Assembly (NCBI GenBank): GCA_025060695.1
Contig: JANXBH010000006.1
Span: 1-64,000, forward strand
DNA: 64,000 nucleotides
DNA from: Caldifarciminota bacterium
Lineage (GTDB): Bacteria > Hydrothermota > Hydrothermia > LBFQ01 > DSFT01
Direction of reading: 5' to 3'
A model generated the notes under the pieces. The model searched no databases, was not told the DNA's origin, and was given only the letters and a program-made list of their open reading frames with translations. A program made the position numbers and the translations under genes. Numbering within the stretch: position 1 is the first letter of the stretch; the number at the start of each line of letters is the position of its first letter. Positions 1 through 64,000 of this stretch are shown piece by piece.

Positions 1-1586
1 TAGGGTTTTTCGGAAAAAGAGATGAACAAAAGCTATCAATAATAAAAGACATATTTGGCATAGATATAAAGGACGCAAAAATAAATATCATAGCATACGG
101 AGAAGATTATAGTGTTTCATATGGATTACTGGATATATACAAGCTAAAGATTGAAGATTTAGGCAATACTATAATTTATGAAAGTGAAGATGAAGATTTT
201 TTAAACTATTGTAACAGAGTAATTATGTATATTTCTTCAAAGGAAAAAAATCTGATTAGTAAAATAGAAGAATATGCAAAAAAATCTTCTGTAATTATCA
301 TAGGAGAAGCTTTGGATAATGAAGTGATAAGCAGAATAGAAAAAGAAATTTTACCTAAGTTTCCGAATTTAGAGATAAAGTTCTTTTCAGTGAAAGAAAG
401 AGATATTGATAAAATGTTATACAAGGCTTGGTTATATGATATCAGGGATGAATTGTTAGGTAAAGAGATTATTTTAGAGAAAAATAGTTTTATAGAATAT
501 ACCTATCCTAAGATAGGTTCAAATAAACTCTATAAATTTGGTTATACTTCCAAAACTATTGGAAAGCATAGTGACCTTGTTTATTCAGTTTCATTTAGTC
601 CTGATGGAAAATACTTGGCTAGTGGAAGTGGTGATAACACTATCAAAATCTGGTCTGTAGATAGTTGGAAAGAAATTATTACTCTCAAAGGACATAGTGA
701 CAATGTTTATTCAGTTTCATTTAGTCCTGATGGAAAATATTTAGCTAGTGGAAGTTATGATAAAACTGTCAAAATCTGGTTTATTGATCTATCCTCTTTT
801 GAAAAAAATTTACCAGAAATGTTAAAAGACTTAAAAGATATAGTCCTTTTATCTTCTTTAGAGAAAATAGTAGGAAAAGATATTCAAAATAAAAAAGCTA
901 TTGTATTTTTTGGAGAATTCAGCAGTGGAAAAACAACTATCATAAATAATCTCTTTGAACTTAACTTACCTGTTGACATACTACCCTCAACAGCAGTTCC
1001 TACTATTATAACTCACGGACAATCAAAAAAGGTCTATTTAATAGATTCTCTCTTTAATCTAGAAGAAGCAAATGAAGAAAAATTATCAAAAGTATCTCAT
1101 CAAGACAAAAAATATGCAAGTAAATATCTTTACAAGATTATTCTCTTAGATATGCCAGTATTAAAAGACTATATTATCATTGACACTCCTGGATTTTCAG
1201 CAGATAGTTTTGATTATGAAACAGCAATAAATATCTTAAAACTTGCAGATAAATTAGTATATGTAATAGATGCAGATACTGGTTCAATCACAAAAGAAGG
1301 TCTAGAAATATTAAAGTCTCAAAAAAATTTAGATTGCGTAGTAATTTTGAACAAGATTGATAAGAAAAAGGAAGATTTTGAAAAAATAGCACAGTATAAC
1401 AAGGAAATATTAAAAAATAACGGAATAAATGCTGAAATAGAACTTTTTAGTTCATTCGCAGATGAAAAACTAATTAGAAACTGGAAAATTTCAATCATGT
1501 CTGAACTATTGAAGAAAAGCAAAAATAGTAGGTTTGCAGAGCATTATAAAAAGATATACACTGATCATAGAGAGTTTTTCTTATAG
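1..1586 (+). CDS. WD40-repeat/dynamin-like GTPase chimera (5' end outside window)
   Basis: The frame is open from base 3 through 1586, so the gene begins before the window; the ATG at 225 is internal. The N-terminal part (1-560) has no domain I recognise, although the stretch around 285-420 (SSVIIIGE followed by helices) faintly recalls an ASKHA/Hsp70 C-terminus. Two WD40 blades follow (about 567-653 and 693-780), each with SPDGKYLASGS and KIW motifs. A GTPase domain comes next: P-loop GEFSSGKTT near 911, DTPG near 1181, NKID near 1349. This order of motifs fits the dynamin/GTPase superfamily. Two blades cannot close a propeller alone. The repeats are about 91% identical in DNA with a 126-bp period, so the duplication is recent. 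Function unknown; a membrane or stress role is only a guess. Confidence 0.8.
   Translation, partial: GFFGKRDEQKLSIIKDIFGIDIKDAKINIIAYGEDYSVSYGLLDIYKLKIEDLGNTIIYESEDEDFLNYCNRVIMYISSKEKNLISKIEEYAKKSSVIIIGEALDNEVISRIEKEILPKFPNLEIKFFSVKERDIDKMLYKAWLYDIRDELLGKEIILEKNSFIEYTYPKIGSNKLYKFGYTSKTIGKHSDLVYSVSFSPDGKYLASGSGDNTIKIWSVDSWKEIITLKGHSDNVYSVSFSPDGKYLASGSYDKTVKIWFIDLSSFEKNLPEMLKDLKDIVLLSSLEKIVGKDIQNKKAIVFFGEFSSGKTTIINNLFELNLPVDILPSTAVPTIITHGQSKKVYLIDSLFNLEEANEEKLSKVSHQDKKYASKYLYKIILLDMPVLKDYIIIDTPGFSADSFDYETAINILKLADKLVYVIDADTGSITKEGLEILKSQKNLDCVVILNKIDKKKEDFEKIAQYNKEILKNNGINAEIELFSSFADEKLIRNWKISIMSELLKKSKNSRFAEHYKKIYTDHREFFL
567..780 (+). repeat. 126-bp-period tandem duplication encoding two WD40 blades
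   Basis: The segments 567-653 and 693-780 differ at about 8 of 88 positions and are separated by exactly 42 codons from start to start. The duplication keeps the reading frame. Such near-identical WD40 blades usually expand and contract by recombination. Confidence 0.85.
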
Positions 1587-1776
1587 AATATATAACATTT
1601 TAATTTTAAAGGTAAAGGTTCTACTAATTGGAGGCTTTAGCATAGGCAACTAAACCATAGGAGATATACTATTCAAAAGGAAGGATAATCCCAAACTAAA
1701 AAAATTTCAGAACTTATGCATATTAAACTTTCTCATAAGAATTAGAAACTACATAATCCAGTAATAGTAAATAAGT

Positions 1777-2001
1777 ATGACAAAAATAGGAAAAGAGCAA
1801 ACATACTATGGAAAAACATCAGTTTTTGAAAAAGATGTGCTTGATTTTGAAGAAGTAAGCAATTTAAGAAACATAGTTTTTTCAGGAGAATTAATTTTGA
1901 TAGCCCAAAATTCAATACGAAATATAATCAATTACAAAAAAGTTAGAAAATTCAAGTCAAGCATTTCAAGACTAAAAGAAATCTTAGAGTTTAAAATTTA
2001 A
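1777..2001 (+). CDS. doubtful small ORF, 74 aa
   Basis: An ORF starting at ATG 1777 encodes a lysine- and isoleucine-rich peptide with no domain I recognise. It has no ribosome binding site and no TTTAAAATTT element just upstream, unlike most genes here. Its last codons contain the promoter element of the M1 peptidase that starts at 2004. It may be a decayed remnant or chance. Bases 1587-1776 before it hold nothing I can support. Confidence 0.25.
   Translation: MTKIGKEQTYYGKTSVFEKDVLDFEEVSNLRNIVFSGELILIAQNSIRNIINYKKVRKFKSSISRLKEILEFKI
1992..1997 (+). promoter_or_regulatory. -10 type hexamer of the M1 peptidase gene
   Basis: TAAAAT inside GTTTAAAATTT ends 6 nt before ATG 2004, the spacing seen throughout the window. 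It implies a leaderless transcript and fixes the start codon. Confidence 0.65.
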
Positions 2002-2003
2002 GC

Positions 2004-3995
2004 ATGATACTTTTTATACATTTTATACCAGAAAAAGTGTTAAACCATAACTATATCCTTTCCTATATCTGGCCTGATGTAGAGTATAAGACTTTTGATG
2101 TGATAAAATATGACTATTTTTTGTGGATAGATAGTATAAAGAATGCACAAAACCTAAGACCTATTCTAAGTGCATATAATAAAATTACATTTAAAACTAT
2201 TGAACCTACAGACAGCATATATTTACACTTTATTAGAGGAAATTACGTAGTTCCATATTGGATAGATACAGTAAAAAATAACCTTATAATAGATTCAGTT
2301 AGGCTAATTTATAACAACAATACATATAGTCCGCAATACTATACTCCAGGTGATACACTTATTATAGTAAAATTTAACTTTCAAATTCCACAAGGACAAA
2401 AATTTAGAGTTGATATATACTATCGTGGAACAGTAAATAGAACAGGTTCATCCTTTGGAGGAGGCTTAGACTTAAAGCAAAATAATATAATATATGCGGA
2501 TAATGAGCCTTTTGGACTTAGAAGGTGGCTTCCAAGTTTTGATTTACCCTACGAAAAGGTGGATACCGTGGAAGCAAGAATAAAAGTTAAACTTGGTTGG
2601 AAAACAGTTGCAAATGGAATTCGTATTGACAGTACAATTGAAAATAACTGGATAACTTACTATTATAAAACCAAATATCCAATAGCACCATATTTGATTG
2701 TTTTTGCTTCTTCAAAGGACTTTAATATTATTACTCAAAATTGGAATTACAATAATATAACTATGCCTATTTATCATTATGTTAAAATTGGAAATAATGC
2801 ACCATCTTTATATTTACCGAATATGCTAACGATATTTTCTAATAGATTTGACATAGTCTATCCATTTTATGAAGAAAAGTATGGAGAGGTTGAAATATTT
2901 GAAGGTTTCTTTGGAGGTGCTATGGAAGACCAGACTAACACATTTACAAAAGTTACAAATAATGAAGTTTTGAGTGCACACGAGCTTGCACACCATTGGT
3001 GGGGTAATATGGTTACTTGTGCAACATTTAAGGATATATTTATAAATGAAGGTTTAACTACTTATTCTGAAGCGGTTTACGATGAAATAGCATTAGGTTA
3101 TGGAGATTTTGGAAATTGTAGAGGTTATATGGGGCAAATTAAATGCGATATAAATAGATACTTTCAATATGGAGATCCAAATAAACCAATATACAATCCG
3201 GGCCCAAGACTATCAGATGTATTCGATGGAGCAATAACTTATAGTAAAGCATCAGCCGTCATGCATAGTTTAAGATTACTTTTTAGATATATCTATAATG
3301 ATAGTGCTATCGGCGACCAAAAATTTTTTCAAGCTTTTAAATACTTTGGAAATAAGAGAAAATTTTCATATGCAAGAGTTAAAGATTTTGAAGACGATAT
3401 AAAAGAATTTTTAGATTTAGAAAACAAGGATAGTACTATTGGTTATTTCTTTAAACAATGGATATTTAATCCCGGACATCCAAAATTTAAATTCATCTTA
3501 TCAAGAAACTTCAATGGCTCAAATTATGACCTCATTATAAATCTTACCCAAAACCAACCTTCAAACTGGTCAAAATTTAAAATTCCAAGATACCCAATAA
3601 GAATAGTGTTTTCAGATAATACTCAAATTGATACTATAATACATATAGATTCATTACAAGCTCAGACATATAGCTTTAATTTTACAAAACAACCGATAAA
3701 TCTCGTTCCTGACCCAAACAATAATTATATTGATGAATTTACAGTCTCAGAAATAGACGAAATTAGCGAAGAATATCTTTATATAAAATTTATTGGCAAA
3801 AGGCTTATTTTAAATATCCCGAGGTCCGATAATTATAGTATAAGAATTTATAGAGTAGATGGTGGTATAACATATGAAAATTCTGGATTTTTCAACAAAG
3901 GAAAGTATGAAATGAATCTAAATCTTAAATCAGGTATATATATTGTAAAAATTAGTGGGGCATTAAGCTATAAGACAAAAATTGCTATTAAGTAA
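2004..3995 (+). CDS. M1-family metallopeptidase with C-terminal sorting-type domain
   Basis: This is a 663-residue zinc aminopeptidase-like protein. It has the exopeptidase motif GAMED near residue 305, the zinc motif HELAHHWWG near 326 (HExxH) and the third ligand Glu in NEGL near 349. The last 70 or so residues form a beta-rich domain (YIKFIGKRLIL, then SIRIYRVDGG, ending SGIYIVKIS) like the type-A sorting tails of FCB bacteria, so export to the surface is likely. The N-terminus is MILFIHFIPEK, a short uncharged hydrophobic stretch rather than a normal signal peptide. The start is fixed by the promoter hexamer at 1992-1997. The 3' end overlaps the convergent cdsA by 8 bp. Confidence 0.9.
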   Translation: MILFIHFIPEKVLNHNYILSYIWPDVEYKTFDVIKYDYFLWIDSIKNAQNLRPILSAYNKITFKTIEPTDSIYLHFIRGNYVVPYWIDTVKNNLIIDSVRLIYNNNTYSPQYYTPGDTLIIVKFNFQIPQGQKFRVDIYYRGTVNRTGSSFGGGLDLKQNNIIYADNEPFGLRRWLPSFDLPYEKVDTVEARIKVKLGWKTVANGIRIDSTIENNWITYYYKTKYPIAPYLIVFASSKDFNIITQNWNYNNITMPIYHYVKIGNNAPSLYLPNMLTIFSNRFDIVYPFYEEKYGEVEIFEGFFGGAMEDQTNTFTKVTNNEVLSAHELAHHWWGNMVTCATFKDIFINEGLTTYSEAVYDEIALGYGDFGNCRGYMGQIKCDINRYFQYGDPNKPIYNPGPRLSDVFDGAITYSKASAVMHSLRLLFRYIYNDSAIGDQKFFQAFKYFGNKRKFSYARVKDFEDDIKEFLDLENKDSTIGYFFKQWIFNPGHPKFKFILSRNFNGSNYDLIINLTQNQPSNWSKFKIPRYPIRIVFSDNTQIDTIIHIDSLQAQTYSFNFTKQPINLVPDPNNNYIDEFTVSEIDEISEEYLYIKFIGKRLILNIPRSDNYSIRIYRVDGGITYENSGFFNKGKYEMNLNLKSGIYIVKISGALSYKTKIAIK

Positions 3996-4788
3996 AAACA
4001 GAGATTAAAATAAAGTAAACAGGTATATTTACTATTAGGCTATCTACTCTATCTAAAACACCACCATGACCTAAAAGGAAAATACCAGAATCTTTTACTT
4101 TTGCTTCCCTTTTAATTACAGATTCTATTAAATCACCAAGTGTCCCAGTAATGGATAAAATAGCAGAAAAAATGGCATATTTTATTAATGGAAACTTATA
4201 GACATGTGCATAGGCTATTCCAAAAATTATGCAAAATACTAAACCTCCAATAAAGCCCTCCCATGTTTTATTTGGACTAATAATAGGAGCAAGCTTCTTT
4301 CTTCCAAAGAACCTACCAATGAAAAATGCAAAAATGTCATTTATCCAAGTAATGAATACCACAAAGAGAACATATTCTAAACCCATATTTCTTAGGTTTA
4401 CCAAAAGTGCAGATGGAATTGAAAGATATAAAAATCCATAAATAGATATTGCACCATCTTCCATACCCCTTCCAGAATTATAATAAATTGGAATAGAGAG
4501 CAAAAAGAGTAAAAATAGAACAAGAAAAACTACCAATGTTGTTTCTATAAAGTTCAAATTGGATGCAAAGTAAGTTAAGATAATTGATGCAACTATAGTT
4601 TGGAATTTAAATGGTCTAAAACCCATATTTTTTACTAAATTAAAATATTCAACTAAACCTAAAGTGGCAACTACTATAACTAATAGTTTAAATGGTATTC
4701 CACCAAGTATTAAAAAAAATAAAAAACCAACTACTCCTACAAAACCTGAGATTACTCTTAAGAATAGGTTTTTTTGAAAAGTTTCCAA
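3988..4788 (-). CDS. cdsA: phosphatidate cytidylyltransferase
   Basis: This integral membrane enzyme makes CDP-diacylglycerol from phosphatidate and CTP, the branch point of phospholipid synthesis. The 266-residue product has several membrane helices. It carries the family signature near its C-terminus: SVIKREAKVKDSG, then LLGHGGVLDRVDS with the expected HGGxxDRxD. The predicted start is TTG 4788, inside the end of the upstream oxidoreductase gene (31-bp overlap). It is therefore the last gene of the tRNA-Leu-ndk-oxidoreductase-cdsA unit and is probably translationally coupled. Confidence 0.93.
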   Translation of the reverse strand: METFQKNLFLRVISGFVGVVGFLFFLILGGIPFKLLVIVVATLGLVEYFNLVKNMGFRPFKFQTIVASIILTYFASNLNFIETTLVVFLVLFLLFLLSIPIYYNSGRGMEDGAISIYGFLYLSIPSALLVNLRNMGLEYVLFVVFITWINDIFAFFIGRFFGRKKLAPIISPNKTWEGFIGGLVFCIIFGIAYAHVYKFPLIKYAIFSAILSITGTLGDLIESVIKREAKVKDSGIFLLGHGGVLDRVDSLIVNIPVYFILISVFT

Positions 4789-5579
4789 GTTTCTCTCCAG
4801 TCCTTAGTTGAAAGTCCATATCTTTTTGCAAGTTCATAAAATTCCCTTGCAGAGGATGTTATAAAAAATGGTATATTTTTACTATGAGCAGAAATCCTTG
4901 CATATTCAATATCTTTTGCCATTAATTCAGTAGTAAAAGATAGTTCTACTTCTTTATCATAATATTTTCCATATCTTACTGCCATATCTATAATTGGTCT
5001 ATCTCCTTGAATTTCATAAATTTCATTTTCAATAGAAAACTCCTTTATGAATGTATTAAATTCCAAAGATAAGACATAAAAAACACCATGTATAAAATTC
5101 GATGCAAGTTTTATGGCACTTGCTTTTACACTGTCGTTTACAAAATAAACTTTGCCAATATACTCTAAAAAATTCAAATTATATCTTTGATAAAAGTCTT
5201 CACTTTCACCGAAGACTATTCTTGCCCTTGCAGTTTCTATATCCTTCGGTCCACCGAAAATTGGACTAGAGACATAGCTTTTGTATTTTTCCTTTATTTC
5301 CTCTACAAAAACTGGATGAAGAGTTGAAAAATCAATTATTATCTTTTGGTCCGGTATGGATTTTATAATATCACTTACCGCTTTAGTATCCGATAAAACA
5401 ATAAGAATAATATCAGTATTTTTTACAAAGTCGTCTATGTTATAAAACAAGTTTGCTTTCTCTCTAAATTCTTCCAGTTTTTCTTTACTTCTATTGTATA
5501 AATTCAATTTTAGTCCTTTACTTATTAGATTTAATGATATAGCTCTTCCCATTCTTCCAAGACCAATAAGTCCAAGCAT
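4758..5579 (-). CDS. NAD(P)-binding beta-hydroxyacid dehydrogenase-like protein
   Basis: The N-terminus MLGLIGLGRMGRAISLNL is the Rossmann GxGxMG fingerprint of the 6-phosphogluconate/3-hydroxyisobutyrate dehydrogenase family. A conserved SSPIFGGP follows near residue 100 (family G-G-P substrate motif), and SVKASAIKLASNF holds the expected catalytic-type lysine (KxxxN). At 273 residues it is slightly short. The substrate cannot be told from sequence; glyoxylate or succinic-semialdehyde reductase-like activity is possible. It starts 2 nt after the ndk stop codon. Confidence 0.8.
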   Translation of the reverse strand: MLGLIGLGRMGRAISLNLISKGLKLNLYNRSKEKLEEFREKANLFYNIDDFVKNTDIILIVLSDTKAVSDIIKSIPDQKIIIDFSTLHPVFVEEIKEKYKSYVSSPIFGGPKDIETARARIVFGESEDFYQRYNLNFLEYIGKVYFVNDSVKASAIKLASNFIHGVFYVLSLEFNTFIKEFSIENEIYEIQGDRPIIDMAVRYGKYYDKEVELSFTTELMAKDIEYARISAHSKNIPFFITSSAREFYELAKRYGLSTKDWRETWKLFKKTYS

Positions 5580-5581
5580 AT

Positions 5582-5980
5582 TTAATCTTCAAAGAAAAAC
5601 TTCAATTCCCTAATAGCATTTTCTATTGTATCTGAAGCATGAACCACATTCTTTGTAATACTTTCTCCAAATAAATTTCTAATAGTTCCTTCCCTTGCTT
5701 TTTTAGGTTCGGTTTCCCCTATAAAATCTCTAATTTTTTTAACGATATCCTCTCCTTCTATTCTAATGCCTACTACACTATCACTTGTTATAAAATCTAT
5801 TAGTTCGCTAAAAAATGGTTTTTCTTTGTGAACTTCATAAAATTTTTCAGCCTCTTCCCTTGAAAATCTTTTCATTTTAATACCTGTAATTTCAAATCCA
5901 TTTTCTTCTAATATACTAATAATTTTTCCTATAATTCTTTTTTTTACTGCGTCTGGTTTTATCATTAAAAGGGTTTTCAT
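5582..5980 (-). CDS. ndk: nucleoside diphosphate kinase
   Basis: The enzyme transfers the gamma phosphate from ATP to NDPs. The 132-residue product has LLMIKPDAVKKR at the N-terminus and the phosphohistidine motif NVVHASDTIENA near residue 112. Its ATG (5980-5978) begins only 2 nt after the discriminator base of tRNA-Leu on the same strand, and no ribosome binding site is possible there. The mRNA is therefore probably made by tRNA 3' processing and is essentially leaderless. Two downstream genes follow closely. Confidence 0.96.
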   Translation of the reverse strand: MKTLLMIKPDAVKKRIIGKIISILEENGFEITGIKMKRFSREEAEKFYEVHKEKPFFSELIDFITSDSVVGIRIEGEDIVKKIRDFIGETEPKKAREGTIRNLFGESITKNVVHASDTIENAIRELKFFFED

Positions 5981-5982
5981 AG

Positions 5983-6066
5983 TGCGGGAGGAGGGAGTTG
6001 AACCCTCACGCCCTTTCGGGCACTAGACCCTCAATCTAGCGCGTCTGCCAATTCCGCCACTCCCGC
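5983..6066 (-). tRNA. tRNA-Leu (anticodon GAG)
   Basis: Read on the minus strand the acceptor stem GCGGGAG pairs with CTCCCGC. The anticodon stem CTAGA/TCTAG encloses loop TTGAGGG, giving anticodon GAG. A long variable arm (TGCCCGAAAGGGC) marks a class II tRNA, and the T arm is GAGGG-TTCAACT-CCCTC. The discriminator is A at 5983. CCA is not encoded; the next bases are CT and then the ndk ATG. Confidence 0.95.
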
Positions 6067-6068
6067 AT

Positions 6069-6086
6069 ACTTTAAAATTTTAAAGT
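6069..6086. promoter_or_regulatory. 18-bp palindromic bidirectional promoter (tRNA-Leu operon / broken secreted gene)
   Basis: ACTTTAAAATTTTAAAGT is a perfect palindrome. It presents TAAAAT on the plus strand (6073-6078) and on the minus strand (6082-6077), so the two -10 hexamers overlap. On the minus strand the hexamer lies 10 nt before the tRNA-Leu 5' end at 6066. On the plus strand the gene it should serve has lost its start region. Confidence 0.65.
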
Positions 6087-6097
6087 AAAAGTTTTAA

Positions 6098-6961
6098 CTA
6101 ATTGTAAATGGTTCATTTGAAAATGGTATGACAGGTTGGAGCTTATCTACTTATCCAAATTGTCCTATATACTACACATTTGCAGAACCAAGAAAAGCTT
6201 CAGATATATCACCAACAATAAACTCCACTCATGGAAACTATTTTTTACATATTTCTACGCTTTATCAGGACATAGACGGTCCTTGCACTACTTCAAACGT
6301 TGATACAAATGGTTATCTTGAATATGACTATGCAGTTGTATCTCAAACATTTAATGCAAACAATTGCAACATGGGTATTGTTATTAAATTTGACTTTCAC
6401 TATCTTACCGCTGAGTGGTCTAATTATGACGACCTTTTTAGACTTTCAGTTAATAATACTGAGTTAGTTAAGTATTCCAATCCAAGGGTTATTACATCAC
6501 CTTGGCCAGATTACTACCAGGTTGATAATATTAATACTACAGTATATGGTTCATCTGTCCCAACTCAATACTATGAATATGGTAAAGCTATAGTAGGATG
6601 GCAAACTATCCAAGTTTCATATCCATCAGGAGGAACCTATACACTTCGCTTTGAAAACTGGGATTAGGGTAACCAGATAGTTGCGAATGGTGTTTTAATA
6701 GATAATGTAGTAATAAATTGTCTTACTCCTGTTAGTATTCCTGAAAAGCCAATAGCTGTATTTTCAAAGGGTTATATTTATGTAAACTATGTGCCTGCTG
6801 GAAGTTATGTTGAAATATATAGAAATGATGGAGTATTGGTAAATAGCATATATTTTGCTGTTGAAGGTAATTATAGAGCCGAGATATTGAAGTCTGGTTT
6901 ATATGTAGTGAAAGTTAGGAATAGTAAAGATGTTTGGACATATAAGGGGGTAGTAAGATGA
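6098..6961 (+). pseudogene. broken secreted protein with C-terminal sorting-type domain
   Basis: One continuous frame runs from 6098 to the TGA at 6959, interrupted by a single in-frame TAG at 6665-6667 after FENWD. Before the stop, LIVNGSFENGMTGWS (from 6098) matches the N-terminus of galactose-binding-like or jelly-roll domains (the GxFE...GW pattern). After it, NGVLIDNVVINC completes that domain, and a sorting-type tail follows (IAVFSKGYIYV ... SGLYVVKVRN). No leader peptide or usable start codon lies in frame near the promoter: a TAA sits at 6095, and the ATG at 6128 would remove the start of the domain. The 5' end therefore looks damaged as well. The remaining frame is intact, so decay is recent, or TAG is an assembly error. 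Confidence 0.7.
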
Positions 6962-7242
6962 TAGTGGTTATTTTATCTCATGTTTTAGGTTATGGTGTGT
7001 ATGATGTGAGTTTTGGAGAAATGTGTAATATTAATCCAACAATAGCAAGGAGTATAATAAAGGATGTTATAAGAAATACGAATGTAGATGACTTTGCATA
7101 TATTGGAGATAGAAGTTTTAGGATGATAATACATGTTTTGGCTAAGAAATATGGCGAGGTGAGAGAGGAAGATATAAAGGGAGCATTAAGTAGGTATTGC
7201 GATGATTATAGTATAAAACTTATAGAAGGTATAAATAGGTAA
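6958..7242 (+). CDS. hypothetical protein, 94 aa
   Basis: I do not recognise this protein. The ATG at 6958 overlaps the TGA of the broken gene upstream (ATGA), an arrangement typical of translational coupling. The N-terminus MIVVILSHVLGYG is hydrophobic and uncharged, like other exported proteins here. The rest is an acidic/basic alpha-helical segment (IARSIIKDVIRN, FRMIIHVLAKKYGEV, two cysteines). If coupling matters, the upstream nonsense codon may reduce its expression. Confidence 0.6.
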   Translation: MIVVILSHVLGYGVYDVSFGEMCNINPTIARSIIKDVIRNTNVDDFAYIGDRSFRMIIHVLAKKYGEVREEDIKGALSRYCDDYSIKLIEGINR

Positions 7243-7279
7243 GATAGAGAAACTACACGCTTTAAAATTATAACTGTAC

Positions 7280-7708
7280 TTGCTCTATTTAGTTGATGGT
7301 TATAATGTTCTATATTCTACGAGTTTCAAAAATTGGATAGATAAATTTGGACTACAAAGTGCAAGGAGTCATCTTATAAATTTTATTAGAAGTCTTGAAA
7401 GAAATGTTATAATTGTATTTGATGGTAAGGAAAACTATCCAAATTCAGAATTTCCAAATGTAGTCTTTACTAAAGGTGAAAGTGCTGACAAGTATATAAA
7501 GAATTTTATAAAAAGCTACAAAGACAAAGATAAACTTGTAGTAGTTTCAAACGACAAGTCAATAATTTCTTTTGCAAGAACTCATAAAGTTAAAACTTTG
7601 AGTGTAGAAAAATTTTTAAATAAAAGTAGAAATGCTAAAGAAGAAGTGAATAAAGTAAACCTTGATGAAATTACAGCTATAGTTAAAAAGGAATGGGGGT
7701 TATTTTGA
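7280..7708 (+). CDS. NYN/PIN-like ribonuclease domain protein (YacP type)
   Basis: The 142-residue protein starts at TTG 7280 with LYLVDGYNVLYS, the (V/I)DGYN motif of the YacP/NYN family. VIIVFDGKE follows near residue 45, then GESADKYIKNF with conserved acidic residues, and VVVSNDKSII near 95. Family members are metal-dependent RNases of mRNA decay; Bacillus Rae1 (YacP) acts on ribosome-bound mRNA. A TTTAAAATT element lies upstream, with its hexamer at 7263-7268 ending 11 nt before the start. The 3' end overlaps convergent rocD by 9 bp. Confidence 0.82.
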   Translation: MLYLVDGYNVLYSTSFKNWIDKFGLQSARSHLINFIRSLERNVIIVFDGKENYPNSEFPNVVFTKGESADKYIKNFIKSYKDKDKLVVVSNDKSIISFARTHKVKTLSVEKFLNKSRNAKEEVNKVNLDEITAIVKKEWGLF

Positions 7709-8899
7709 AAGAACTGCTTCTATTCTTTCTAATGCCCAATCAATCTCTTCTCTTTTAATTATAAGTGGTGGAGCAAATCTTATTACATAGTCATGAGTTT
7801 CCTTTGAAAGCACTCCAAGTTCTAAAAGTCTTTCACAAAATTCTCTTGCAGGTTTATTTAACTCTACACCAATTAGTAATCCCTTACCTCTTACTTCTTT
7901 TATATATGGACTTTTTATTTCTCTTAAATTTTTTATAAAATACTCACCCATAATCCTTGCGTTCTCTGGCAGATTTTCCTCTATTATAACCTCTATTGAT
8001 GTAATACCTATTATGGATGCAAGTGGATTTCCACCAAATGTTGAGCCATGGTCTCCAGGCTTAATTACTTCCATAATATTATCGTTTGCAAGTACTACGG
8101 AAACAGGATATACACCTCCACCAAGAGCCTTTCCTAAAATAAGTATATCTGGCTTTTCATCCTCACTTAGTTCATGCTGATATGCAAAAAGTTTTCCAGT
8201 TCTTCCGAGACCTGTCTGAATTTCATCTAAAATTAGTAGAACTCCCTTTTCTTTTGTAATTTCTCTTAGTTTCTTTAAGTAGCCATCAGGGGGAACAATT
8301 ATACCACCTTCTCCTTGAATAGGTTCAATAAGAACTCCGATAGTCCTTTCATTTATAACCCTTTCTATGGCTTTCTCGTCTCCAAATGGGACAAATACAA
8401 AACCCGGAGTAAATGGACCAAAGGCATATCTGTATTGTTTTTCTGAAGAAAAACTAATAATGGTTATTGTTCTTCCATGAAAATTATTAAGTGCTACTAT
8501 TATTTCTCCATCGTTTAGAGGTATACCTTTTTTAGTGTATGCCCACTTTCTTGCTATTTTAAGAGCAGTTTCCACTGCTTCCGCACCACTATTCATAGGA
8601 AGTGCTTTATCATAACCTGTAATTTCATTTAGTTTCTTTAAAAATAGTGATAGTTTATCGTTATAGAAAGCACGAGAAGTTAGTGTAATATTATTTAATT
8701 GTTCAATTATTGCATTTATGATTTTTGGATGTCTATGACCTTGATTTAATGCAGAATAACTAGACAACATATCAATATACTTATTTCCCTCAACATCCCA
8801 TACCCAAACACCTTCACCTCTTGTTAAAACTACCTTTAATGGCTTGTAATTATGAGCTCCGTATTTTTCAGTCAATTCAATGTGGTATAATGAATTCAT
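7700..8899 (-). CDS. rocD: ornithine--oxo-acid aminotransferase
   Basis: This class III PLP aminotransferase of 399 residues converts ornithine and 2-oxoglutarate to glutamate semialdehyde and glutamate. The N-terminal YGAHNYKPL and VWVWDVEGNKYIDML, followed by SALNQGHRHP, are hallmarks of RocD rather than ArgD. LILDEIQTGLGRTGK holds the PLP-contacting Asp, and ILGKALGGGVYP holds the Schiff-base Lys. The ATG at 8899 is fixed by TAAAAT at 8911-8906, 6 nt upstream on the minus strand. A ureohydrolase at 14.2 kb could supply ornithine if it is an arginase. Confidence 0.92.
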   Translation of the reverse strand: MNSLYHIELTEKYGAHNYKPLKVVLTRGEGVWVWDVEGNKYIDMLSSYSALNQGHRHPKIINAIIEQLNNITLTSRAFYNDKLSLFLKKLNEITGYDKALPMNSGAEAVETALKIARKWAYTKKGIPLNDGEIIVALNNFHGRTITIISFSSEKQYRYAFGPFTPGFVFVPFGDEKAIERVINERTIGVLIEPIQGEGGIIVPPDGYLKKLREITKEKGVLLILDEIQTGLGRTGKLFAYQHELSEDEKPDILILGKALGGGVYPVSVVLANDNIMEVIKPGDHGSTFGGNPLASIIGITSIEVIIEENLPENARIMGEYFIKNLREIKSPYIKEVRGKGLLIGVELNKPAREFCERLLELGVLSKETHDYVIRFAPPLIIKREEIDWALERIEAVLSK

Positions 8900-8901
8900 A
8901 T

Positions 8902-8938
8902 GAAAATTTTAAAGCTAAATTTTATGCTTTAAAATTTT
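8902..8938. promoter_or_regulatory. inverted-repeat bidirectional promoter of rocD and tRNA-Gln
   Basis: Two 13-bp perfect arms (8903-8915 AAAATTTTAAAGC and 8926-8938, its reverse complement) face each other across 10 bp. The left arm gives rocD a TAAAAT ending 6 nt before ATG. The right arm gives tRNA-Gln a TAAAAT (8930-8935) 13 nt before the mature 5' end. Confidence 0.7.
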
Positions 8939-8948
8939 AGAGCTTATT

Positions 8949-9019
8949 TGGGGCGTCGTCTAATGGCAGGACAGTGGTCTTTGGAGCCACGAGTGGAGGT
9001 TCGAGTCCTCCCGCCCCAG
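8949..9019 (+). tRNA. tRNA-Gln (anticodon TTG)
   Basis: The acceptor stem TGGGGCG/CGCCCCA starts with U1, as is usual for tRNA-Gln. Anticodon stem GTGGT/GCCAC encloses loop CTTTGGA with anticodon TTG. The T arm is GGAGG-TTCGAGT-CCTCC. Discriminator G is at 9019 and no CCA is encoded. Confidence 0.95.
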
Positions 9020-9024
9020 TAGTT

Positions 9025-9390
9025 TTAGGAAGAACTTAATTTCAAATAATCTTGTAGTAAAATCATAGCGGATAAATCATCTACATTATCCTTTTTAAAA
9101 ATTTTGCTCGTCATTCTTTCATCCAATAGAATTACCTCTAATTTAAACATTTCTTCTATTTTCTGCTTTAATCTATAGATGTCTCCTGTAATTTCTATCT
9201 CTTTTCCACTTAATGAAAGTGGAAGTCCGATAACAATTTTACTTATATTCTTTTTTTCTATTAATCTTTCAATCTCAGAAAATAAATTTTCAGTTTCAAT
9301 AGTGCCATACGGAATAGCAACTTTATTCTTACTATCACTTATTGCAATTCCGCATTTTTTCCTACCATAGTCAATAGCTAAAATTCTCAT
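9025..9390 (-). CDS. ruvX: RuvX/YqgF family RNase H-fold protein
   Basis: This 121-residue protein begins MRILAIDYGRKKCGIAISD (acidic residue in the RNase H-fold first strand). It continues with KIVIGLPLSLSG near residue 60 and LLDERMTSK near 90, the conserved YqgF pattern. In Escherichia coli the family processes the 16S rRNA 5' end; a Holliday-junction role has also been proposed. It is the last gene of the ccmE-to-ruvX minus-strand run and follows the transporter stop by 3 nt. Confidence 0.9.
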   Translation of the reverse strand: MRILAIDYGRKKCGIAISDSKNKVAIPYGTIETENLFSEIERLIEKKNISKIVIGLPLSLSGKEIEITGDIYRLKQKIEEMFKLEVILLDERMTSKIFKKDNVDDLSAMILLQDYLKLSSS

Positions 9391-9393
9391 TTT

Positions 9394-11313
9394 TCAATTT
9401 CCTGCAATTTCCTTACATATTTCAGTAATATGATAGTTTATTCTCTCAAGGTTATTTAGAAGTTCTATATGAACTGAACTAGTAAGAAAAGCTTCTTGAA
9501 CAAGAGACTTTAATCTTTCAAAGTGCTTATATTGATATTGGTCAAGAATATTATTCAATAGAATTCTTCTTTCATAACAATACCTTGCCCTTGAAACATC
9601 AAAATCCAATAGTGCCATATTCATCATTTGAAAACTTAACATTACTTCTTTGTGAAAAGCTATTAAATCATCTAAACCTTCTTTTGAAAAGCTATAACCT
9701 TCTATATACATCTTATATATATTTTTTGCGATATTCTTTGATATTATATCACCCATTGCTTCAAACTCATCTACAATATTTTGAATAACTTTTAACTTCC
9801 ATGCTTCTTCCTCAGTTATTTCAATTTTTTGAAGCCTTATAAGATATAGAACTATCTCCTCTCTCATCTTATCTACATCTTCATCCATTAGCTCCAGCTT
9901 ATTTATTAAGGAAGGGTTTCTCGTAATAAAAACTTCAGGTAACTTTTCTAACATAAATTCTATATAGCTTGACATCTCAATGATTTTCCTATGGGCAACT
10001 GCAATAGCTATGGAACTGCTTTCAAATATGGATGGATCGGGCAATTTTGATTTTACAGTTTCTTTAAATAAACTCCTGAATATAAATTCTGCTATATTTA
10101 AAAATGGCAAAAATATTATAGCTCCAATTATATTAAAAAATGTATGGGCATTTGCTATTTGTCTTGTAAGTGAACCATCACTATATTTAATCAGAGATAT
10201 AAATGGTTCTATGAATATTAGAATTATAATGAAAGTTATAAATTTATAGAAAAAGTTAGCAAAAGCTATTTGCTTTCCACTTGAGCCTGAATTAATTGAA
10301 GCCAAAATTGAGGTAAAACTTGTTCCTAAGTTTGCACCAAGCACAATGTATATGCCTGCTTTTAAGTCTATTACATCTTGAAATGCTAATGAAATTGCAA
10401 AACCTACAACCGCTGCACTTGAGTGAATTAGTGCTGTAAATACAGCAGATATAAAAATACCCCAAAAAACACTTTCACCTATAAATTTAAAAAAATTAAT
10501 AAACTGCGGAAATATACTAAGATGATAAACACTATCTGACATTAGCTTTATTGAAAAAAACAACAAACCAATACCAAAAATTATATTTCCATGTGCCCTG
10601 ATTATACCCTCAATCCTTTTTAGAATATACCCAAGAATTATTAAAATTAGAGAAATTTCAAAAAGACCAAATGAAATTATTTGAGTAGTAAAAGTTGAAC
10701 CAATACCTGCACCAAGTGCAATACTTAAGGCATTTTTAAGAGATAAAATACCAGAATCTACAAAGGAAACTAACATTACATTTATTGCAGTTGAAGATTG
10801 AATTGCAATAGTTGAAACAATACCAACAATAAGTGCATATATTCTATTTTCTGAAAACTTCTTAAAAAATTCTCTAATTGGAACTCCTGCAAGTGTATTA
10901 ATCCCTCTATTTAATTTCTCCATTCCATAAAGGAAAATTACAAAACCAGCTATAGTCTGTAATATAGAAAATAGAACAAAAAAGCTATCAATAACATTAT
11001 ACTTAAAATGTGCGAAAACATTATCCTTGTAAAAAATTACACGATAAATTCCTTCAAATTGAGGAACAGGAGGTTCAAATATGGCATATCCAAGACTATC
11101 AGTTATAACTTCATATCTTTGAACATCATTAGGAGTTATTAGAAAGACCTCTACTTTGTAATTTTTCAAAATCTCATTATTTTCAAATATTTGAATTCTT
11201 AAAGGTTTTAAATATTTTCCTTTAATAACAACCTGATTATCCCCCGAAAGGTCAACTTTATAAACATTATCATATGGTTTTACTATATCTACGGAAAAAA
11301 AGAGAAATATCAT
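9394..11313 (-). CDS. Na/Pi-cotransporter family protein with extra N-terminal domain
   Basis: The 639-residue membrane protein contains the two inverted Na/Pi cotransporter repeats with QSSTA (near residue 170) and HSSAA (near 295) signatures, and a C-terminal PhoU-like helical domain from about residue 440. Unusually, about 100 residues come before the first membrane segment. They look like an Ig-like beta domain (GDNQVVIKGKYLKPLRIQI ... GYAIFEPP), presumably periplasmic. The N-terminal leader MIFLFFSVDIVK is short and has no positive residue before its hydrophobic part. The gene starts 3 nt after the asd stop. It could import phosphate or another anion. Confidence 0.87.
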   Translation of the reverse strand: MIFLFFSVDIVKPYDNVYKVDLSGDNQVVIKGKYLKPLRIQIFENNEILKNYKVEVFLITPNDVQRYEVITDSLGYAIFEPPVPQFEGIYRVIFYKDNVFAHFKYNVIDSFFVLFSILQTIAGFVIFLYGMEKLNRGINTLAGVPIREFFKKFSENRIYALIVGIVSTIAIQSSTAINVMLVSFVDSGILSLKNALSIALGAGIGSTFTTQIISFGLFEISLILIILGYILKRIEGIIRAHGNIIFGIGLLFFSIKLMSDSVYHLSIFPQFINFFKFIGESVFWGIFISAVFTALIHSSAAVVGFAISLAFQDVIDLKAGIYIVLGANLGTSFTSILASINSGSSGKQIAFANFFYKFITFIIILIFIEPFISLIKYSDGSLTRQIANAHTFFNIIGAIIFLPFLNIAEFIFRSLFKETVKSKLPDPSIFESSSIAIAVAHRKIIEMSSYIEFMLEKLPEVFITRNPSLINKLELMDEDVDKMREEIVLYLIRLQKIEITEEEAWKLKVIQNIVDEFEAMGDIISKNIAKNIYKMYIEGYSFSKEGLDDLIAFHKEVMLSFQMMNMALLDFDVSRARYCYERRILLNNILDQYQYKHFERLKSLVQEAFLTSSVHIELLNNLERINYHITEICKEIAGN

Positions 11314-11316
11314 TTT

Positions 11317-12270
11317 TTAGTCTTCAATAAGCGCCTCCATTATTTGAATTGCATTAAGCGCTGCACCTTTTCTTAAATTATCAAATACTGACCAAAACAA
11401 ATAAACATTATCTAAAAATGGATGCTTTCTTAATCTGCTAATATAAACTTCATCTTTATTTACTATATCCCTTGGAGTAAAGTAGCCATTATTTTTATAA
11501 ACAATACCTGAAAAATTACTTATTGCATCCTCTACTAAATCAAAATTTTCTTTTTCTAATTCTACTTCTACAGATTGGCTATGGCAAAATTCAATTGGAA
11601 CCCTTACTGCAGTAGCAGAAATTATAAGATTGTCCATTTTCAATATTTTTCTCGTTTCATTTATTATCTTCCATTCTTCTTCTGAATATCCATTTTGAAA
11701 ATTCCCTATTTGCGGAATGAGATTATTATATATTACATTACTAAATGGAGTTTTCTCATAAGTTTTACCCTCTTTCTCAAAGTGATATGCATTTAGTCCA
11801 TCTCTTCCTGAACCTGATACACTCTGATACGTACTAACTGAAACCCTTTTTATTGAAAATTTCATTAAAGCTTTTAGTGGAATTGTTAGCTGAATAGTTG
11901 AACAATTAGGATTTGCTATTAAACCCTTATGAAATCTTAAATCTTCAATATTTACCTCAGGTACAACTAATGGAACATCCTTATCTAATCTAAATGCTGA
12001 AGAGTTATCTATAATTATAGCACCTTTTTTTAAAAAAGCATCTTTCCATAATTTTGAAAGAAAACTATCTACTGCAAATAGTGCAAAGTCAAGCTTTGGT
12101 ATATTGTATTCTGAAATTGGTTTCACTTCTATTTCCCTTTCTTTAAACTTAATTGTTCTTCCTCCTTCGCTTGCAAAAGGATAAACTTCCAAATTGTCAA
12201 ATTTTTCTTCTAATATTTTTATCATCAGTGAACCAACTAATCCTGTTGCTCCAAAAACTGCAACTTTCAT
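11317..12270 (-). CDS. asd: aspartate-semialdehyde dehydrogenase
   Basis: The 317-residue enzyme reduces aspartyl phosphate in Lys/Met/Thr and diaminopimelate synthesis. The N-terminus MKVAVFGATGLVGSLM is the NADP-binding Rossmann motif. ANPNCSTIQLTIPL near residue 125 holds the catalytic Cys. YQSVSGSGRDGL and RVPIEFCHSQSVEVE (catalytic-type His) are also present. The ATG overlaps the gatC stop by 4 nt. It sits in an operon with gatC, acyP and ccmE, an unrelated mix typical of compact genomes. Confidence 0.95.
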   Translation of the reverse strand: MKVAVFGATGLVGSLMIKILEEKFDNLEVYPFASEGGRTIKFKEREIEVKPISEYNIPKLDFALFAVDSFLSKLWKDAFLKKGAIIIDNSSAFRLDKDVPLVVPEVNIEDLRFHKGLIANPNCSTIQLTIPLKALMKFSIKRVSVSTYQSVSGSGRDGLNAYHFEKEGKTYEKTPFSNVIYNNLIPQIGNFQNGYSEEEWKIINETRKILKMDNLIISATAVRVPIEFCHSQSVEVELEKENFDLVEDAISNFSGIVYKNNGYFTPRDIVNKDEVYISRLRKHPFLDNVYLFWSVFDNLRKGAALNAIQIMEALIED

Positions 12271-12539
12271 TTTTTATATGGAGATGGGGTTTTGAAGAAT
12301 TCTAAATAATAGTCAGGAGCTAAGTTTAAAGCAGTTAATCTATCTATGGACCTGCCTTCTATATCATCTCTTAAAGGAGCTGACATTTCTACCGGATTAA
12401 ATAGGGGTTCAATAGCTTTCGTATCTATTTCTTTCAGTTGAGAAAAGTAATTTAGCATTTTTTTAAAATGTTCATCAAAATTCTCCCTGTTTTTATCAAC
12501 TTTCAATTTTGCTAAATCTTCAAATTTTTCTAATTTCAT
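12267..12539 (-). CDS. gatC: Asp/Glu-tRNA amidotransferase subunit C
   Basis: This 90-residue GatC has the usual helical N-terminus (EDLAKLKVDKN), then LNYFSQLKEIDTKAIEPLFNP and a PLRDD motif. GatC stabilises the GatA-GatB complex that transamidates misacylated Glu-tRNA(Gln) or Asp-tRNA(Asn). gatA and gatB are not in the window. The gene overlaps both neighbours by 4 nt (ATGA type). Confidence 0.9.
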   Translation of the reverse strand: MKLEKFEDLAKLKVDKNRENFDEHFKKMLNYFSQLKEIDTKAIEPLFNPVEMSAPLRDDIEGRSIDRLTALNLAPDYYLEFFKTPSPYKK

Positions 12540-12808
12540 TCTTTTATTTCAAAATTACTATATTCCAATCTTTTATTAATTTCTTCATATTCAATTTTCT
12601 CTACTATAGCAAGCGGAGGTCCTTCTTTTAGAATTTCAATAAACTTCTTTAGATTCTCTTCTTCCCCTGTAATTTCCATATATACGCTTCCGTCAGGCTT
12701 ATTTTCTGCAAAACCCTTAATACCCAACTTCCTTGCATGCTTTTGAGCAAAGTACCTATAGCCTACACCTTGAACTCTTCCATAAACTTTAATTATTAAG
12801 CTTTTCAT
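12536..12808 (-). CDS. acyP: acylphosphatase
   Basis: This 90-residue protein has VYGRVQGVGYRYFAQKHARKLG (phosphate-binding loop and catalytic Arg) and GFAENKPDGSVYMEITGE (catalytic Asn), both in the canonical spacing. It hydrolyses acyl phosphates such as carbamoyl phosphate or 1,3-bisphosphoglycerate. It overlaps the ccmE 3' end by 20 bp. Confidence 0.95.
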   Translation of the reverse strand: MKSLIIKVYGRVQGVGYRYFAQKHARKLGIKGFAENKPDGSVYMEITGEEENLKKFIEILKEGPPLAIVEKIEYEEINKRLEYSNFEIKE

Positions 12809-13169
12809 ACCTTGACGGGCACTTAGTTAACAAATTTCTTGCATATATGGTATTATTATTTCTATCGTATTCACCCTCAGCTATTACTTCATTTTCCTCA
12901 CTAAATGCATCAGGCAAAATACCATTGTAAACTACTTTTACCTGCTTGTCATTTTGATAAATAGTAAATTGAACTTCGTTCATTTGTTTTATAACTGAAT
13001 TTCTTTTCACTATACCGCTAACTTTCACATTCTTTGACTTTATGGGTTTTTTATATAATTCTTCTACTGTATAATAATAAACTGCAGAGTTATTTATACC
13101 TGCATATACCGCGTATATAATTGAAACTAAAAGTGCAAGTATTAAAAATATATATTTTAATCTCTTCAA
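12789..13169 (-). CDS. ccmE: cytochrome c maturation heme chaperone CcmE, CxxxY type
   Basis: The product is 126 residues with an N-terminal membrane anchor (RLKYIFLILALLVSIIYAV) and the CcmE OB-fold pattern (VKVSGIVKRNSV, VKVVYNGILPDAFSEENEVIAEG). At the heme-binding site it has LLTKCPSRY, i.e. CxxxY, where most bacteria have HxxxY. This variant is known from Desulfovibrio-type and archaeal CcmE. The start is TTG 13169, 8 nt from the TAAAAT at 13183-13178 on the minus strand. No other ccm gene is in the window. A cytochrome c pathway therefore likely exists elsewhere in the genome. Confidence 0.88.
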   Translation of the reverse strand: MKRLKYIFLILALLVSIIYAVYAGINNSAVYYYTVEELYKKPIKSKNVKVSGIVKRNSVIKQMNEVQFTIYQNDKQVKVVYNGILPDAFSEENEVIAEGEYDRNNNTIYARNLLTKCPSRYEKLNN

Positions 13170-13174
13170 GACCG

Positions 13175-13198
13175 AAAATTTTAAAGCTTTAAAATTTT
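13175..13198. promoter_or_regulatory. perfect 24-bp palindromic bidirectional promoter (ccmE / nuoE)
   Basis: AAAATTTTAAAG is followed directly by its exact reverse complement. TAAAAT hexamers at 13183-13178 (minus, ccmE, 8 nt to TTG) and 13190-13195 (plus, nuoE, 9 nt to ATG) are only 6 bp apart, so polymerase can occupy only one at a time. Confidence 0.72.
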
Positions 13199-13204
13199 GA
13201 GAAA

Positions 13205-13714
13205 ATGAACTTAGAAAAAGTCCAAGAACTAAGAGAGGAATTAGAGAATTTAAAAAAGATATATAAAAAAGGTAATTCTATAATTATACCTGCACTCTGG
13301 AGAGTTCAGGAGATATATGGATATCTCTCAGACGAAGGTTTAGAAATTTTGGCAAATGAACTGAATACTACAAAAGAAAAACTTCTTCAAGTAGCTACAT
13401 TTTATCATTTTTTCCACACAAAACCTACTGGCAAATACCACATTTATATTTGCACTAATGTATCCTGCATGCTAAACTTTGCGTATGAAGTTGTAGATGA
13501 ATTAAGAAATATATTAAAAGTTAATGAAAATGAAGTTACACCTGATGGTATGTTTTCATGGGAGGAAATTGAGTGTATTGGTTTGTGCGACCAACCTGTA
13601 GCAGGATTTATAAACATGAAAAGAATAACGAACTTAAATAAAGATAATATAAAAGATATAATTGAAAATCCACAAAATTACGCTCCTGAGAAAACAAAAA
13701 TTGAACTTATATAA
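13205..13714 (+). CDS. nuoE: NADH-quinone oxidoreductase subunit E (thioredoxin-like 2Fe-2S)
   Basis: The 169-residue protein has an N-terminal helical bundle (LRELAEE-like, IIPALWRVQEIYGYLSDEGL) and a thioredoxin-like 2Fe-2S domain with ligands in CTNVSC (C-x4-C) and CIGLC (C-x3-C). It would belong to the NADH-oxidising module of complex I or to a soluble NAD-dependent dehydrogenase or hydrogenase. nuoF and nuoG are not adjacent, so the role cannot be fixed. The ATG is leaderless by position. Confidence 0.9.
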   Translation: MNLEKVQELREELENLKKIYKKGNSIIIPALWRVQEIYGYLSDEGLEILANELNTTKEKLLQVATFYHFFHTKPTGKYHIYICTNVSCMLNFAYEVVDELRNILKVNENEVTPDGMFSWEEIECIGLCDQPVAGFINMKRITNLNKDNIKDIIENPQNYAPEKTKIELI

Positions 13715-13727
13715 GTAAAGCAGGGTT

Positions 13728-13733
13728 TAAAAT
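13728..13733 (+). promoter_or_regulatory. -10 type hexamer of the peroxiredoxin gene
   Basis: TAAAAT within GTTTAAAATTTT ends 7 nt before GTG 13741. This supports GTG 13741 rather than the internal ATG 13759 as start. Confidence 0.6.
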
Positions 13734-13740
13734 TTTATAC

Positions 13741-14205
13741 GTGCTAAAACTTTTAGTTATGCTTACAATTGGAGATATGGTGCCGAATTTTGAAGGAAAA
13801 GCAACAGATGGAAGTATAGTAACTAATGAAACTATAAAAGGAAAGTGGACTGTTCTATTTTTTTATCCTAAGGCATTTACACCCGGTTGCACTGATGAAG
13901 TTTGCAATATAAGAGATAACTACTCTAATCTAAAGAAGTATGATATAAATATATATGGTGTAAGCAAGGATGATTTAAAAACTCAAAAAGAGTTTAAGGA
14001 AAAGTATAAACTACAGTATGAGCTTATTGCAGATGAAGAAGGGAAAATTATTAAGGCATTTAAAGTCTCAGGATTTGGAGGATTTGCGAAGAGGAAAACA
14101 TTTATAATAAACCCTGAAGGTAAGATAGTTCATGTTTTTGATAAAGTAAATACAAGTAAGCACGGTCTTGAAGTTGAGGAGGTCCTTAAAAAATTAATAA
14201 AATAG
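13741..14205 (+). CDS. bcp: BCP-type peroxiredoxin
   Basis: This is a 154-residue thiol peroxidase of the AhpC/TSA superfamily. FYPKAFTPGCTDEVCNIRD contains the peroxidatic Cys and a second Cys five residues later, the atypical 2-Cys BCP arrangement. IGDMVPNFEGKATDG and KRKTFIINPEGKIVHVF are family motifs. The inferred leaderless GTG start gives the N-terminal MLKLLVMLTIGD. The stop TAG overlaps the inferred ATA start of the next gene. Confidence 0.93.
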   Translation: MLKLLVMLTIGDMVPNFEGKATDGSIVTNETIKGKWTVLFFYPKAFTPGCTDEVCNIRDNYSNLKKYDINIYGVSKDDLKTQKEFKEKYKLQYELIADEEGKIIKAFKVSGFGGFAKRKTFIINPEGKIVHVFDKVNTSKHGLEVEEVLKKLIK

Positions 14206-14996
14206 GTATATTTTTAATACCATTTGATAAAGCAGTTATTTCAAGACCCGGTAGTAGATTAGCACCAGCTAAAATAAAAGATTATCTACTTACTTTAAAT
14301 TTTAGAAATAAAGAAAAAATTAACTTTCTTGAGATTAATACTGAAAATCTTGACACTTATTTGGCACACGAAAAAATAACTGAAACCATACTAAAAAATT
14401 TTAAATATAATTTTTATGTATTTATCGGAGGAGATCATTCTATAACCTATGCAACATTTAAAGCAATAAAGCATCACTTTGAAAATATTCTTTTAATAAA
14501 CATAGATAAACACTTTGATATAAGAGACTGGAGTAAGGATAATATTTCAAGTGGTTCGTCATTTAGTAGGTTATTGGATGAAGGGATTATAAAAGCAAAT
14601 GAACTATTAGAAATTGGTATATTAGAGTTTTTCAATAGTGATTATCTTTTTGAAAAGTTAAAGAGATATGGTTTTGAATATATTAAGATGTTTGAGATAA
14701 AGGAAAACATTGATGGAGTTTTAAATAGAATTGAGAAAAAATTAGAAGCATTTAAAAATATTTATCTAAGTATAGATATTGATGTTATAGATGCGTCAAT
14801 ATGTCCCGGAAGTAGTGCAAGTTCACATTTTGGGCTATATCAGGAAGAATTACTAAAAATTCTGAACACAATTATAAATTCAAGAAAACTTATTGCTCTG
14901 GACGTAGTAGAAGTTAATCCACTTGTTGATTTTAATGACATGTCTTCAAGATTTTCATCTTTACTACTTTCTTATCTAATTAATCAAATTATTTAG
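14202..14996 (+). CDS. ureohydrolase (arginase/agmatinase/formimidoylglutamase family), inferred ATA start
   Basis: The Mn-enzyme motifs are GGDHSITYATF, NIDKHFDIRD (family DAHxDxRD with K for A) and LSIDIDVIDAS (SxDxDxxDP type), keeping the expected His and Asp ligands. Homology clearly begins upstream of any ATG/GTG/TTG: the frame from 14205 encodes GIFLIPFDKAVISRPGSRLAP, the conserved N-terminal strand and RPGxRxxP motif. The only possible initiators after the TAA at 14187 are ATT 14193 and ATA 14202. ATA overlaps the upstream TAG (ATAG), like the usual ATGA coupling. The TTG at 14361 would delete 53 conserved residues. Length 264. Substrate uncertain. Confidence 0.82.
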   Translation: MGIFLIPFDKAVISRPGSRLAPAKIKDYLLTLNFRNKEKINFLEINTENLDTYLAHEKITETILKNFKYNFYVFIGGDHSITYATFKAIKHHFENILLINIDKHFDIRDWSKDNISSGSSFSRLLDEGIIKANELLEIGILEFFNSDYLFEKLKRYGFEYIKMFEIKENIDGVLNRIEKKLEAFKNIYLSIDIDVIDASICPGSSASSHFGLYQEELLKILNTIINSRKLIALDVVEVNPLVDFNDMSSRFSSLLLSYLINQII

Positions 14997-15276
14997 CTTC
15001 ATTTTCTAAAATATCCATAAATTAAATTAACAGATTAAATAAAGCTCAATTCTATTTACTATTTAAAAGTTTAAATGATTTATAAATTAAAGATTTATTA
15101 ATAAAAATATTCTAAAACTTTTAATTACGTTGTGAAATGAAAGGTACGAAAATATTTATTCTCATTTTCAGACAATCATTTTACAAAAAACCTTCTTTAA
15201 CTAAATTGACATATTAATATAAATACATTTTTATTCAAAAATTTTACTATGTATATGGTCTTAATTCTTTCAGGAC
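14997..15276. other. AT-rich non-coding stretch upstream of HU
   Basis: About 280 bases with no supportable gene, no tRNA and no clear hairpin. The only signals lie at its right edge: the -35/-10 pair of the HU transcript. Confidence 0.6.
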
Positions 15277-15306
15277 TTGAAATTTTACAATTTGATGCTT
15301 TAAAAT
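15277..15306 (+). promoter_or_regulatory. HU promoter with both -35 and -10 elements
   Basis: TTGAAA at 15277-15282 and TAAAAT at 15301-15306 are 18 bp apart, a sigma70-like pair. The hexamer ends 7 nt before ATG 15314 of a short upstream ORF. Confidence 0.65.
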
Positions 15307-15313
15307 TTTCAGT

Positions 15314-15361
15314 ATGGCGGTGGAAGGTGTTAAAAAAACAAAAAAAGGAGGTGAACTATGA
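15314..15361 (+). CDS. leaderless upstream ORF in the HU leader, 15 aa
   Basis: ATG 15314 stands in the exact leaderless position of the promoter. It opens a 15-codon frame ([15 protein letters not shown]) ending at TGA 15359-15361, which overlaps the HU ATG at 15358 (ATGA). Codons 11-14 contain the HU Shine-Dalgarno GGAGGTGA. Codons 1-6 contain the left arm of a 17-nt inverted repeat whose other arm is in the HU 3' UTR. The peptide is probably regulatory, feeding ribosomes to HU. Confidence 0.5.
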
Positions 15362-15655
15362 ACAAGGCTCAACTTATATCAGAAGTAGCAAAAAGAGCAG
15401 GTTTAACAAAGAAAGATTCAAAATCAGCAGTTGATGCAGTTCTATCAGCAATAAAAGATGCTCTTTCAAAAGGTCAAAAGGTTAGATTAATTGGTTTTGG
15501 AACATTTGAAGTAAGAAAAAGATCAGCAAGAAAAGGTAAAAATCCAAAAACTGGTCAAACTATAAACATTCCTGCAAGAAAAGTCCCTGCATTTAAACCA
15601 TCAAGTGAACTAAGAAAAGCAGTAAAGTAGGTAAAAACTAAAACCTTCCACCGCC
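15316..15655 (+). repeat. 17-nt inverted repeat linking the HU 5' leader and 3' UTR
   Basis: GGCGGTGGAAGGTGTTA (15316-15332) is complementary to 15639-15655 at 16 of 17 positions; the first 13 are perfect and mostly G+C. In the HU mRNA the arms would pair across the coding region. The right arm ends 4 nt before the mgtE stop on the opposite strand. Confidence 0.8.
15358..15630 (+). CDS. hup: HU-family DNA-binding protein
   Basis: The 90-residue histone-like protein has [22 protein letters not shown] at the N-terminus and [19 protein letters not shown] with the beta-arm motif GRNPKTG-like KNPKTGQ, then [15 protein letters not shown]. It bends and compacts DNA. Unlike nearly all genes here it has a strong Shine-Dalgarno (AAAGGAGGTGA, 6 nt before ATG), as suits a very highly expressed protein. 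It is translationally coupled to the upstream ORF. Confidence 0.96.
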
Positions 15656-15659
15656 TAAA

Positions 15660-17012
15660 CTAAAAAAGGATTATCTTAGCTAAAGTAAAGTAAGTGGTAT
15701 AGGTTATAATATCACCCAATGTTGTAATAAATGGCACACTTGAACCTGCAGGATCAATTCTAAATTTCCTTAAAGCTATTGGGGTTAAAAATCCAAAAGT
15801 ATTTGCAACCAGAGATGAAACGATAGAACTAAGACTTACTACAAGCGCTAACTTAATAAAGAAATCACCTCTTATCAATGCTATCATAAACATTGCAATA
15901 GCAATAATGCCTGATATTAACAAGGTTGTAGAAAACTCGTTCCAAAATAACTTTAAAAAAGCTCTAAGACTTCTTTCTATCTCTCCTGTCGCTATTGCTC
16001 TTATCGTTAAAGCAGATGCTTGTGAACCAATAATACCAGTCGTATTCGCTAAATTAGGTAAAAAAAAGGTTAAAATGGTTAAATGAGCTATCAATTCTTC
16101 AAAACTATTTAAAACAAATCCTGAAAGATTTCCTAAAACTATCATAATAAATATAGCAGGCAATCTTTTGAGTATTTTATCCTTATAAGATAGCATAAAA
16201 TATTTTGCTTCAGGATCTACTAAACCTACAAATCTATATATCTCTTCTGTAGCCTCTTCTTCTAAAACATCAACCACATCATCAATAGTAATAACTCCAA
16301 GTATCCTACTTTCCTTGTCTACAACAGGTAAAATTAGTAAATCATAATCTTTCATTAAATTCGCTGCAACCTTCCTGTCCTCATAAACAGAAACAGAAAC
16401 TATATTTTCTGATATATTACCTAATTTAACATGTTCAGGACTTCTAACTATAGTGGTTAATTTTGCATAACCTTTTAGTTTTCCTTCTTTAGAGACAACA
16501 AATATACTTACAAGCGATTCATCGGATATATCACTATTCCTTATTATGTTTAAAGCCTCGCTTATTGTTTTTTCCTCATCTATAGAAATAAAATCCGTAT
16601 TCATTATTCTTCCACATGAATTTTCTGGATAATTTAGCAATTTAAGTGCGGCTTCCTTTTCCTCTCTCGGTAGTATAGAAATAATCTTCTGAACTAGCGA
16701 AGGTGGTAACTCTTCAAATAGAGCAACTTTATCGTCATTATCAATCTCCTCAAATAATTCAATGAGTTGTTTATCAGGAAAACTTCTTATAATCTCCTCA
16801 AGTTTATATCCCTCTAAATACGTTAAAACATCAGAACACTTCTTACTATCCAATAACCTTAAAATCAAAATAGACTTTGTAGGTTCTAAATCCTCTATAA
16901 TTTCAGCAATATCAAAGGGGTGAAGATTTTGAACTAGTACCTTTAATGATTTAAAGTTCTTTTCTTCAATTGCTTCTATAATATCTGGAAGTAAAATATA
17001 AGAAATTCTCAA
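15660..17012 (-). CDS. mgtE: magnesium transporter MgtE
   Basis: This 450-residue protein has an N-terminal MgtE superhelical domain (VQNLHPFDIAEIIEDLEP, ALFEELPPSLVQKIISILP). Paired CBS domains follow (about residues 140-255; IMNTDFISIDEEKTI, LPVVDKESRILGVITIDDVVDVLEEEATEEIYR), then five C-terminal membrane helices with the pore-lining region (TGIIGSQASALTIRAIATGE). The start is TTG 17012, 8 nt from TAAAAT at 17026-17021. The longer frame to 17075 would translate the tRNA and promoter and is rejected. Family members gate Mg2+ import by Mg2+ binding to the N and CBS domains. Confidence 0.94.
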   Translation of the reverse strand: MRISYILLPDIIEAIEEKNFKSLKVLVQNLHPFDIAEIIEDLEPTKSILILRLLDSKKCSDVLTYLEGYKLEEIIRSFPDKQLIELFEEIDNDDKVALFEELPPSLVQKIISILPREEKEAALKLLNYPENSCGRIMNTDFISIDEEKTISEALNIIRNSDISDESLVSIFVVSKEGKLKGYAKLTTIVRSPEHVKLGNISENIVSVSVYEDRKVAANLMKDYDLLILPVVDKESRILGVITIDDVVDVLEEEATEEIYRFVGLVDPEAKYFMLSYKDKILKRLPAIFIMIVLGNLSGFVLNSFEELIAHLTILTFFLPNLANTTGIIGSQASALTIRAIATGEIERSLRAFLKLFWNEFSTTLLISGIIAIAMFMIALIRGDFFIKLALVVSLSSIVSSLVANTFGFLTPIALRKFRIDPAGSSVPFITTLGDIITYTTYFTLAKIILF

Positions 17013-17018
17013 TATTTG

Positions 17019-17046
17019 AAATTTTAAAGTTTGTGCTTTAAAATTT
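17019..17046. promoter_or_regulatory. inverted-repeat bidirectional promoter of mgtE and tRNA(CAT)
   Basis: AAATTTTAAAG (17019-17029) and CTTTAAAATTT (17036-17046) are perfect inverted arms around 6 bp. The minus hexamer ends 8 nt from mgtE TTG. The plus hexamer (17039-17044) ends 16 nt before the mature tRNA. Confidence 0.68.
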
Positions 17047-17060
17047 TGAACCTCATTTTT

Positions 17061-17132
17061 GGGCCCGTAGCTCAATGGCAGAGCAGCGGACTCATAATCC
17101 GTGGGTTGTAGGTTCGAGTCCTACCGGGCCCA
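17061..17132 (+). tRNA. tRNA with anticodon CAT (Met elongator or Ile2)
   Basis: Acceptor stem GGGCCCG/CGGGCCC is all G+C. Anticodon stem GCGGA/TCCGT encloses loop CTCATAA. The T arm is GTAGG-TTCGAGT-CCTAC and the discriminator is A at 17132. It lacks initiator features (it has a paired 1:72 G-C and no GGG/CCC anticodon stem), so it is elongator Met or tRNA-Ile2, to be lysidinylated. CCA is not encoded. An ATG follows after one base. Confidence 0.93.
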
Positions 17133-17133
17133 T

Positions 17134-17391
17134 ATGGTCTGGCTTGTAGGGATGTTAATCCTTGAAAAAGTTAATAATAAGATTGCAGATGGTTATCATA
17201 GCTTAGAGATAAGAGGAATTTCTAAGGGTAATTACGTAGCAAATGCCATCATGGGAAATATAAACTATAATACATGTGAAATACCTTTATTAAACTTTAA
17301 ATTTCAGGTTGATGGTTTAATAAAAGAGTGTATATATAAACCTACGAAAAATTTAAATGAGTTCAAGATAGTAATATACTATAAGAAGTGA
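17134..17391 (+). CDS. hypothetical protein, 85 aa, directly after a tRNA
   Basis: I do not recognise this protein. The ATG at 17134 is one base after the tRNA discriminator, so tRNA 3' processing would leave a 1-nt leader. The N-terminus MVWLVGMLILEKVNN is a short hydrophobic leader without n-region charge. The remainder has beta-strand character (SLEIRGISKGNY, LLNFKFQVDGLI, EFKIVIYYKK), possibly a small periplasmic beta protein. The aminotransferase starts 7 nt after its stop. Confidence 0.6.
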   Translation: MVWLVGMLILEKVNNKIADGYHSLEIRGISKGNYVANAIMGNINYNTCEIPLLNFKFQVDGLIKECIYKPTKNLNEFKIVIYYKK

Positions 17392-17398
17392 TAATAAC

Positions 17399-18499
17399 TT
17401 GATTACAGCAGTTGAAATTGAAGCAAAAGCAAAGGAATTAAAGCAGAAGGGTTATCCTGTTATATCATTAGCTATTGGAGAGCCTGATTTTCCTGTTCAT
17501 GAAAGCATAAAAGATACTATATATAAAGCTGTTTTAGATAACAAAACCTATTATCCCAATCCACAAGGAATATTAGAATTAAGAGAAGCAGTTGCGGAAT
17601 ATGAAACCAAAAGAAAAGGTATACACATTAGTCCAGATGAAATATTAATAACAGCTGGAGGCAAACCTGTAATATTTTATTCAATATTTTCACTATGTAA
17701 TAAAGACGATGAAGTAATTCTGCTTGAGCCGTATTATTTAGTTTACCCATATTGGTGTAAAGTTTTGAATATTAAGTACAAAGTTATAAAACTTGAGGAA
17801 AACGGAACTATTCCAAAAGACGAATTTTTAAAAGCTTTAAATAGTAAAACAAGGTTAATAATAATAAATTACCCAAACAATCCGCAGGGTTCTCTAATGA
17901 ATAAGGAAAATTTAGATTTACTTTTAGAAGCATTAGAAAAATTTTCAAGGTTATATATCCTATCAGATGAAGTTTATTCAGAGTTAGTATATGAAGGAGA
18001 GCACATATCAATATTTAAGTACAATAAAGAAAGAGTAATACTATTAGAAAGTTTTTCAAAAACTTATTCCATGACAGGCTTAAGATTAGGTTATGGTATA
18101 TTTCCCATTGATATGATAAAGAACTTAAAAACTATGAATTCAAACCTTATTACAGGACCATCAACACCTATACAATATGCAGGTATAGTAGCATTGAAAG
18201 ATGAAAATGTTAAAAATTACGTAAAAACTATGCTTGAGGAATTTAGAAAAAGAAGAGACTTTTTATATGAAGAATTAAAAACTTTTGTAAAATTTAAACC
18301 TCAGGGAGCATTTTACTATTTCATAAAAATACCATATGATGGATTGGAATTTTGCAATAGAGCATTGAACGAAAAATACCTTGCAATAACTCCAGGCATA
18401 CTATTTGGAGATAGTTTTAAAAACTACGTAAGAATATCTTTTGCAAACTCTATGGAAAACTTAAAAGAAGGCATAAGAAGATTTAAAGAATTATTATGA
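17399..18499 (+). CDS. class I/II PLP-dependent aminotransferase (aspartate aminotransferase-like)
   Basis: The 366-residue enzyme has VISLAIGEPDFPV, YPNPQGILELREAVAEY, ILITAGGKP, NYPNNPQGSL, LSDEVYSELVYEG and LLESFSKTYSMTGLRLGYG (Schiff-base Lys in SFSKTYSMTG). It is shorter at the N-terminus than typical aspartate aminotransferases, which carry about 20 more residues before VISL. The frame is closed by TAA at 17372, so no longer start exists; TTG 17399 is the only usual initiator. It overlaps coaE by 4 nt (ATGA). Substrate specificity uncertain. Confidence 0.88.
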   Translation: MITAVEIEAKAKELKQKGYPVISLAIGEPDFPVHESIKDTIYKAVLDNKTYYPNPQGILELREAVAEYETKRKGIHISPDEILITAGGKPVIFYSIFSLCNKDDEVILLEPYYLVYPYWCKVLNIKYKVIKLEENGTIPKDEFLKALNSKTRLIIINYPNNPQGSLMNKENLDLLLEALEKFSRLYILSDEVYSELVYEGEHISIFKYNKERVILLESFSKTYSMTGLRLGYGIFPIDMIKNLKTMNSNLITGPSTPIQYAGIVALKDENVKNYVKTMLEEFRKRRDFLYEELKTFVKFKPQGAFYYFIKIPYDGLEFCNRALNEKYLAITPGILFGDSFKNYVRISFANSMENLKEGIRRFKELL

Positions 18500-19053
18500 A
18501 GCTGATAGCTATTACAGGTAATGCGGGAAGTGGTAAAACCACTGTATCAAATATTCTTAGAGAAAAAGGTTATTTTGTTATAGATGCGGATAAAGTAGTT
18601 CATAAACTACTTGAAACAGAAGAAGTAAAGAAATTTATAATTGAGAATTTTGGAGAAGCTTATTTAGATAGAAGGAAACTATCAGATTATTTATTTAAAA
18701 ATCCTGATGAGATGGATAAATATGAGAAGTTTATAAGGGAAAAAGTAATTATAGCAATAAACAAGGAGATTACGGGAATTGATGAGGATTTAATCTTCAT
18801 AGATGCAGCACTTGTATTTGAGTATGGACTAGAATATCTATTTGATAAAATTATATGTGTTATTGCAGATGAAGAGAATTTAATAGAAAGATTAAAGACA
18901 AAGGGCTATAGCGAAGATACCGCACGTATGATACACTTAAGACAACTACCTCAAAAAGAAAAGGCAAAGAGAAGCGATATTGTAATTGAAAATAATGGAA
19001 CTATAGAAGAATTAAAAGAAAAGGTATTAAAACTTATTCCTAATTTCATCTAA
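18496..19053 (+). CDS. coaE: dephospho-CoA kinase
   Basis: This 185-residue P-loop kinase makes the last step of CoA synthesis. ITGNAGSGKTTVSNILREKGYFVIDADKVVHKLL has the Walker A and the D-A-D substrate motif. FIDAALVFEYGLEYLFDKIICVIADEE and IHLRQLPQKEKAKRSDIVIENNG are canonical. It is translationally coupled to the aminotransferase. The 3' end overlaps the convergent MutL-like gene by 27 bp. Confidence 0.94.
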   Translation: MKLIAITGNAGSGKTTVSNILREKGYFVIDADKVVHKLLETEEVKKFIIENFGEAYLDRRKLSDYLFKNPDEMDKYEKFIREKVIIAINKEITGIDEDLIFIDAALVFEYGLEYLFDKIICVIADEENLIERLKTKGYSEDTARMIHLRQLPQKEKAKRSDIVIENNGTIEELKEKVLKLIPNFI

Positions 19054-20340
19054 ATCAATTTCATAAATGATTCTCCTATTACTTTCATCAAACTCGGGAT
19101 TTTTGAGTGATAAAAGCATAGGTATTATTTCATTGTCCTCCAATTGAGAATATTTTACTGCTACATTAGCAACTTCATTTAGAAATTCATCAACTTCAAA
19201 TAAGTGCTCTCTCATTTTCATCTTCTCTAATATTTTACCTAAATCTTCGTAGTTTATATTCTCTATAATATCAGGAACTGTTGTTATTGTTATTGTCCCC
19301 TTTCCTTTAATAACATTTATGGAATAAAGTTTCATAACTTTAATAGTTTCATCATCTAACTTCTGCTTGAAAGTATAGGGAAGAGGGAGAGATTTTGTTG
19401 TGAATTGTCTATTTTTTAGTTTTTGAAGGTAAATCCTATATAAAGCTCTATCTCTGTGTATTATCAAAATCTTATTTTTTGAAATAGTTATCAAGAAATT
19501 GTTTTTGTCAGACTTTGAATTTTCTACGGAGTAGATAACTTTCGGTAAAATTTTGACTTGCTTATTACTACTGAGAAATTTTTGTAATTCCTTATATAAA
19601 TCTATTTCCTCTAAGGCTGAATATTGTGTCGATATAAAGACCAAATAGTTATCTACTTGGAACTTTGCTAATATTTTTGAGATTTTTTCATCTTTAATTA
19701 AGTTTGAGTTGAAAAATATTCTATTTTCAAATTTTTTCTCAAGTGTATAAATTTCCAAATTAAATTTAGAAGTTTTTAAAACTTTTTTCTGGAAATTACC
19801 GAAGATTTTTTCTATTCTTTCTTCCCTTGAAATAACTTTTTCAAAATTATAAACTTCTCCATTTATTTTCAAGTTAAATGCAATATTTTGAAAAAGTAGA
19901 GAGTAATTTAGTATAATGTCCTTAATCTTTTGAAACTCAAAGTCCGAACTTAAAAGAGAACTTTTTCTATTTGGAAGGTTAAAAAAAAGGTTTCGTACTA
20001 TAACAGTTGTACCCTTATTAACATAAGTATTTCTAAAATCTACTAACTTACCACTCTCTAAAATAAATTCGTATCCGACCATTTCATTATAACCACTTTT
20101 TATATGAACTTTAGAAATATTTGAAATTGAATAGAGCATCTTAACTCTGGAGCTAGATAAATTGAGTACTTCTTCCTTTTTTATACTTTCCCCATTATCT
20201 CTAACTTCTATGAATTCTAAACCATCTATTTGAATAATAATTTCTTCACTTTTCGCATCAATTGCACTTCTAACTAATTCTGATAATATATCTGAAGGCT
20301 TATTTATTGTATTTTCAAGAAATAATTTTTTTATTATCAT
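19027..20340 (-). CDS. degenerate MutL-like GHKL protein
   Basis: The 437-residue protein keeps MutL landmarks: INKPSDILSELVRSAIDAKS aligns with the PxxVxxELVENSLDA helix, FIEVRDNGESI with the DNGxGI motif, and GTTVIVRNLFFNLPNRKSSL with GTxVxVxxLFxNxPxRxKFL. A C-terminal segment resembles the MutL dimerisation domain (LIIHRDRALYRIYLQKLKNR). The Mg-binding Asn is Ser, the second Gly of DNGxGI is Ser, and the ATP-lid GFRGEAL motif is absent (SGYNEMVGYEF instead). It is also much shorter than full MutL. It is likely catalytically altered or dead as an ATPase. Confidence 0.72.
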   Translation of the reverse strand: MIIKKLFLENTINKPSDILSELVRSAIDAKSEEIIIQIDGLEFIEVRDNGESIKKEEVLNLSSSRVKMLYSISNISKVHIKSGYNEMVGYEFILESGKLVDFRNTYVNKGTTVIVRNLFFNLPNRKSSLLSSDFEFQKIKDIILNYSLLFQNIAFNLKINGEVYNFEKVISREERIEKIFGNFQKKVLKTSKFNLEIYTLEKKFENRIFFNSNLIKDEKISKILAKFQVDNYLVFISTQYSALEEIDLYKELQKFLSSNKQVKILPKVIYSVENSKSDKNNFLITISKNKILIIHRDRALYRIYLQKLKNRQFTTKSLPLPYTFKQKLDDETIKVMKLYSINVIKGKGTITITTVPDIIENINYEDLGKILEKMKMREHLFEVDEFLNEVANVAVKYSQLEDNEIIPMLLSLKNPEFDESNRRIIYEIDLDEIRNKF

Positions 20341-20344
20341 AGCA

Positions 20345-20362
20345 TCCCACCTAAAGGTGGGA
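20345..20362 (-). other. 7-bp GC-rich RNA hairpin between esterase and mutL-like genes
   Basis: TCCCACC and GGTGGGA flank a 4-base loop in the 22-nt gap between the esterase stop and the MutL-like ATG. No U-tract follows, so it is not a standard terminator. It may be a processing or attenuation site. Confidence 0.45.
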
Positions 20363-21589
20363 CTATTTCTTTAAGAAAAATTTAAGAACTTCACTTAACT
20401 CAGTATATACATATTGATTATGTGTAGCTGGAAAACCAAAAGGATCAGTTGAACCAGATATTACGTTATAATATATATATTCATTTGGGTCTTTATTTCT
20501 CTGACTATATCTCTGTTTCATAAAACTTACAAAAACACTGTCCATTCTATATATAACTGCTTCAAGAGTATCACCGCCCCTACCTACTGATATGTAGAAT
20601 TTCACATCATTTTTTATAACTGTGTCAATAATAGGTGCATTAAATACAAACACACTTAGAGGATCTTTAGATAACCAAAGCGATAACACACTATTATTGG
20701 TAGAACTTAAATCTTTATATAGGGGCAATCTAAATCCAATACAATTAGAACCAATATTATGTGTTATGTAAATGTATTTAATGCTATCAGGGTTAATAAA
20801 ATCAGCACAACTACCGTATTTTGGACTAAATGCTGCTGAAAGGGCGACTATAAACGTTGTAAATAATTTCTTTGAACCAAGCGTTTGAGCTAGTGTATCA
20901 AAACCCAATGGTAATCTATTTCCAAAACCAGCATTTTCGGCTTTTAAAATTTGTAAAATTAAATTTTGAGCTTCAGGTTGAGTAAAAATTGAAAATCCAA
21001 GTGGTCCGCTTATGGACGCAACTTTATTAAATAATTTAGAATAATTCAATCCTAACCATACTGAACCATATCCACCCATAGAATAACCAGCTATATATCT
21101 TTTACCATTTAGTTTATTTTTGTTTAAATGAACATTTTCAACTTGTGGTATGACCTCTTCAATTATGTAGTCTTCATATTTTCCATAGACATTTAATTTA
21201 TTTGCAGGATCTTGAGAATTTACGTAAAAGCTTCCACCAAATATATTTCTACCATTCACAAAAACAAGTATGGCAGGCTCTATTTCTCCCTTAGATACTA
21301 AATAACTCATAAGAGTTCCAAGGTCATATACTGACTTATAGTAAATATAATTTGCACCAAAAGGATGTAAAAAGTATATTATTGGATATTTTACACTTTC
21401 ATCATTCTCGTTATAGCCCGCAGGAAGATATATGATAACACTTGAACTAAAGAGGGTATCAGTTATTTTACCTGAAGTCAAGATTTGCTTTTGAACATAT
21501 TGTCCTAATTCAAATTCGTAGTTATTATCTTTAGTTTTACAAGCAAAAAATAAAGTAGAAGTAAGAATTAAGAAAATGTATCTTCTCAT
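20363..21589 (-). CDS. esterase-family alpha/beta hydrolase lipoprotein
   Basis: The 408-residue precursor has a lipobox signal (MRRYIFLILTSTLFFAC, Cys 17), so it is a lipoprotein matured by Lgt/Lsp/Lnt. The body matches the putative esterase (EstD/FGH-like) family: VIIYLPAGYN, YPIIYFLHPFGAN, the nucleophile elbow YIAGYSMGGYGSVWLG near residue 165, and a late His in PATHNQYVYTEL. It has a clear Shine-Dalgarno AAAGGAGGTTGA overlapping the stop of the upstream FadL-like gene. Substrate unknown. Confidence 0.85.
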   Translation of the reverse strand: MRRYIFLILTSTLFFACKTKDNNYEFELGQYVQKQILTSGKITDTLFSSSVIIYLPAGYNENDESVKYPIIYFLHPFGANYIYYKSVYDLGTLMSYLVSKGEIEPAILVFVNGRNIFGGSFYVNSQDPANKLNVYGKYEDYIIEEVIPQVENVHLNKNKLNGKRYIAGYSMGGYGSVWLGLNYSKLFNKVASISGPLGFSIFTQPEAQNLILQILKAENAGFGNRLPLGFDTLAQTLGSKKLFTTFIVALSAAFSPKYGSCADFINPDSIKYIYITHNIGSNCIGFRLPLYKDLSSTNNSVLSLWLSKDPLSVFVFNAPIIDTVIKNDVKFYISVGRGGDTLEAVIYRMDSVFVSFMKQRYSQRNKDPNEYIYYNVISGSTDPFGFPATHNQYVYTELSEVLKFFLKK

Positions 21590-21602
21590 AGTTCAACCTC
21601 CT

Positions 21603-22988
21603 TTAAAACCTGTAGTTTATACCAAAGCCAACTGCAAACAATGAAAACTTATATTCACCCGGCAAATTATGGGATTTAAATGGATTATAATTTCCAGCAG
21701 GTATTTCTTTTTTAGGCAATATGAAATACTCTAAGTTTACATCATAGGAAAAGTTATTGTATTGTCTACTAAATCCAGAAGTAAGCTGAATTTTATTTCC
21801 TGGGTCAGGAATAAGTGGGGTAAATGTAGAGTCGGGAATTGGACTTTGGTCAAATGCAACACCAAACCTCATAAGTAAGTTTTGTCTTAATAAATATTCT
21901 AAACCTATACCAAATTTAAATGTGCTTTTCCAAGCTTGAGTAAACTCTTCTTTTGATGGTAAGAATTTTCCGAGTATAGGATCACCTGTCTGATTTGCAC
22001 TATCAATTTCAAGCTCAATTACATCAAAACTACTCCAATTTTGATATTGAATAAAGCTGGAAATAGTTAGTCTTTCTATAACCTTATAACCTAATCCAAA
22101 GTCCAAAATCAATGGTAATTTAAATATCGCGCTACCATTAGCTTTTGAAGTAGATATGCCTCCAAGAAAGATTGGATTATTTGTTGCTTGATAATAATAA
22201 TCACTCTTTGGCAAATATGCACTGGCTTCTATATTTCCTTTCAAATTAGGATTTGAATTATATCTAATTGCTAAACCTGTAAGTATTTTACCTATTTCAT
22301 ACTTTATTCCAAGATTAGCAACAAATCCAAAACCACTACCATTTAATTTCACATCAATTGGTATTAGAGAATATGGATAACCCAAATCAGGAATGTTATC
22401 CCTATTAGCATCTAACATTGCAAAATTAACTCTTCTTAGTAATATAGAAGTTCTTGAAAAACCTAAAGATGCTCCAACAGAAAATTTATTAAATTTTCTT
22501 GAATAACCAAAAACTACATTTAATACCTCTACTGAACTTTCATGATCTATTTCAGGAAAATTATCTTTTCCATCATCTCTATAACCTAATGGAAGTGAAT
22601 ATAAATCCCATTTTGCTCCAAGTCCGAATGGCACATATACGCCAAAAGCCAATATATTTTCCCTATATGGTAGAACAATACCAAAAGAAGGTATTATAAA
22701 ACCTTGTTGAGAATTTATAGGATAATTCTTAAGAGAATATGGTCCATCCATACCTACTATACCTGTTTTTGTTGTAGCTTCTCCAAGTGTCCCTACATAA
22801 ATTCCATGTATACCAAATTGTTTCTTAGCGTCTGAAAGACCCGCGGGATTCCAATAAACAGCTGTCCAGTCGTTTACCAGTGCAACATATGAACCAGCCA
22901 TACCCAGACCCTTTGAACCAACACCTGAAAGTGCAAAACCTCCAGCAAAAGATATAGTTGGAAGCATTATTAGAAGAATTTTTTTCAT
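21603..22988 (-). CDS. FadL/OmpP1/TodX-family outer-membrane protein
   Basis: The 461-residue protein has a canonical signal peptide (MKKILLIMLPTISFAGGF, cleavage after SFA). The FadL hallmark follows: GMAGSYVALVNDWTAVYWNPAGLSD. Alternating beta strands end in an aromatic C-terminus (VGFGINYRF), as expected for a 14-strand barrel. It probably moves hydrophobic compounds across the outer membrane. The -10 is TAAACT (23001-22996), 7 nt from ATG. It is co-transcribed with the esterase, suggesting uptake and hydrolysis of an ester. Confidence 0.9.
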   Translation of the reverse strand: MKKILLIMLPTISFAGGFALSGVGSKGLGMAGSYVALVNDWTAVYWNPAGLSDAKKQFGIHGIYVGTLGEATTKTGIVGMDGPYSLKNYPINSQQGFIIPSFGIVLPYRENILAFGVYVPFGLGAKWDLYSLPLGYRDDGKDNFPEIDHESSVEVLNVVFGYSRKFNKFSVGASLGFSRTSILLRRVNFAMLDANRDNIPDLGYPYSLIPIDVKLNGSGFGFVANLGIKYEIGKILTGLAIRYNSNPNLKGNIEASAYLPKSDYYYQATNNPIFLGGISTSKANGSAIFKLPLILDFGLGYKVIERLTISSFIQYQNWSSFDVIELEIDSANQTGDPILGKFLPSKEEFTQAWKSTFKFGIGLEYLLRQNLLMRFGVAFDQSPIPDSTFTPLIPDPGNKIQLTSGFSRQYNNFSYDVNLEYFILPKKEIPAGNYNPFKSHNLPGEYKFSLFAVGFGINYRF

Positions 22989-22995
22989 AATGAAA

Positions 22996-23017
22996 AGTTT
23001 AAAGCTGACTTTAAAAT
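22996..23017. promoter_or_regulatory. bidirectional promoter (FadL-like / SCO)
   Basis: TAAACT on the minus strand (23001-22996) and TAAAAT on the plus strand (23012-23017) stand 10 bp apart, ending 7 nt and 10 nt from the two ATG codons. Confidence 0.6.
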
Positions 23018-23027
23018 TTTTTAATAT

Positions 23028-23810
23028 ATGTTCTTAACTTTTGTATTGAACTTTCCGAGTAATATTAAGCCCGTTGAAATAGAGAATGTAGAACTTATTC
23101 CAAAGATAGGAAACAAAATTGAAGATATATATTTTTACGACCAAACTGGGAAAAGATTTAGTTTTTCAGAGCTTACAAAAGATAGTATACCTATATTGTT
23201 AATACCAGTATACTATACATGTGAAGTTGTTTGTAATAATACACTACTTTATACAATTGAGCAGCTTAAAAAGCTAAATGATTTAAAGATAGGAAAAGAC
23301 TATAAACTAATAGCATTTTCTTTTGATTACAATAATACCATCTTAGATGCAACGAATAAATTTAAATACTGCAAAGTTATAGGAGGAAATGATGAAAATT
23401 GCAAGTTCTTAGTTTCAGATAGTTTGAATGTAGAAAAACTCTTAAGCGGTATAGGTTTTAAACTAAAAAGGTTAAAAAATGGTGAGATAGTTCATCCCGT
23501 AAGTATTATTGTTTTAACACCAAGTGGTAAAATTAGTAGATATTTATTAGGATTAAGTTTTTTAGGCAAAGATATTAGACTTGCAATATGGGAAGCACAA
23601 TTAGAAAAGATTGAAAGCATTACGGATATAGGTAAATCTGCAATCTTGTTCTGTTTTCATTATGATCCAAAGGGTGGAAAATATGCATTCAATTTTGCAA
23701 AAATTGCAGGTATTATTGGCATTTTAACGCTCGCATCTATATTCGCTTATATATTTTTAACCCCTACAAAAAAAGAAAAAATACAAGCTATAAACAAGGA
23801 AGAACACTAA
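23028..23810 (+). CDS. SCO1/SenC-family copper chaperone
   Basis: The 260-residue thioredoxin-fold protein has the copper motif in YYTCEVVCNN (CxxxC) near residue 65 and the distal His in GEIVHPVSIIVLTPSGKISRYLLG. The C-terminal CFHYDPKGGKYAF and one membrane helix (IAGIIGILTLASIFAYIFL) are typical of SCO proteins that sit beside cytochrome oxidase genes. They load the CuA site of subunit II. The N-terminus MFLTFVLNFPS is a short uncharged leader. Downstream lies only a decayed ORF, possibly its former partner. Confidence 0.88.
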   Translation: MFLTFVLNFPSNIKPVEIENVELIPKIGNKIEDIYFYDQTGKRFSFSELTKDSIPILLIPVYYTCEVVCNNTLLYTIEQLKKLNDLKIGKDYKLIAFSFDYNNTILDATNKFKYCKVIGGNDENCKFLVSDSLNVEKLLSGIGFKLKRLKNGEIVHPVSIIVLTPSGKISRYLLGLSFLGKDIRLAIWEAQLEKIESITDIGKSAILFCFHYDPKGGKYAFNFAKIAGIIGILTLASIFAYIFLTPTKKEKIQAINKEEH

Positions 23811-23848
23811 AGGAAAGTCTAATTTCAGTATACACATTAAGGACTTGC

Positions 23849-24075
23849 GTGGAAATTATGATAATGATACATCAATTTTCTTGGTGATATCATTTTTCAC
23901 AAGAAATTAACAATGCACACAGATATGGAAAATTACTAATATTTAACCTAATGTTAAATTCTAAGAACCACACAAAAAGATAGTAAAATACTTTCTTCAT
24001 TATTTGATTTAGGTAGTAAATTTGGTCTTGTAAATTCGGATTCTTCGGTTGGACCTAAACATTTAAAACATTAAA
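23849..24075 (+). pseudogene. decayed ORF, possibly cytochrome oxidase subunit II remnant
   Basis: Within the 323-bp gap 23811-24133 the frame from GTG 23849 reads VEIMIMIHQFSW, a TGA, then YHFSQEINNAHRYGKLLIF and NLMLNSKN. The HQF-x-W-x-Y/F pattern resembles the aromatic segment of CoxB (QxWWxFxY). A later frame reads LFDLGSKFGLVNSDSSVGP, loosely like the DxRIKxDAVPG region. Several stops and a frame change interrupt it. Position right after a SCO gene favours coxB. The match is weak and by eye only. Confidence 0.3.
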
Positions 24076-24133
24076 GATTTCCTGAGGAAATAGATATAGA
24101 GTAGACCTTAATAAGGAACTTTTATGGAAAAAT

Positions 24134-25549
24134 TTAGTGAATATCAGTTAAGTGTATTAAATTAGTATTACCGAGGACTTTTAGAGGAAGACCTGCAATT
24201 ATAACAACTTTTGATGGTTCCTTTACTATTTTTAATTCCTTTAACTTTAATCTTGATAAGCTTACCATTTCTTCAAATGTCCCTGCCATTTCAGAAACTA
24301 TTGGTATAACATTCCAACTTAATACCAATTGATTTGCTACAAACTCGTTAGGCGTAATAGCAACTACAGGAACTATTGGTCTAAATTTTGCGACTCTTCT
24401 TGCAGTATCACCTGAAAATGTAAAAGCTATAATAGCTTTAGCATTTGCAAGCTTAGATAGCTCATACGCAGCAAATGCAACTGCATCGTTTATATCAATG
24501 TTAGCTTGCTGTGATAATCTAAATGGTGGTTTTGTGTAGTCCATAGAGTTTTCTACTTTCTTAATAATTCTATCCATAAGGGATACTGTCTCTACTGGAT
24601 ATTTTCCAATTGCAGTCTCGCCAGATAACATCAATGCATCAGAACCATCCAACACTGCATTTGCAACGTCCGTCACTTCAGCTCTTGTAGGATTAGGATT
24701 ATTAATCATAGATTCTAACATCTGCGTAGCAGTAATTACTGGCTTTCCTCTTTGTATACAGATTTTTATGAACCTCTTTTGAATTATTGGTAATTCTTCT
24801 ATAGGAAATTCAATACCTAAATCTCCCCTTGCTATCATTATACCATCAGCAACATTTACTATTTCCTCAATTCTTAGAACAGCAGAAGGTTTTTCTATTT
24901 TTGCTATAATCTTTGATAAGGAACCAAATCTCCTTAAGTAGTACCTTACAAGTTCTATATCAGACGGTCTTTGAACAAATGAAACTGCAATAAAATCAAA
25001 ACCAAACTCAAGACCTTTCTTAATATCTTCTAAGTCCTTTTCTGTCAACGCAGAAACATCTATTTCCTTAAATGGAAGATTTATTCCCTTATTGGAAGAT
25101 ATCTCTCCACCTTTTATAACTCTTGTAATAAGCTCATTATCTCTTACCTCTTCAACCCTCAAGATTATATTACCCTCTGAAAGAAGTATGATATCATTTT
25201 TATACACGTAATTTATAATCTCTTTGAAATTAACCGAAACTATTTCTTCATTTCCTTCAACTTCTTCTGTAGTTAAAATAAATCTTTGATTATCTTTTAA
25301 AATTACTTTGCCATTCTTCAATTTACCTATTCTAATTTTTGGTCCTGCCAAATCTTGCAAGAAAGCAATTCTGATTCCAAGCTTTTTTGAGATATCCCTC
25401 ACCATTCTTGCATTTTGAATATGCTCTTCAGGTATTCCATGACTGAAATTAAATCTAAATATGTTTACTCCAGATTTTATCAGACTTTCAACGACTTCTT
25501 CATTTTTACAGGATGGTCCAAATGTAGCTATAATTTTCGTCTTTCTCAA
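24134..25549 (-). CDS. pyk: pyruvate kinase
   Basis: The 471-residue glycolytic enzyme has MRKTKIIATFGPSC, IFRFNFSHG, AFLQDLAGPKIRIG, FIAVSFVQRP, IIAKIEKPSAV, DGIMIARGDLGIE (active site) and ITATQMLESMINNPNPTRAEVTDVANAVLDGSDALMLSGETA-type blocks. The C-terminal domain is intact. Start TTG 25549 is 8 nt from TAAAAT at 25563-25558. Confidence 0.97.
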   Translation of the reverse strand: MRKTKIIATFGPSCKNEEVVESLIKSGVNIFRFNFSHGIPEEHIQNARMVRDISKKLGIRIAFLQDLAGPKIRIGKLKNGKVILKDNQRFILTTEEVEGNEEIVSVNFKEIINYVYKNDIILLSEGNIILRVEEVRDNELITRVIKGGEISSNKGINLPFKEIDVSALTEKDLEDIKKGLEFGFDFIAVSFVQRPSDIELVRYYLRRFGSLSKIIAKIEKPSAVLRIEEIVNVADGIMIARGDLGIEFPIEELPIIQKRFIKICIQRGKPVITATQMLESMINNPNPTRAEVTDVANAVLDGSDALMLSGETAIGKYPVETVSLMDRIIKKVENSMDYTKPPFRLSQQANIDINDAVAFAAYELSKLANAKAIIAFTFSGDTARRVAKFRPIVPVVAITPNEFVANQLVLSWNVIPIVSEMAGTFEEMVSLSRLKLKELKIVKEPSKVVIIAGLPLKVLGNTNLIHLTDIH

Positions 25550-25552
25550 TCT

Positions 25553-25600
25553 ATAAAATTTTAAAGTTAAGGAAAATATGTGGTTTTGCTATAAAATTTC
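25553..25600. promoter_or_regulatory. divergent promoters of pyk and the glycosyltransferase gene
   Basis: Minus hexamer 25563-25558 (pyk, 8 nt to TTG) and plus hexamer TAAAAT 25592-25597 (8 nt to TTG 25606) are 28 bp apart. Confidence 0.62.
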
Positions 25601-25605
25601 TGAGT

Positions 25606-26595
25606 TTGAAAATATTAATTAGATTCCCAAATTGGTTAGGAGATATTATTATGTCAAAGGGTTTTTTTGATAAACTAAGAAAAATATTCAAAGGTGCAAA
25701 ATTATATTCTATTGTAAAGGAAGAAATTTCAGAAGTACTAATGCTTTTTGACAATTTTGAAAGAATATACAAATTTTCCAAAGTTAAGTATAACTCAGCG
25801 ATTGGTATTTATGAATTTTCTAAGCTTATTAAAGATAACTACGATTTGTTTTTTAGTTTGCCCGATTCATTTTCAAGTGCTTTATTAGGTTTTTTTTCAG
25901 GAGCAAGAGAAAGAATAGGATATAGCGGTCAACTTAGGGATTTTTTGCTTACAAGAGTTTATAAAAAACCAAAGAATTTACATAGAGTTGAAGAATATTG
26001 CTTCTTGTTAAAGGATTTTGATAGTGAGGTATTAAGTAATATAAAGGTAAATTTGGATATTGAGCCAAGTAGGGAATTATTGAATATAAATGCAAGATAT
26101 AAAATAGCAGTAAATATAAACTCAGAGGCACAAAGCAGAAGAATGTCTATTTCAAAATGGGCAAGGATTATTGAAAGAATTTTAAAAGAAACTGATAGTT
26201 ATATTATATTAACAGGTTCAAAGAAGGACATAAATAGAGTAAATTGGCTTATAGAAACTTTAGAAGACAATAAAAGAATTTTAAATTTTACAGGAAAAAC
26301 CAACTTAATAACTTTATCTTCTATAATAAAGTCTTGTAATTTAATGTTATCAGCTGACTCCGGTCCAGCACACCTTGCAAATGCCTTAGGGATAAAGACT
26401 GTTGTGTTATTTGGTGCTGGAGATGAAAGAAATACCGCTCCATACAATAAGGAAATTTTAAGAATAGTAAGAATAAATTTAGATTGCTCTCCTTGCTTGA
26501 AAAATACCTGTAAATACAAAGTTCCTATATGTCTTGAAAATATTGAGGAAGAAACTATAGTAAATGCTGTTTTTAAATTTTTAGAAAAGGACTAA
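25606..26595 (+). CDS. family 9 glycosyltransferase (heptosyltransferase-like)
   Basis: The 329-residue GT-B enzyme starts MKILIRFPNWLGDIIMS (the family's RxxxxGDxxxxxP-type nucleotide motif). It has YIILTGSKKD and the donor-binding SADSGPAHLANALGIKTVVLFG near residue 250, then CSPCLKNTCKY near the C-terminus, a cysteine cluster seen in GT9 proteins. It probably adds heptose or another sugar to lipooligosaccharide, supporting an outer membrane. The stop codon directly abuts that of convergent icd. Confidence 0.9.
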   Translation: MKILIRFPNWLGDIIMSKGFFDKLRKIFKGAKLYSIVKEEISEVLMLFDNFERIYKFSKVKYNSAIGIYEFSKLIKDNYDLFFSLPDSFSSALLGFFSGARERIGYSGQLRDFLLTRVYKKPKNLHRVEEYCFLLKDFDSEVLSNIKVNLDIEPSRELLNINARYKIAVNINSEAQSRRMSISKWARIIERILKETDSYIILTGSKKDINRVNWLIETLEDNKRILNFTGKTNLITLSSIIKSCNLMLSADSGPAHLANALGIKTVVLFGAGDERNTAPYNKEILRIVRINLDCSPCLKNTCKYKVPICLENIEEETIVNAVFKFLEKD

Positions 26596-28044
26596 TTATT
26601 GTCCTTGACCTAAACTATATACCCTTTTATCTCCTATGTAATATAAATTTTCTATCTTTATCCAATTTAAACCCTTTGCTTCTATTCTTTCTAAAAGTTC
26701 TCTAATGTCCTTATGAGTAATACTACTATCAGATTCAAATCTACAACGCCAGTGGTCAGTTAATAAAGTCTCAGTAATTTCACTTGGATATACCTTCTGT
26801 CCCCTATTAGTTATCATAATAAGTTTTAGTTTTTCTGTTTGTACTTCTTCTAAAAGCTTTCCAATTTCATGAGGTTTTAATCTTCTTTCATCTAAGAAGA
26901 CATCAACTCCTCTAAGTGTAAGTATAGCATCCCTTACATTCCTTGTTTCTTTTATTTTTATCTTAATTAGTGGGTATTTTGCAGGTTTTAAGACTTTCGG
27001 TTCTTCCCCAATTCTTTCAACTATTGCACTTGCAAATTCTTTAGTCCCAACTTGCTTATAGTCAGTTATTCCATTTTCCTTTAGAACTCTTGCTATATCG
27101 TAAGTGACTATCTTGTCTTCTAATGTTTTTAACCAAGCATTTTCTATTTTCTGGGCAATATCTCCTTGACCAATATGCACAAGCATCATAACTGCTGCAT
27201 TCAATAGTCCTGAAGGATTTGCCATATTTAAGCCTGCATACTTTGGAGCTGAACCATGTATGGCTTCAAACATTGCATATTCATCACCAATATTTGCGCT
27301 TCCTGCAAGACCTATTGAACCCGCTATTTCAGCTACAACATCCGAAGCAATGTCACCATAAAGATTAGGTAAAACTACTACTTCAAAAATCTCTGGACTA
27401 TTTGCAAGTTTTGCCATACCTATGTCTATTATCCAATGGTCCTTTTGAATATCTGGATATTCCTGACCTATTTCTTCAAATATTTTATGAAATAAGCCAT
27501 CAGTGATTTTTAGAATATTATCTTTTGTCATACAAGTTACTTTAGTTCTTCCTGTTGCTCTTGCATATTCAAATGCAAATCTAATAATCTTTTCAGTGCC
27601 GGGAATCGAAATTAACTTAAGTGCCATAGTCATTTCAGAAGTTTGTTGATATTCAATAGAACCGTACAAGTCTTCTTCGTTTTCTCTTACTATTACTAAG
27701 TTCATATTTGGACTTCTACAAGGGATAATTGGGTGATAACTTCTAACAGGTCTTAAATTAGCATATAGTCCAAGAGTTTTTCTAATTGTTACATTTATAC
27801 TTTTATATCCACCTCCCTGTGGAGTAGTAATAGGGGCTTTTAGTAATATTTTGTTTTTCTTTATAGTTTCCCAAGCAGTATCGGGTATTCCACTTGTATT
27901 ACCACTTAAATAAACTTTCTCTCCAACCTCAATTTCATCTATTTCAACTCTTGCACCCGCTGAAAAGAGCACATTTAAGACCGCATCCATTATCTCAGGT
28001 CCTATTCCATCTCCTCTTGCAACTGTTATTCTTGCTTTTTCCAT
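26596..28044 (-). CDS. icd: isocitrate dehydrogenase, Thermus-type
   Basis: The 482-residue protein begins ARITVARGDGIGPEIMDAVL. It has the substrate loop YKSINVTIRKTLGLYANLRPVRSY, VIVRENEEDLYGSIEY, and the metal/cofactor region LYGDIASDVVAEIAGSIGLAGSANIG with FEAIHGSAPKYAG. The C-terminal 140 residues form an extra alpha/beta domain as in the Thermus enzyme. ATG 28044 is 9 nt from TAAAAT at 28059-28054. It points to an oxidative TCA branch making 2-oxoglutarate. Confidence 0.93.
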   Translation of the reverse strand: MEKARITVARGDGIGPEIMDAVLNVLFSAGARVEIDEIEVGEKVYLSGNTSGIPDTAWETIKKNKILLKAPITTPQGGGYKSINVTIRKTLGLYANLRPVRSYHPIIPCRSPNMNLVIVRENEEDLYGSIEYQQTSEMTMALKLISIPGTEKIIRFAFEYARATGRTKVTCMTKDNILKITDGLFHKIFEEIGQEYPDIQKDHWIIDIGMAKLANSPEIFEVVVLPNLYGDIASDVVAEIAGSIGLAGSANIGDEYAMFEAIHGSAPKYAGLNMANPSGLLNAAVMMLVHIGQGDIAQKIENAWLKTLEDKIVTYDIARVLKENGITDYKQVGTKEFASAIVERIGEEPKVLKPAKYPLIKIKIKETRNVRDAILTLRGVDVFLDERRLKPHEIGKLLEEVQTEKLKLIMITNRGQKVYPSEITETLLTDHWRCRFESDSSITHKDIRELLERIEAKGLNWIKIENLYYIGDKRVYSLGQGQ

Positions 28045-28051
28045 AATTTCG

Positions 28052-28074
28052 AAATTTTATAGCCTTAAAATTTT
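28052..28074. promoter_or_regulatory. compact bidirectional promoter (icd / TPM protein)
   Basis: Minus TAAAAT 28059-28054 and plus TAAAAT 28066-28071 are 6 bp apart, 9 nt from ATG (icd) and 8 nt from GTG (TPM). Confidence 0.66.
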
Positions 28075-28079
28075 TTAAA

Positions 28080-28853
28080 GTGTTATTATATTTTATTATT
28101 TCCCAAGCTTTTCCAAAGCCAATAGGATTTGTTAATGATTATGCAAATATTTTAAATGAGAATCAGAAAAGCGAACTAGAAAATCAATTAGTTAAATTAG
28201 AGAAAAATACAACTATAGAATTAGCTGTTGCTATTTTTGATTCAATTGGATATCCTATTGAGGAGTATGCCAATTTATTATTCGAAAAATGGGGAATAGG
28301 TAAGAAAGAAAAAGATAATGGAATTTTGATTGTTTTATCTATAAAAGAAAAATCAGTTAGAATTGAAGTGGGTTATGGTCTTGAAGAAATTATAACTGAT
28401 GGAATAGCGGGTGAGATTATTAGAAAATCAATGATTCCGTATTTTAAAGAAGGTAATTTTTACTTGGGTTTAAAAAGTGGAATAGAAGAAATAAGCAAAA
28501 AAGTTCAGAGTAATGGTATTGAAAGTGCTAATAAAGAAGAAAAACCAATAAATATCTTCTATGGGTTAATAATTATGTTCTTCGTTTCTATGTTTCTTGG
28601 ATATATAGGAATAATTTTGGCTATATTTTTTTTCATTGCTTTTTTACTATCCAAGTCCTTACATATATTGTTGCTCTCTTTAGGTTCTTTTATCGGGGCT
28701 ATATTTGGTATTATATTTTTTAAAAATACTTTAGTATTAGGTCGAGTAAGAAGTAGTAGATATTCTTTTGGAGGTGGATTTGGTAGTTCTGGTGGTTTTG
28801 GTGGATTTGGAGGTGGTTTATCAGGCGGAGGAGGAGCAACTGGAAAATGGTAA
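28080..28853 (+). CDS. TPM-domain (YgcG family) membrane protein with Gly-rich tail
   Basis: The 257-residue protein starts at GTG 28080. It has a very short leader (MLLYFIISQA) before PKPIGFVNDYANILNENQK, the usual mature start of TPM-domain proteins. The domain (to about residue 140) includes LFEKWGIGKKEKDNGILIVLSIKEKSVRIEVGYGLE. Two hydrophobic segments follow (residues 160-205), then a glycine-rich end (GGFGSSGGFGGFGGG ... ATGKW). Family members often act with LemA at the membrane; lemA is not in view. Confidence 0.88.
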   Translation: MLLYFIISQAFPKPIGFVNDYANILNENQKSELENQLVKLEKNTTIELAVAIFDSIGYPIEEYANLLFEKWGIGKKEKDNGILIVLSIKEKSVRIEVGYGLEEIITDGIAGEIIRKSMIPYFKEGNFYLGLKSGIEEISKKVQSNGIESANKEEKPINIFYGLIIMFFVSMFLGYIGIILAIFFFIAFLLSKSLHILLLSLGSFIGAIFGIIFFKNTLVLGRVRSSRYSFGGGFGSSGGFGGFGGGLSGGGGATGKW

Positions 28854-28864
28854 TTATAGGACCT

Positions 28865-28870
28865 TAAAAT
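28865..28870 (+). promoter_or_regulatory. -10 type hexamer of the isomerase gene
   Basis: TAAAAT within CCTTAAAATTTTT ends 9 nt before ATG 28880. Confidence 0.55.
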
Positions 28871-28879
28871 TTTTAAACT

Positions 28880-29854
28880 ATGATTGAAATTATTAGAAGT
28901 ATTCCAAAACAATTAAAGGAATCTTTTGAATTTCCCACTTATAAAGTAGAGGGTCATATTAAAAAAATAGGAATATGTGGTATGGGAGGTTCGGGTATAG
29001 TAGGTGATATAGTAAAAGGTTTAATAGGAGATAAAATAATAATTGAAGTAGTAAAGGACTATCATATTCCATCATACTTAGATGCTAACAGTTTGGTATT
29101 TATTATAAGCTATTCTGGAAACACTGAAGAAACTATTAGTGCATTCGAAAGTGCTTTTAAAAATGGATGTAGGATTATAATAATTACAAGTGGTGGAAAG
29201 TTAAAAGAAATTGCAGAAAAATATGAAATACCGTTAATTCTAATTCCAAAGGGTTATCCACCAAGAGGAGCCATTGGATATATGTTAGGTAGTGTTCTAC
29301 TAAATCTTGAGAAAAATGGAATAGTTCAAATTTCAAGAGAACTAAAGGAGAGTATTGAGTTTCTGGATAAACTAACTAAAGAATTTGAAAGTCATTCATC
29401 TATTGCTTTTGAAATTGCAAGCAAATTATATCTAAGACTTCCAATAATATATTCAACTAAAAGGACATATCACATTGCATATAGATGGCAAACTCAAATA
29501 AACGAAAATGCGAAAAGTTTTTGTCATATAAATGTTTTACCTGAAATGAACCACAATGAAATAAATGGAATAAAAAATCCACAATCAATTATCTCAAGAA
29601 GTTGGCTTATATTTATATACGATGAAAGCGATGATGAAAGAATAAAAAGAAGAATAGAAATTACATCAGAAATATTAAAAGATAGTGTAATGGGTGTAAG
29701 TACGATTAAAGGAAAAGGTGAAACTTACTTACATAAAATGCTATATTTAATCATTTTGGGTGATTATGTTAGCTATTTTTTAGCAAGAATGTATAATGAA
29801 GACCCGTATTCAATACCAAGAATTGAAGAATTAAAGACAAGAATGAAATTTTAG
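28880..29854 (+). CDS. bifunctional phosphoglucose/phosphomannose isomerase
   Basis: The 324-residue two-SIS-domain protein has KIGICGMGGSGIVGDIVKGL, VFIISYSGNTEETISAFESA, IIITSGGKLKEIAEK, IPKGYPPRGAIGYMLGS and LPEMNHNEINGI. These match the PGI/PMI family of Archaea and thermophilic bacteria (SYSGNTEET and the late Glu/His motif). It interconverts glucose-6-P or mannose-6-P and fructose-6-P, feeding glycolysis and sugar nucleotides. It has its own promoter. Confidence 0.92.
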   Translation: MIEIIRSIPKQLKESFEFPTYKVEGHIKKIGICGMGGSGIVGDIVKGLIGDKIIIEVVKDYHIPSYLDANSLVFIISYSGNTEETISAFESAFKNGCRIIIITSGGKLKEIAEKYEIPLILIPKGYPPRGAIGYMLGSVLLNLEKNGIVQISRELKESIEFLDKLTKEFESHSSIAFEIASKLYLRLPIIYSTKRTYHIAYRWQTQINENAKSFCHINVLPEMNHNEINGIKNPQSIISRSWLIFIYDESDDERIKRRIEITSEILKDSVMGVSTIKGKGETYLHKMLYLIILGDYVSYFLARMYNEDPYSIPRIEELKTRMKF

Positions 29855-29860
29855 ATACTT

Positions 29861-29866
29861 TAAAAT
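29861..29866 (+). promoter_or_regulatory. -10 type hexamer of nuoD
   Basis: TAAAAT in ACTTTAAAATTTTCC ends 7 nt before ATG 29874. Confidence 0.6.
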
Positions 29867-29873
29867 TTTCCAA

Positions 29874-31067
29874 ATGGAAGTTATTACAAAAGATGAAAAT
29901 TATGTAGAACTTAATGTAGGACCACAACACCCTGCAACACACGGTGTTTTAAGAGTAGTATTAACACTTGACGGAGAAAAAATTGTAAAAGCTAAGTGTA
30001 AAATAGGTTATTTACATAGAGGAACTGAAAAACTTGGTGAGGAAAAGAATTACTATCAAATGCTTATATATACCGACAGGTTAGATTACCTTGCACCACT
30101 TTCAAATAATTTTGCATACGTTAGAGCAGTAGAAAAACTTTTAGGTATAGAAAATAAGATACCAAAAAGGGCAGAATATTTAAGGGTAATACTTGCAGAA
30201 CTCTCAAGAATAGCAAGTCATATAGTAGGTATTGGAACACATGTAATGGATATTGGAGCATGGACATTTTTCCTACATGCATTTAGGGAAAGAGAAAAGA
30301 TATATGATTTATTAGAGGAAATATCAGGGCAAAGGATGAATAATACATTCTTTAGATTTGGAGGGGTTGCAGCGGATTGTCCTGATGGTTGGCTTGATAA
30401 GGTATATAAGTGGGCGGATGAATTTGAAAAAAAAGTCTGGTCAGAGCTAATGGATTTAGTAGCGGAAAACCCAATATTTAAGGAGAGAACTATAGGAATT
30501 GGAATAATACCAAAAGAATTAGCAATAAACTTATCACTTACAGGACCATTACTTAGAGCAAGTGGTATAAAAAAAGACTTAAGAAAAGACAGTCCGTATT
30601 CAGTATATAGTGAGTTTAATTTTGAAGTCCCCATTGGTAAAAATGGAGATACTTATGACAGATTTTTGGTAAGAATGGAGGAAATGCGTCAAAGTGCAAG
30701 AATAATAAAACAAGCTATTGAAAGAATACCTGATGGGGATGTTTTGATAGATGATTATAAAATAGTTCCACCACCAAAGAAAATAGTATACTCTCAAATT
30801 GAGTATCTAATTCATCATTTCAAAATTATGAGCGAAGGATTTTTAGTTCCGGAAGGTGAAGCTTATGCAAGTGTTGAAGGACCAAAGGGAGAAATAGGAT
30901 TTTATATAGTATCAGATGGTTCATCTAAACCATATAGATTTAGAATAAGACCACCAAGTTTTATAAATTTACAAGCATTAGAAGAAATAGCACCTGGTCA
31001 TTTAATAGCAGACTTTATAGCACTAATTGGGACAATAGATATAGTCTTAGGAGAAGTTGATAGATAA
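29874..31067 (+). CDS. nuoD: NADH-quinone oxidoreductase subunit D (49 kDa)
   Basis: The 397-residue protein has ELNVGPQHPATHGVLRVVLTLDGE (quinone-site His), GYLHRGTEKL, YTDRLDYLAPLSNNFAYV, LSRIASHIVGIGTH and FGGVAADCPDGW, and ends with DIVLGEVDR. It is a peripheral-arm subunit of complex I next to NuoB. It stands alone here, about 16 kb from nuoE, so the complex is not encoded in one operon. The 3' end overlaps the nucleotidyltransferase start by 11 bp. Confidence 0.96.
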   Translation: MEVITKDENYVELNVGPQHPATHGVLRVVLTLDGEKIVKAKCKIGYLHRGTEKLGEEKNYYQMLIYTDRLDYLAPLSNNFAYVRAVEKLLGIENKIPKRAEYLRVILAELSRIASHIVGIGTHVMDIGAWTFFLHAFREREKIYDLLEEISGQRMNNTFFRFGGVAADCPDGWLDKVYKWADEFEKKVWSELMDLVAENPIFKERTIGIGIIPKELAINLSLTGPLLRASGIKKDLRKDSPYSVYSEFNFEVPIGKNGDTYDRFLVRMEEMRQSARIIKQAIERIPDGDVLIDDYKIVPPPKKIVYSQIEYLIHHFKIMSEGFLVPEGEAYASVEGPKGEIGFYIVSDGSSKPYRFRIRPPSFINLQALEEIAPGHLIADFIALIGTIDIVLGEVDR

Positions 31068-31920
31068 CTTAGAACTATATATAGTTGGAGGATACGTAAG
31101 GGACAAACTACTTGGCATTGAAAGTAATGATATAGACATAGTTTTAGTTCCAAAAAGTAATGTAAATTTAGAGTTTGAAAAAGCAATAAATTATTTTCTA
31201 AAGCAAGGATATGAACTAATATTTAAATCTCTGTTCTTTACTGCAAAGTTTAGAAAGGATAATTTAATATTGGACTTAACTGTAGCAAGAAAAGAAAATT
31301 ATGAATACAATGGGGCTTTACCTAAGGTAGAAATAACAGGTTCTTTATATGAAGATTTAAAAAGAAGAGACTTTACTATAAATGCAATTGCAATGGACTT
31401 TAAAGGAAATATTATAGATATATTCAACGGAATAGAACATTTAAGAAAAAGGATTCTTATTCCTATAAATTCTTTTCTTGATGATCCTACAAGGATTTTC
31501 AGAGCCATTAAATATGCAAAAAAATATAATTTAACTTATACAAGAAAGCTTATAAATCAGATAAGCAGAGCAAGAAGACATTTAAAAAATGTATCTTTCT
31601 CAAGGAAAAGAAAAGAACTTGGACTGATATCTATTGAAAAAGATAGAGTTTATATGTGGATGGACATTTTAAAGTTTAGAATATTTCCGAACTTATCCTT
31701 TAAAAATATAGTTTTTGAAATTGATAAAATTATCCCATATACGGAAGGAAGCTGGGTATTGTTTTATATAGCTTTTTTAGATTATGCCATTTCTTTAGCA
31801 CATATTACAAAATTAGAAAGAGAAATAATTGAAACATTTAGAACAAAAAGAGTTTTAAATAAAAAGAATGAAACTTATGAAACTGCTAAGTATATACTAA
31901 AACTAAGGGGTCTTTTATGA
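31057..31920 (+). CDS. CCA-adding enzyme/poly(A) polymerase-type nucleotidyltransferase
   Basis: The 287-residue class II nucleotidyltransferase starts at TTG 31057. It has ELYIVGGYVRDKLLGIESNDIDIVL (catalytic G-G-xVRD...DxD), DLKRRDFTINAIAMDF and DDPTRIFRAIKYAKKYN (RRDxxxNA and RxxR motifs). It lacks a C-terminal HD domain. Since none of the three tRNA genes here encodes CCA, a CCA- or A-adding role is reasonable. Its 3' end overlaps the convergent gene by 35 bp. Confidence 0.88.
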   Translation: MIDNLELYIVGGYVRDKLLGIESNDIDIVLVPKSNVNLEFEKAINYFLKQGYELIFKSLFFTAKFRKDNLILDLTVARKENYEYNGALPKVEITGSLYEDLKRRDFTINAIAMDFKGNIIDIFNGIEHLRKRILIPINSFLDDPTRIFRAIKYAKKYNLTYTRKLINQISRARRHLKNVSFSRKRKELGLISIEKDRVYMWMDILKFRIFPNLSFKNIVFEIDKIIPYTEGSWVLFYIAFLDYAISLAHITKLEREIIETFRTKRVLNKKNETYETAKYILKLRGLL

Positions 31921-32683
31921 TTTCTAATTTTTCTAAGATAGATACCTCAGGAGAAGTTCTATATATCTTGGTAAATTTTCTTTTTAAAATGATAATTCTT
32001 AAGGTATCTTTTTCAGAAATATAGAATAAACCATCAAGCTTCTTCAGAAGCCTGCTTAAAAAATCTAAGTTTACTCTTCCTTCTATTTCTGGCTCTTTGT
32101 AAATTGGAAGTTTTAAAATATCGTATTCTTCCTCATTAACTGAAAGTCTATAAAAAATTATATCCTGATTTGAATAGAAGTCTTTTAGAAAATTACCTAA
32201 ATTATTTACAAAACCTTCCACTAAATTATTATTCAGAAACAAAAAACCTATATCCTTCATATAGTATAGATTTTTACCCTTATTTATTTTTTTCATATTT
32301 TCTAAATTCTCTTGAAATACGTCAATTTCATTAGAGAAGTATAAAAGTAATTTTATGAATTCTCTTTGAAATTCTTTCAATATATCTACCTTTTGTTCAA
32401 TTTTACTTAAAATAGATATAATAGGCTTTGGATCAATATATTCCCCCTTCTTTTTTCTATCCTCATCCTTCAAAGGTCTTTCTATAATTTTTCCTTTTTT
32501 CCACTTCATTAGTCTTTCCAATTCACTCTTACCACTTCCATAAAGACCCTCAATATATAGTATATTACCATCTTCAACTGCACATTTTATTGAAGTCCCA
32601 TCAGGTCCAATAAATATAAAAACTTGATTTTTCTTATTCTTTAACGCTTTTGCAAGTTCCACAATAAGGAGTCTTTCTTCCAT
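31886..32683 (-). CDS. hypothetical protein with possible PATAN/DUF4388-like N-terminus
   Basis: This 265-residue protein is not securely recognised. The segment IKCAVEDGNILYIEGLYGSGKSELERLMKWKKGKI resembles the DUF4388 pattern (effector domain reading a beta hairpin, then a helix and W-K-x-G). A long helical middle follows (residues 90-150, ISILSKIEQKVDILKEFQREF). GxxGSGKS here looks like a P-loop but has no other ATPase motif. It overlaps the end of comEC by 43 bp and is probably co-transcribed. Confidence 0.55.
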   Translation of the reverse strand: MEERLLIVELAKALKNKKNQVFIFIGPDGTSIKCAVEDGNILYIEGLYGSGKSELERLMKWKKGKIIERPLKDEDRKKKGEYIDPKPIISILSKIEQKVDILKEFQREFIKLLLYFSNEIDVFQENLENMKKINKGKNLYYMKDIGFLFLNNNLVEGFVNNLGNFLKDFYSNQDIIFYRLSVNEEEYDILKLPIYKEPEIEGRVNLDFLSRLLKKLDGLFYISEKDTLRIIILKRKFTKIYRTSPEVSILEKLEIIKDPLVLVYT

Positions 32684-33867
32684 AGACTAATTAAAAGAAA
32701 GACTAAAACAAGATACAAAAAAACTCCGAAAGTATTTAATTTAAATTTTAAAGCAGGAAGATTAAATTTCTCCAAAAGTACTACAGAATGTATAAAGACC
32801 AAATTTAATAAATGTAAGCTCATCCAAAGTTGCTCTATAAATGGGAAAATAATGCAAAAGACAACATTAACCAAAAGCAAAGTTGAAATTGGTATAGTTA
32901 TAATATTTCCAAAAAAATATAAGATTGGTGCCTTTGAAAAATGATATAATAATATAGGTATCGTAAAAATTTGAGCTGAAATAGAACCTTTTATGATATT
33001 TAAAATGTAATTATTGTCATATTTAAATGGACTATAAATAAGTCCTAAAACCGCAAGATAAGAAAGCTGAAAACCAACATCGTATATTTCTACAGGATTT
33101 ATAAGTAAGTTAATAAGAAGTGCAAAACCAAATACATTGAGCATGTTAACTTTTCTTTCAAATAAGTATGCAATTGAAAATATTAATGCAAACAGAAATG
33201 CTCTAAAGCAAGATGGTATGAAATCTAACATAGCGGTATACAAAAATACAATTATGGAACTTATAATAAAATTGAGCTTTTTGGGAATATAGAATATAGA
33301 CAAAATGAAGGAAATAACAAGGAAAATTAGACTTATGTGAAGACCAGAAATTGCTAATATGTGGAACATACCAGTTTCAATAAATGCATTCTTTATTTCA
33401 TATGGAATAAATTCTCTATTATTCAATATAAAGGCACTAATAATAGCATAGTCTTTAAAGCTAAATGTTTTATCTCTTAGTAAATTATCAAAAAATTCAT
33501 ACACAGGATTTTCATTTTTTAACTTTTCAAAGTCAAGCACTATAAAACTATCTTTCCTGATATATCCTGATACTACATAGTCAGCTGGATATAAATTTGA
33601 TTTATATATACCCGAGCCTTCTATTGGTAATATACCCTTTGATGGAACATTTACCTCAATACGAATAGGGTAATCAGGCTTTACATTTGGATATTTATAA
33701 ATCTCCATTCTTAAGGAACCGAGAAACATGAATGGAATATATATAAGTGGTTTAAAAAATTTGAGAAAGATTAGGGATATTGCTAAAAATATAAATGTTA
33801 GTTTTAAAGGTAAAAAAAGACCAATTGCAAAACTAATGGATATGAAAAAAATATGATATAAATACAT
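32641..33867 (-). CDS. comEC: ComEC/Rec2-family DNA uptake channel
   Basis: The 408-residue polytopic protein has the competence signature TGMFHILAISGLHISLIFLVISFIL near residue 165 and IPSCFRAFLFALIFSIAYLFERK. N-terminal membrane helices and an OB-like periplasmic part precede it. The C-terminal metallo-beta-lactamase domain of long ComEC proteins is absent. It imports single-stranded DNA in transformable bacteria. The HhH protein at 60.5 kb is another competence-type fold. It starts directly at the dnaE stop. Confidence 0.88.
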   Translation of the reverse strand: MYLYHIFFISISFAIGLFLPLKLTFIFLAISLIFLKFFKPLIYIPFMFLGSLRMEIYKYPNVKPDYPIRIEVNVPSKGILPIEGSGIYKSNLYPADYVVSGYIRKDSFIVLDFEKLKNENPVYEFFDNLLRDKTFSFKDYAIISAFILNNREFIPYEIKNAFIETGMFHILAISGLHISLIFLVISFILSIFYIPKKLNFIISSIIVFLYTAMLDFIPSCFRAFLFALIFSIAYLFERKVNMLNVFGFALLINLLINPVEIYDVGFQLSYLAVLGLIYSPFKYDNNYILNIIKGSISAQIFTIPILLYHFSKAPILYFFGNIITIPISTLLLVNVVFCIIFPFIEQLWMSLHLLNLVFIHSVVLLEKFNLPALKFKLNTFGVFLYLVLVFLLISLWKKDSLLWNLQKR

Positions 33868-36800
33868 TTACTCAAGAGCGTATTCAAAATATTGCTCTAT
33901 TTCTTCCAGTGTTTTTATATTTAATCTATATCTTTCTGAGACATAAGTCTCAGACTTACCATTTTCATTTATTTCTATAAAAATTTCAAGACCATTCCCT
34001 GAACTATGAATTTTTATAAAATTTATAAAATCATCCAACCTATCAAAATTTTCTAAGTTTATTTTAAAGATAATTCTCTTCGCTATATTTTCCAAATTTA
34101 AAGGTTCTATACTTTCAAGTATAACAACAGGTACTTCATCTTCTTTATCTTCTAATTCTGCAACTATTTTATAAGCAAAATAATCACCCTCAATTATTTG
34201 CTTATATTTAGTGTATTTTTCAGGAGGAACAATAATGCTAATTGCATCTGTAAGGTCCTCAACTGTCAAAATAGCATAAGTTTCCTTTTTTGAGTTCTTC
34301 TTTATTTGAACTAAAACTTTTGCTACGAACATTGTCATTTTATCTTTATTTCTATTTAAGTCTTCAATCTTAGTTATATTTCTATGTCTTTCTATAAAAT
34401 TGCAAAATGGTGATAGTGGATGTTTAGTTATATATGTTCCTAAGGTTTCAACTTCATATTTTAAATATTCAACTTCTTTTTTACTATTTTCTACTGCCTT
34501 AGCAAACAAACCACCATTTTTATTATCACCATTTATTCCACATAATTCTGCTTCCCTTGATTTTATTATACTATCACAAGCACCTGATTTAATCAAGGCT
34601 TCTAATACTTTTCTATTTATTTCTTTTACCCTTGTTTTTATATCCCTAATACTTTTAAATGGACCCCTTGCTTCTCTTTCCTTTATTATATCTTCAATAG
34701 TATTTATGCCAATACCCCTTATTCCACCAAGTCCATATCTTATTGTGTTTTCATCTTCAATCTTAAACTCATAATCACTTTTGTTTATATCAGGGGGAAG
34801 GATTTTTATATTAAATTTCTTAGCTTCACTTATAATTGAAGGTGCTTTTTTATAAAATTGTTGTCCTTTCAACATTTCAAGTGATAATATTGCAGTATAA
34901 AACTCTGATGTGTAATTTGCTTTTAAATATGCAGTTTGATAAGTCAAAAGGGCATATCCAGCTGAGTGAGATTTATTAAATGAATATTCTGCAAATTTTT
35001 CTATTGTTTCCCACAGTTTAATAATTTTGTTTTTGTCTTTTCCTCTTGACACCGCTCCATTTATAAATTTCTCCTTCATCATATCCATTAATTCCTTCTT
35101 CTTTTTTCCTATTGCTTTTCTTAAAATATCGGCCTCACCAAGTGTAAAACCTGCAAGTCTATTTGCTATTTGCATTACTTGTTCCTGATAAACTATTATT
35201 CCATATGTTTCACTTAGGATATCCTTAAGTTCTTCAAAGTCATATTCAATATTATTCCCTTTGGATTTCCTTTCAATATATTCCTTTGCCCAAGCTATTG
35301 CACCTGGACGATATAGTGCAATTAAAGCTATTAAGTCTTCAAATCTATCTGGTTTCATTTTCATTACAAGTTCTTTCATGCCTTTTGAAGCTTCTAATTG
35401 GAATATGCCTATTAGATATCCTTTCCATAGCATTTCATAGGTTTTTCTATCATCAAGCGGTATTTTATTTATATCAAAATCAGGATTTTTTCTTTTTCTT
35501 ATTAGTTCTATAGTTTTTTCAATAATACTTAAAACTGTTACTCCAAGAAGGTCTATTTTTAAAATACCTAATTTTTCTAATACATCTTTATCAAACTGCG
35601 TAGTTATTACTTTCTCTTTTTTTACTGAAGATTCTGAAAGAGCTAATGGAACATGTTCAGTAATATCACCATCAGTTATAGCAAGACCTGCCGCATGGAC
35701 TGATGTAGTTCTTGGCTTCTTTGTAATTTTCTCTGCATAGTAGAATATTTCTTCTAATTTTTTGTCATTTTGTAATGCTTGTTTTACTTCTGGTATTTGT
35801 TTTATCTCTTCAAAACTTGTTATATTTTGTGGTATGTATTTCGTAAGTTCATTTATTTTAGTGTAAGAATAATCGTATATCCTTGCAACATCCTTTATTG
35901 CTGCCTTTGGTCCAAGTGTATTAAATGTAATGATTTGGGCACATGAATTTGAACCATAACTTTTTATTATATAATCTATTAGCTTGTCTCTCTTAATGTC
36001 CGCAAAATCTAAGTCTATATCAGGAGGAGATACCCTTTCAGGATTTAAAAATCTTTCAAATAGTAGATTGTATTTAATTGGGTCAATCTGAGTAATATCC
36101 AAAGCATAAAGCACTAAGCTCCCTGCCGCACTTCCTCTTCCCGGTCCAACAGGTATATTTTCACTCCTTGCATAATGCACTATGTCATATACTATTAAAA
36201 AGTATCCTTCAAATCCAAGCTTTTTTATAACTTCTAATTCCATCTCAAGTCTTTGTTTGTATTTATCATCAACCTTACCTAATTTTTTTTCTAAGCCTTC
36301 GTAGGCAAGTTCTTGTAAATTCAAGTTTTTATTGACTTTTGGCAGTTTTAAATTATTGGGGTCTAGTTTTATGCTATAATTGCACTTTTCTGAAATCTCT
36401 AAAGTATTTAATAATGCTTTTTCATATCCTTTAAATAGCTCATACATTTCTTCAGGTCTTTTTAGGTATATTTCGTTAGTTTCTATTTTAAATCTTTTTG
36501 GGTCGCTTAGTTTTGATTTTGTATGTATTGCAAGTAATATCTCTTGAATTTTACTATCTTCTTTTTTAATATAGTGAACATCATTTGTTGCTACTACTTT
36601 TATTTCATATTTCTTTGCAAGCTCAAGAAGCTCCTTATTTACTTGTATATTCTCTTTAATACCGACATCTTGAAGTTCTAAGTAAAAATCATCTTTAAAC
36701 ACATCACGAAACCATTCAACAGCTTTTCTTGCTGAATCATAATCATTTTTTAATATGTATTGCGGAATTTCTCCCTTTAAACACCCTGAAAGCACTATTA

Positions 36801-37197
36801 TACCATCTGAATATTTTTCCAATAAGTTCTTATCTATTCTTGGCTTTGAATAAAAACCTTCTAAATATGAAATTGTTGAGAGTTTGTATAAATTTTTTAA
36901 TCCTTGGTCATTTTTTGCAATTAGTGTAATATGATAGTATGAACTTTTACTATCGGGTTTTTTATCTATTGGAACAGGAGAAACATAAGCTTCCATACCA
37001 AGTATAGGTTTTATTCCAACTTCTAATGCTTTTTCATAAAAGTCTATAATACCAAAGAGATTTCCATGATCAGTCAAAGCAATAGCACTCATACCATATT
37101 CCTTGCATGTAGTTACTAAATCCTTAATACTTGCAACACCATCCAATAAGCTATATTCACTATGAACATGTAAATGAACGAAGTCAAACTTTGACAT
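33868..37197 (-). CDS. dnaE: DNA polymerase III alpha subunit
   Basis: The 1109-residue replicative polymerase has an N-terminal PHP domain (FVHLHVHSEYSLLDGVASIKDL, then YGMSAIALTDHGNLFG). The polymerase core carries VGPGRGSAAGSLVLYALDIT and PPDIDLDFADIKR with the catalytic aspartates. A helix-hairpin-helix/OB region follows (RYGLGGIRGIG; FVAKVLVQIKKNSKK). ATG 37197 is 6 nt from TAAAAT at 37209-37204. It heads the dnaE-comEC-hypothetical unit. Confidence 0.97.
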   Translation of the reverse strand: MSKFDFVHLHVHSEYSLLDGVASIKDLVTTCKEYGMSAIALTDHGNLFGIIDFYEKALEVGIKPILGMEAYVSPVPIDKKPDSKSSYYHITLIAKNDQGLKNLYKLSTISYLEGFYSKPRIDKNLLEKYSDGIIVLSGCLKGEIPQYILKNDYDSARKAVEWFRDVFKDDFYLELQDVGIKENIQVNKELLELAKKYEIKVVATNDVHYIKKEDSKIQEILLAIHTKSKLSDPKRFKIETNEIYLKRPEEMYELFKGYEKALLNTLEISEKCNYSIKLDPNNLKLPKVNKNLNLQELAYEGLEKKLGKVDDKYKQRLEMELEVIKKLGFEGYFLIVYDIVHYARSENIPVGPGRGSAAGSLVLYALDITQIDPIKYNLLFERFLNPERVSPPDIDLDFADIKRDKLIDYIIKSYGSNSCAQIITFNTLGPKAAIKDVARIYDYSYTKINELTKYIPQNITSFEEIKQIPEVKQALQNDKKLEEIFYYAEKITKKPRTTSVHAAGLAITDGDITEHVPLALSESSVKKEKVITTQFDKDVLEKLGILKIDLLGVTVLSIIEKTIELIRKRKNPDFDINKIPLDDRKTYEMLWKGYLIGIFQLEASKGMKELVMKMKPDRFEDLIALIALYRPGAIAWAKEYIERKSKGNNIEYDFEELKDILSETYGIIVYQEQVMQIANRLAGFTLGEADILRKAIGKKKKELMDMMKEKFINGAVSRGKDKNKIIKLWETIEKFAEYSFNKSHSAGYALLTYQTAYLKANYTSEFYTAILSLEMLKGQQFYKKAPSIISEAKKFNIKILPPDINKSDYEFKIEDENTIRYGLGGIRGIGINTIEDIIKEREARGPFKSIRDIKTRVKEINRKVLEALIKSGACDSIIKSREAELCGINGDNKNGGLFAKAVENSKKEVEYLKYEVETLGTYITKHPLSPFCNFIERHRNITKIEDLNRNKDKMTMFVAKVLVQIKKNSKKETYAILTVEDLTDAISIIVPPEKYTKYKQIIEGDYFAYKIVAELEDKEDEVPVVILESIEPLNLENIAKRIIFKINLENFDRLDDFINFIKIHSSGNGLEIFIEINENGKSETYVSERYRLNIKTLEEIEQYFEYALE

Positions 37198-37203
37198 GGA
37201 TAA

Positions 37204-37209
37204 ATTTTA
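37204..37209 (-). promoter_or_regulatory. -10 type hexamer of dnaE
   Basis: Minus-strand TAAAAT in TTTAAAATTTATCC, 6 nt before ATG. Confidence 0.6.
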
Positions 37210-37268
37210 AATTTATACAATTAAGCAAGTTAAAATTATAAAATTAAGTGTCAATCGTCCTATAAAGC

Positions 37269-39374
37269 TTACATTAAGTCATATGGATCAACAACAATCT
37301 TTAAGCTTCGCACATCTTTTATTTTCTCTAATTCTTGCTTTATTTGTTTATAATTTTTTGCTCTTAGAATTACCCTCCATCTATAATAGTTTCTTCTCTT
37401 TTCAATAGGTGCGCGTGCAGGACCTAAAATCTCTACATTATTATTATCTATTCTTTTTACAACTTCCTCTATTTTTTTTCTTGCAATATTTTCCTTCTTT
37501 GAAGTTGCTTCAACAAGAGCCATTTTATAAAATGGAGGGTATTTTTGATTTTTTCTATTTTCTAGTTCGTACTTTAAAAAACCTTCATAATCTATGTTTT
37601 TAACAAATTCAAAAATTTTATTTTCAGGGTCATAAGTTTGAATATAAACTATTCCTCCTTTTCTTATTCTACCTATAAATTGTATAAGCAATTGAGAATT
37701 TCTTTCATAATTTCTAAAATCGGGGATTAGTAAACCTATATCTGAATTAGGAATTATAGAAAGCTTAACATCTTTTAAATCAAAACCCTTTGAAATTACT
37801 TGAGTTCCAATTATTATTTTACTTCCATTTGAGTGTATTTTCTTTATGATTTCATCAAGTTGTTTTCTATTTCTTATGGTATCCCTATCTAATCTAATTA
37901 TTTCGCAATCCTTAAATATTCCATTTAAGCTCTCTTCTATTCTTTGAACTCCAAAACCCATACTCTTGATGTTATGCGAACCACAATTTTTGCAGTAATT
38001 AGGAATGCGCTGTCTCTTACCGCAAATATGACACTCCATATATCCTTCGTAAGATTTATGTAAAACAAGGTTTACTGAACAAGAGGAACAAGTATAGATA
38101 TAGCCGCAATCTTTGCACATAAGAATGGGAGAATACCCTCTCCTATTTAAAAATATCATAACACTTCTTCCACTTTCCAATTCTTTTCTTATATCAGGTA
38201 GTTGTTTTATAGAAATAAGAATATCACTACTTTCCTTTCTCAAGTCCACAACTTCTACCTTGGGAAACTCGTAGTTCTTTACTCTTTTAGTAAGTCTCAA
38301 AAGATGGTATTTTTTTCTTATAACATTGTAATAGCTTTCAATAGAAGGTGTTGCAGAAGATAAGACTACTGTTGCATTGTAGTATTTTGATATAACAACT
38401 GCAACGTCTCTTGCATTATAAAATGGCTTTTTATTTTCCTCCTTATATGCTCCATCGTGCTCCTCATCCACAAGTATCAAACCCAGATTATCCACAGGTA
38501 AAAATAGTGCCGACCTTGAACCTACTATAATCTTTTTCTTTCCACTTTTTACCTCACTCCAAAGATATGTTCTATGAGAAGGGGAAAGTGAACTATGATA
38601 TATTGCAACTAAGTCTTTATATCTTTCATAGAAAATTCTTGCCAATACTGGGGATAATGATATTTCTGGGACAAGAACTATTATGCCTTTTCCTTTTCTT
38701 AAGAACTTTTCAGCAAGCCATATAAATAAACTTGTTTTTCCACTACCTGTTGGACCAAAGAGTAAATATACTTTACCTTCTTCAATTATATTTAGAATTT
38801 CCTCTTGTTCTTTATTTGGTTTTGATGGAAGTTGTACATCATATGAAAGAACTATTAAATCTTCTACTTGTTTTGATTGAATTTTTCTTATTTTTGAAAC
38901 TTTTTTTACTATCCCTTTTTGAATAAGAGATTCAATTACTTCAATTTCAGATGACTTAAACCTACTTAGTCTTACATAGTTTTTATCTTTGAGTAAGTTA
39001 ATCATAGCTTCCTCTTCTTTGGATAAACTTGTGGTATATGCAAGATATTTTCTTTTCAGGAGTTTTACATATTGTCTCTCAAATGAATAACTGTTCGGTG
39101 GGAAAAATAACCTTAATGCATGATAAAGACTACATACATAGTAATTACTTATCCACTTTGCAATTTCTATTGATTTTTCACTAATTGAATAATTTTCTAA
39201 GCTTATAATTTCTTGCAGGTTTTCCTCTTCCGCTTCATAGTTTTCAATAACGACCCCCCTCGCTAATTTATTTCTAACTCTTATATTTACCAAGTCTCCA
39301 ATTTTAGCATTTATAGTATTTTTATAAGATAATAATGCGTCTATTCCGAATACACAAATTTTTGAGATTAACAT
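37269..39374 (-). CDS. priA: primosomal protein N' (PriA helicase)
   Basis: The 701-residue replication-restart helicase has an N-terminal DNA-binding domain (GDLVNIRVRNKLARGVV), Walker A LLFGPTGSGKTSLF, LILVDEEHDGAYKEE and LSSATPSIESYYN. The zinc domain has CKDCGYIYTCSSC and CHICGKRQRIPNYCKNCGS, and the helicase C motifs are GTQVISKGFDL and IQFIGRIRKGG. ATG 39374 is 6 nt from TAAAAT at 39386-39381. Confidence 0.97.
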   Translation of the reverse strand: MLISKICVFGIDALLSYKNTINAKIGDLVNIRVRNKLARGVVIENYEAEEENLQEIISLENYSISEKSIEIAKWISNYYVCSLYHALRLFFPPNSYSFERQYVKLLKRKYLAYTTSLSKEEEAMINLLKDKNYVRLSRFKSSEIEVIESLIQKGIVKKVSKIRKIQSKQVEDLIVLSYDVQLPSKPNKEQEEILNIIEEGKVYLLFGPTGSGKTSLFIWLAEKFLRKGKGIIVLVPEISLSPVLARIFYERYKDLVAIYHSSLSPSHRTYLWSEVKSGKKKIIVGSRSALFLPVDNLGLILVDEEHDGAYKEENKKPFYNARDVAVVISKYYNATVVLSSATPSIESYYNVIRKKYHLLRLTKRVKNYEFPKVEVVDLRKESSDILISIKQLPDIRKELESGRSVMIFLNRRGYSPILMCKDCGYIYTCSSCSVNLVLHKSYEGYMECHICGKRQRIPNYCKNCGSHNIKSMGFGVQRIEESLNGIFKDCEIIRLDRDTIRNRKQLDEIIKKIHSNGSKIIIGTQVISKGFDLKDVKLSIIPNSDIGLLIPDFRNYERNSQLLIQFIGRIRKGGIVYIQTYDPENKIFEFVKNIDYEGFLKYELENRKNQKYPPFYKMALVEATSKKENIARKKIEEVVKRIDNNNVEILGPARAPIEKRRNYYRWRVILRAKNYKQIKQELEKIKDVRSLKIVVDPYDLM

Positions 39375-39380
39375 GAAAAA

Positions 39381-39403
39381 ATTTTAAGGTGTTGCTTTAA
39401 AAT
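39381..39403. promoter_or_regulatory. bidirectional promoter (priA / lepB)
   Basis: Minus TAAAAT 39386-39381 and plus TAAAAT 39398-39403 are 11 bp apart, 6 nt from priA ATG and 7 nt from an in-frame CTG (39411) of lepB. Confidence 0.68.
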
Positions 39404-39410
39404 TTTCTTA

Positions 39411-40085
39411 CTGAAAAAGAAAAAAACATTAAGAGAGCACCTTGAAGGATGGATATGGACTATAGTAATTGTGCTACTACTAAGAGAATCGGTAATACAG
39501 GCATATTTAATACCTTCAAGCTCAATGGAAGATACTCTACTTGCAGGTGATTTTGTATTAGCTACTAAGTTTGATTTCGGTCTTAGAGTACCATTTACAG
39601 ATATAAAAATGTTCTCAGGCAAATTACCAAAAAGAGGTGATATTGTAATATTTTCCTATCCATTAGAAAAAAATAAAGATTTCGTTAAAAGAGTTATAGG
39701 TCTTCCAGGGGATACTATCGAAATAAGAAACAAGGTCTTATACGTTAATCATAAAAAGTTAGTTGAAACATACGCAACATATAAAGATACACATACTTAT
39801 CCTTCGCTAGATTTAAGTAGTGAAGATTTTATGAAACTTTGGCTTGAAGGGAAATTCTCTAATGGACAAAGGTTCGTAAGAGATAATTTTGGACCTATCG
39901 TTGTCCCAGATGGAAAGGTATTTGTCTTAGGAGATAATAGGGATTATTCCTTTGATTCAAGATTTTGGGGACCATTGGACATTAGATATCTAAAAGGAAA
40001 ACCAAGGATAATATATTTTTCTTGGGGGAATGGAATTAGGTTAGAAAGGTTGTTTAAAATTATAGTAGGTTATAATGGATATTAG
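39411..40085 (+). CDS. lepB: signal peptidase I (inferred CTG start)
   Basis: The enzyme cleaves Sec/Tat signal peptides. PSSSMEDTLLAGD holds the nucleophile Ser, FVKRVIGLPGDTIEI the catalytic Lys, and FVLGDNRDYSFDSRFWGP is box E. The conserved N-terminus lies upstream of the first ATG (39522): codons from 39411 read LKKKKTLREHLEGWIWTIVIVLLLRES, i.e. a basic stretch plus the membrane anchor. The frame there offers CTG 39411, 7 nt from the promoter hexamer, and TTG/GTG only inside the anchor. Length 224. It is followed by two overlapping small genes. Confidence 0.92.
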   Translation: MKKKKTLREHLEGWIWTIVIVLLLRESVIQAYLIPSSSMEDTLLAGDFVLATKFDFGLRVPFTDIKMFSGKLPKRGDIVIFSYPLEKNKDFVKRVIGLPGDTIEIRNKVLYVNHKKLVETYATYKDTHTYPSLDLSSEDFMKLWLEGKFSNGQRFVRDNFGPIVVPDGKVFVLGDNRDYSFDSRFWGPLDIRYLKGKPRIIYFSWGNGIRLERLFKIIVGYNGY

Positions 40086-40269
40086 GAAAATTTTGGATAA
40101 AGCACAAAAGGATTTTTATTTGAATTTAAAAAGGAGAAAAATTTCAAAGCTTTATCAAAAAATCGGAGAATATGTATATGAGATATATAAGTCAGGTGAA
40201 ATTATTGAAGATGAAAAGCTATTGAAACTTTTAAAGGAAATAGACGAAATTTATAAAGATGAAAATTAG
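40075..40269 (+). CDS. hypothetical small helical protein, 64 aa
   Basis: I do not recognise this protein. It is very charged and helical (MDIRKILDKAQKDFYLNLKRRKISKLYQKIGEYVYEIYKSGE), with no membrane segment and a likely coiled coil. It overlaps lepB by 11 bp and the next gene by 11 bp, so it belongs to the same translationally coupled unit. It looks like the short conserved proteins often found beside membrane biogenesis genes. Confidence 0.65.
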   Translation: MDIRKILDKAQKDFYLNLKRRKISKLYQKIGEYVYEIYKSGEIIEDEKLLKLLKEIDEIYKDEN

Positions 40270-40720
40270 ATTTTTAGTTTTAAGTATTCTTCTCGGATGT
40301 GCTTTTTTTCAGGAGAGATTGAATGTAAAGAATTTAAAGTTTTCATATAGAGATGCAACTATTGAAGCATTGACCATGGATAGATTAAATTTTATTGTAA
40401 ATCTTGAAGCTTATAATCCAAATGATATAGATGCGGTAATAGATAAACTTGACTATACTGTATATTTTGAAGACATTAAGGCAATAAGTGGTTATACAAA
40501 TCAGACATATGAAGTAAAGGCAAAAGGCAGAAGAATAATTAGTGTTTCAGGAAGTATTTTATTTTCGGACCTACCTGATTTGTTTAAAGCAATTAGAGCT
40601 TCCTACGGAAAAAGTAGAGTTAAAATAACTGCGGAACTAAGACCTGAAGTAAAAACTATCATTGGAAAGTTTAGATACAAAGTCAAAATAGAGGAGTACA
40701 TTCCACTAAACTGGAGATAG
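40259..40720 (+). CDS. LEA type 2 (LEA14-like) lipoprotein
   Basis: The 153-residue precursor has a lipobox leader MKIRFLVLSILLGC (Cys 14). The body matches the LEA_2/WHy fold: FIVNLEAYNPNDIDAVIDKLDYTVYFED with the N-P-N motif, then a matching second half. Such proteins are beta-sandwich periplasmic proteins of unknown role. Last gene of the lepB unit. Confidence 0.78.
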   Translation: MKIRFLVLSILLGCAFFQERLNVKNLKFSYRDATIEALTMDRLNFIVNLEAYNPNDIDAVIDKLDYTVYFEDIKAISGYTNQTYEVKAKGRRIISVSGSILFSDLPDLFKAIRASYGKSRVKITAELRPEVKTIIGKFRYKVKIEEYIPLNWR

Positions 40721-40744
40721 TTTATAAGAGCTTTTTGGAATTTA

Positions 40745-41887
40745 TTAGTAAGTCTGGGCTTTCAGAAGTGCTCTATGAACATTTACAAGACCACAACCTG
40801 TTCTTCTGTCAAATCCATTATCATCAACATCCTCAGCACTATTACATAGAATATTTAGAACTTGTTTAAAATTTAAATCTGATTTAATAGCCAAGATTAA
40901 ACCTATAACACCTGAAACAAATGGAGTAGCCATAGATGTGCCTGTTAGACAGGCATATCCTTTTAATACTTCATTCATACCACAACTATTAGTAGCCTGC
41001 AAATTTGAATTTATAGTAGATATTACCCATACGCCGGGTGCTATAATATCAAGTTTATCTCCCCAAGAACTAAAGTTAGCTTTTTTACCTGTAGTATCCC
41101 ATGCACCAACCGCAATTACACTATCATAAGCAGCAGGATAATTTACAAAACCCCCATCATTTCCTGCAGCTGCAACAAGTATTTTACCATATTTTATAGC
41201 AGTATCTATAGCTTCCTTAATTACATTTGAACCAATAGAACTTCCAAGACTTAGATTTATAACTTTTACATTTGGATTTCTAGAAGCCATAATTATTGCA
41301 CTTGCAACATTATAGTCTGAACAATTTCCTTCAACATTACACGCTCTGTAGGAATATAGCCTAAAATTACCTACACCTGCAATTCCTATAAAATTATTCA
41401 TAGTTGCACCAATTATACCTGCAACGTGCGTCCCATGAATCTCGGAATTAGTACTCTTATCAGGTAATGGATCATCGTCATTGTCCACAAAATCATAACC
41501 CTTATTAGACATATCAAATTGTGAAGCTAAATCAGGATGTTCATAATCAATACCTTGATCTACTACTGCAATACCAATGCTTAAAGAACCAGTAGTAATA
41601 TCCCAAGCCTTATCAAGATAAGTAATGTATGCATTCCACTGATATTTTCTAAATAGCGAATCGTTTGGAATGTAATTAATTCTATAATTTATAGCATTTT
41701 GAATATAGAGAATATCTGAAGTTATTTTTGGAGGATATTTAGTTTTTATTACCAAAGCGTTTAAGCCATATACTTGCTTTTTAACTAAATCTTTGTACTT
41801 TACTAAAAAGCTTTGCACTGCAGATTCGCTTTTAAATCTAATTACATACTCGTTTTCAATTATATGAAAAGTTAAACTTAAAATCAT
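40745..41887 (-). CDS. subtilisin-like serine peptidase (S8)
   Basis: The 380-residue protease has catalytic Asp in IAVVDQGIDYEHPDL, His in IHGTHVAGIIGAT and Ser in LTGTSMATPFVSGVIGL. An inhibitor-I9-like propeptide probably covers residues 10-70 (EYVIRFKSESAVQSF). The N-terminal leader MILSLTFHIIENE is short and uncharged before the acidic residues. No C-terminal sorting tail is seen. It overlaps the upstream lipoprotein gene by 4 nt. Confidence 0.93.
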   Translation of the reverse strand: MILSLTFHIIENEYVIRFKSESAVQSFLVKYKDLVKKQVYGLNALVIKTKYPPKITSDILYIQNAINYRINYIPNDSLFRKYQWNAYITYLDKAWDITTGSLSIGIAVVDQGIDYEHPDLASQFDMSNKGYDFVDNDDDPLPDKSTNSEIHGTHVAGIIGATMNNFIGIAGVGNFRLYSYRACNVEGNCSDYNVASAIIMASRNPNVKVINLSLGSSIGSNVIKEAIDTAIKYGKILVAAAGNDGGFVNYPAAYDSVIAVGAWDTTGKKANFSSWGDKLDIIAPGVWVISTINSNLQATNSCGMNEVLKGYACLTGTSMATPFVSGVIGLILAIKSDLNFKQVLNILCNSAEDVDDNGFDRRTGCGLVNVHRALLKAQTY

Positions 41888-42267
41888 AGTTTCTTTATCC
41901 TTATAAAAAACTTTTGCGGATTTTGACCATTTTGTATTACAACGTAGTATTCCTTTCTCTGAAAAACTGGGAATTTTACATCAATTTCATTTATATTTTC
42001 ATAAATTATTAAATAATTTACGCTTTCTCCATTTTGCCATTTATCGTAGTTTTCTTTATCTACTATGAAAAACTTTATACCGTTTGAACTTGAAGTATAA
42101 AATCCCGCATAAATCGTATCGCCTTCATTTAAATATCCTTTTATATAAAAATATCCATTTGAAAGAAGTGTCTTTATTCCAAAAAACTTATCAAATTCTT
42201 GAGAAGGCTCTTCTATTTTTTGACAACTAACTATTAGAAAAATTAAAATTTTAATAAGCGCCCTCAT
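41884..42267 (-). CDS. small lipoprotein, 127 aa
   Basis: The leader MRALIKILIFLIVSC gives a lipidated Cys at position 15. The mature part is a beta-rich domain (YFYIKGYLNEGDTIYAGFYTSS) of unknown family. Its ORF overlaps the sugar transferase by 17 bp upstream and the subtilase by 4 nt downstream, so it may be an accessory to the protease. Function unknown. Confidence 0.65.
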   Translation of the reverse strand: MRALIKILIFLIVSCQKIEEPSQEFDKFFGIKTLLSNGYFYIKGYLNEGDTIYAGFYTSSSNGIKFFIVDKENYDKWQNGESVNYLIIYENINEIDVKFPVFQRKEYYVVIQNGQNPQKFFIRIKKL

Positions 42268-43612
42268 TTTTCAAGACTACTCCTATTGTTTTCAATATTA
42301 TTACTATATCAAGCCACAAAGACCAATTTACTACATATATTGTATCAAGCTTTACTCTATCTTCGTAAGTTGTATTACTTCTACCACTTACCTGCCAAAG
42401 ACCTGTTATACCCGGTTTAACAGCAAGGTAGAATTTTTTATAATCACCATAATATTTTTCAAGTTCCTCTTTTACTACTGGTCTTGGACCCACAACTGAT
42501 AAATCACCTTTTAAAACATTTAAAAATTGCGGAAGTTCGTCCAACGAGAATTTTCTTAAAAACTTACCAATAGGTGTAATTCTTGGGTCATTTTTCAACT
42601 TATAGTTCTTTTCCCACTCTTCTCTTAATGCACTATTTTGTTCTAATAGTTTCCTAAGAATTTCATCTGCATTTTTATACATAGTTCTAAACTTATATAT
42701 TTCAATAACTTCTCCATTTTTACCAATCCTTTTGTGTTTATAAAAAACTGGACCTCTTGAAGTTAATTTTACAAGCATAGCTATTATCAGATACAAAGGA
42801 CTAAGTAAAACGATAACCAATAGTGAAAAAATAATATCGAACATTCTTTTGATTATTAGATTTATTTGAGAGTCAAACTTTGTAGATGTTTCAAAAATTG
42901 GCAGATTCTGACTTATAGAAAAATGCAAAATTTGATTTGTAAAAGAGAGACCTGAAATATCTGGGACATAGAAAACTTTTTTAAATTTCAAGCATAAACT
43001 TGAAATATCATGATAAAACTCATTTAAAAATGGTATCCTTGGAATTACTACATTAGATACTTCATCCTTATATTTATCAACCTCAAATAGTTTTATTATT
43101 CCAACTGGTTCGTATGCTAAATACCACTCAGATTTAAAGAAATTATAGATTTTATCACTTTCTGGACCTTCTATTACTAAAATTTTTTCCTTTAAATACC
43201 CATTTAAAATCTTCTTAGTAATAAGCCTAAAAATAGGAACTATGAAAATGGAAAAGAAAATAGAAAGACCAAGAAACAGTCTAGAGAAATCGGGTTTTGC
43301 TTTAGTCATAGCATATACACTAAAAATCAATATAAATGCATAAAATAGACTTTCAATTATTTCCTTGCTTTCCTCATAAAATAATCTTCTTTGGGTGTAT
43401 AGTCTTTTCAGAAAGAATATGGTTATAACAAAAAATATTATTATTAACATCTCTCTTAATCTTATTTCAAACTCACTTATACTTATACCAAACTTTAAGA
43501 GAAAGGCAATAGAAATAGCAAGAACTATGGCAAGAATATCGGAAATCAGCATAGATATGATGTATCTAATAGAAACAGGAGAGAATTTCTTTGAAGATTT
43601 TATTTCTACCAT
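42251..43612 (-). CDS. polyprenyl-phosphate sugar-1-phosphate transferase
   Basis: The 453-residue protein has four N-terminal membrane helices, a cytoplasmic Rossmann-like middle (ILVIEGPESDKIYNFF), a fifth membrane segment and the bacterial sugar transferase domain (RMFDIIFSLLVIVLLSPLYLI, GPVFYKHKRIGKNG, YKFRTMYKNAD, LDELPQFLNVLKGDLSVVGPRP, VKPGITGLWQVSGRS). It starts polysaccharide synthesis on undecaprenyl phosphate (WbaP/EpsE type). It overlaps the lnt end by one base. Confidence 0.93.
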   Translation of the reverse strand: MVEIKSSKKFSPVSIRYIISMLISDILAIVLAISIAFLLKFGISISEFEIRLREMLIIIFFVITIFFLKRLYTQRRLFYEESKEIIESLFYAFILIFSVYAMTKAKPDFSRLFLGLSIFFSIFIVPIFRLITKKILNGYLKEKILVIEGPESDKIYNFFKSEWYLAYEPVGIIKLFEVDKYKDEVSNVVIPRIPFLNEFYHDISSLCLKFKKVFYVPDISGLSFTNQILHFSISQNLPIFETSTKFDSQINLIIKRMFDIIFSLLVIVLLSPLYLIIAMLVKLTSRGPVFYKHKRIGKNGEVIEIYKFRTMYKNADEILRKLLEQNSALREEWEKNYKLKNDPRITPIGKFLRKFSLDELPQFLNVLKGDLSVVGPRPVVKEELEKYYGDYKKFYLAVKPGITGLWQVSGRSNTTYEDRVKLDTIYVVNWSLWLDIVIILKTIGVVLKNEGAY

Positions 43613-45072
43613 TAACTTTTACGACTACTAACTTTGAAAATTTTAAAGTGTAAAATCAGAAAAAATATTATAAGTAATAAAATCCAGCTCTCACCGATAT
43701 AGGTATATATCGTTCTATAGTTGTTTAGTGGGACCTCCCATATAAAATAACCTAACTCAAAAAGTGGTATTTCCTTTAATGCTTTTCCTTTATCATCTAC
43801 TACAGCTGAAATTCCTGTTTTCGCACTTCTTATAATATATTTTCCCGTTTCAATTGCTCTAAGTTTTGAAAATAGATAGTGTTCTCTCGGACCTGTTGAA
43901 GGACCGAACCATCCATCATTTGTAATGATAAACAATACTTGTGCTCCGTTATTAACTAAACTCTTAGAGATATGAGGAAATATACTCTCATAGCATATCA
44001 TAATCCCTATTTTATATCCTTTAAAGTCTATAACATAAAATCCCTCTCCCTTTTTATAGCTTCCTTGACCTAGGTCCAAATTCCTAATAAAATCTGGTAA
44101 AAATTCATAAAAAGGCAGATTTTCTCCAAATGGCACTATATGAACTTTATCGTAGTAATCAATAACCTTTCCAGTTGTATCAATTAATAGTGCTGTATTA
44201 TAGTAGTTTCCATTTTCCTCCCTCGCATTTCCCATGAGTATTGGTCTTTTTGTAGACCTTAGTATATTCATTACAAGTTCATAATTCCAATAGTTTTGAG
44301 GATATATACCGGGTATTGCAGACTCTGAAAGAACAAGTAAATCATAGTCCTTGTTTCTTATAGAATCAATTAAAATGGAAAAGTTCTTTCTTGTCTCCCT
44401 CCATTCATCAGGGTCATATTCGTATCTTGGAAGAACATTTGGTTGAATAACCGCAATTTTCAAAGTCTTACTACTATCAATTTTATAATTTTGCCAGAAT
44501 ATACCAAAGACAATTACAAGTATGATAATTATGGAATACGGAGTTAATTTTGTTTTTCCTTGCAATGATAAAAAAAGAGCATAGTTAAAAGTAATAAGTA
44601 TAAACGATATAAAGTGAGGACCAAAAATTGAGCTAATTTGCGCAAAAGTTAAAAAACCAAGAGAAGTATAATAGTAATTTGCCCAAGGTAATGCCAAATC
44701 AAATAACCAATATGAAATTATCCATTCGTATATAGTAAATGAAAGCCCAAAGACTATCGGATGTTTTGAATTTCTAAACAGTAAAAACCAAACAGAAAAT
44801 AAAACTGTTCTTAACGCAATCATAAAGCTAACACCAATTATTAGGAGAATTCCTAAGTGCTTTCCTACTTCAAGGTTATATAGCCAATTTAAATGGATAT
44901 AGAAAAATGGAAGTGCGTATAAAAAAGAAATAAAAAAAGCTTTTTTATTTTCTAAGTTTTTTGTAATTACTAAAAGTGGGACAAGAGCAAAGAGACTAAA
45001 TGGAAATAAGTAAAATGGATATTGTGTAAATATTAAGGAAATTACTCCAAAGAAAAACAAAGATAATTTCAG
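43612..45072 (-). CDS. lnt: apolipoprotein N-acyltransferase (inferred CTG start)
   Basis: The 486-residue polytopic enzyme completes triacylation of lipoproteins. The nitrilase-type domain has LLVLSESAIPGIYP (catalytic Glu), VHIVPFGENLPFYEF (Lys replaced in the loop by H/P context), GIMICYESIFPHI (catalytic Cys) and TNDGWFGPSTGPREHY. The next starts in frame are TTG 45060 and CTG 45072. The CTG lies exactly 7 nt after the minus-strand TAAAAT 45085-45080, whereas TTG would be 19 nt away. Presence of Lnt supports a diderm envelope with several lipoproteins in this window. Confidence 0.93.
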   Translation of the reverse strand: MKLSLFFFGVISLIFTQYPFYLFPFSLFALVPLLVITKNLENKKAFFISFLYALPFFYIHLNWLYNLEVGKHLGILLIIGVSFMIALRTVLFSVWFLLFRNSKHPIVFGLSFTIYEWIISYWLFDLALPWANYYYTSLGFLTFAQISSIFGPHFISFILITFNYALFLSLQGKTKLTPYSIIIILVIVFGIFWQNYKIDSSKTLKIAVIQPNVLPRYEYDPDEWRETRKNFSILIDSIRNKDYDLLVLSESAIPGIYPQNYWNYELVMNILRSTKRPILMGNAREENGNYYNTALLIDTTGKVIDYYDKVHIVPFGENLPFYEFLPDFIRNLDLGQGSYKKGEGFYVIDFKGYKIGIMICYESIFPHISKSLVNNGAQVLFIITNDGWFGPSTGPREHYLFSKLRAIETGKYIIRSAKTGISAVVDDKGKALKEIPLFELGYFIWEVPLNNYRTIYTYIGESWILLLIIFFLILHFKIFKVSSRKS

Positions 45073-45079
45073 AAGTAAA

Positions 45080-45085
45080 ATTTTA
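45080..45085 (-). promoter_or_regulatory. -10 type hexamer of lnt
   Basis: TAAAAT on the minus strand overlaps the last codon of the upstream Fe-S gene and ends 7 nt before CTG 45072. Confidence 0.55.
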
Positions 45086-47062
45086 AGGTAATAAGTTTTC
45101 TTCTACTAAAACTGCTATATCTTTTACATGGACATTTTCATTTTTTCTATTTACCCCATCTGAGATCATAATATTACAGAACGGACAGGAGATTGCAATA
45201 GTATTTGGATTTTTAGATAAAAGCTCTTCTGTTCTTTCTATATTTATTTTCTTCCCAAATTTCTCTTCCATCCACATTCTTCCACCACCAGCACCACAGC
45301 AAAGTGTATTCAATTTACTCCTTTCTACTTCTAATAAATTTCCTATTGCATCTAACACTTCTCTTGGTTTTTGATATATACCATTGTGCCTAGAAAGATA
45401 GCAAGGATCATGATATACAATTTTTTCAATAGACTTCTTTACTTTTATTCTACCATCCCTTATTAAGCTGAAGATAACTTCACTATGATGATAAATGTTT
45501 AGTTCTATGCCAAAGAAACTATATTCATTTTTAAACGTGTTGTAGCAATGCGGGCAAATAGTTATTATATTTTTTATGTTATACTTTTTAAATGTATTTA
45601 CATTTTCAAATGCTAATGTTTGAAATATTAGTTCATTTCCTGTTCTTCTTGCACTATCACCTGTGCACCTTTCTTCATCACCTAAAACTGCAAATCTAAT
45701 TCCTGCTCTACTTAGTATACTAACTAATGATTTTATAGTTTTTTGACTTTTACTATCGTATACACCAGCACACCCCATCCATAGTAAGTAATCAAAACTA
45801 TAGTCTTTATTCTCTTTTAATATTACTAAATTTAGCTCTTTTGCAAATTTCAATCTTTCATTTTTAGGAGCGTTCCATGGATTAAATTGATTTTCCATTC
45901 CTCTATAACTACTATTTAATTCAGATGGATAAATACTTTCATCAACTAATGCCCTTCTATAATTTATAATTAAGTCTAATTGATTTATGCCAACGGGACA
46001 GGCATGTACGCATGCCCCACACGTTGTACAAGACCAAAGTGCATCCTCATTTACAACTACTCCAAGAATTCTATTTTCTCTATTTTCTAAATATTCATAT
46101 GCGTGCTCCTTTGTATCAAGAACAATTTTCTTTGGGTCTAATGGCTTTTGTGTAATATATGCAGGACATACACTTGAACACCTTCCACAAATTGTACAAG
46201 CATCCACCATTAGTAGTTTATTCCAAGGCAAATCCGTAATGTATTTATAACCTGTCTTAATTTCTTCTTCACTAAAGTTTTCTTTATTCATAATCTCTAT
46301 TAAATTTACACTACTATCATGCTTTCCTGTTGGTCTTTCTTTGTAAAATATAAGATTTAAAGCAGAGGTAAATATGTGAGAAAGTTTAGAATATGGAATA
46401 TATGCAATAAATAGCATTGTTGTCCAAGCATGAGTATTCCATAGAATTCTATGCCAAAATGAAATACTCTCTTTATCTAAGTAAAAAATGTAAGATAGTA
46501 GATATCCAAAGAATGAAAATTTTTCATAGTCAGGTCTGCCGAAATATGAAATTCTTAAAGCTTCTATTAAAAAACCTTGAATTGCTAAAAGAAGTAGTAA
46601 AAACAAAATTACTTTATCTTCAAGTATATTTCTTAGATAAATAGGAAGAAAAAATACTCTTTTTAAAATTGCAATAGCTATACCAAGAATTAACATAACT
46701 CCTGCAAGGTCTGAAATAAACGATAAAAATAAATAAAAATTTCCATAGATGAACTTTATACCAAAGTCCATTTGAATTGCAACTAATGTAGTAGTGATAG
46801 TTAAAATTATCATTGACCAAAATATAGGAACATGCGAAAATAGTCCAAACGGTCTATCTATAACCTTTCTTTGAAAAATAGCATTTACTAAATAAGAAAT
46901 AGAATTTACTTTTAGTTTTAGCTTCTTTCCCAAGGACCACATCTTAAAATGTCTATAAAAACCATATAGAAAAAAGAATAATGAAATTAGAAATAAGGCA
47001 TACATAATAAAAAAGTCTACTTTTCCTACATTCCAACCTAAAGGTCTTGCAATTTCTTCCAT
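45083..47062 (-). CDS. membrane-bound Fe-S oxidoreductase (HdrD/GlcF-like)
   Basis: The 659-residue protein has an N-terminal membrane region of about six helices (NarI-like, residues 15-230). Two 4Fe-4S motifs follow (CTICGRCSSVCPAYI near 292, CTTCGACVHACPVGI near 352). Two CCG-type modules end the protein (LLWMGCAGVYD ... ICPHCYNTF; HDPCYLSRH ... LNTLCCGAGGG). This layout is typical of quinone-linked electron-transfer proteins found with ETF or acyl-CoA dehydrogenases. The start ATG 47062 is 7 nt from TAAAAT 47075-47070; the longer TTG frame to 47083 is rejected. Confidence 0.88.
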   Translation of the reverse strand: MEEIARPLGWNVGKVDFFIMYALFLISLFFFLYGFYRHFKMWSLGKKLKLKVNSISYLVNAIFQRKVIDRPFGLFSHVPIFWSMIILTITTTLVAIQMDFGIKFIYGNFYLFLSFISDLAGVMLILGIAIAILKRVFFLPIYLRNILEDKVILFLLLLLAIQGFLIEALRISYFGRPDYEKFSFFGYLLSYIFYLDKESISFWHRILWNTHAWTTMLFIAYIPYSKLSHIFTSALNLIFYKERPTGKHDSSVNLIEIMNKENFSEEEIKTGYKYITDLPWNKLLMVDACTICGRCSSVCPAYITQKPLDPKKIVLDTKEHAYEYLENRENRILGVVVNEDALWSCTTCGACVHACPVGINQLDLIINYRRALVDESIYPSELNSSYRGMENQFNPWNAPKNERLKFAKELNLVILKENKDYSFDYLLWMGCAGVYDSKSQKTIKSLVSILSRAGIRFAVLGDEERCTGDSARRTGNELIFQTLAFENVNTFKKYNIKNIITICPHCYNTFKNEYSFFGIELNIYHHSEVIFSLIRDGRIKVKKSIEKIVYHDPCYLSRHNGIYQKPREVLDAIGNLLEVERSKLNTLCCGAGGGRMWMEEKFGKKINIERTEELLSKNPNTIAISCPFCNIMISDGVNRKNENVHVKDIAVLVEENLLP

Positions 47063-47069
47063 AGTATAA

Positions 47070-47075
47070 ATTTTA
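47070..47075 (-). promoter_or_regulatory. -10 type hexamer of the Fe-S oxidoreductase
   Basis: TAAAAT on the minus strand, overlapping the stop of the upstream DUF3108 gene, 7 nt before ATG 47062. Confidence 0.55.
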
Positions 47076-47762
47076 ATGCCCAACCATTTTTACTATATGT
47101 CCTATTACACTACCTACTACTAAGTTTAACTTAATCTTTACTGGTATTTTCTTCGTTGAGGAAATAATAATCTCCCCACCTCTATCACCAAAAACCTCTT
47201 TTGCCTTGTTTTCATCCATAGGCAATATAGGAGAAACTACATAACACTCTTCTTTTATATCAAGCCATTCGCATCTTTCTTTTCTCTTTATAAATATTTT
47301 AGCATAACCAGAAAAACCATCCATATGATATGGAACAAGTATTGTATCTTTTAGATCAATAAATCTCACATAATATATAAGTGCAACAGGGTCAAGTGCA
47401 TTTTTTGGAATATCAAAAACTTTACTATTTCTCCTTCCAGCTTTTACTTCATCATATTTTGCATAGTTTTCAAAGTAATCTATTGTAACTTCGTAGTTCC
47501 AACCAGGTTCTATTTGCCTTTTGTAAAATCTAACTGTTCTAAAGTTTTGCGTATCAACCCAAGAGATAAAGTCTTCGTATAAATTTATACCAAGTGCTCC
47601 ACCTTTTGCAAAAAGCCTTAATTTATAACAAGGAATATTTCTAATAACTTCAACTCCCTCAACTTTTAAATACATACTTCCAACATTTACAAAACTATAC
47701 TTTGCCCTATAATCTATCCTTTCGCCAACATTCAATGTAAAACTAATTAGCAAATTTATCAT
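47073..47762 (-). CDS. DUF3108-family exported protein
   Basis: The 229-residue protein matches DUF3108: LNVGERIDYRAKYSFVNVGSMYL at the start, YEDFISWVDTQNFRTVRFYKRQIEPG, and DPVALIYYVRFIDL in the middle. Only MINLLISFT precedes the domain, again a very short uncharged leader. Family members are predicted periplasmic or surface beta proteins of unknown role. It overlaps thiL by 20 bp. Confidence 0.82.
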   Translation of the reverse strand: MINLLISFTLNVGERIDYRAKYSFVNVGSMYLKVEGVEVIRNIPCYKLRLFAKGGALGINLYEDFISWVDTQNFRTVRFYKRQIEPGWNYEVTIDYFENYAKYDEVKAGRRNSKVFDIPKNALDPVALIYYVRFIDLKDTILVPYHMDGFSGYAKIFIKRKERCEWLDIKEECYVVSPILPMDENKAKEVFGDRGGEIIISSTKKIPVKIKLNLVVGSVIGHIVKMVGH

Positions 47763-48714
47763 ATCCTCTTTTTGAAATGTCTATCTTTAAGTCTCCATCA
47801 ATAATGTAAGAACCCGGCTTATCTTCAATTACCTCTCCTATTATAGTTATAGGCAATTTCAATTTTTCAATTTTTCCTACTTCTTCTTTTGGAATTGACA
47901 AAAGTAATTCATACTCTTCACCACTTTCAACAGCTATAAACCATTCCTTGATGTCCAACTTTTTTGCTAAATATTTTACTGAATCTCTAATTGGAAGCTT
48001 GTTTGCATATACAACTATTTGAACTTCGCTTAATTTAGCCATTCTATAGCTGTCTATACCAAGACCATCTGATATATCTATCATTGCATTTACATGGATA
48101 TTACTTAGAATTTTATTTAACTCTTCATATCTAAGATTTGGTTTTGCGAACTTTTCCCTCATATCGTTTATCCACCACTTCACACCACTAATAAGTTTTC
48201 TTTCGTACGCTATAAGATAACCCCTCGGTCTTCCCAAATCACCTGTAATAGCAATGATATCTCCAGGCTTACTATTACTTCTTAGTATTTGCATATCTTT
48301 CTTAACTTCTCCAATTGCAGTTATATGTAATTCTAATCTATCGTATTTTTCTACATTACCACCTAAAATGGAAACACAATATTTATCCACAACATCAAAG
48401 ATACCCTTATATATTTCATCAACTCTATTTATTGACTTTTGATTTATATTTAGACTAATTAGAACACCTATAGGTATACCTCCCATCGCAAGTATATCAC
48501 TAATTGAGGCACTAACAGCTTTATACCCTATTTCATAAAAAGATAACATATCGTATCTAAAGTGTATATTTTCTATAAATGCATCTACACTGATAACAAG
48601 GTTTTTATTTACCATTTGTGAAATAATAGCACAATCATCATTAGGTCCCAAAACCACTCTTGGATTTGGTTTATAGTATTTAAATAAATTATTTAAAAAA
48701 TCGTCCTCTCTCAT
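47743..48714 (-). CDS. thiL: thiamine-monophosphate kinase
   Basis: The 323-residue ATP-binding enzyme has GPNDDCAIISQ, NLVISVDAFIENIHF, YEIGYKAVSASISDILAMGG, ILGGNVEKYDRLELHITAIGEV and MIDISDGLGIDSYRMA, all ThiL/PurM-like motifs with the conserved acidic residues. It makes thiamine diphosphate, the cofactor of the E1 component encoded at the right edge. It starts 3 nt after the PmbA stop. Confidence 0.92.
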   Translation of the reverse strand: MREDDFLNNLFKYYKPNPRVVLGPNDDCAIISQMVNKNLVISVDAFIENIHFRYDMLSFYEIGYKAVSASISDILAMGGIPIGVLISLNINQKSINRVDEIYKGIFDVVDKYCVSILGGNVEKYDRLELHITAIGEVKKDMQILRSNSKPGDIIAITGDLGRPRGYLIAYERKLISGVKWWINDMREKFAKPNLRYEELNKILSNIHVNAMIDISDGLGIDSYRMAKLSEVQIVVYANKLPIRDSVKYLAKKLDIKEWFIAVESGEEYELLLSIPKEEVGKIEKLKLPITIIGEVIEDKPGSYIIDGDLKIDISKRGYDKFAN

Positions 48715-48717
48715 AAC

Positions 48718-50043
48718 CTAAAATTCTGTTTTGCTAATAAAATAGAAGTTAGGAATTTTTATATCTGGTAATATCATACCTTTTGGGAAAAATTCATAAA
48801 AATTAGAATTTACAATAAGTTTTTCATCAGATGATAGTTCTACTTCACTATTTAGTGCATCAATAAAACTTTGATTGAATCTCATATTCCTCAATCCTGA
48901 CTTTAGTTTTCCATCTTCTATTAAAAATAGTCCATCTCTAGTCATACCCGTTATAGTTAAACTTGTTGGCTCAACTAAATTTACATACCATATCCTATTT
49001 ACTAATACTCCTCTTTCTGTATCTTCTATAATTTTCTTCAAGGGCTTATTTCCCCCTTTTAAGTGTAAATGGCTAAATATTGCAAAATCTGAAGAAAATG
49101 AAAATGCACAAGCGGTATTTTCCAAATTCAAAAGTTTTGCATATTTATTATTCAATGCTACATTTTTTAGAATTCCATTTTCAATTACTGGAATATTGGC
49201 TTTTATATTACCTTCAAGATCAAAACCTATAGGAAGCAAGCCTTTATTTAAAGGTTCATCGTATAAATTAAATCTTTCAGAAAATATCCTTTTTCCTATT
49301 TTCCCACTAAAAGGACTAAGACCTTCGTAATAATTTATACCAGATAGTGCATAATAATTTATAATTTCTAATATATCTGAAAATGCTAAACTTGTAAGTA
49401 TTACATCATATTTTCCCGGTTCAATTTCTGATATATTTTCACTTAATTTTAATTTCTCTAAGCAGTCTTTTGCTATACTCTCGTAGTTTTCTAAAATGTC
49501 TGAAAATTTATAACTACTATATTGAGACCAAGCACTCGTCTTGTTCATATAGTTTATAGTTAAATTATTTATAGAAACTTTATTGTATGCACTAAATCCA
49601 TCTGAACTGAAAAGAAGAATATGTTGAAAACCCGTATATAAATTACCGAAAGACCTATAATCTTTCCCAATGTAAATAATGTCCTTAATAATTTTCGAGG
49701 TTGTATCTGAAACTATTTCATACTCATCATAAGCATATTCATAATCTGCTATTTGCTTTTTAGTCATGGGAAGAATATAATTACTTTCCTTTAATGATTT
49801 CTTTGCAGTTTTTATTAAATAGGATAGATGTTCCTTATCTCTCGAGTTTGTCCAAAATACACTAAATTTGTTGTCATATCTTAACCTAACACCAATTAGA
49901 TAGGTTTTCTCTAAGGTTGACTGGTGAATGAAGGAATTGGCATATCTTCTGAACAAGTAATGATTATAGAAAATTACAATATCAACTGATGTATCACTGA
50001 GTTTTAAAATATCTTCCGCTATGTTTATTAGTTCATTCTCCAT
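48718..50043 (-). CDS. pmbA: TldD/PmbA-family protein (PmbA/TldE type)
   Basis: The 441-residue protein matches the PmbA half of the TldD/TldE peptidase pair: an N-terminal region (DIVIFYNHYLFRRYANSFIHQST), YYEGLSPFSGKIGKRIFSERFNLYDEP and LTITGMTRDGLFLIEDGKLKSGLRNMRFN near the C-terminus. No HExxxH metal motif is present, as in TldE. tldD should be elsewhere. It overlaps the next gene upstream by 11 bp. Confidence 0.85.
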   Translation of the reverse strand: MENELINIAEDILKLSDTSVDIVIFYNHYLFRRYANSFIHQSTLEKTYLIGVRLRYDNKFSVFWTNSRDKEHLSYLIKTAKKSLKESNYILPMTKKQIADYEYAYDEYEIVSDTTSKIIKDIIYIGKDYRSFGNLYTGFQHILLFSSDGFSAYNKVSINNLTINYMNKTSAWSQYSSYKFSDILENYESIAKDCLEKLKLSENISEIEPGKYDVILTSLAFSDILEIINYYALSGINYYEGLSPFSGKIGKRIFSERFNLYDEPLNKGLLPIGFDLEGNIKANIPVIENGILKNVALNNKYAKLLNLENTACAFSFSSDFAIFSHLHLKGGNKPLKKIIEDTERGVLVNRIWYVNLVEPTSLTITGMTRDGLFLIEDGKLKSGLRNMRFNQSFIDALNSEVELSSDEKLIVNSNFYEFFPKGMILPDIKIPNFYFISKTEF

Positions 50044-50362
50044 ACTTTCTTTTAGATTTTAGGTTTTCAACAAGTTGCATGAGAACCTCACTTGGTTCAT
50101 CGTCTTTATTATATTTTATCCGTAGCGCATCTAAAAGTTCTTTTTCTATCTTTTCATTTCCTTTAATATAAAACTCATATACTTCAATAAATAACTTTTG
50201 AAGTATTCTTGAAGTTCTTACATTATCCTTGTCATTGAAAACCATTTCAGCAACTTTCTCGTCAATATTTCTTAGTTTATCCTGAAAGTATTTCTTTAAA
50301 AAGTTCCTAAAAGACTTTCTTTCCCTTGGGGCATGTGCTCCAACAAATATATTTTTTCTCAT
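50033..50362 (-). CDS. hypothetical protein, 109 aa
   Basis: I do not recognise this protein. It begins with MRKNIFVGAHAPRERKSFRNFLKKYF and is otherwise helical and charged. It overlaps its neighbours by 4 nt (CoA-binding gene) and 11 bp (pmbA), so it is a genuine member of the operon. It has no membrane segment. Confidence 0.65.
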   Translation of the reverse strand: MRKNIFVGAHAPRERKSFRNFLKKYFQDKLRNIDEKVAEMVFNDKDNVRTSRILQKLFIEVYEFYIKGNEKIEKELLDALRIKYNKDDEPSEVLMQLVENLKSKRKYGE

Positions 50363-50787
50363 AATTCTCCTCTACTTTTGAAATAGCTATGAATCTTGTA
50401 TATACATGTATCCATTACGACATCTATTCCATTATCAGATAAAATCTTCGCTGCATCTTCGTTTACTATACCTTCTTGAAGCCACACGAGCTTTGGTTTA
50501 TGTTTCATATTTAGTATTTCCCTTGCATGCTCTAAAATATATTCTGACCTTCTAAATATATTAACTATATCTACTTCTTCCTCTATTTCATCTACTTTCT
50601 TATACACCTTCCTACCAAGCCAAACTTCAAGCTTAGGATTTATTGGAATAACCTCGTATCCATTGGATAAAAGATATCTTGGAATTTTTCCTGCAGGTTC
50701 ATTGAGACTATCCTTTATACCAATTACAGCTATTTTTTTTGCATTTTTCAAATAGGAAAGAAGTTTCTCCTTATTCTCTAATATCAT
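50359..50787 (-). CDS. CoA-binding domain protein (YccU-like)
   Basis: The 142-residue single-domain protein has AKKIAVIGIKDSLNEPAGKIPRYLLSNGYEVIPINPKLEVWLGRKVYKKVDEI, VDIVNIFRRSEY and KLVWLQEGIVNEDAAKI. These are the hallmarks of CoA_binding_2 proteins, related to succinyl-CoA synthetase N-domains. Function in bacteria is unclear. ATG 50787 is 9 nt from a TAAACT hexamer (50802-50797) inside the end of the MerR gene. Confidence 0.87.
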   Translation of the reverse strand: MILENKEKLLSYLKNAKKIAVIGIKDSLNEPAGKIPRYLLSNGYEVIPINPKLEVWLGRKVYKKVDEIEEEVDIVNIFRRSEYILEHAREILNMKHKPKLVWLQEGIVNEDAAKILSDNGIDVVMDTCIYKIHSYFKSRGEL

Positions 50788-50799
50788 AGTTATAAAAGT

Positions 50800-51051
50800 T
50801 TAAAGGTTTGTATCCTTAATTATGTCTAATATTTCCTTTAATTGTTTTTTAATACTCTTTGATAAATTTAGATTTTGTTTTTCTCTACTTTCTAATAGTT
50901 TCATAATTTTCCTTATAGTGTTATAAGTATAAAATCTTCTATTTCCATATTTTCTATCTGGCTTTATTAAACCTCTTTTTTCCCAATATCTTATTGTCTC
51001 AACTGCAACTCCCGTAATTTTTGAAACTTCACTAATTTTATAGTATTTCAT
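50800..51051 (-). CDS. short MerR-family regulator
   Basis: The 83-residue protein is a MerR winged HTH: YKISEVSKITGVAVETIRYWEKRGLIKPDRKYGNRRFYTYNTIRKI. A short helical tail (KSIKKQLKEILDI) replaces the usual effector domain. It overlaps the flavin reductase gene by 4 nt and is probably co-transcribed with it. A stress or redox role is possible but not shown. Confidence 0.88.
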   Translation of the reverse strand: MKYYKISEVSKITGVAVETIRYWEKRGLIKPDRKYGNRRFYTYNTIRKIMKLLESREKQNLNLSKSIKKQLKEILDIIKDTNL

Positions 51052-51527
51052 AATAACTTCCTATAACTTCTATTGTAGTAAACTATAGGTTTCTTTTCAT
51101 TTAGAATCTCTACATTAACCACCTTGCCAAAAAATATCACATGATCACCCATAGAAAGATGTTTATAGTAAATGCACTCAATATAACCGATACAATCTTC
51201 TATATATGGTATTTTTAAAAACTTACTAATTGGATATTCTCTTGAAAATCTTTCTTCTTGGGAAATATTCCTATTTGAGAAAAAATTAGATATGTCTTCC
51301 TGTTCTTCGTTCAGTAAGCTAACTGTCCAACCTATGGATTTTTTGAATACATTTAAACTTTCAGATAATTTATCTATAGATATTAAGGTAATTATAGGTT
51401 TAATTGAAATACTTTCAAATGAACTAATGGTTAGTCCTGCGAATTCATTGTCTATACTTTTTGCGATAGATATAAATACAGACTGTGGTACACTCCTCAT
51501 AAAGAGTTTAAATTTTTCTTTTAACAA
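51048..51527 (-). CDS. flavin reductase-like FMN-binding protein
   Basis: The 159-residue protein matches the flavin reductase domain: SVPQSVFISIAKSIDNEFAGLTISSFESISIKPIITLISIDK (FMN-binding T-x-S-S-F), and HLSMGDHVIFFGKVVNVEI near the end. It may reduce flavins with NAD(P)H or be a flavoredoxin. TTG 51527 is 7 nt from TAAAAT 51540-51535. The MerR gene follows. Confidence 0.83.
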   Translation of the reverse strand: MLKEKFKLFMRSVPQSVFISIAKSIDNEFAGLTISSFESISIKPIITLISIDKLSESLNVFKKSIGWTVSLLNEEQEDISNFFSNRNISQEERFSREYPISKFLKIPYIEDCIGYIECIYYKHLSMGDHVIFFGKVVNVEILNEKKPIVYYNRSYRKLL

Positions 51528-51534
51528 GCATTAA

Positions 51535-51540
51535 ATTTTA
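51535..51540 (-). promoter_or_regulatory. -10 type hexamer of the flavin reductase/MerR unit
   Basis: Minus-strand TAAAAT in CCTTAAAATTTAATGC, ending 7 nt before TTG 51527 and overlapping the rlmB stop. Confidence 0.58.
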
Positions 51541-52251
51541 AGGTTTAGTATTAATTACATATAAAGCAATACCTACAGCAATAGATACATTATAGGAATT
51601 TATTGTAGTTTCGTTTTGTCTTAAAGAAACTATTTTATCAGACATTTCTATAAATTTTCTTCTTACTCCATAGTGTTCCGAACCAACTACTAAAGCTAAC
51701 TTTCCTAAAATTTCAACATCTTCAATAAAGCTACCCCCCCTTTCTAATACAAATATCTTAATATTATTTTCTTTTAAGACTTTAAATACCATATTTAAAT
51801 TATCGTAATAAGAAAACTTTACATAAAAAATAGCTCCTGTTGAAGACTTAATCACACTTGGTGTAATTTTACAAGACTTATTATATGTTGAGACAATATT
51901 TTTAACACCAAGAATCTGTGAAGTCCTTATAATTGAACCAAGATTTCTAGGATCTTGAATCCTATCTAAAATTAAAATCATTCTTCTATCACTTTCTATA
52001 AAATCTCTTAAGTTTTCAAAAACATCTACAACAAGTTCTTCTTCTAAATAAGCAATTGTACCTTGATGCTCATCTGTATTTACTATCTGTTCAATTTTAT
52101 GCTTATTGACAAGTTCATAGTTTATATTCTTAGCACTGCATAGTTCTATAAATCTTTTCTTTTCTTTTAAATTCTCGTATATTAAGACTTTTTTAATTCT
52201 TGAGTTTGAAACTATAGCATGAAAAACAGCATTTTTACCATATATTAGCAT
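51538..52251 (-). CDS. rlmB: SpoU/TrmH-family RNA 2'-O-methyltransferase (RlmB-like)
   Basis: The 237-residue SPOUT enzyme starts MLIYGKNAVFHAI, the RlmB N-terminal substrate domain. It then has LILDRIQDPRNLGSIIRTSQILG, FKVLKENNIKIFVLERGG, LALVVGSEHYGVRRKFIEMSDKIVSLRQNETTINSYNVSIAVGIALY, the three knot motifs. It probably methylates 23S rRNA G2251. ATG 52251 is 7 nt from TAAACT (52264-52259). The frame extending to 52377 runs into the repeat region and is rejected. Confidence 0.92.
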   Translation of the reverse strand: MLIYGKNAVFHAIVSNSRIKKVLIYENLKEKKRFIELCSAKNINYELVNKHKIEQIVNTDEHQGTIAYLEEELVVDVFENLRDFIESDRRMILILDRIQDPRNLGSIIRTSQILGVKNIVSTYNKSCKITPSVIKSSTGAIFYVKFSYYDNLNMVFKVLKENNIKIFVLERGGSFIEDVEILGKLALVVGSEHYGVRRKFIEMSDKIVSLRQNETTINSYNVSIAVGIALYVINTKP

Positions 52252-52264
52252 ATGTGTAAGTTTA

Positions 52265-52650
52265 AAGTTTAGTTTTGAACAATTTAAGTATTTTATAATC
52301 AAGCTCTTAAATAACTTTTCCACATATAAATTTAAAAAAATGTGAAAATGTTTACAACTAAAAAGATTTCTCAACAATTTAAGTTATTGACTATAAAAAA
52401 ATTAAAAACTATCTCAACATATTTCCATAGTTTAAAATAGTCCTTTTACACATATCAAAACAATTGAAAATCAAAATCTTAAATAACTTTTACACATAAT
52501 TTTAAAAGAAAATTGTTGACAATTTAAAATTAAAAAGATTTCAACAGAGATTTAAACAAACATTTCCACAAAATGACTATTGATTATGAATAGTTTAAAA
52601 TACTTTTACACATATAATAAATAACTACAACTACATGATTTACGGTTAAA
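52265..52650. other. candidate replication origin: repeat-rich AT-rich region with DnaA-box-like sites
   Basis: A 416-bp gap (52252-52667) in a genome where gaps are usually below 40 bp. Four sites match TTWTNCACA exactly in the same orientation: 52316-52324 (TTTTCCACA), 52444-52452, 52488-52496 and 52604-52612 (TTTTACACA). One-mismatch sites lie at 52341-52349 (reverse) and 52562-52570. The sites sit in a partial duplication. Genes run leftwards on the left (40745-52251) and rightwards on the right (52668-60522), as expected at an origin. dnaA is not adjacent. An iteron-like or regulatory region is the alternative. Confidence 0.5.
52305..52616 (+). repeat. imperfect direct duplication in the candidate origin
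   Basis: TCTTAAATAACTTTT plus CACATA occurs at 52305 and again at 52477 (172-bp offset). TAGTTTAAAATA followed by CTTTTACACATAT occurs at 52428 and 52591 (163-bp offset). AAAAAGATTTC also recurs in each copy. The two units are therefore an old tandem duplication of about 165 bp. Confidence 0.7.
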
Positions 52651-52653
52651 CTT

Positions 52654-52659
52654 TAAAAT
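52654..52659 (+). promoter_or_regulatory. -10 type hexamer of the lipoprotein-ftsL-ftsI unit
   Basis: TAAAAT in CTTTAAAATTTC, ending 8 nt before ATG 52668. Confidence 0.6.
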
Positions 52660-52667
52660 TTCAAGAA

Positions 52668-53420
52668 ATGAAAGAATTTAGGATAGTATTTTTTATTTTA
52701 ACAGTATCTTGTTCGGATGCTGGACTTCCGGGAAGTCCAAAAGTTTCAAGACTTGAGGCAGTTTCACATGGAGATAGCTTAAAGATTTATTGGAACTCTA
52801 TAGAAGGTGCTGATCAATATAGAGTTTATGTGAATAATAGTATTGTATATGAAGGAAAAGATACGAACATAACATTGTTCTATGTTGATAGTCTTAAAAT
52901 TGAAGCAATTGGTCTTAACGATAAGGTAAATTCTCAATTTTATATAAATAACAAGTTTTATGAAGATTCAATTTTAGTTATTCCTCAAATAGAAGCCTTA
53001 GGATTTATTTTTCCAAAATTCTATATCTATTCAATAAAAGATAGCTCAAAATTTCAGCAATTTACGATATTCTTTTCTCAAGATTCTTCAAAAATAGGAA
53101 AGGAAGAATTTAACAAAGATTCATTAAGAATTTTTTCTTCAAGCTTGTATTTTAACAAAGCTACAAGGCATAAAGTAGATATTTACAATAATTCAAAGGT
53201 GTTTCCATTTCCAAGCAAGGATAGTGTTAAGTTGGATTTTAAGAAACCATATGTATTATGGTATAGCCCAGATAGTATGGGATGGAACAATGTTAATAAC
53301 TATTTTATAAAGTTCATTGCAGATAGTTTAATTTACGAAGTTGATAGCTTAAATGATACTACCTATAGGATAAAGGTTAAATATAAAGTTAGAACTATTC
53401 CTGGTCTTAGATGGTTTTAA
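52668..53420 (+). CDS. lipoprotein with fibronectin-III-like start, 250 aa
   Basis: The leader MKEFRIVFFILTVSC puts the lipid Cys at position 15. The next part (SRLEAVSHGDSLKIYWNSIEGADQYRVYVNNSIVYEG) has the W-x3-x-A-x-x-Y-x-V-Y pattern of a fibronectin type III domain. The rest is unassigned beta structure. It overlaps the ftsL-like gene by 10 bp and leads a division-gene cluster, so a septal or envelope role is possible. Confidence 0.72.
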   Translation: MKEFRIVFFILTVSCSDAGLPGSPKVSRLEAVSHGDSLKIYWNSIEGADQYRVYVNNSIVYEGKDTNITLFYVDSLKIEAIGLNDKVNSQFYINNKFYEDSILVIPQIEALGFIFPKFYIYSIKDSSKFQQFTIFFSQDSSKIGKEEFNKDSLRIFSSSLYFNKATRHKVDIYNNSKVFPFPSKDSVKLDFKKPYVLWYSPDSMGWNNVNNYFIKFIADSLIYEVDSLNDTTYRIKVKYKVRTIPGLRWF

Positions 53421-53692
53421 ATCGCTTAAAAACTATAATCTTAATTACTCTATTAGGTATTCTTGGTATTTTAAATGTCTGGATAAATAACTTGGTATAT
53501 TCAAAAGGTAGAAAAATAGACGAACTGAAGGATGAGAGGGATATATGGTATGTAAAATACATGCAGTCAATTAGTGAATACTATAGGAGGGATTGGTTCT
53601 ATGAAAATAAGGATTACCCTAATAATTCTAATTTTAATAGTATGGTTGGTGATAGTAATAATAAAGCTATTTCACATCCAAATTTTAGATAG
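53411..53692 (+). CDS. FtsL-like small membrane protein
   Basis: The 93-residue protein has a short cytoplasmic start (VLNRLK), one membrane helix (TIILITLLGILGILNVWIN) and a short charged helical stretch (RKIDELKDERDIWYVKYMQSISEYY). That topology and its place directly before ftsI are those of FtsL. The sequence is too divergent to prove it. Its last 30 codons overlap ftsI in another frame by 92 bp, an unusually long overlap; a frameshift or a shorter real product is possible. Confidence 0.6.
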   Translation: MVLNRLKTIILITLLGILGILNVWINNLVYSKGRKIDELKDERDIWYVKYMQSISEYYRRDWFYENKDYPNNSNFNSMVGDSNNKAISHPNFR

Positions 53693-55169
53693 CAAATATA
53701 AAAATTTGGCAAAAAATCAATTTAAACTAAAGATTACAAGGTTTCCACAAAGAGGGACTATTTACGATAGAAACCTTAGACCTATAGCGTACAGTATTCC
53801 AAGACTTATGGTTTATCAATATTTAGATTCAGTAGTTGATTACTATGGAATTTTAAAATATTTGAAAATTAAGGATAACACTAATTCAAAACTGCCAAAG
53901 TTATTATCAGACGATGTCCCTATAGAATACAGGAAGTTTATAATTTCTCCAAAGGAAAGAGGATTATTTGCTATTAAATATTATAAAAGGTTATATCCAT
54001 TTTTTGAAATTTCTCAGAATTTAGTAGGTTTTGTTAGTGATATGGATGGTATGGAAGGATTAGAAAGGTCATTGGATATGTATTTAAAGGGTAGTGTTGG
54101 ATATGAGGAGGTTTTTCAAAGTGCTGATGGAAAGAGATTTTATATTCCTTATAGTAATAAAAATGAACCTAAAAGAGGTCTTGATGTAATTACAACCATA
54201 GATATGAAAATTCAAAATATTGCTTATAATCATTTAAAAAATGCTGTTATAAGTGAAGGAGCAAATTGGGGATTTGTAATAGTAGCTGATCCTCAAAGTG
54301 GTGAAATTTTAGCAATGGCGAACTATCCAAATAGCTATAAAAACTATTCAATTCAATATATGTACGAACCGGGTTCAACATTTAAAATATTTACTTTTGC
54401 TAAAGCCTTAGAATTGAACCTGATAAGCGATAGTGATAGTGTGTTTGTAAATAGAGATGGTATATTAGTTGATGGATATAGAATTAAAAATGTTGAAAAA
54501 ACATCAGGATATATAACTTATGGTGAGGCTTTGAGTTATTCTATAAATTCAGCTTTTGCTAAGCTTGGTATAACGATGGGAGGGAATGAATTATATGAAA
54601 TTGCAAGAAGAGTTGGCTTTGGTATAAGAACGGATGTTCTCTTGAATGGTGAAACAAATGGTATATTGAAAAGAAGATATAAAAATATAGATATTGCGAA
54701 TTTTGCGATTGGACAGGGATTTTCTATAAATGGTCTTCAAATGGTAATGGCATATAGTTGCATAGCAAATGGAGGCTACCTTGTTGTTCCAAGAATTATA
54801 TTAAAAATTGGGGATACTTTGTATAGTAATAGGATAGTTGTAAGAAAGTGTTTTTCTTCTGATATATCAAATAAGCTAAAGTTAATTCTTTTAGATGTAG
54901 TAGAAAGGGGTTCAGGAAAACTTGCAAAAATGGATAATATAAAAGTAGCAGGAAAGACAGGAACTTCTCAAAAGTTCTTAGATGGAAGTTATAGTGATGA
55001 TAAAGTTATAACTTCGTTTATTGGTTTTTTCCCTGTTGAATATCCAAAATATTTAATTTATGTAGTATTAGATGAACCAAAATTTAATAAATTTGGTGGA
55101 ACATCAGCTGCCCCTGTTTTTAAAAGAATTGCGAGGGATATTCTAAAATATCAGACTTTAAAATTTTGA
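53601..55169 (+). CDS. ftsI: FtsI/PBP3-like septal transpeptidase
   Basis: The 522-residue class B PBP has an N-terminal anchor (IRITLIILILIVWLVIVIIKLF), a dimerisation domain with RFPQRGTIYDRNLRPIAYSI, and the catalytic motifs YEPGSTFKIF (SxxK), YSINSAFAKLG (SxN) and VAGKTGTSQKF (KTG). It polymerises septal peptidoglycan cross-links. I choose ATG 53601 because AGGAGGG at 53582-53588 is a good Shine-Dalgarno; GTG 53574 would place that site inside the gene. Confidence 0.92.
   Translation: MKIRITLIILILIVWLVIVIIKLFHIQILDSKYKNLAKNQFKLKITRFPQRGTIYDRNLRPIAYSIPRLMVYQYLDSVVDYYGILKYLKIKDNTNSKLPKLLSDDVPIEYRKFIISPKERGLFAIKYYKRLYPFFEISQNLVGFVSDMDGMEGLERSLDMYLKGSVGYEEVFQSADGKRFYIPYSNKNEPKRGLDVITTIDMKIQNIAYNHLKNAVISEGANWGFVIVADPQSGEILAMANYPNSYKNYSIQYMYEPGSTFKIFTFAKALELNLISDSDSVFVNRDGILVDGYRIKNVEKTSGYITYGEALSYSINSAFAKLGITMGGNELYEIARRVGFGIRTDVLLNGETNGILKRRYKNIDIANFAIGQGFSINGLQMVMAYSCIANGGYLVVPRIILKIGDTLYSNRIVVRKCFSSDISNKLKLILLDVVERGSGKLAKMDNIKVAGKTGTSQKFLDGSYSDDKVITSFIGFFPVEYPKYLIYVVLDEPKFNKFGGTSAAPVFKRIARDILKYQTLKF
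55159..55164 (+). promoter_or_regulatory. -10 type hexamer of hpf
   Basis: TAAAAT in ACTTTAAAATTTTG, overlapping the ftsI end, 6 nt before ATG 55171. Confidence 0.6.
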
Positions 55170-55170
55170 T

Positions 55171-55458
55171 ATGAAAATAACTGCAAGAAACTTTGAAATT
55201 ACTGAAACTCTAAGAGAATATATATCAAAAAGACTAGGTCATCTTGATAGATACTCTGAGCACATTATAAATAGTGAAATTATATTCCAAGAGGAAAGAG
55301 GTCAATATCTCGGTGAAATGATTGTGAAGGTAAAAGGAAGGACCATAAAGGCAGAAACAAGAAGCAATGATATATTAAAATTGGTAGATGAGCTAAAGGA
55401 TATTGTAATAAGAGAATTGAAGAAATATGAGGAAAAGCTTAAAGACCATAGAAGATAG
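55171..55458 (+). CDS. hpf: short-form ribosome hibernation promoting factor
   Basis: The 95-residue protein has MKITARNFEITETLREYISKRLGHLDRYSEHIINSEIIFQEERGQYLGEMIVKVKGRTIKAE, the HPF/YfiA fold. It lacks the long-form C-terminal domain. It inactivates or protects 70S ribosomes in stationary phase. It sits between two penicillin-binding proteins but has its own promoter, so it may be induced separately. Confidence 0.9.
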   Translation: MKITARNFEITETLREYISKRLGHLDRYSEHIINSEIIFQEERGQYLGEMIVKVKGRTIKAETRSNDILKLVDELKDIVIRELKKYEEKLKDHRR

Positions 55459-55461
55459 TAC

Positions 55462-57072
55462 TTGAAAAATTTTTTTATTTTGTTTATACCATCTATATTT
55501 TATGTAATATTTGTATTTAAGCTATTTGAATTTCAAATTTTAAAAGGTAATGAATACAGAAACAAGTCGCTTAGCAATCATTTTTATAGAATATCTATAA
55601 AGCCAGCAAGAGGTAATATATATGACAGGAATGGAAAAATCTTAGCAGGAAATACCACTAATACTAAAATTTTTATCCTTAGTAAAAACCAAGACATTTT
55701 AAGAGAGTACGTTAGTTATATTTCATCTTTAAATGGATATTATTCTGAATTAGTTGACTATAAGAGTTTCTCTACGCTTGTTTCAAGGAAGGACATACTT
55801 GAGAATATTGTATTTATACCATTTGCGGAAAGGGTATATCCATATGGTGAATTAACTCCCCATATTGTAGGTTACGTAAATATGGAAGGTAATGGAGTTT
55901 CTGGATTTGAAAGGGTATTTAATGATAGTTTAATAGGAACTAAGGGTGATGTAATTATTCCTATTGATGCAAAACTAAATATTACTGATAGAAGTAAAAT
56001 AGTTTACAATTTTCCTACTAAAGGTAAGGATTATATACTAACTATTGATATTGATTTGCACAAGTTTATTGATAGTATTTTGTTAAACTATGAAAAAGCG
56101 GTGGTAGTAGTAATGAAAGCGAATGGTGAAGTGTTAGCAATGTATTCAAAGCCCAAATTTAATCCTGAGATGTTTCAAAGGGGTTTAACTACTGCTGAGT
56201 GGAATTATGTCAATGATAAGGATTTAGCACCGTTAGTAAATAGAGCAATATCTGGTCTTTATCCACCGGGTTCAGTCGGAAAGCTACTGACAACTTTAAT
56301 AGCTCTTGAAAGTGGATGGAATTGGAAGACGTCCATGCCTTGTCAAGGAGCCGTGGCTTATGGTAATCATATTTTTAACGATTGGTCTGTTCACTACTAT
56401 ATTTCTGATATTAAAGAAGCTCTTGAAGTTTCCTGCAATGTATATTACTATAGACTTGGAAGGTTTTTAGGTTTGGTAAGATTTACTAGTTTTTTAAAGA
56501 AAATTGATATTTTTAATAAAAAGCTAACATTTTTCCCAGATGAAAACATATCATTTATTCCCGATAGTGCTTGGTATATGAAAAACTATAGATTTATTCC
56601 TGGAGGTGCAGTATTAAATCTTGCAATAGGACAAGGAGAGCTTTTACTAACACCTCTTGCTATAGCCATGCTTACAGGTGCTATTGCAAATAGCGGTAAG
56701 ATGCCTTATCCTAAATTTTATTTTGGTCAAGAAATTAAAGATACACTCAAATTACCTTTCTCTGACTCCACTCTTAATATTACTAAGATGGCTATGCTCC
56801 AAGTAGTAAAAGGTCCAAGGGCAACTGCAGGTTATATAAATTGGAAACTATATATAGATGGATTTAGCATAAATGTAGCAGGAAAAACTGGTTCATCTGA
56901 AAATCCACATAACAAAAAAACTCATTCTCTATTTACTGCTTTTGCTCCATATGAAAAGCCCGAGTTTATTATAACTGCAGTAGTTGAAACCGCTGGTCAT
57001 GGAAGTGCTGTTGCAGTTCCAGTAGTATACGAAATTTTAAAATGGTTGTTATTGCACTATTACTATCAATAG
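55462..57072 (+). CDS. mrdA: penicillin-binding protein 2 (elongation transpeptidase)
   Basis: The 536-residue class B PBP has an anchor (NFFILFIPSIFYVIFVFKLFEF) and ISIKPARGNIYDRNGKILAGN. The catalytic motifs are YPPGSVGKLLTTL (SxxK), LEVSCNVYYYRLG (SxN) and VAGKTGSSENP (KTG). Position before rodA identifies it as the elongasome PBP2. Start TTG 55462 is 3 nt after hpf. The 3' end overlaps rodA by 31 bp. Confidence 0.92.
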   Translation: MKNFFILFIPSIFYVIFVFKLFEFQILKGNEYRNKSLSNHFYRISIKPARGNIYDRNGKILAGNTTNTKIFILSKNQDILREYVSYISSLNGYYSELVDYKSFSTLVSRKDILENIVFIPFAERVYPYGELTPHIVGYVNMEGNGVSGFERVFNDSLIGTKGDVIIPIDAKLNITDRSKIVYNFPTKGKDYILTIDIDLHKFIDSILLNYEKAVVVVMKANGEVLAMYSKPKFNPEMFQRGLTTAEWNYVNDKDLAPLVNRAISGLYPPGSVGKLLTTLIALESGWNWKTSMPCQGAVAYGNHIFNDWSVHYYISDIKEALEVSCNVYYYRLGRFLGLVRFTSFLKKIDIFNKKLTFFPDENISFIPDSAWYMKNYRFIPGGAVLNLAIGQGELLLTPLAIAMLTGAIANSGKMPYPKFYFGQEIKDTLKLPFSDSTLNITKMAMLQVVKGPRATAGYINWKLYIDGFSINVAGKTGSSENPHNKKTHSLFTAFAPYEKPEFIITAVVETAGHGSAVAVPVVYEILKWLLLHYYYQ

Positions 57073-58178
57073 TTGGAATACTTGAAATATGGACAATTAA
57101 TAAAGAGCTTGCATATAAGCAGTTTATCTTTTTATTATTTTCTTTATTGTTTGGATACTTGGTTTATAGATTTTTTAAATTAGCATACATAAGAACACTA
57201 ATCTTTCCATTTTTTATTTCTCTTATTTTTTTACTTATTCTAACTCATATTACAGGTGAAGGAGTTAATAGATGGATAAATTTGAAGTTCTTTAATTTAC
57301 AACCTTCTGAGCTTATTAGAGTTTTCTTGCCTTTTTTATTTTTTTACTATGAACCTTCTGAAAATTTCTATAAAGTATCTTCTATCATTTTAATTCTTTT
57401 AGTTTTAGTGTTATTTCAACCTGATTTGGGTTTTGCTATTGCTATAGCCTTTGTCTCATATATAGTTTATTTTTATTCAAATGTGAATAGAAACTTTCTG
57501 ATCTTTATTGCATTTTCAATAATAGCCATATTTTCATCCTTCAATATTTTAAGTTTTATTCTAAGTCTATTTATTTTAATCACGATACTTTATTACATGA
57601 AATCAAGATGGTATTGGACATTAATAACTATGCTTACCTTCTTAACAATTGGTATTATTACTCCAGTAATTTGGTATAATGTATTAAAGCCATATCAAAG
57701 AGTTAGAATTATTGCATTTTTAAATCCAGAAATATATAGGCAATCTGAAGCATATCAGGTTTATCAGTCTCAAATAGCAATTGGTAGTGGTAAATTTTTT
57801 GGTAATGGTTATGGGGAAGGTATACAAAAAAAGTACGGATTTTTGCCAGAAGCGCATACTGACTTTATATTTGCTTCAATTTGTGAGGACTTTGGCTTTA
57901 TAGGTGGTTTTAGTGTAATTACTCTTGTATTTATTCTAATTTTATGGTGTTTATCTATGCTATATAGAATAGAAGATTTGGCTCTTAAAAGATTTGTTTT
58001 AAGTATTACTTTGTTTTTTGTCTATTCATTTATAGTAAATATTTCTGTGAATTTTGGACTTATGCCTACGAAAGGTTATCCTCTTTTATTTATAAGCTAT
58101 GGTGGTAGTCATCTTATTGTTGATTATATTTCTTTATTTTTACTAATTTGGGTAAAAAATAAGTATTTGAAAACTTAG
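57042..58178 (+). CDS. rodA: RodA peptidoglycan polymerase (SEDS family)
   Basis: The 378-residue polytopic protein has GEGVNRWINLKFFNLQPSELIRVFLPFLFFYY, LFQPDLGFAIAIAFVSYIVYF, FGNGYGEGIQKKYGFLPEAHTDFIFASICEDFGFIG and a late PTKGYPLLFISYGGSHLI, all SEDS signatures. With PBP2 it forms the lateral-wall synthase, implying a rod-shaped cell. mreB, mreC and mreD are not in the window. Confidence 0.94.
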   Translation: MVVIALLLSIVGILEIWTINKELAYKQFIFLLFSLLFGYLVYRFFKLAYIRTLIFPFFISLIFLLILTHITGEGVNRWINLKFFNLQPSELIRVFLPFLFFYYEPSENFYKVSSIILILLVLVLFQPDLGFAIAIAFVSYIVYFYSNVNRNFLIFIAFSIIAIFSSFNILSFILSLFILITILYYMKSRWYWTLITMLTFLTIGIITPVIWYNVLKPYQRVRIIAFLNPEIYRQSEAYQVYQSQIAIGSGKFFGNGYGEGIQKKYGFLPEAHTDFIFASICEDFGFIGGFSVITLVFILILWCLSMLYRIEDLALKRFVLSITLFFVYSFIVNISVNFGLMPTKGYPLLFISYGGSHLIVDYISLFLLIWVKNKYLKT

Positions 58179-58182
58179 ACCT

Positions 58183-58188
58183 TAAAAT
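58183..58188 (+). promoter_or_regulatory. -10 type hexamer of the BNR protein gene
   Basis: TAAAAT in CCTTAAAATTTG, 6 nt before ATG 58195. Confidence 0.6.
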
Positions 58189-58194
58189 TTGCAT

Positions 58195-60522
58195 ATGTTA
58201 ATCTTTATTAATGTATTTATTCCTTGGGAATTTAGAGAATTTGAAGAAATAGAAAAGCCTGTAGAATTCTTTCCTCCTGAAAGTCTTGAAAGAAGAGCCA
58301 TATTAAAAGGTGAGTGGTCTAATGTTGGAGATGTATTCTATTCAAATTCAACAAGTTCCTATAGCTGGCAGTTTTTAGGACCTTCGCACATAGAAGATGG
58401 TTCTTGGTCAGATGGTATTGCGAATTCTGGAAGAATGAGTTTTATCCTACCACATCCGACAAATCCAAATATAATATACGTTGCTACCGCGGGTGGTGGT
58501 GTATGGAAGACAACTGACCAAGGAAATACTTGGATACCCTTAACTGATAATTTGCCTGTTCTAACTTCGGGTGCGTTAGCATTTGATCCTACTAATCCAG
58601 ATATTATTTACTATGGTACTGGGGAATTGCACTATTGCGGGGTATGTTTTCCTGGAGATGGATTATTTAGATCAAATGATGGAGGCAACACTTGGACTAA
58701 AATAGCTACAACTGCTCAAGTAGGTTCGTATATTTCAGAAATTGTAATACATCCTAATACTGGTAGGATAATTGTTGCAAGTGATTTAGGTATTTCGTAT
58801 TCTGATAATAACGGGAATACCTGGGTTCCTTCGTTTACGTTGGATGATGTAAATGATATTGATTATAGAAGTGATAACCCAAATACTATATTTATAGCTA
58901 CTTTATCAAAGGGTGTTTTCAAGTCTATTGACGGTGGAAATACTTGGAATTCGGTTTCAGGACTACCCAATTCTGGCTATTTTAGAGCTCATCTTGCAAT
59001 TTCAAAAAGTAATCCTAATATTATTTATGTTGCGTTTGGTTCAACAAATTACAATCTTCATTCATTTTGGAAATCAACGGATGGTGGAAATACGTGGACA
59101 CAGATGTCCTCTGTTCCAAACTACCTTTGTGGTCAAGGTTTTTATAATCATAGCATAATAGTACATCCTACTAATCCGAATATAGTATTGGCAGGTGGTG
59201 TTCATAATTATGGTTCAGGTTGTAATTATGGTATTATTAGGACTACGAATGGTGGTAATTCTTGGTCTGAGGTTGCAGGGAATGTAGTTCATCCCGATAT
59301 TCATCACTTCGCATATGGTCCCGATGGAACACTTTATGTTGCTTGTGATGGTGGTATATGGAAAAGCACAAATAATGGAACTAGTTGGATAAATATAAAC
59401 AAGGGTTTAGGTACATTGCAGTTTTATACAGTTGGAGTAAAGTTCAATGATGAATGGGTTATTGTAGGTGGAACTCAAGATAATGGAACTCCAATTTTAT
59501 ATAATCTTCCTGTTTGGAGAGAAGTTAGTGGAGGTGATGGAGGACCTACTGTTTTTGAATTGCAAAATCCTAATTACTTTTGGACTACATATATTCGCAT
59601 GTGGTATTTAACTAAGTACCAACTTACAAGTTCTTATCCTAATCCATCTTGGAACTATTTATTTTATACTCATCCATGGTATAACTCAGGAGATAGAGCT
59701 GACTGGGCAAATGGACCTATTGATGTTCATCAAAATGGAACTATAATAGTAGGTACATATAGAATTTGGCGCTCAACTAACGGTGGTAGTAGTTGGACTG
59801 CAATAAGTGGTAGTCTTGCAGGAAATAATGGAGTATTACTATCTGCAGTGTTTTCAAGAACTAATTCAGATACTATATATACAGGTTCAAGTCAGGGGCA
59901 CTTCTATATGACACATAATGGTGGCAATACTTGGAATAACTTGACTAATAACTTATCTGCAGGAGGACCAATAAGAGATATAGTAATAAACCCAAACGAT
60001 AGTAGAAAGTTGTATATATGCATAGGAAATACAAGTGGTAAGAAAGTTGTCTATAGTGCAAATGCAGGACAATCATTTACTGATATTACTGGCAACTTAC
60101 CTAATGGTAGAAGTTGTAGGGCACTTGCTGTGGATTTTCAAAGGAATTTAGTTTTTGTAGGTATGGAAGATGGAGTTTACTACTCTAATAATAATGGGCT
60201 TAGTTATCAAAAGCTGATAGGACTTCCTAATGTTTACGTTTTTGAAATGAAAATGGTAAGCGGAAAACTAATAGTTGCAACTCATGGCAGAAGCATGTGG
60301 AAGTTAGATATTGCAACAGATATTAAAGCTGATATGCCTAATCAAAAATTTGACTATAGAATAAAGGGAAATATTTTGGAATTTTCTGAAGAGTTATATT
60401 ATAAGATTTATAATGTGGATGGGAGATTGTATAAGTTTGGTAAGAGCAAAAAGGTGTTTTTAGATAAAGGTATGTATATATTAAGAGTGGGTGATAAAAA
60501 TTATAAAATAGTAATGCATTAG
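58195..60522 (+). CDS. large VPS10/BNR-repeat exported protein with C-terminal sorting-type domain
   Basis: The 775-residue protein has many BNR/Asp-box repeats (WKTTDQGNTW, RSNDGGNTW, KSIDGGNTW, KSTDGGNTW, RTTNGGNSW, KSTNNGTSW, RSTNGGSSW, MTHNGGNTW) and YVATAGGGVWKT, a beta-propeller of the sialidase/VPS10 type. The last 60 residues (KGNILEFSEELYYKIYNVDGRLYKFG ... GMYILRVGDKNYKIVMH) are a sorting-type tail as in the M1 peptidase. It may be a surface glycosidase or adhesin. The start ATG is set by the promoter; the leader MLIFINVFIPWEF is short and uncharged. Confidence 0.88.
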   Translation: MLIFINVFIPWEFREFEEIEKPVEFFPPESLERRAILKGEWSNVGDVFYSNSTSSYSWQFLGPSHIEDGSWSDGIANSGRMSFILPHPTNPNIIYVATAGGGVWKTTDQGNTWIPLTDNLPVLTSGALAFDPTNPDIIYYGTGELHYCGVCFPGDGLFRSNDGGNTWTKIATTAQVGSYISEIVIHPNTGRIIVASDLGISYSDNNGNTWVPSFTLDDVNDIDYRSDNPNTIFIATLSKGVFKSIDGGNTWNSVSGLPNSGYFRAHLAISKSNPNIIYVAFGSTNYNLHSFWKSTDGGNTWTQMSSVPNYLCGQGFYNHSIIVHPTNPNIVLAGGVHNYGSGCNYGIIRTTNGGNSWSEVAGNVVHPDIHHFAYGPDGTLYVACDGGIWKSTNNGTSWININKGLGTLQFYTVGVKFNDEWVIVGGTQDNGTPILYNLPVWREVSGGDGGPTVFELQNPNYFWTTYIRMWYLTKYQLTSSYPNPSWNYLFYTHPWYNSGDRADWANGPIDVHQNGTIIVGTYRIWRSTNGGSSWTAISGSLAGNNGVLLSAVFSRTNSDTIYTGSSQGHFYMTHNGGNTWNNLTNNLSAGGPIRDIVINPNDSRKLYICIGNTSGKKVVYSANAGQSFTDITGNLPNGRSCRALAVDFQRNLVFVGMEDGVYYSNNNGLSYQKLIGLPNVYVFEMKMVSGKLIVATHGRSMWKLDIATDIKADMPNQKFDYRIKGNILEFSEELYYKIYNVDGRLYKFGKSKKVFLDKGMYILRVGDKNYKIVMH

Positions 60523-61994
60523 AAAAATAAACTCCTTTCAATACCAAAATCGTATCTTCCAGCATCTATAAATCTAAAGTAAAATCTTTTGTATCTAACT
60601 GATAAAGAAAATTTTGTCCCAGTTCCATAAAGCTGAATTCTTGAATCTATACTTGGGAAAAAGCCTTCATATGCACTCCAGTAGAATACGTTTAAATAAC
60701 TCTCAGGGTCAAAAGGCTGGTAATAAAGATTGCTATCATTTAAGAAGCAGTTTTTATCTACCATGCAAGTATTATAGTAGTAAATTCTAAGTTTAATATA
60801 CGGGTCTTCATATTTTCTTCCAAGTTGTAAGTTATATCCAACAGTTAATATACCTCCATTTTTAATTTTCTCAGCTGATAGGAAAATGCCTCTTGTTTGG
60901 CTAAAGCTTAATTGATAGCTATTGAAAAATGGATGGCGATAATGTCTTAATATAGCGTATGAAGAAGTTGAAATTTCATAATTTATAGTAATACTTCCTC
61001 TATCTCCTCTCATATTCATTCTTAAATCCACAGGGAAAAATGACATGTATACGTATAGAAATGAACTATCTGACCAGTAGTTATATTTCCACAATCTCTC
61101 GCCTTTGAATATATTTTGATTAAAGAACACAAACAAACCCCTATCTCTATAACTAAGCGAGTAGCCATAGCTATATCCATTTTGACCATATGAACCTTCT
61201 AACGTTAAGTAGAACTTTCCAATAGGATTTATTTCAAGAAATGACCAAATACTAATGTAGTTTGCTCTAATAAGACCCATATAAAGATTTCTATAGTTTC
61301 CATAGAGAAAAGCATTTTCAGTAGTATCTAAAAATAGTCCAACATTTTTATATCTAAATTCCGCTGAAAGATTAGATACAGGGAAATTAAATGAAGGATA
61401 AAATAAAAAATAATATCGTGGTCTATAGCTAATTGAGCCATATCCAATCCTTGGACCAAAATTACCAATTCTAAAGGCAAAGTTATTTGAAAATACATTG
61501 AAAATAAATCTAAAGCGGTTATAATAGTTTAAAATAGTATCGCTTCCAATAATAGTAGTATCCGTAAAATTGTAGTCCTTTATTCTAAATGCATATCCCC
61601 TATAATAAGCCTGAATGTCAAATTCATAGTCGTTTACTTTGTTTAAAATTGTATCAAATACAGAATTATTATTTAAATTTCTGTTTGTAGTGGAAAGGAA
61701 CTGAAGACCGCCATAAATGCTAACATAACCTTCGTATGTTTTTGTAGGAATTATAATATATGGTCTAATAAGGAGAAACTCCCTATAGCTCATATTTAAA
61801 ACTCTTCTAAATTCACCATATCCCCTAAATGGTCTATACTTTACAATTTTTTCTATATCTTCCGTGCTTAGAAATGGAATTTGCTTTAATTCTTCTATTG
61901 AAGCGGTATTTACATTTATGGGGTGGGACACGTATTGTTGAATGAAAAACTGAGGTAAATCTTCACTTTGAGATATTACAAGTAATAATAGCAT
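60519..61994 (-). CDS. helix-hairpin-helix plus beta-barrel-like exported protein
   Basis: The 491-residue protein begins with a short leader (MLLLLVISQS) and a ComEA-type helix-hairpin-helix domain (INVNTASIEELKQIPFLSTEDIEKIVKYRPFRGYGEFRRVL). About 400 residues follow, rich in Tyr/Phe alternating strands, suggesting an outer-membrane beta-barrel (many YRGYAFRI, FAFRIGNFG strands; last residues IERSLFF). Such HhH-barrel proteins occur in Bacteroidetes-like bacteria. The HhH may bind DNA outside the cell, but this is unproven. The 3' end overlaps the BNR gene by 4 bp. Confidence 0.8.
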   Translation of the reverse strand: MLLLLVISQSEDLPQFFIQQYVSHPINVNTASIEELKQIPFLSTEDIEKIVKYRPFRGYGEFRRVLNMSYREFLLIRPYIIIPTKTYEGYVSIYGGLQFLSTTNRNLNNNSVFDTILNKVNDYEFDIQAYYRGYAFRIKDYNFTDTTIIGSDTILNYYNRFRFIFNVFSNNFAFRIGNFGPRIGYGSISYRPRYYFLFYPSFNFPVSNLSAEFRYKNVGLFLDTTENAFLYGNYRNLYMGLIRANYISIWSFLEINPIGKFYLTLEGSYGQNGYSYGYSLSYRDRGLFVFFNQNIFKGERLWKYNYWSDSSFLYVYMSFFPVDLRMNMRGDRGSITINYEISTSSYAILRHYRHPFFNSYQLSFSQTRGIFLSAEKIKNGGILTVGYNLQLGRKYEDPYIKLRIYYYNTCMVDKNCFLNDSNLYYQPFDPESYLNVFYWSAYEGFFPSIDSRIQLYGTGTKFSLSVRYKRFYFRFIDAGRYDFGIERSLFF

Positions 61995-62002
61995 AGAGAT
62001 AA

Positions 62003-62008
62003 ATTTTA
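62003..62008 (-). promoter_or_regulatory. -10 type hexamer of the HhH/barrel gene
   Basis: Minus-strand TAAAAT in CCTTAAAATTTATC, 8 nt before ATG 61994. Confidence 0.58.
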
Positions 62009-62022
62009 AGGTTCAAAAGCTT

Positions 62023-62442
62023 TTATTTTACTATTCTCTTTGACCTTGGTATTTGATTTTTTAATTTTTCTCCATCATATATTGCAACTCCAAGGATATC
62101 TTTATTGCATTTTACTATAACTTGACCTTTTTCTAAATTTTCGTCCATATAATTTATATCACTTCCACTAATAAATTGCATAGCTAAATTTTCATCTTTT
62201 AAATTTACTACATTTTTCTTTGCTAAATGTCCTATAATTTGAGCACCAGCTGTAGTAAGCTTATATCCATTTTTAAATACCCTAATTAACCTAATTCCAA
62301 CTCTATTAAATTTTATATTTTCCCTTATTTTCAAAGCTTGCTTACTTGAAATCCAGATATCACCTCTATCAATTAAAACATGCTCACTTGGCAAATTTCC
62401 TATACCAAATCTCTCTAATAAAAAATTAAAAAACTCTTTCAT
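62023..62442 (-). CDS. NIP7-like pre-PUA/PUA domain protein
   Basis: The 139-residue protein has FFNFLLERFGIGNLPSEHVLIDRGDIWISSK, then a PUA domain: AGAQIIGHLAKKNVVNLKDENLAMQFISGSDI and VIVKCNKDILGVAIYDGEKLKNQIPRSKRIV. This resembles archaeal NIP7-type and RNA methyltransferase-linked pre-PUA/PUA proteins more than bacterial ones. It probably binds RNA. It overlaps the phosphatase gene by 4 nt. Confidence 0.72.
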   Translation of the reverse strand: MKEFFNFLLERFGIGNLPSEHVLIDRGDIWISSKQALKIRENIKFNRVGIRLIRVFKNGYKLTTAGAQIIGHLAKKNVVNLKDENLAMQFISGSDINYMDENLEKGQVIVKCNKDILGVAIYDGEKLKNQIPRSKRIVK

Positions 62443-63209
62443 TTCTTAATTAGTTCTAACATTTCTCTATGAAACTCTTCATTGCATCCACAAAGCAAAT
62501 TTCCAGTCTCTAAATAATTATCCTTTCCATCAAAGTCGGTTATTATTCCACCTGCTTCTTTTAATATAATTATACCAGCATAAATATCCCACTTATTTAG
62601 TTTATACTCCCAAAATCCATCAAATATGCCTTCTGCAGTCATACACAGGTCCAGTGCTGCAGAGCCTAGTCTTCTAATAGCACTTGAATACTTACTAAAA
62701 ATCCTAAATGTTCTAATATATTCTTCTAAAATATCAAGCTCGGTATGTGGAAATCCCGTTGCAAGAAAAGAGCCTTTTACTGTTGTTTTTTTTGAAGTAA
62801 AGATTTTGGAATTATTCTTATATGCACCATTACCCTTTGTAGCATAATATAAATTGTCTTTCATTGGTTCATATACTACTCCCAATACTATCTCGTTTCT
62901 ATAAGACAAAGCAATAGATACACAAAATACATCCAAACCTCTTAGGAAATTTTTTGTTCCATCAAGTGGGTCGATAAACCAGACATAATCACTATCTCCT
63001 AAGGTGCCACTTTCTTCTGCCAATATTTTGTGGTCCTTGAAATGTCTTAAAATGTATTCTTTTATGACATTTTCACTTTCAATATCTGCCCTACTAACAT
63101 AATCATTTCTATTCTTTTCAGAAAACTCTATGTTTTTTCTAAAGTAATATTTTAGTATATTTCCTCCTATGTATGACGCTTGTATGGCAACTTTTAAGAA
63201 TTTATTTAT
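62439..63209 (-). CDS. inositol monophosphatase-family protein (inferred ATA start)
   Basis: The Mg-dependent phosphatase motifs are LAEES, FIDPLDGTKNFLRGLDVFCVSIALSY (DPLDGT) and LNKWDIYAGIIILKEAGGIITDFDG (WD...G). The canonical N-terminal helix (KFLKVAIQASYIGGNILKYYF ... YVSRADIESE, the second with the family DxxxE-type site) is encoded only upstream of the first usual start (TTG 63023). Codons continue open to ATA 63209, exactly 8 nt from TAAAAT 63223-63218. Length from ATA is 256, the normal size. It may act on inositol phosphates, fructose bisphosphate or nucleotides. Confidence 0.88.
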   Translation of the reverse strand: MNKFLKVAIQASYIGGNILKYYFRKNIEFSEKNRNDYVSRADIESENVIKEYILRHFKDHKILAEESGTLGDSDYVWFIDPLDGTKNFLRGLDVFCVSIALSYRNEIVLGVVYEPMKDNLYYATKGNGAYKNNSKIFTSKKTTVKGSFLATGFPHTELDILEEYIRTFRIFSKYSSAIRRLGSAALDLCMTAEGIFDGFWEYKLNKWDIYAGIIILKEAGGIITDFDGKDNYLETGNLLCGCNEEFHREMLELIKK

Positions 63210-63217
63210 AGTGCAAA

Positions 63218-63245
63218 ATTTTAAAGTTATTCTTAGCCTTAAAAT
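63218..63245. promoter_or_regulatory. divergent promoters (phosphatase / E1-beta)
   Basis: Minus TAAAAT 63223-63218 (8 nt to ATA 63209) and plus TAAAAT 63240-63245 (6 nt to ATG 63252) stand 16 bp apart. Confidence 0.66.
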
Positions 63246-63251
63246 TTCTAC

Positions 63252-64000
63252 ATGGTTTTTAAATTAGAAGAAGGGGAAAAAGCAAAAAGTGCAAAGGCAA
63301 TAACTATAGTTAAAGCTATTAGGGAAGCACTTGCTGAAGAAATGAGAAGAGATAGTAGAGTTGTAATTCTTGGAGAGGACGTAGGAAAGAGAGGAGGGGT
63401 ATTTTTAGCAACAGAGGGACTTATAGATGAATTTGGTGAGGAAAGGGTAATAGATACACCATTAACTGAACTTGGAATAATTGGTGTTGCTGTGGGTATG
63501 GCTCTATATGGTCTTAGACCTGTTGCAGAAATTCAGTTTATAGACTTTGTATATCCGGGTTTTGATCAAATCGTAAATGAAGCGGCAAAATTTAGATATA
63601 GAAGTGGTGGACAATATTCAGTTCCGTTAGTAATTAGATCTCCATATGGTGGAGGAATTGGTGGAGGTTTATATCATTCTCAAAGTCCTGAAAGTTATTT
63701 TACTCATACACCAGGTTTAAAAGTAATAATTCCATCAACACCTACAGATGCGAAAGGTCTTTTAAAGTCAGCAATTAGAGACGAGGACCCAGTAATCTTC
63801 TTAGAACCTAAAAAAATATACATGTCAATAAAAGAAGAAGTTCCTGATGACATAGATTTTACTATTGAAATTGGAAAGGCAAAAAAAATAAAGGAAGGAA
63901 AGGACGTTACACTAATTAGCTATGGATATATGGTCCATGTATGTATGAAAGCGGTTGAAATAGCTCAAAAAGAAGGTATTTCAGTTGAACTTATAGATTT
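63252..64000 (+). CDS. 2-oxoacid dehydrogenase E1 component beta subunit (3' end outside window)
   Basis: The frame from ATG 63252 runs open to the window end (about 249 codons). It encodes [108 protein letters not shown] and [23 protein letters not shown]. These are the ThDP-dependent E1-beta landmarks of pyruvate or branched-chain 2-oxoacid dehydrogenase. Branched-chain type versus pyruvate cannot be decided from this half. ThiL at 48 kb makes its cofactor. Confidence 0.94.

Follow-up and report, generated by a model that had tools for sequence, protein, structure and literature searches.

In animal mitochondria, tRNA genes lie directly 5' of protein genes, and the RNase Z (ELAC)-assisted excision of tRNAs from one long polycistronic transcript creates the 5' ends of the mRNAs, giving near-leaderless messages that include non-AUG starts. 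In E. coli, the thrT-tufB unit combines a tRNA and a protein gene in one transcript, with the latter keeping a separate leader and Shine-Dalgarno (SD) sequence. Bacterial leaderless genes, known from Actinobacteria and Deinococcus-Thermus (PMC3160421) and from mycobacteria (PMC4633059), have their 5' end at or near the start codon, and many of them show a TA-type -10 box just before it. In Propionibacterium acnes, the part of the published account considered here reports no obvious RNase Z, endonucleolytic processing sites near most tRNA 3' ends, including that of one tRNA without an encoded CCA, and many leaderless mRNAs (PMC3848588).

The locus presented here lies in a 64,000-nt stretch of a Caldifarciminota bacterium contig (the window), where the gene for nucleoside diphosphate kinase, ndk, begins 2 nt past a tRNA-Leu gene. 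As in mitochondria, tRNAs of this genome stand directly 5' of protein genes, the messages are predicted to be near-leaderless with non-AUG starts included, and the sequence suggests that tRNA excision creates their 5' ends. Unlike the organelles, the genome is a bacterial chromosome of about 1.5 Mb with an intact 16S anti-SD, most tRNA units have their own promoter-like box, and canonical RNase Z was not found. The -10 boxes just before the start codons of many genes resemble those of bacterial leaderless genes, and their 5' ends are predicted likewise at or near the start codon. In contrast to leaderless genes, the 5' end at the junctions would stem from RNA processing and not from transcription initiation, and TTG, CTG, and ATA starts occur together with leaders of 1–9 nt. 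As in thrT-tufB, tRNA and protein gene would share a transcript, but here the spacing is 0–9 nt and SD is absent. The likeness to P. acnes extends to the lack of an obvious RNase Z, the endonucleolytic sites near tRNA 3' ends (here predicted), and leaderless expression (here leaderless-type promoters), whereas the part of that account considered describes no tRNA-abutting protein genes (PMC3848588). No published case of bacterial tRNA punctuation was found among open-licence papers. The features of the window are as follows.

6077 to 6082, minus strand: -10-like hexamer TAAAAT inside the promoter-like box TTTAAAATT (6084-6076), 5' of tRNA-Leu
5983 to 6066, minus strand: tRNA-Leu(GAG), from G1 to discriminator A73, CCA not encoded (Rfam, ARAGORN)
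5981 to 5982, minus strand: CU spacer of 2 nt; in the congeneric genome G001 the spacer is 1 nt, U
5582 to 5980, minus strand: ndk, nucleoside diphosphate kinase, ATG start, Pfam NDK from residue 2
4758 to 5579, minus strand: NAD-binding oxidoreductase of the 3-hydroxyisobutyrate dehydrogenase type, starting 2 nt past the ndk stop, presumed second cistron
3988 to 4788, minus strand: cdsA-like cytidylyltransferase, overlapping the oxidoreductase gene, presumed last cistron
17061 to 17132, plus strand: tRNA(CAT), named by its anticodon, with discriminator A at 17132; a second junction of this kind in the window
17134 to 17391, plus strand: 85-aa ORF, family unassigned, ATG at 17134, beginning 1 nt past tRNA(CAT)

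On the minus strand, G1 of tRNA-Leu(GAG) is at 6066, the acceptor stem has 7 bp, and the discriminator A is at 5983. The Rfam model matches exactly this interval (54 bits), and ARAGORN places the end one base further, at 5982. The discriminator is followed by C5982-T5981 and then by the ndk ATG at 5980-5978. The ndk start codon is correctly placed, since the alignment to Pfam NDK (PF00334, 170 bits) begins at residue 2. The geometry given in the preliminary description, with the tRNA ending at 5983, the ATG at 5980, and 2 nt between them, is confirmed. Its statement that no promoter or ribosome binding site separates the two genes is also borne out, as the gap has no encoded CCA, no SD, and no -10-like hexamer. 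Moreover, the only box of the TTTAAAATT type on the minus strand between 5500 and 6200 is the one upstream of tRNA-Leu, and the sequence thus supports, as the simplest option, the earlier proposal that ndk would be read from the tRNA promoter. The orthologue of the 85-aa ORF in G001 also lies behind tRNA(CAT), with 58% identity over residues 1–85. Elsewhere in the window, the ORF at 225-1586 (plus strand) apparently contains WD40-like repeats and a GTPase-like segment, as judged from inspection of its translation.

The genome was covered by its 42 tRNA loci, all of them read, together with 464 kb of sampled sequence, about 31% of the whole. Like the other genomes compared, it is metagenome-assembled and incomplete (95% complete), and start codons were set by ORF and homology. 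The ORF that follows the second tRNA-Met is supported by its G001 orthologue, confirmed with blastp. Among the 42 tRNA genes, 7 precede another tRNA and 35 are terminal. Behind 22 of the 35 terminal tRNAs, an ORF of 45 aa or more, starting with ATG, GTG, or TTG, begins within 0–9 nt, while only 2 starts fall at 10–19 nt and none at 20–59 nt. Four further junctions have a noncanonical start, namely CTG behind the Tyr, His, and Leu-TAG tRNAs and ATA behind Val-TAC. The genome search for other tRNA-ATG junctions of 0–3 nt proposed in the preliminary description, when widened to 0–9 nt and to further start codons, yields a same-strand ORF at 0–9 nt behind 26 of 35 terminal tRNAs, about three quarters, with ndk being one of them. 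At random positions the rate is 1.1% when the 5'-most start is used and 5.4% for any start, and the corresponding binomial probabilities of 22/35 are 2e-34 and 1e-19. Because of this frequency, and because the Leu/ndk pair is conserved in the congeneric genome, the abutment is not due to chance.

The predicted leader at the junctions is 0–9 nt, usually 1–4 nt (2 nt for ndk), and 5–9 nt at five of them. The 0-nt junctions start with TTG, never with ATG. In the two congeneric genomes together, a strict -10 box 5–11 nt before the start occurs at 0 of 53 junctions, and no SD 5-mer is present. The tRNAs themselves are uniform at their 3' ends: encoded CCA after the discriminator is missing in 41 of 42, and in 39 of 42 the next base is a pyrimidine, C or T. 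Upstream, 30 of the 42 tRNA genes have a TTTAWAMT box at a distance of no more than 45 nt. No other structured RNAs adjoining ORFs were seen, the scanned stretches holding tRNAs and 16S only.

Most of the junction ORFs have Pfam matches, many of which begin near residue 1. Further Pfam-matched junction genes are L19, OmpH, and NifU_N.

L31: match from residue 1
HMGL-like: match from residue 2, TTG start
HAD: match from residue 2–4, CTG start
L33: match from residue 3
Ham1/RdgB: match from residue 3, CTG start
PRPP synthetase: match from residue 4
Malate/lactate dehydrogenase: match from residue 4
GDC-P: match from residue 5
Glycosyltransferase 2 (GT2): match from residue 5, ATA start

Ribosomal proteins are encoded by some of the 26 downstream genes, and others specify products as different as an O-antigen ligase-like protein and a subtilase. 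Since the linked genes have no common theme, and unrelated genes adjoin at least 25 further tRNAs in the same way, the earlier suggestion that leucine tRNA supply is tied to NTP and phospholipid synthesis finds no support. Start codons at the junctions are 12 ATG, 10 TTG, 3 CTG, and 1 ATA, whereas those behind leaderless-type promoters are 98 ATG, 16 GTG, and 15 TTG. Junction starts are thus weaker (14/26 versus 31/129 non-ATG, P=0.004), although CTG and ATA were admitted at junctions only and the fair part of the comparison is ATG against TTG. It may be speculated that weak starts damp the protein output of strong tRNA promoters. In the GT2 gene behind tRNA-Val(TAC) (L126:17763-18425, plus strand), the apparent ATA start lies in the context IKYIIIVPTYNE, and G001 also has ATA at the corresponding position (L143). 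In both congeneric genomes, no ATG, GTG, or TTG is close enough to preserve the conserved N-terminus of this protein.

The arrangement is conserved within the genus. By the canonical-start criterion, the nearest relative, G001, has 22 of 37 junctions, and 22 tRNA-ORF pairs with the same tRNA are common to the two genomes, 20 of which align from residue 1–3. The ndk product is 81% identical to its G001 orthologue over residues 1–132, and the start of the Leu-TAG/HAD pair is CTG in one congeneric genome and ATG in the other. The sister genus (G003), with a similar genome size, shows only 4 of 38, and a partial sample of the order-mate G010 shows 10 of 25. Small samples of the class members G016 and G021 gave few junctions, and CCA is often encoded there. 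A strict pattern from tRNA end to ATG was counted over 133 genomes of the phylum; it takes ATG only, its matches are not all tRNAs, and its reversed control gives mostly 0–1. It has 9 and 15 matches in the two congeneric genomes, the highest counts among close relatives, and roughly 3 elsewhere. The distant phylum members G061, G110, and G129 have 9–10 matches each, as pattern counts only. A looser pattern, GTTCRANYCN{12,16}ATG, was dropped as too noisy across relatives.

Leaderless-type starts are common in this genome. TA[AT]AAT stands just 5' of the start codon in 116 of 427 genes (27%) of the 464-kb sample, with a peak 6–9 nt upstream, and in 1.6% of internal ATG controls. SD motifs occur too and the 16S anti-SD is intact, so leaderless and SD modes coexist. 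The -10 box ending about 6–9 nt before the start is missing at the tRNA-abutting genes of the genus, ndk included. In contrast, all nine readable order-mates, G005 included, carry a separate -10 hexamer for ndk, which ends 7–9 nt before the ATG. Within the class, four genomes from a different family carry the ndk box 6–8 nt ahead of the start codon, and elsewhere most genomes show SD or neither signal. Because the order-mates carry their own ndk -10 box, ndk was most simply leaderless before a tRNA took over the place of the promoter. The same comparison suggests, again as the simplest course, that the takeover kept the ndk start codon at the prospective 5' end.

Two tRNAs of the window's genome, tRNA-Gly(CCC) (L132:4496-4567, minus strand) and tRNA-Arg(CCG) (L135:624-696, plus strand), each have an ORF with its own leaderless-type promoter no more than about 30 nt downstream. 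This order of tRNA, leaderless-type promoter, and ORF is found at two tRNAs per congeneric genome, Gly-CCC and Arg-CCG in both, and at seven tRNAs of the sister genus, and is plausibly an intermediate state. As a separate observation, in the sample of the same genome (window plus L121-L140), 26 of 85 strict leaderless-type promoters (CTTTAAAATT before the start) are preceded within 40 nt by AATTTTAAAG, an inverted copy of the box, compared with 0.6% of random positions. Paired CTTTAAAATT/AATTTTAAAG elements are possibly bidirectional promoters.

Taken with the geometry and conservation of the junctions, their frequency, the lack of other start signals, the widespread leaderless-type promoters, and the ndk promoter of the order-mates make it likely that a cut after the discriminator frees a near-leaderless mRNA, and that Leu/ndk is one case of a genome-wide layout. 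RNA polymerase would initiate at the -10 box a few nt 5' of the tRNA and continue into the abutting ORF. RNase P would produce the tRNA 5' end, and an endonuclease would cut at or beside the discriminator. CCA, not being encoded, would be added after the cut. The downstream product would be an mRNA with a leader of 0–9 nt, translated by the leaderless route that the organism appears to use widely. In the case of ndk, the tRNA would substitute for the leaderless-type promoter retained by the rest of the order. Co-transcription, the cut, and translation of its product are the steps that we infer. As a counterpoint, mycobacterial leaderless initiation needs RTG at the extreme 5' end (PMC4633059), unlike the leaders of 5–9 nt at five junctions and the TTG, CTG, and ATA starts at 14 of 26. 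The preliminary description had proposed a near-leaderless message cut out by RNase Z. A near-leaderless message after cleavage at the tRNA 3' end fits the sequence, given the widespread leaderless-type starts, but RNase Z as the enzyme finds no support.

RNase Z is the standard enzyme for tRNAs without CCA, and a cut past the discriminator by RNase Z itself, leaving CU-AUG, would be a special case of the cleavage proposed above. The unencoded CCA and the pyrimidine after the discriminator agree with this enzyme. In the window's genome, however, the best match to the RNase Z model TIGR02651 scores 36.7 bits against a cut-off of 293, and the Thermotoga-type model TIGR02650 has no match. The cut-off is passed by none of 28 class genomes, that is, neither by this one nor by 27 relatives, while 14 of 14 control genomes match the model. 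The protein behind the 36.7-bit match, a 318-aa metallo-hydrolase, was rejected, its best PDB relatives being of the PqsE/thioesterase type. Only one other protein, a UPF0173-type hydrolase, is above the cut-off of PF12706, and it was rejected as well. RNase E/G gave a weak partial match only and was also set aside. In other families of the class, shorter RNase Z-like proteins match the model at about residues 2–152 and 200–300 with 84–130 bits. RNase Z is thus an unlikely cutter here, although a highly divergent or unassembled form may exist. RNase Z-type enzymes leave a 5' phosphate. Leaderless translation requires such a phosphate and in some cases is lowered by a longer distance from the 5' end (PMC9031893).

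If no endonuclease cuts, as the genome searches that found none would allow, the tRNA 3' end would be matured by exonucleases. Exonucleolytic trimming of tRNA 3' ends occurs in some bacteria, and each transcript would then yield either tRNA or mRNA, with the ORF being translated from the uncut tRNA-mRNA precursor. A folded tRNA 1–3 nt before the AUG would obstruct the mRNA path of the ribosome, 26 genes would each compete with their own tRNA for every transcript, and ndk of the order-mates is made from a leaderless-type promoter, all of which make this course improbable. We give similarly little credence to the spacing being genome compaction without mechanistic meaning, with weak expression of the ORFs by readthrough. 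The weaker junction starts agree with it, but core genes are involved (L19, L31, L33, ndk, and PRPP synthetase), the sister genus of similar genome size has so few junctions, and 0–9 nt is sharply favored over 10–59 nt (22 versus 2). A separate promoter within the tRNA gene giving a primary leaderless transcript, which had been named beforehand as the finding that would speak against processing, is highly improbable even in a genome where leaderless-type promoters are common, because the 3' end of the tRNA is under constraint and rich in G and C, and none of the 53 junctions has a rightly placed strict -10 box.

With processing by an endonuclease as the preferred reading, it can tentatively be proposed that this bacterial lineage uses tRNAs as genome-wide makers of mRNA 5' ends without canonical RNase Z, through another endonuclease, and that translation may initiate at AUG, UUG, CUG, and even AUA. 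If this is true, it points to a new endonuclease acting on tRNA 3' ends in a group of bacteria that yielded no canonical RNase Z. Moreover, tRNA punctuation would not be confined to organelles and could also evolve on a bacterial chromosome after leaderless translation has become common, with the intermediates of tRNA, leaderless promoter, and ORF persisting in relatives. One promoter would then set both tRNA and protein output for ribosomal proteins and core metabolism.
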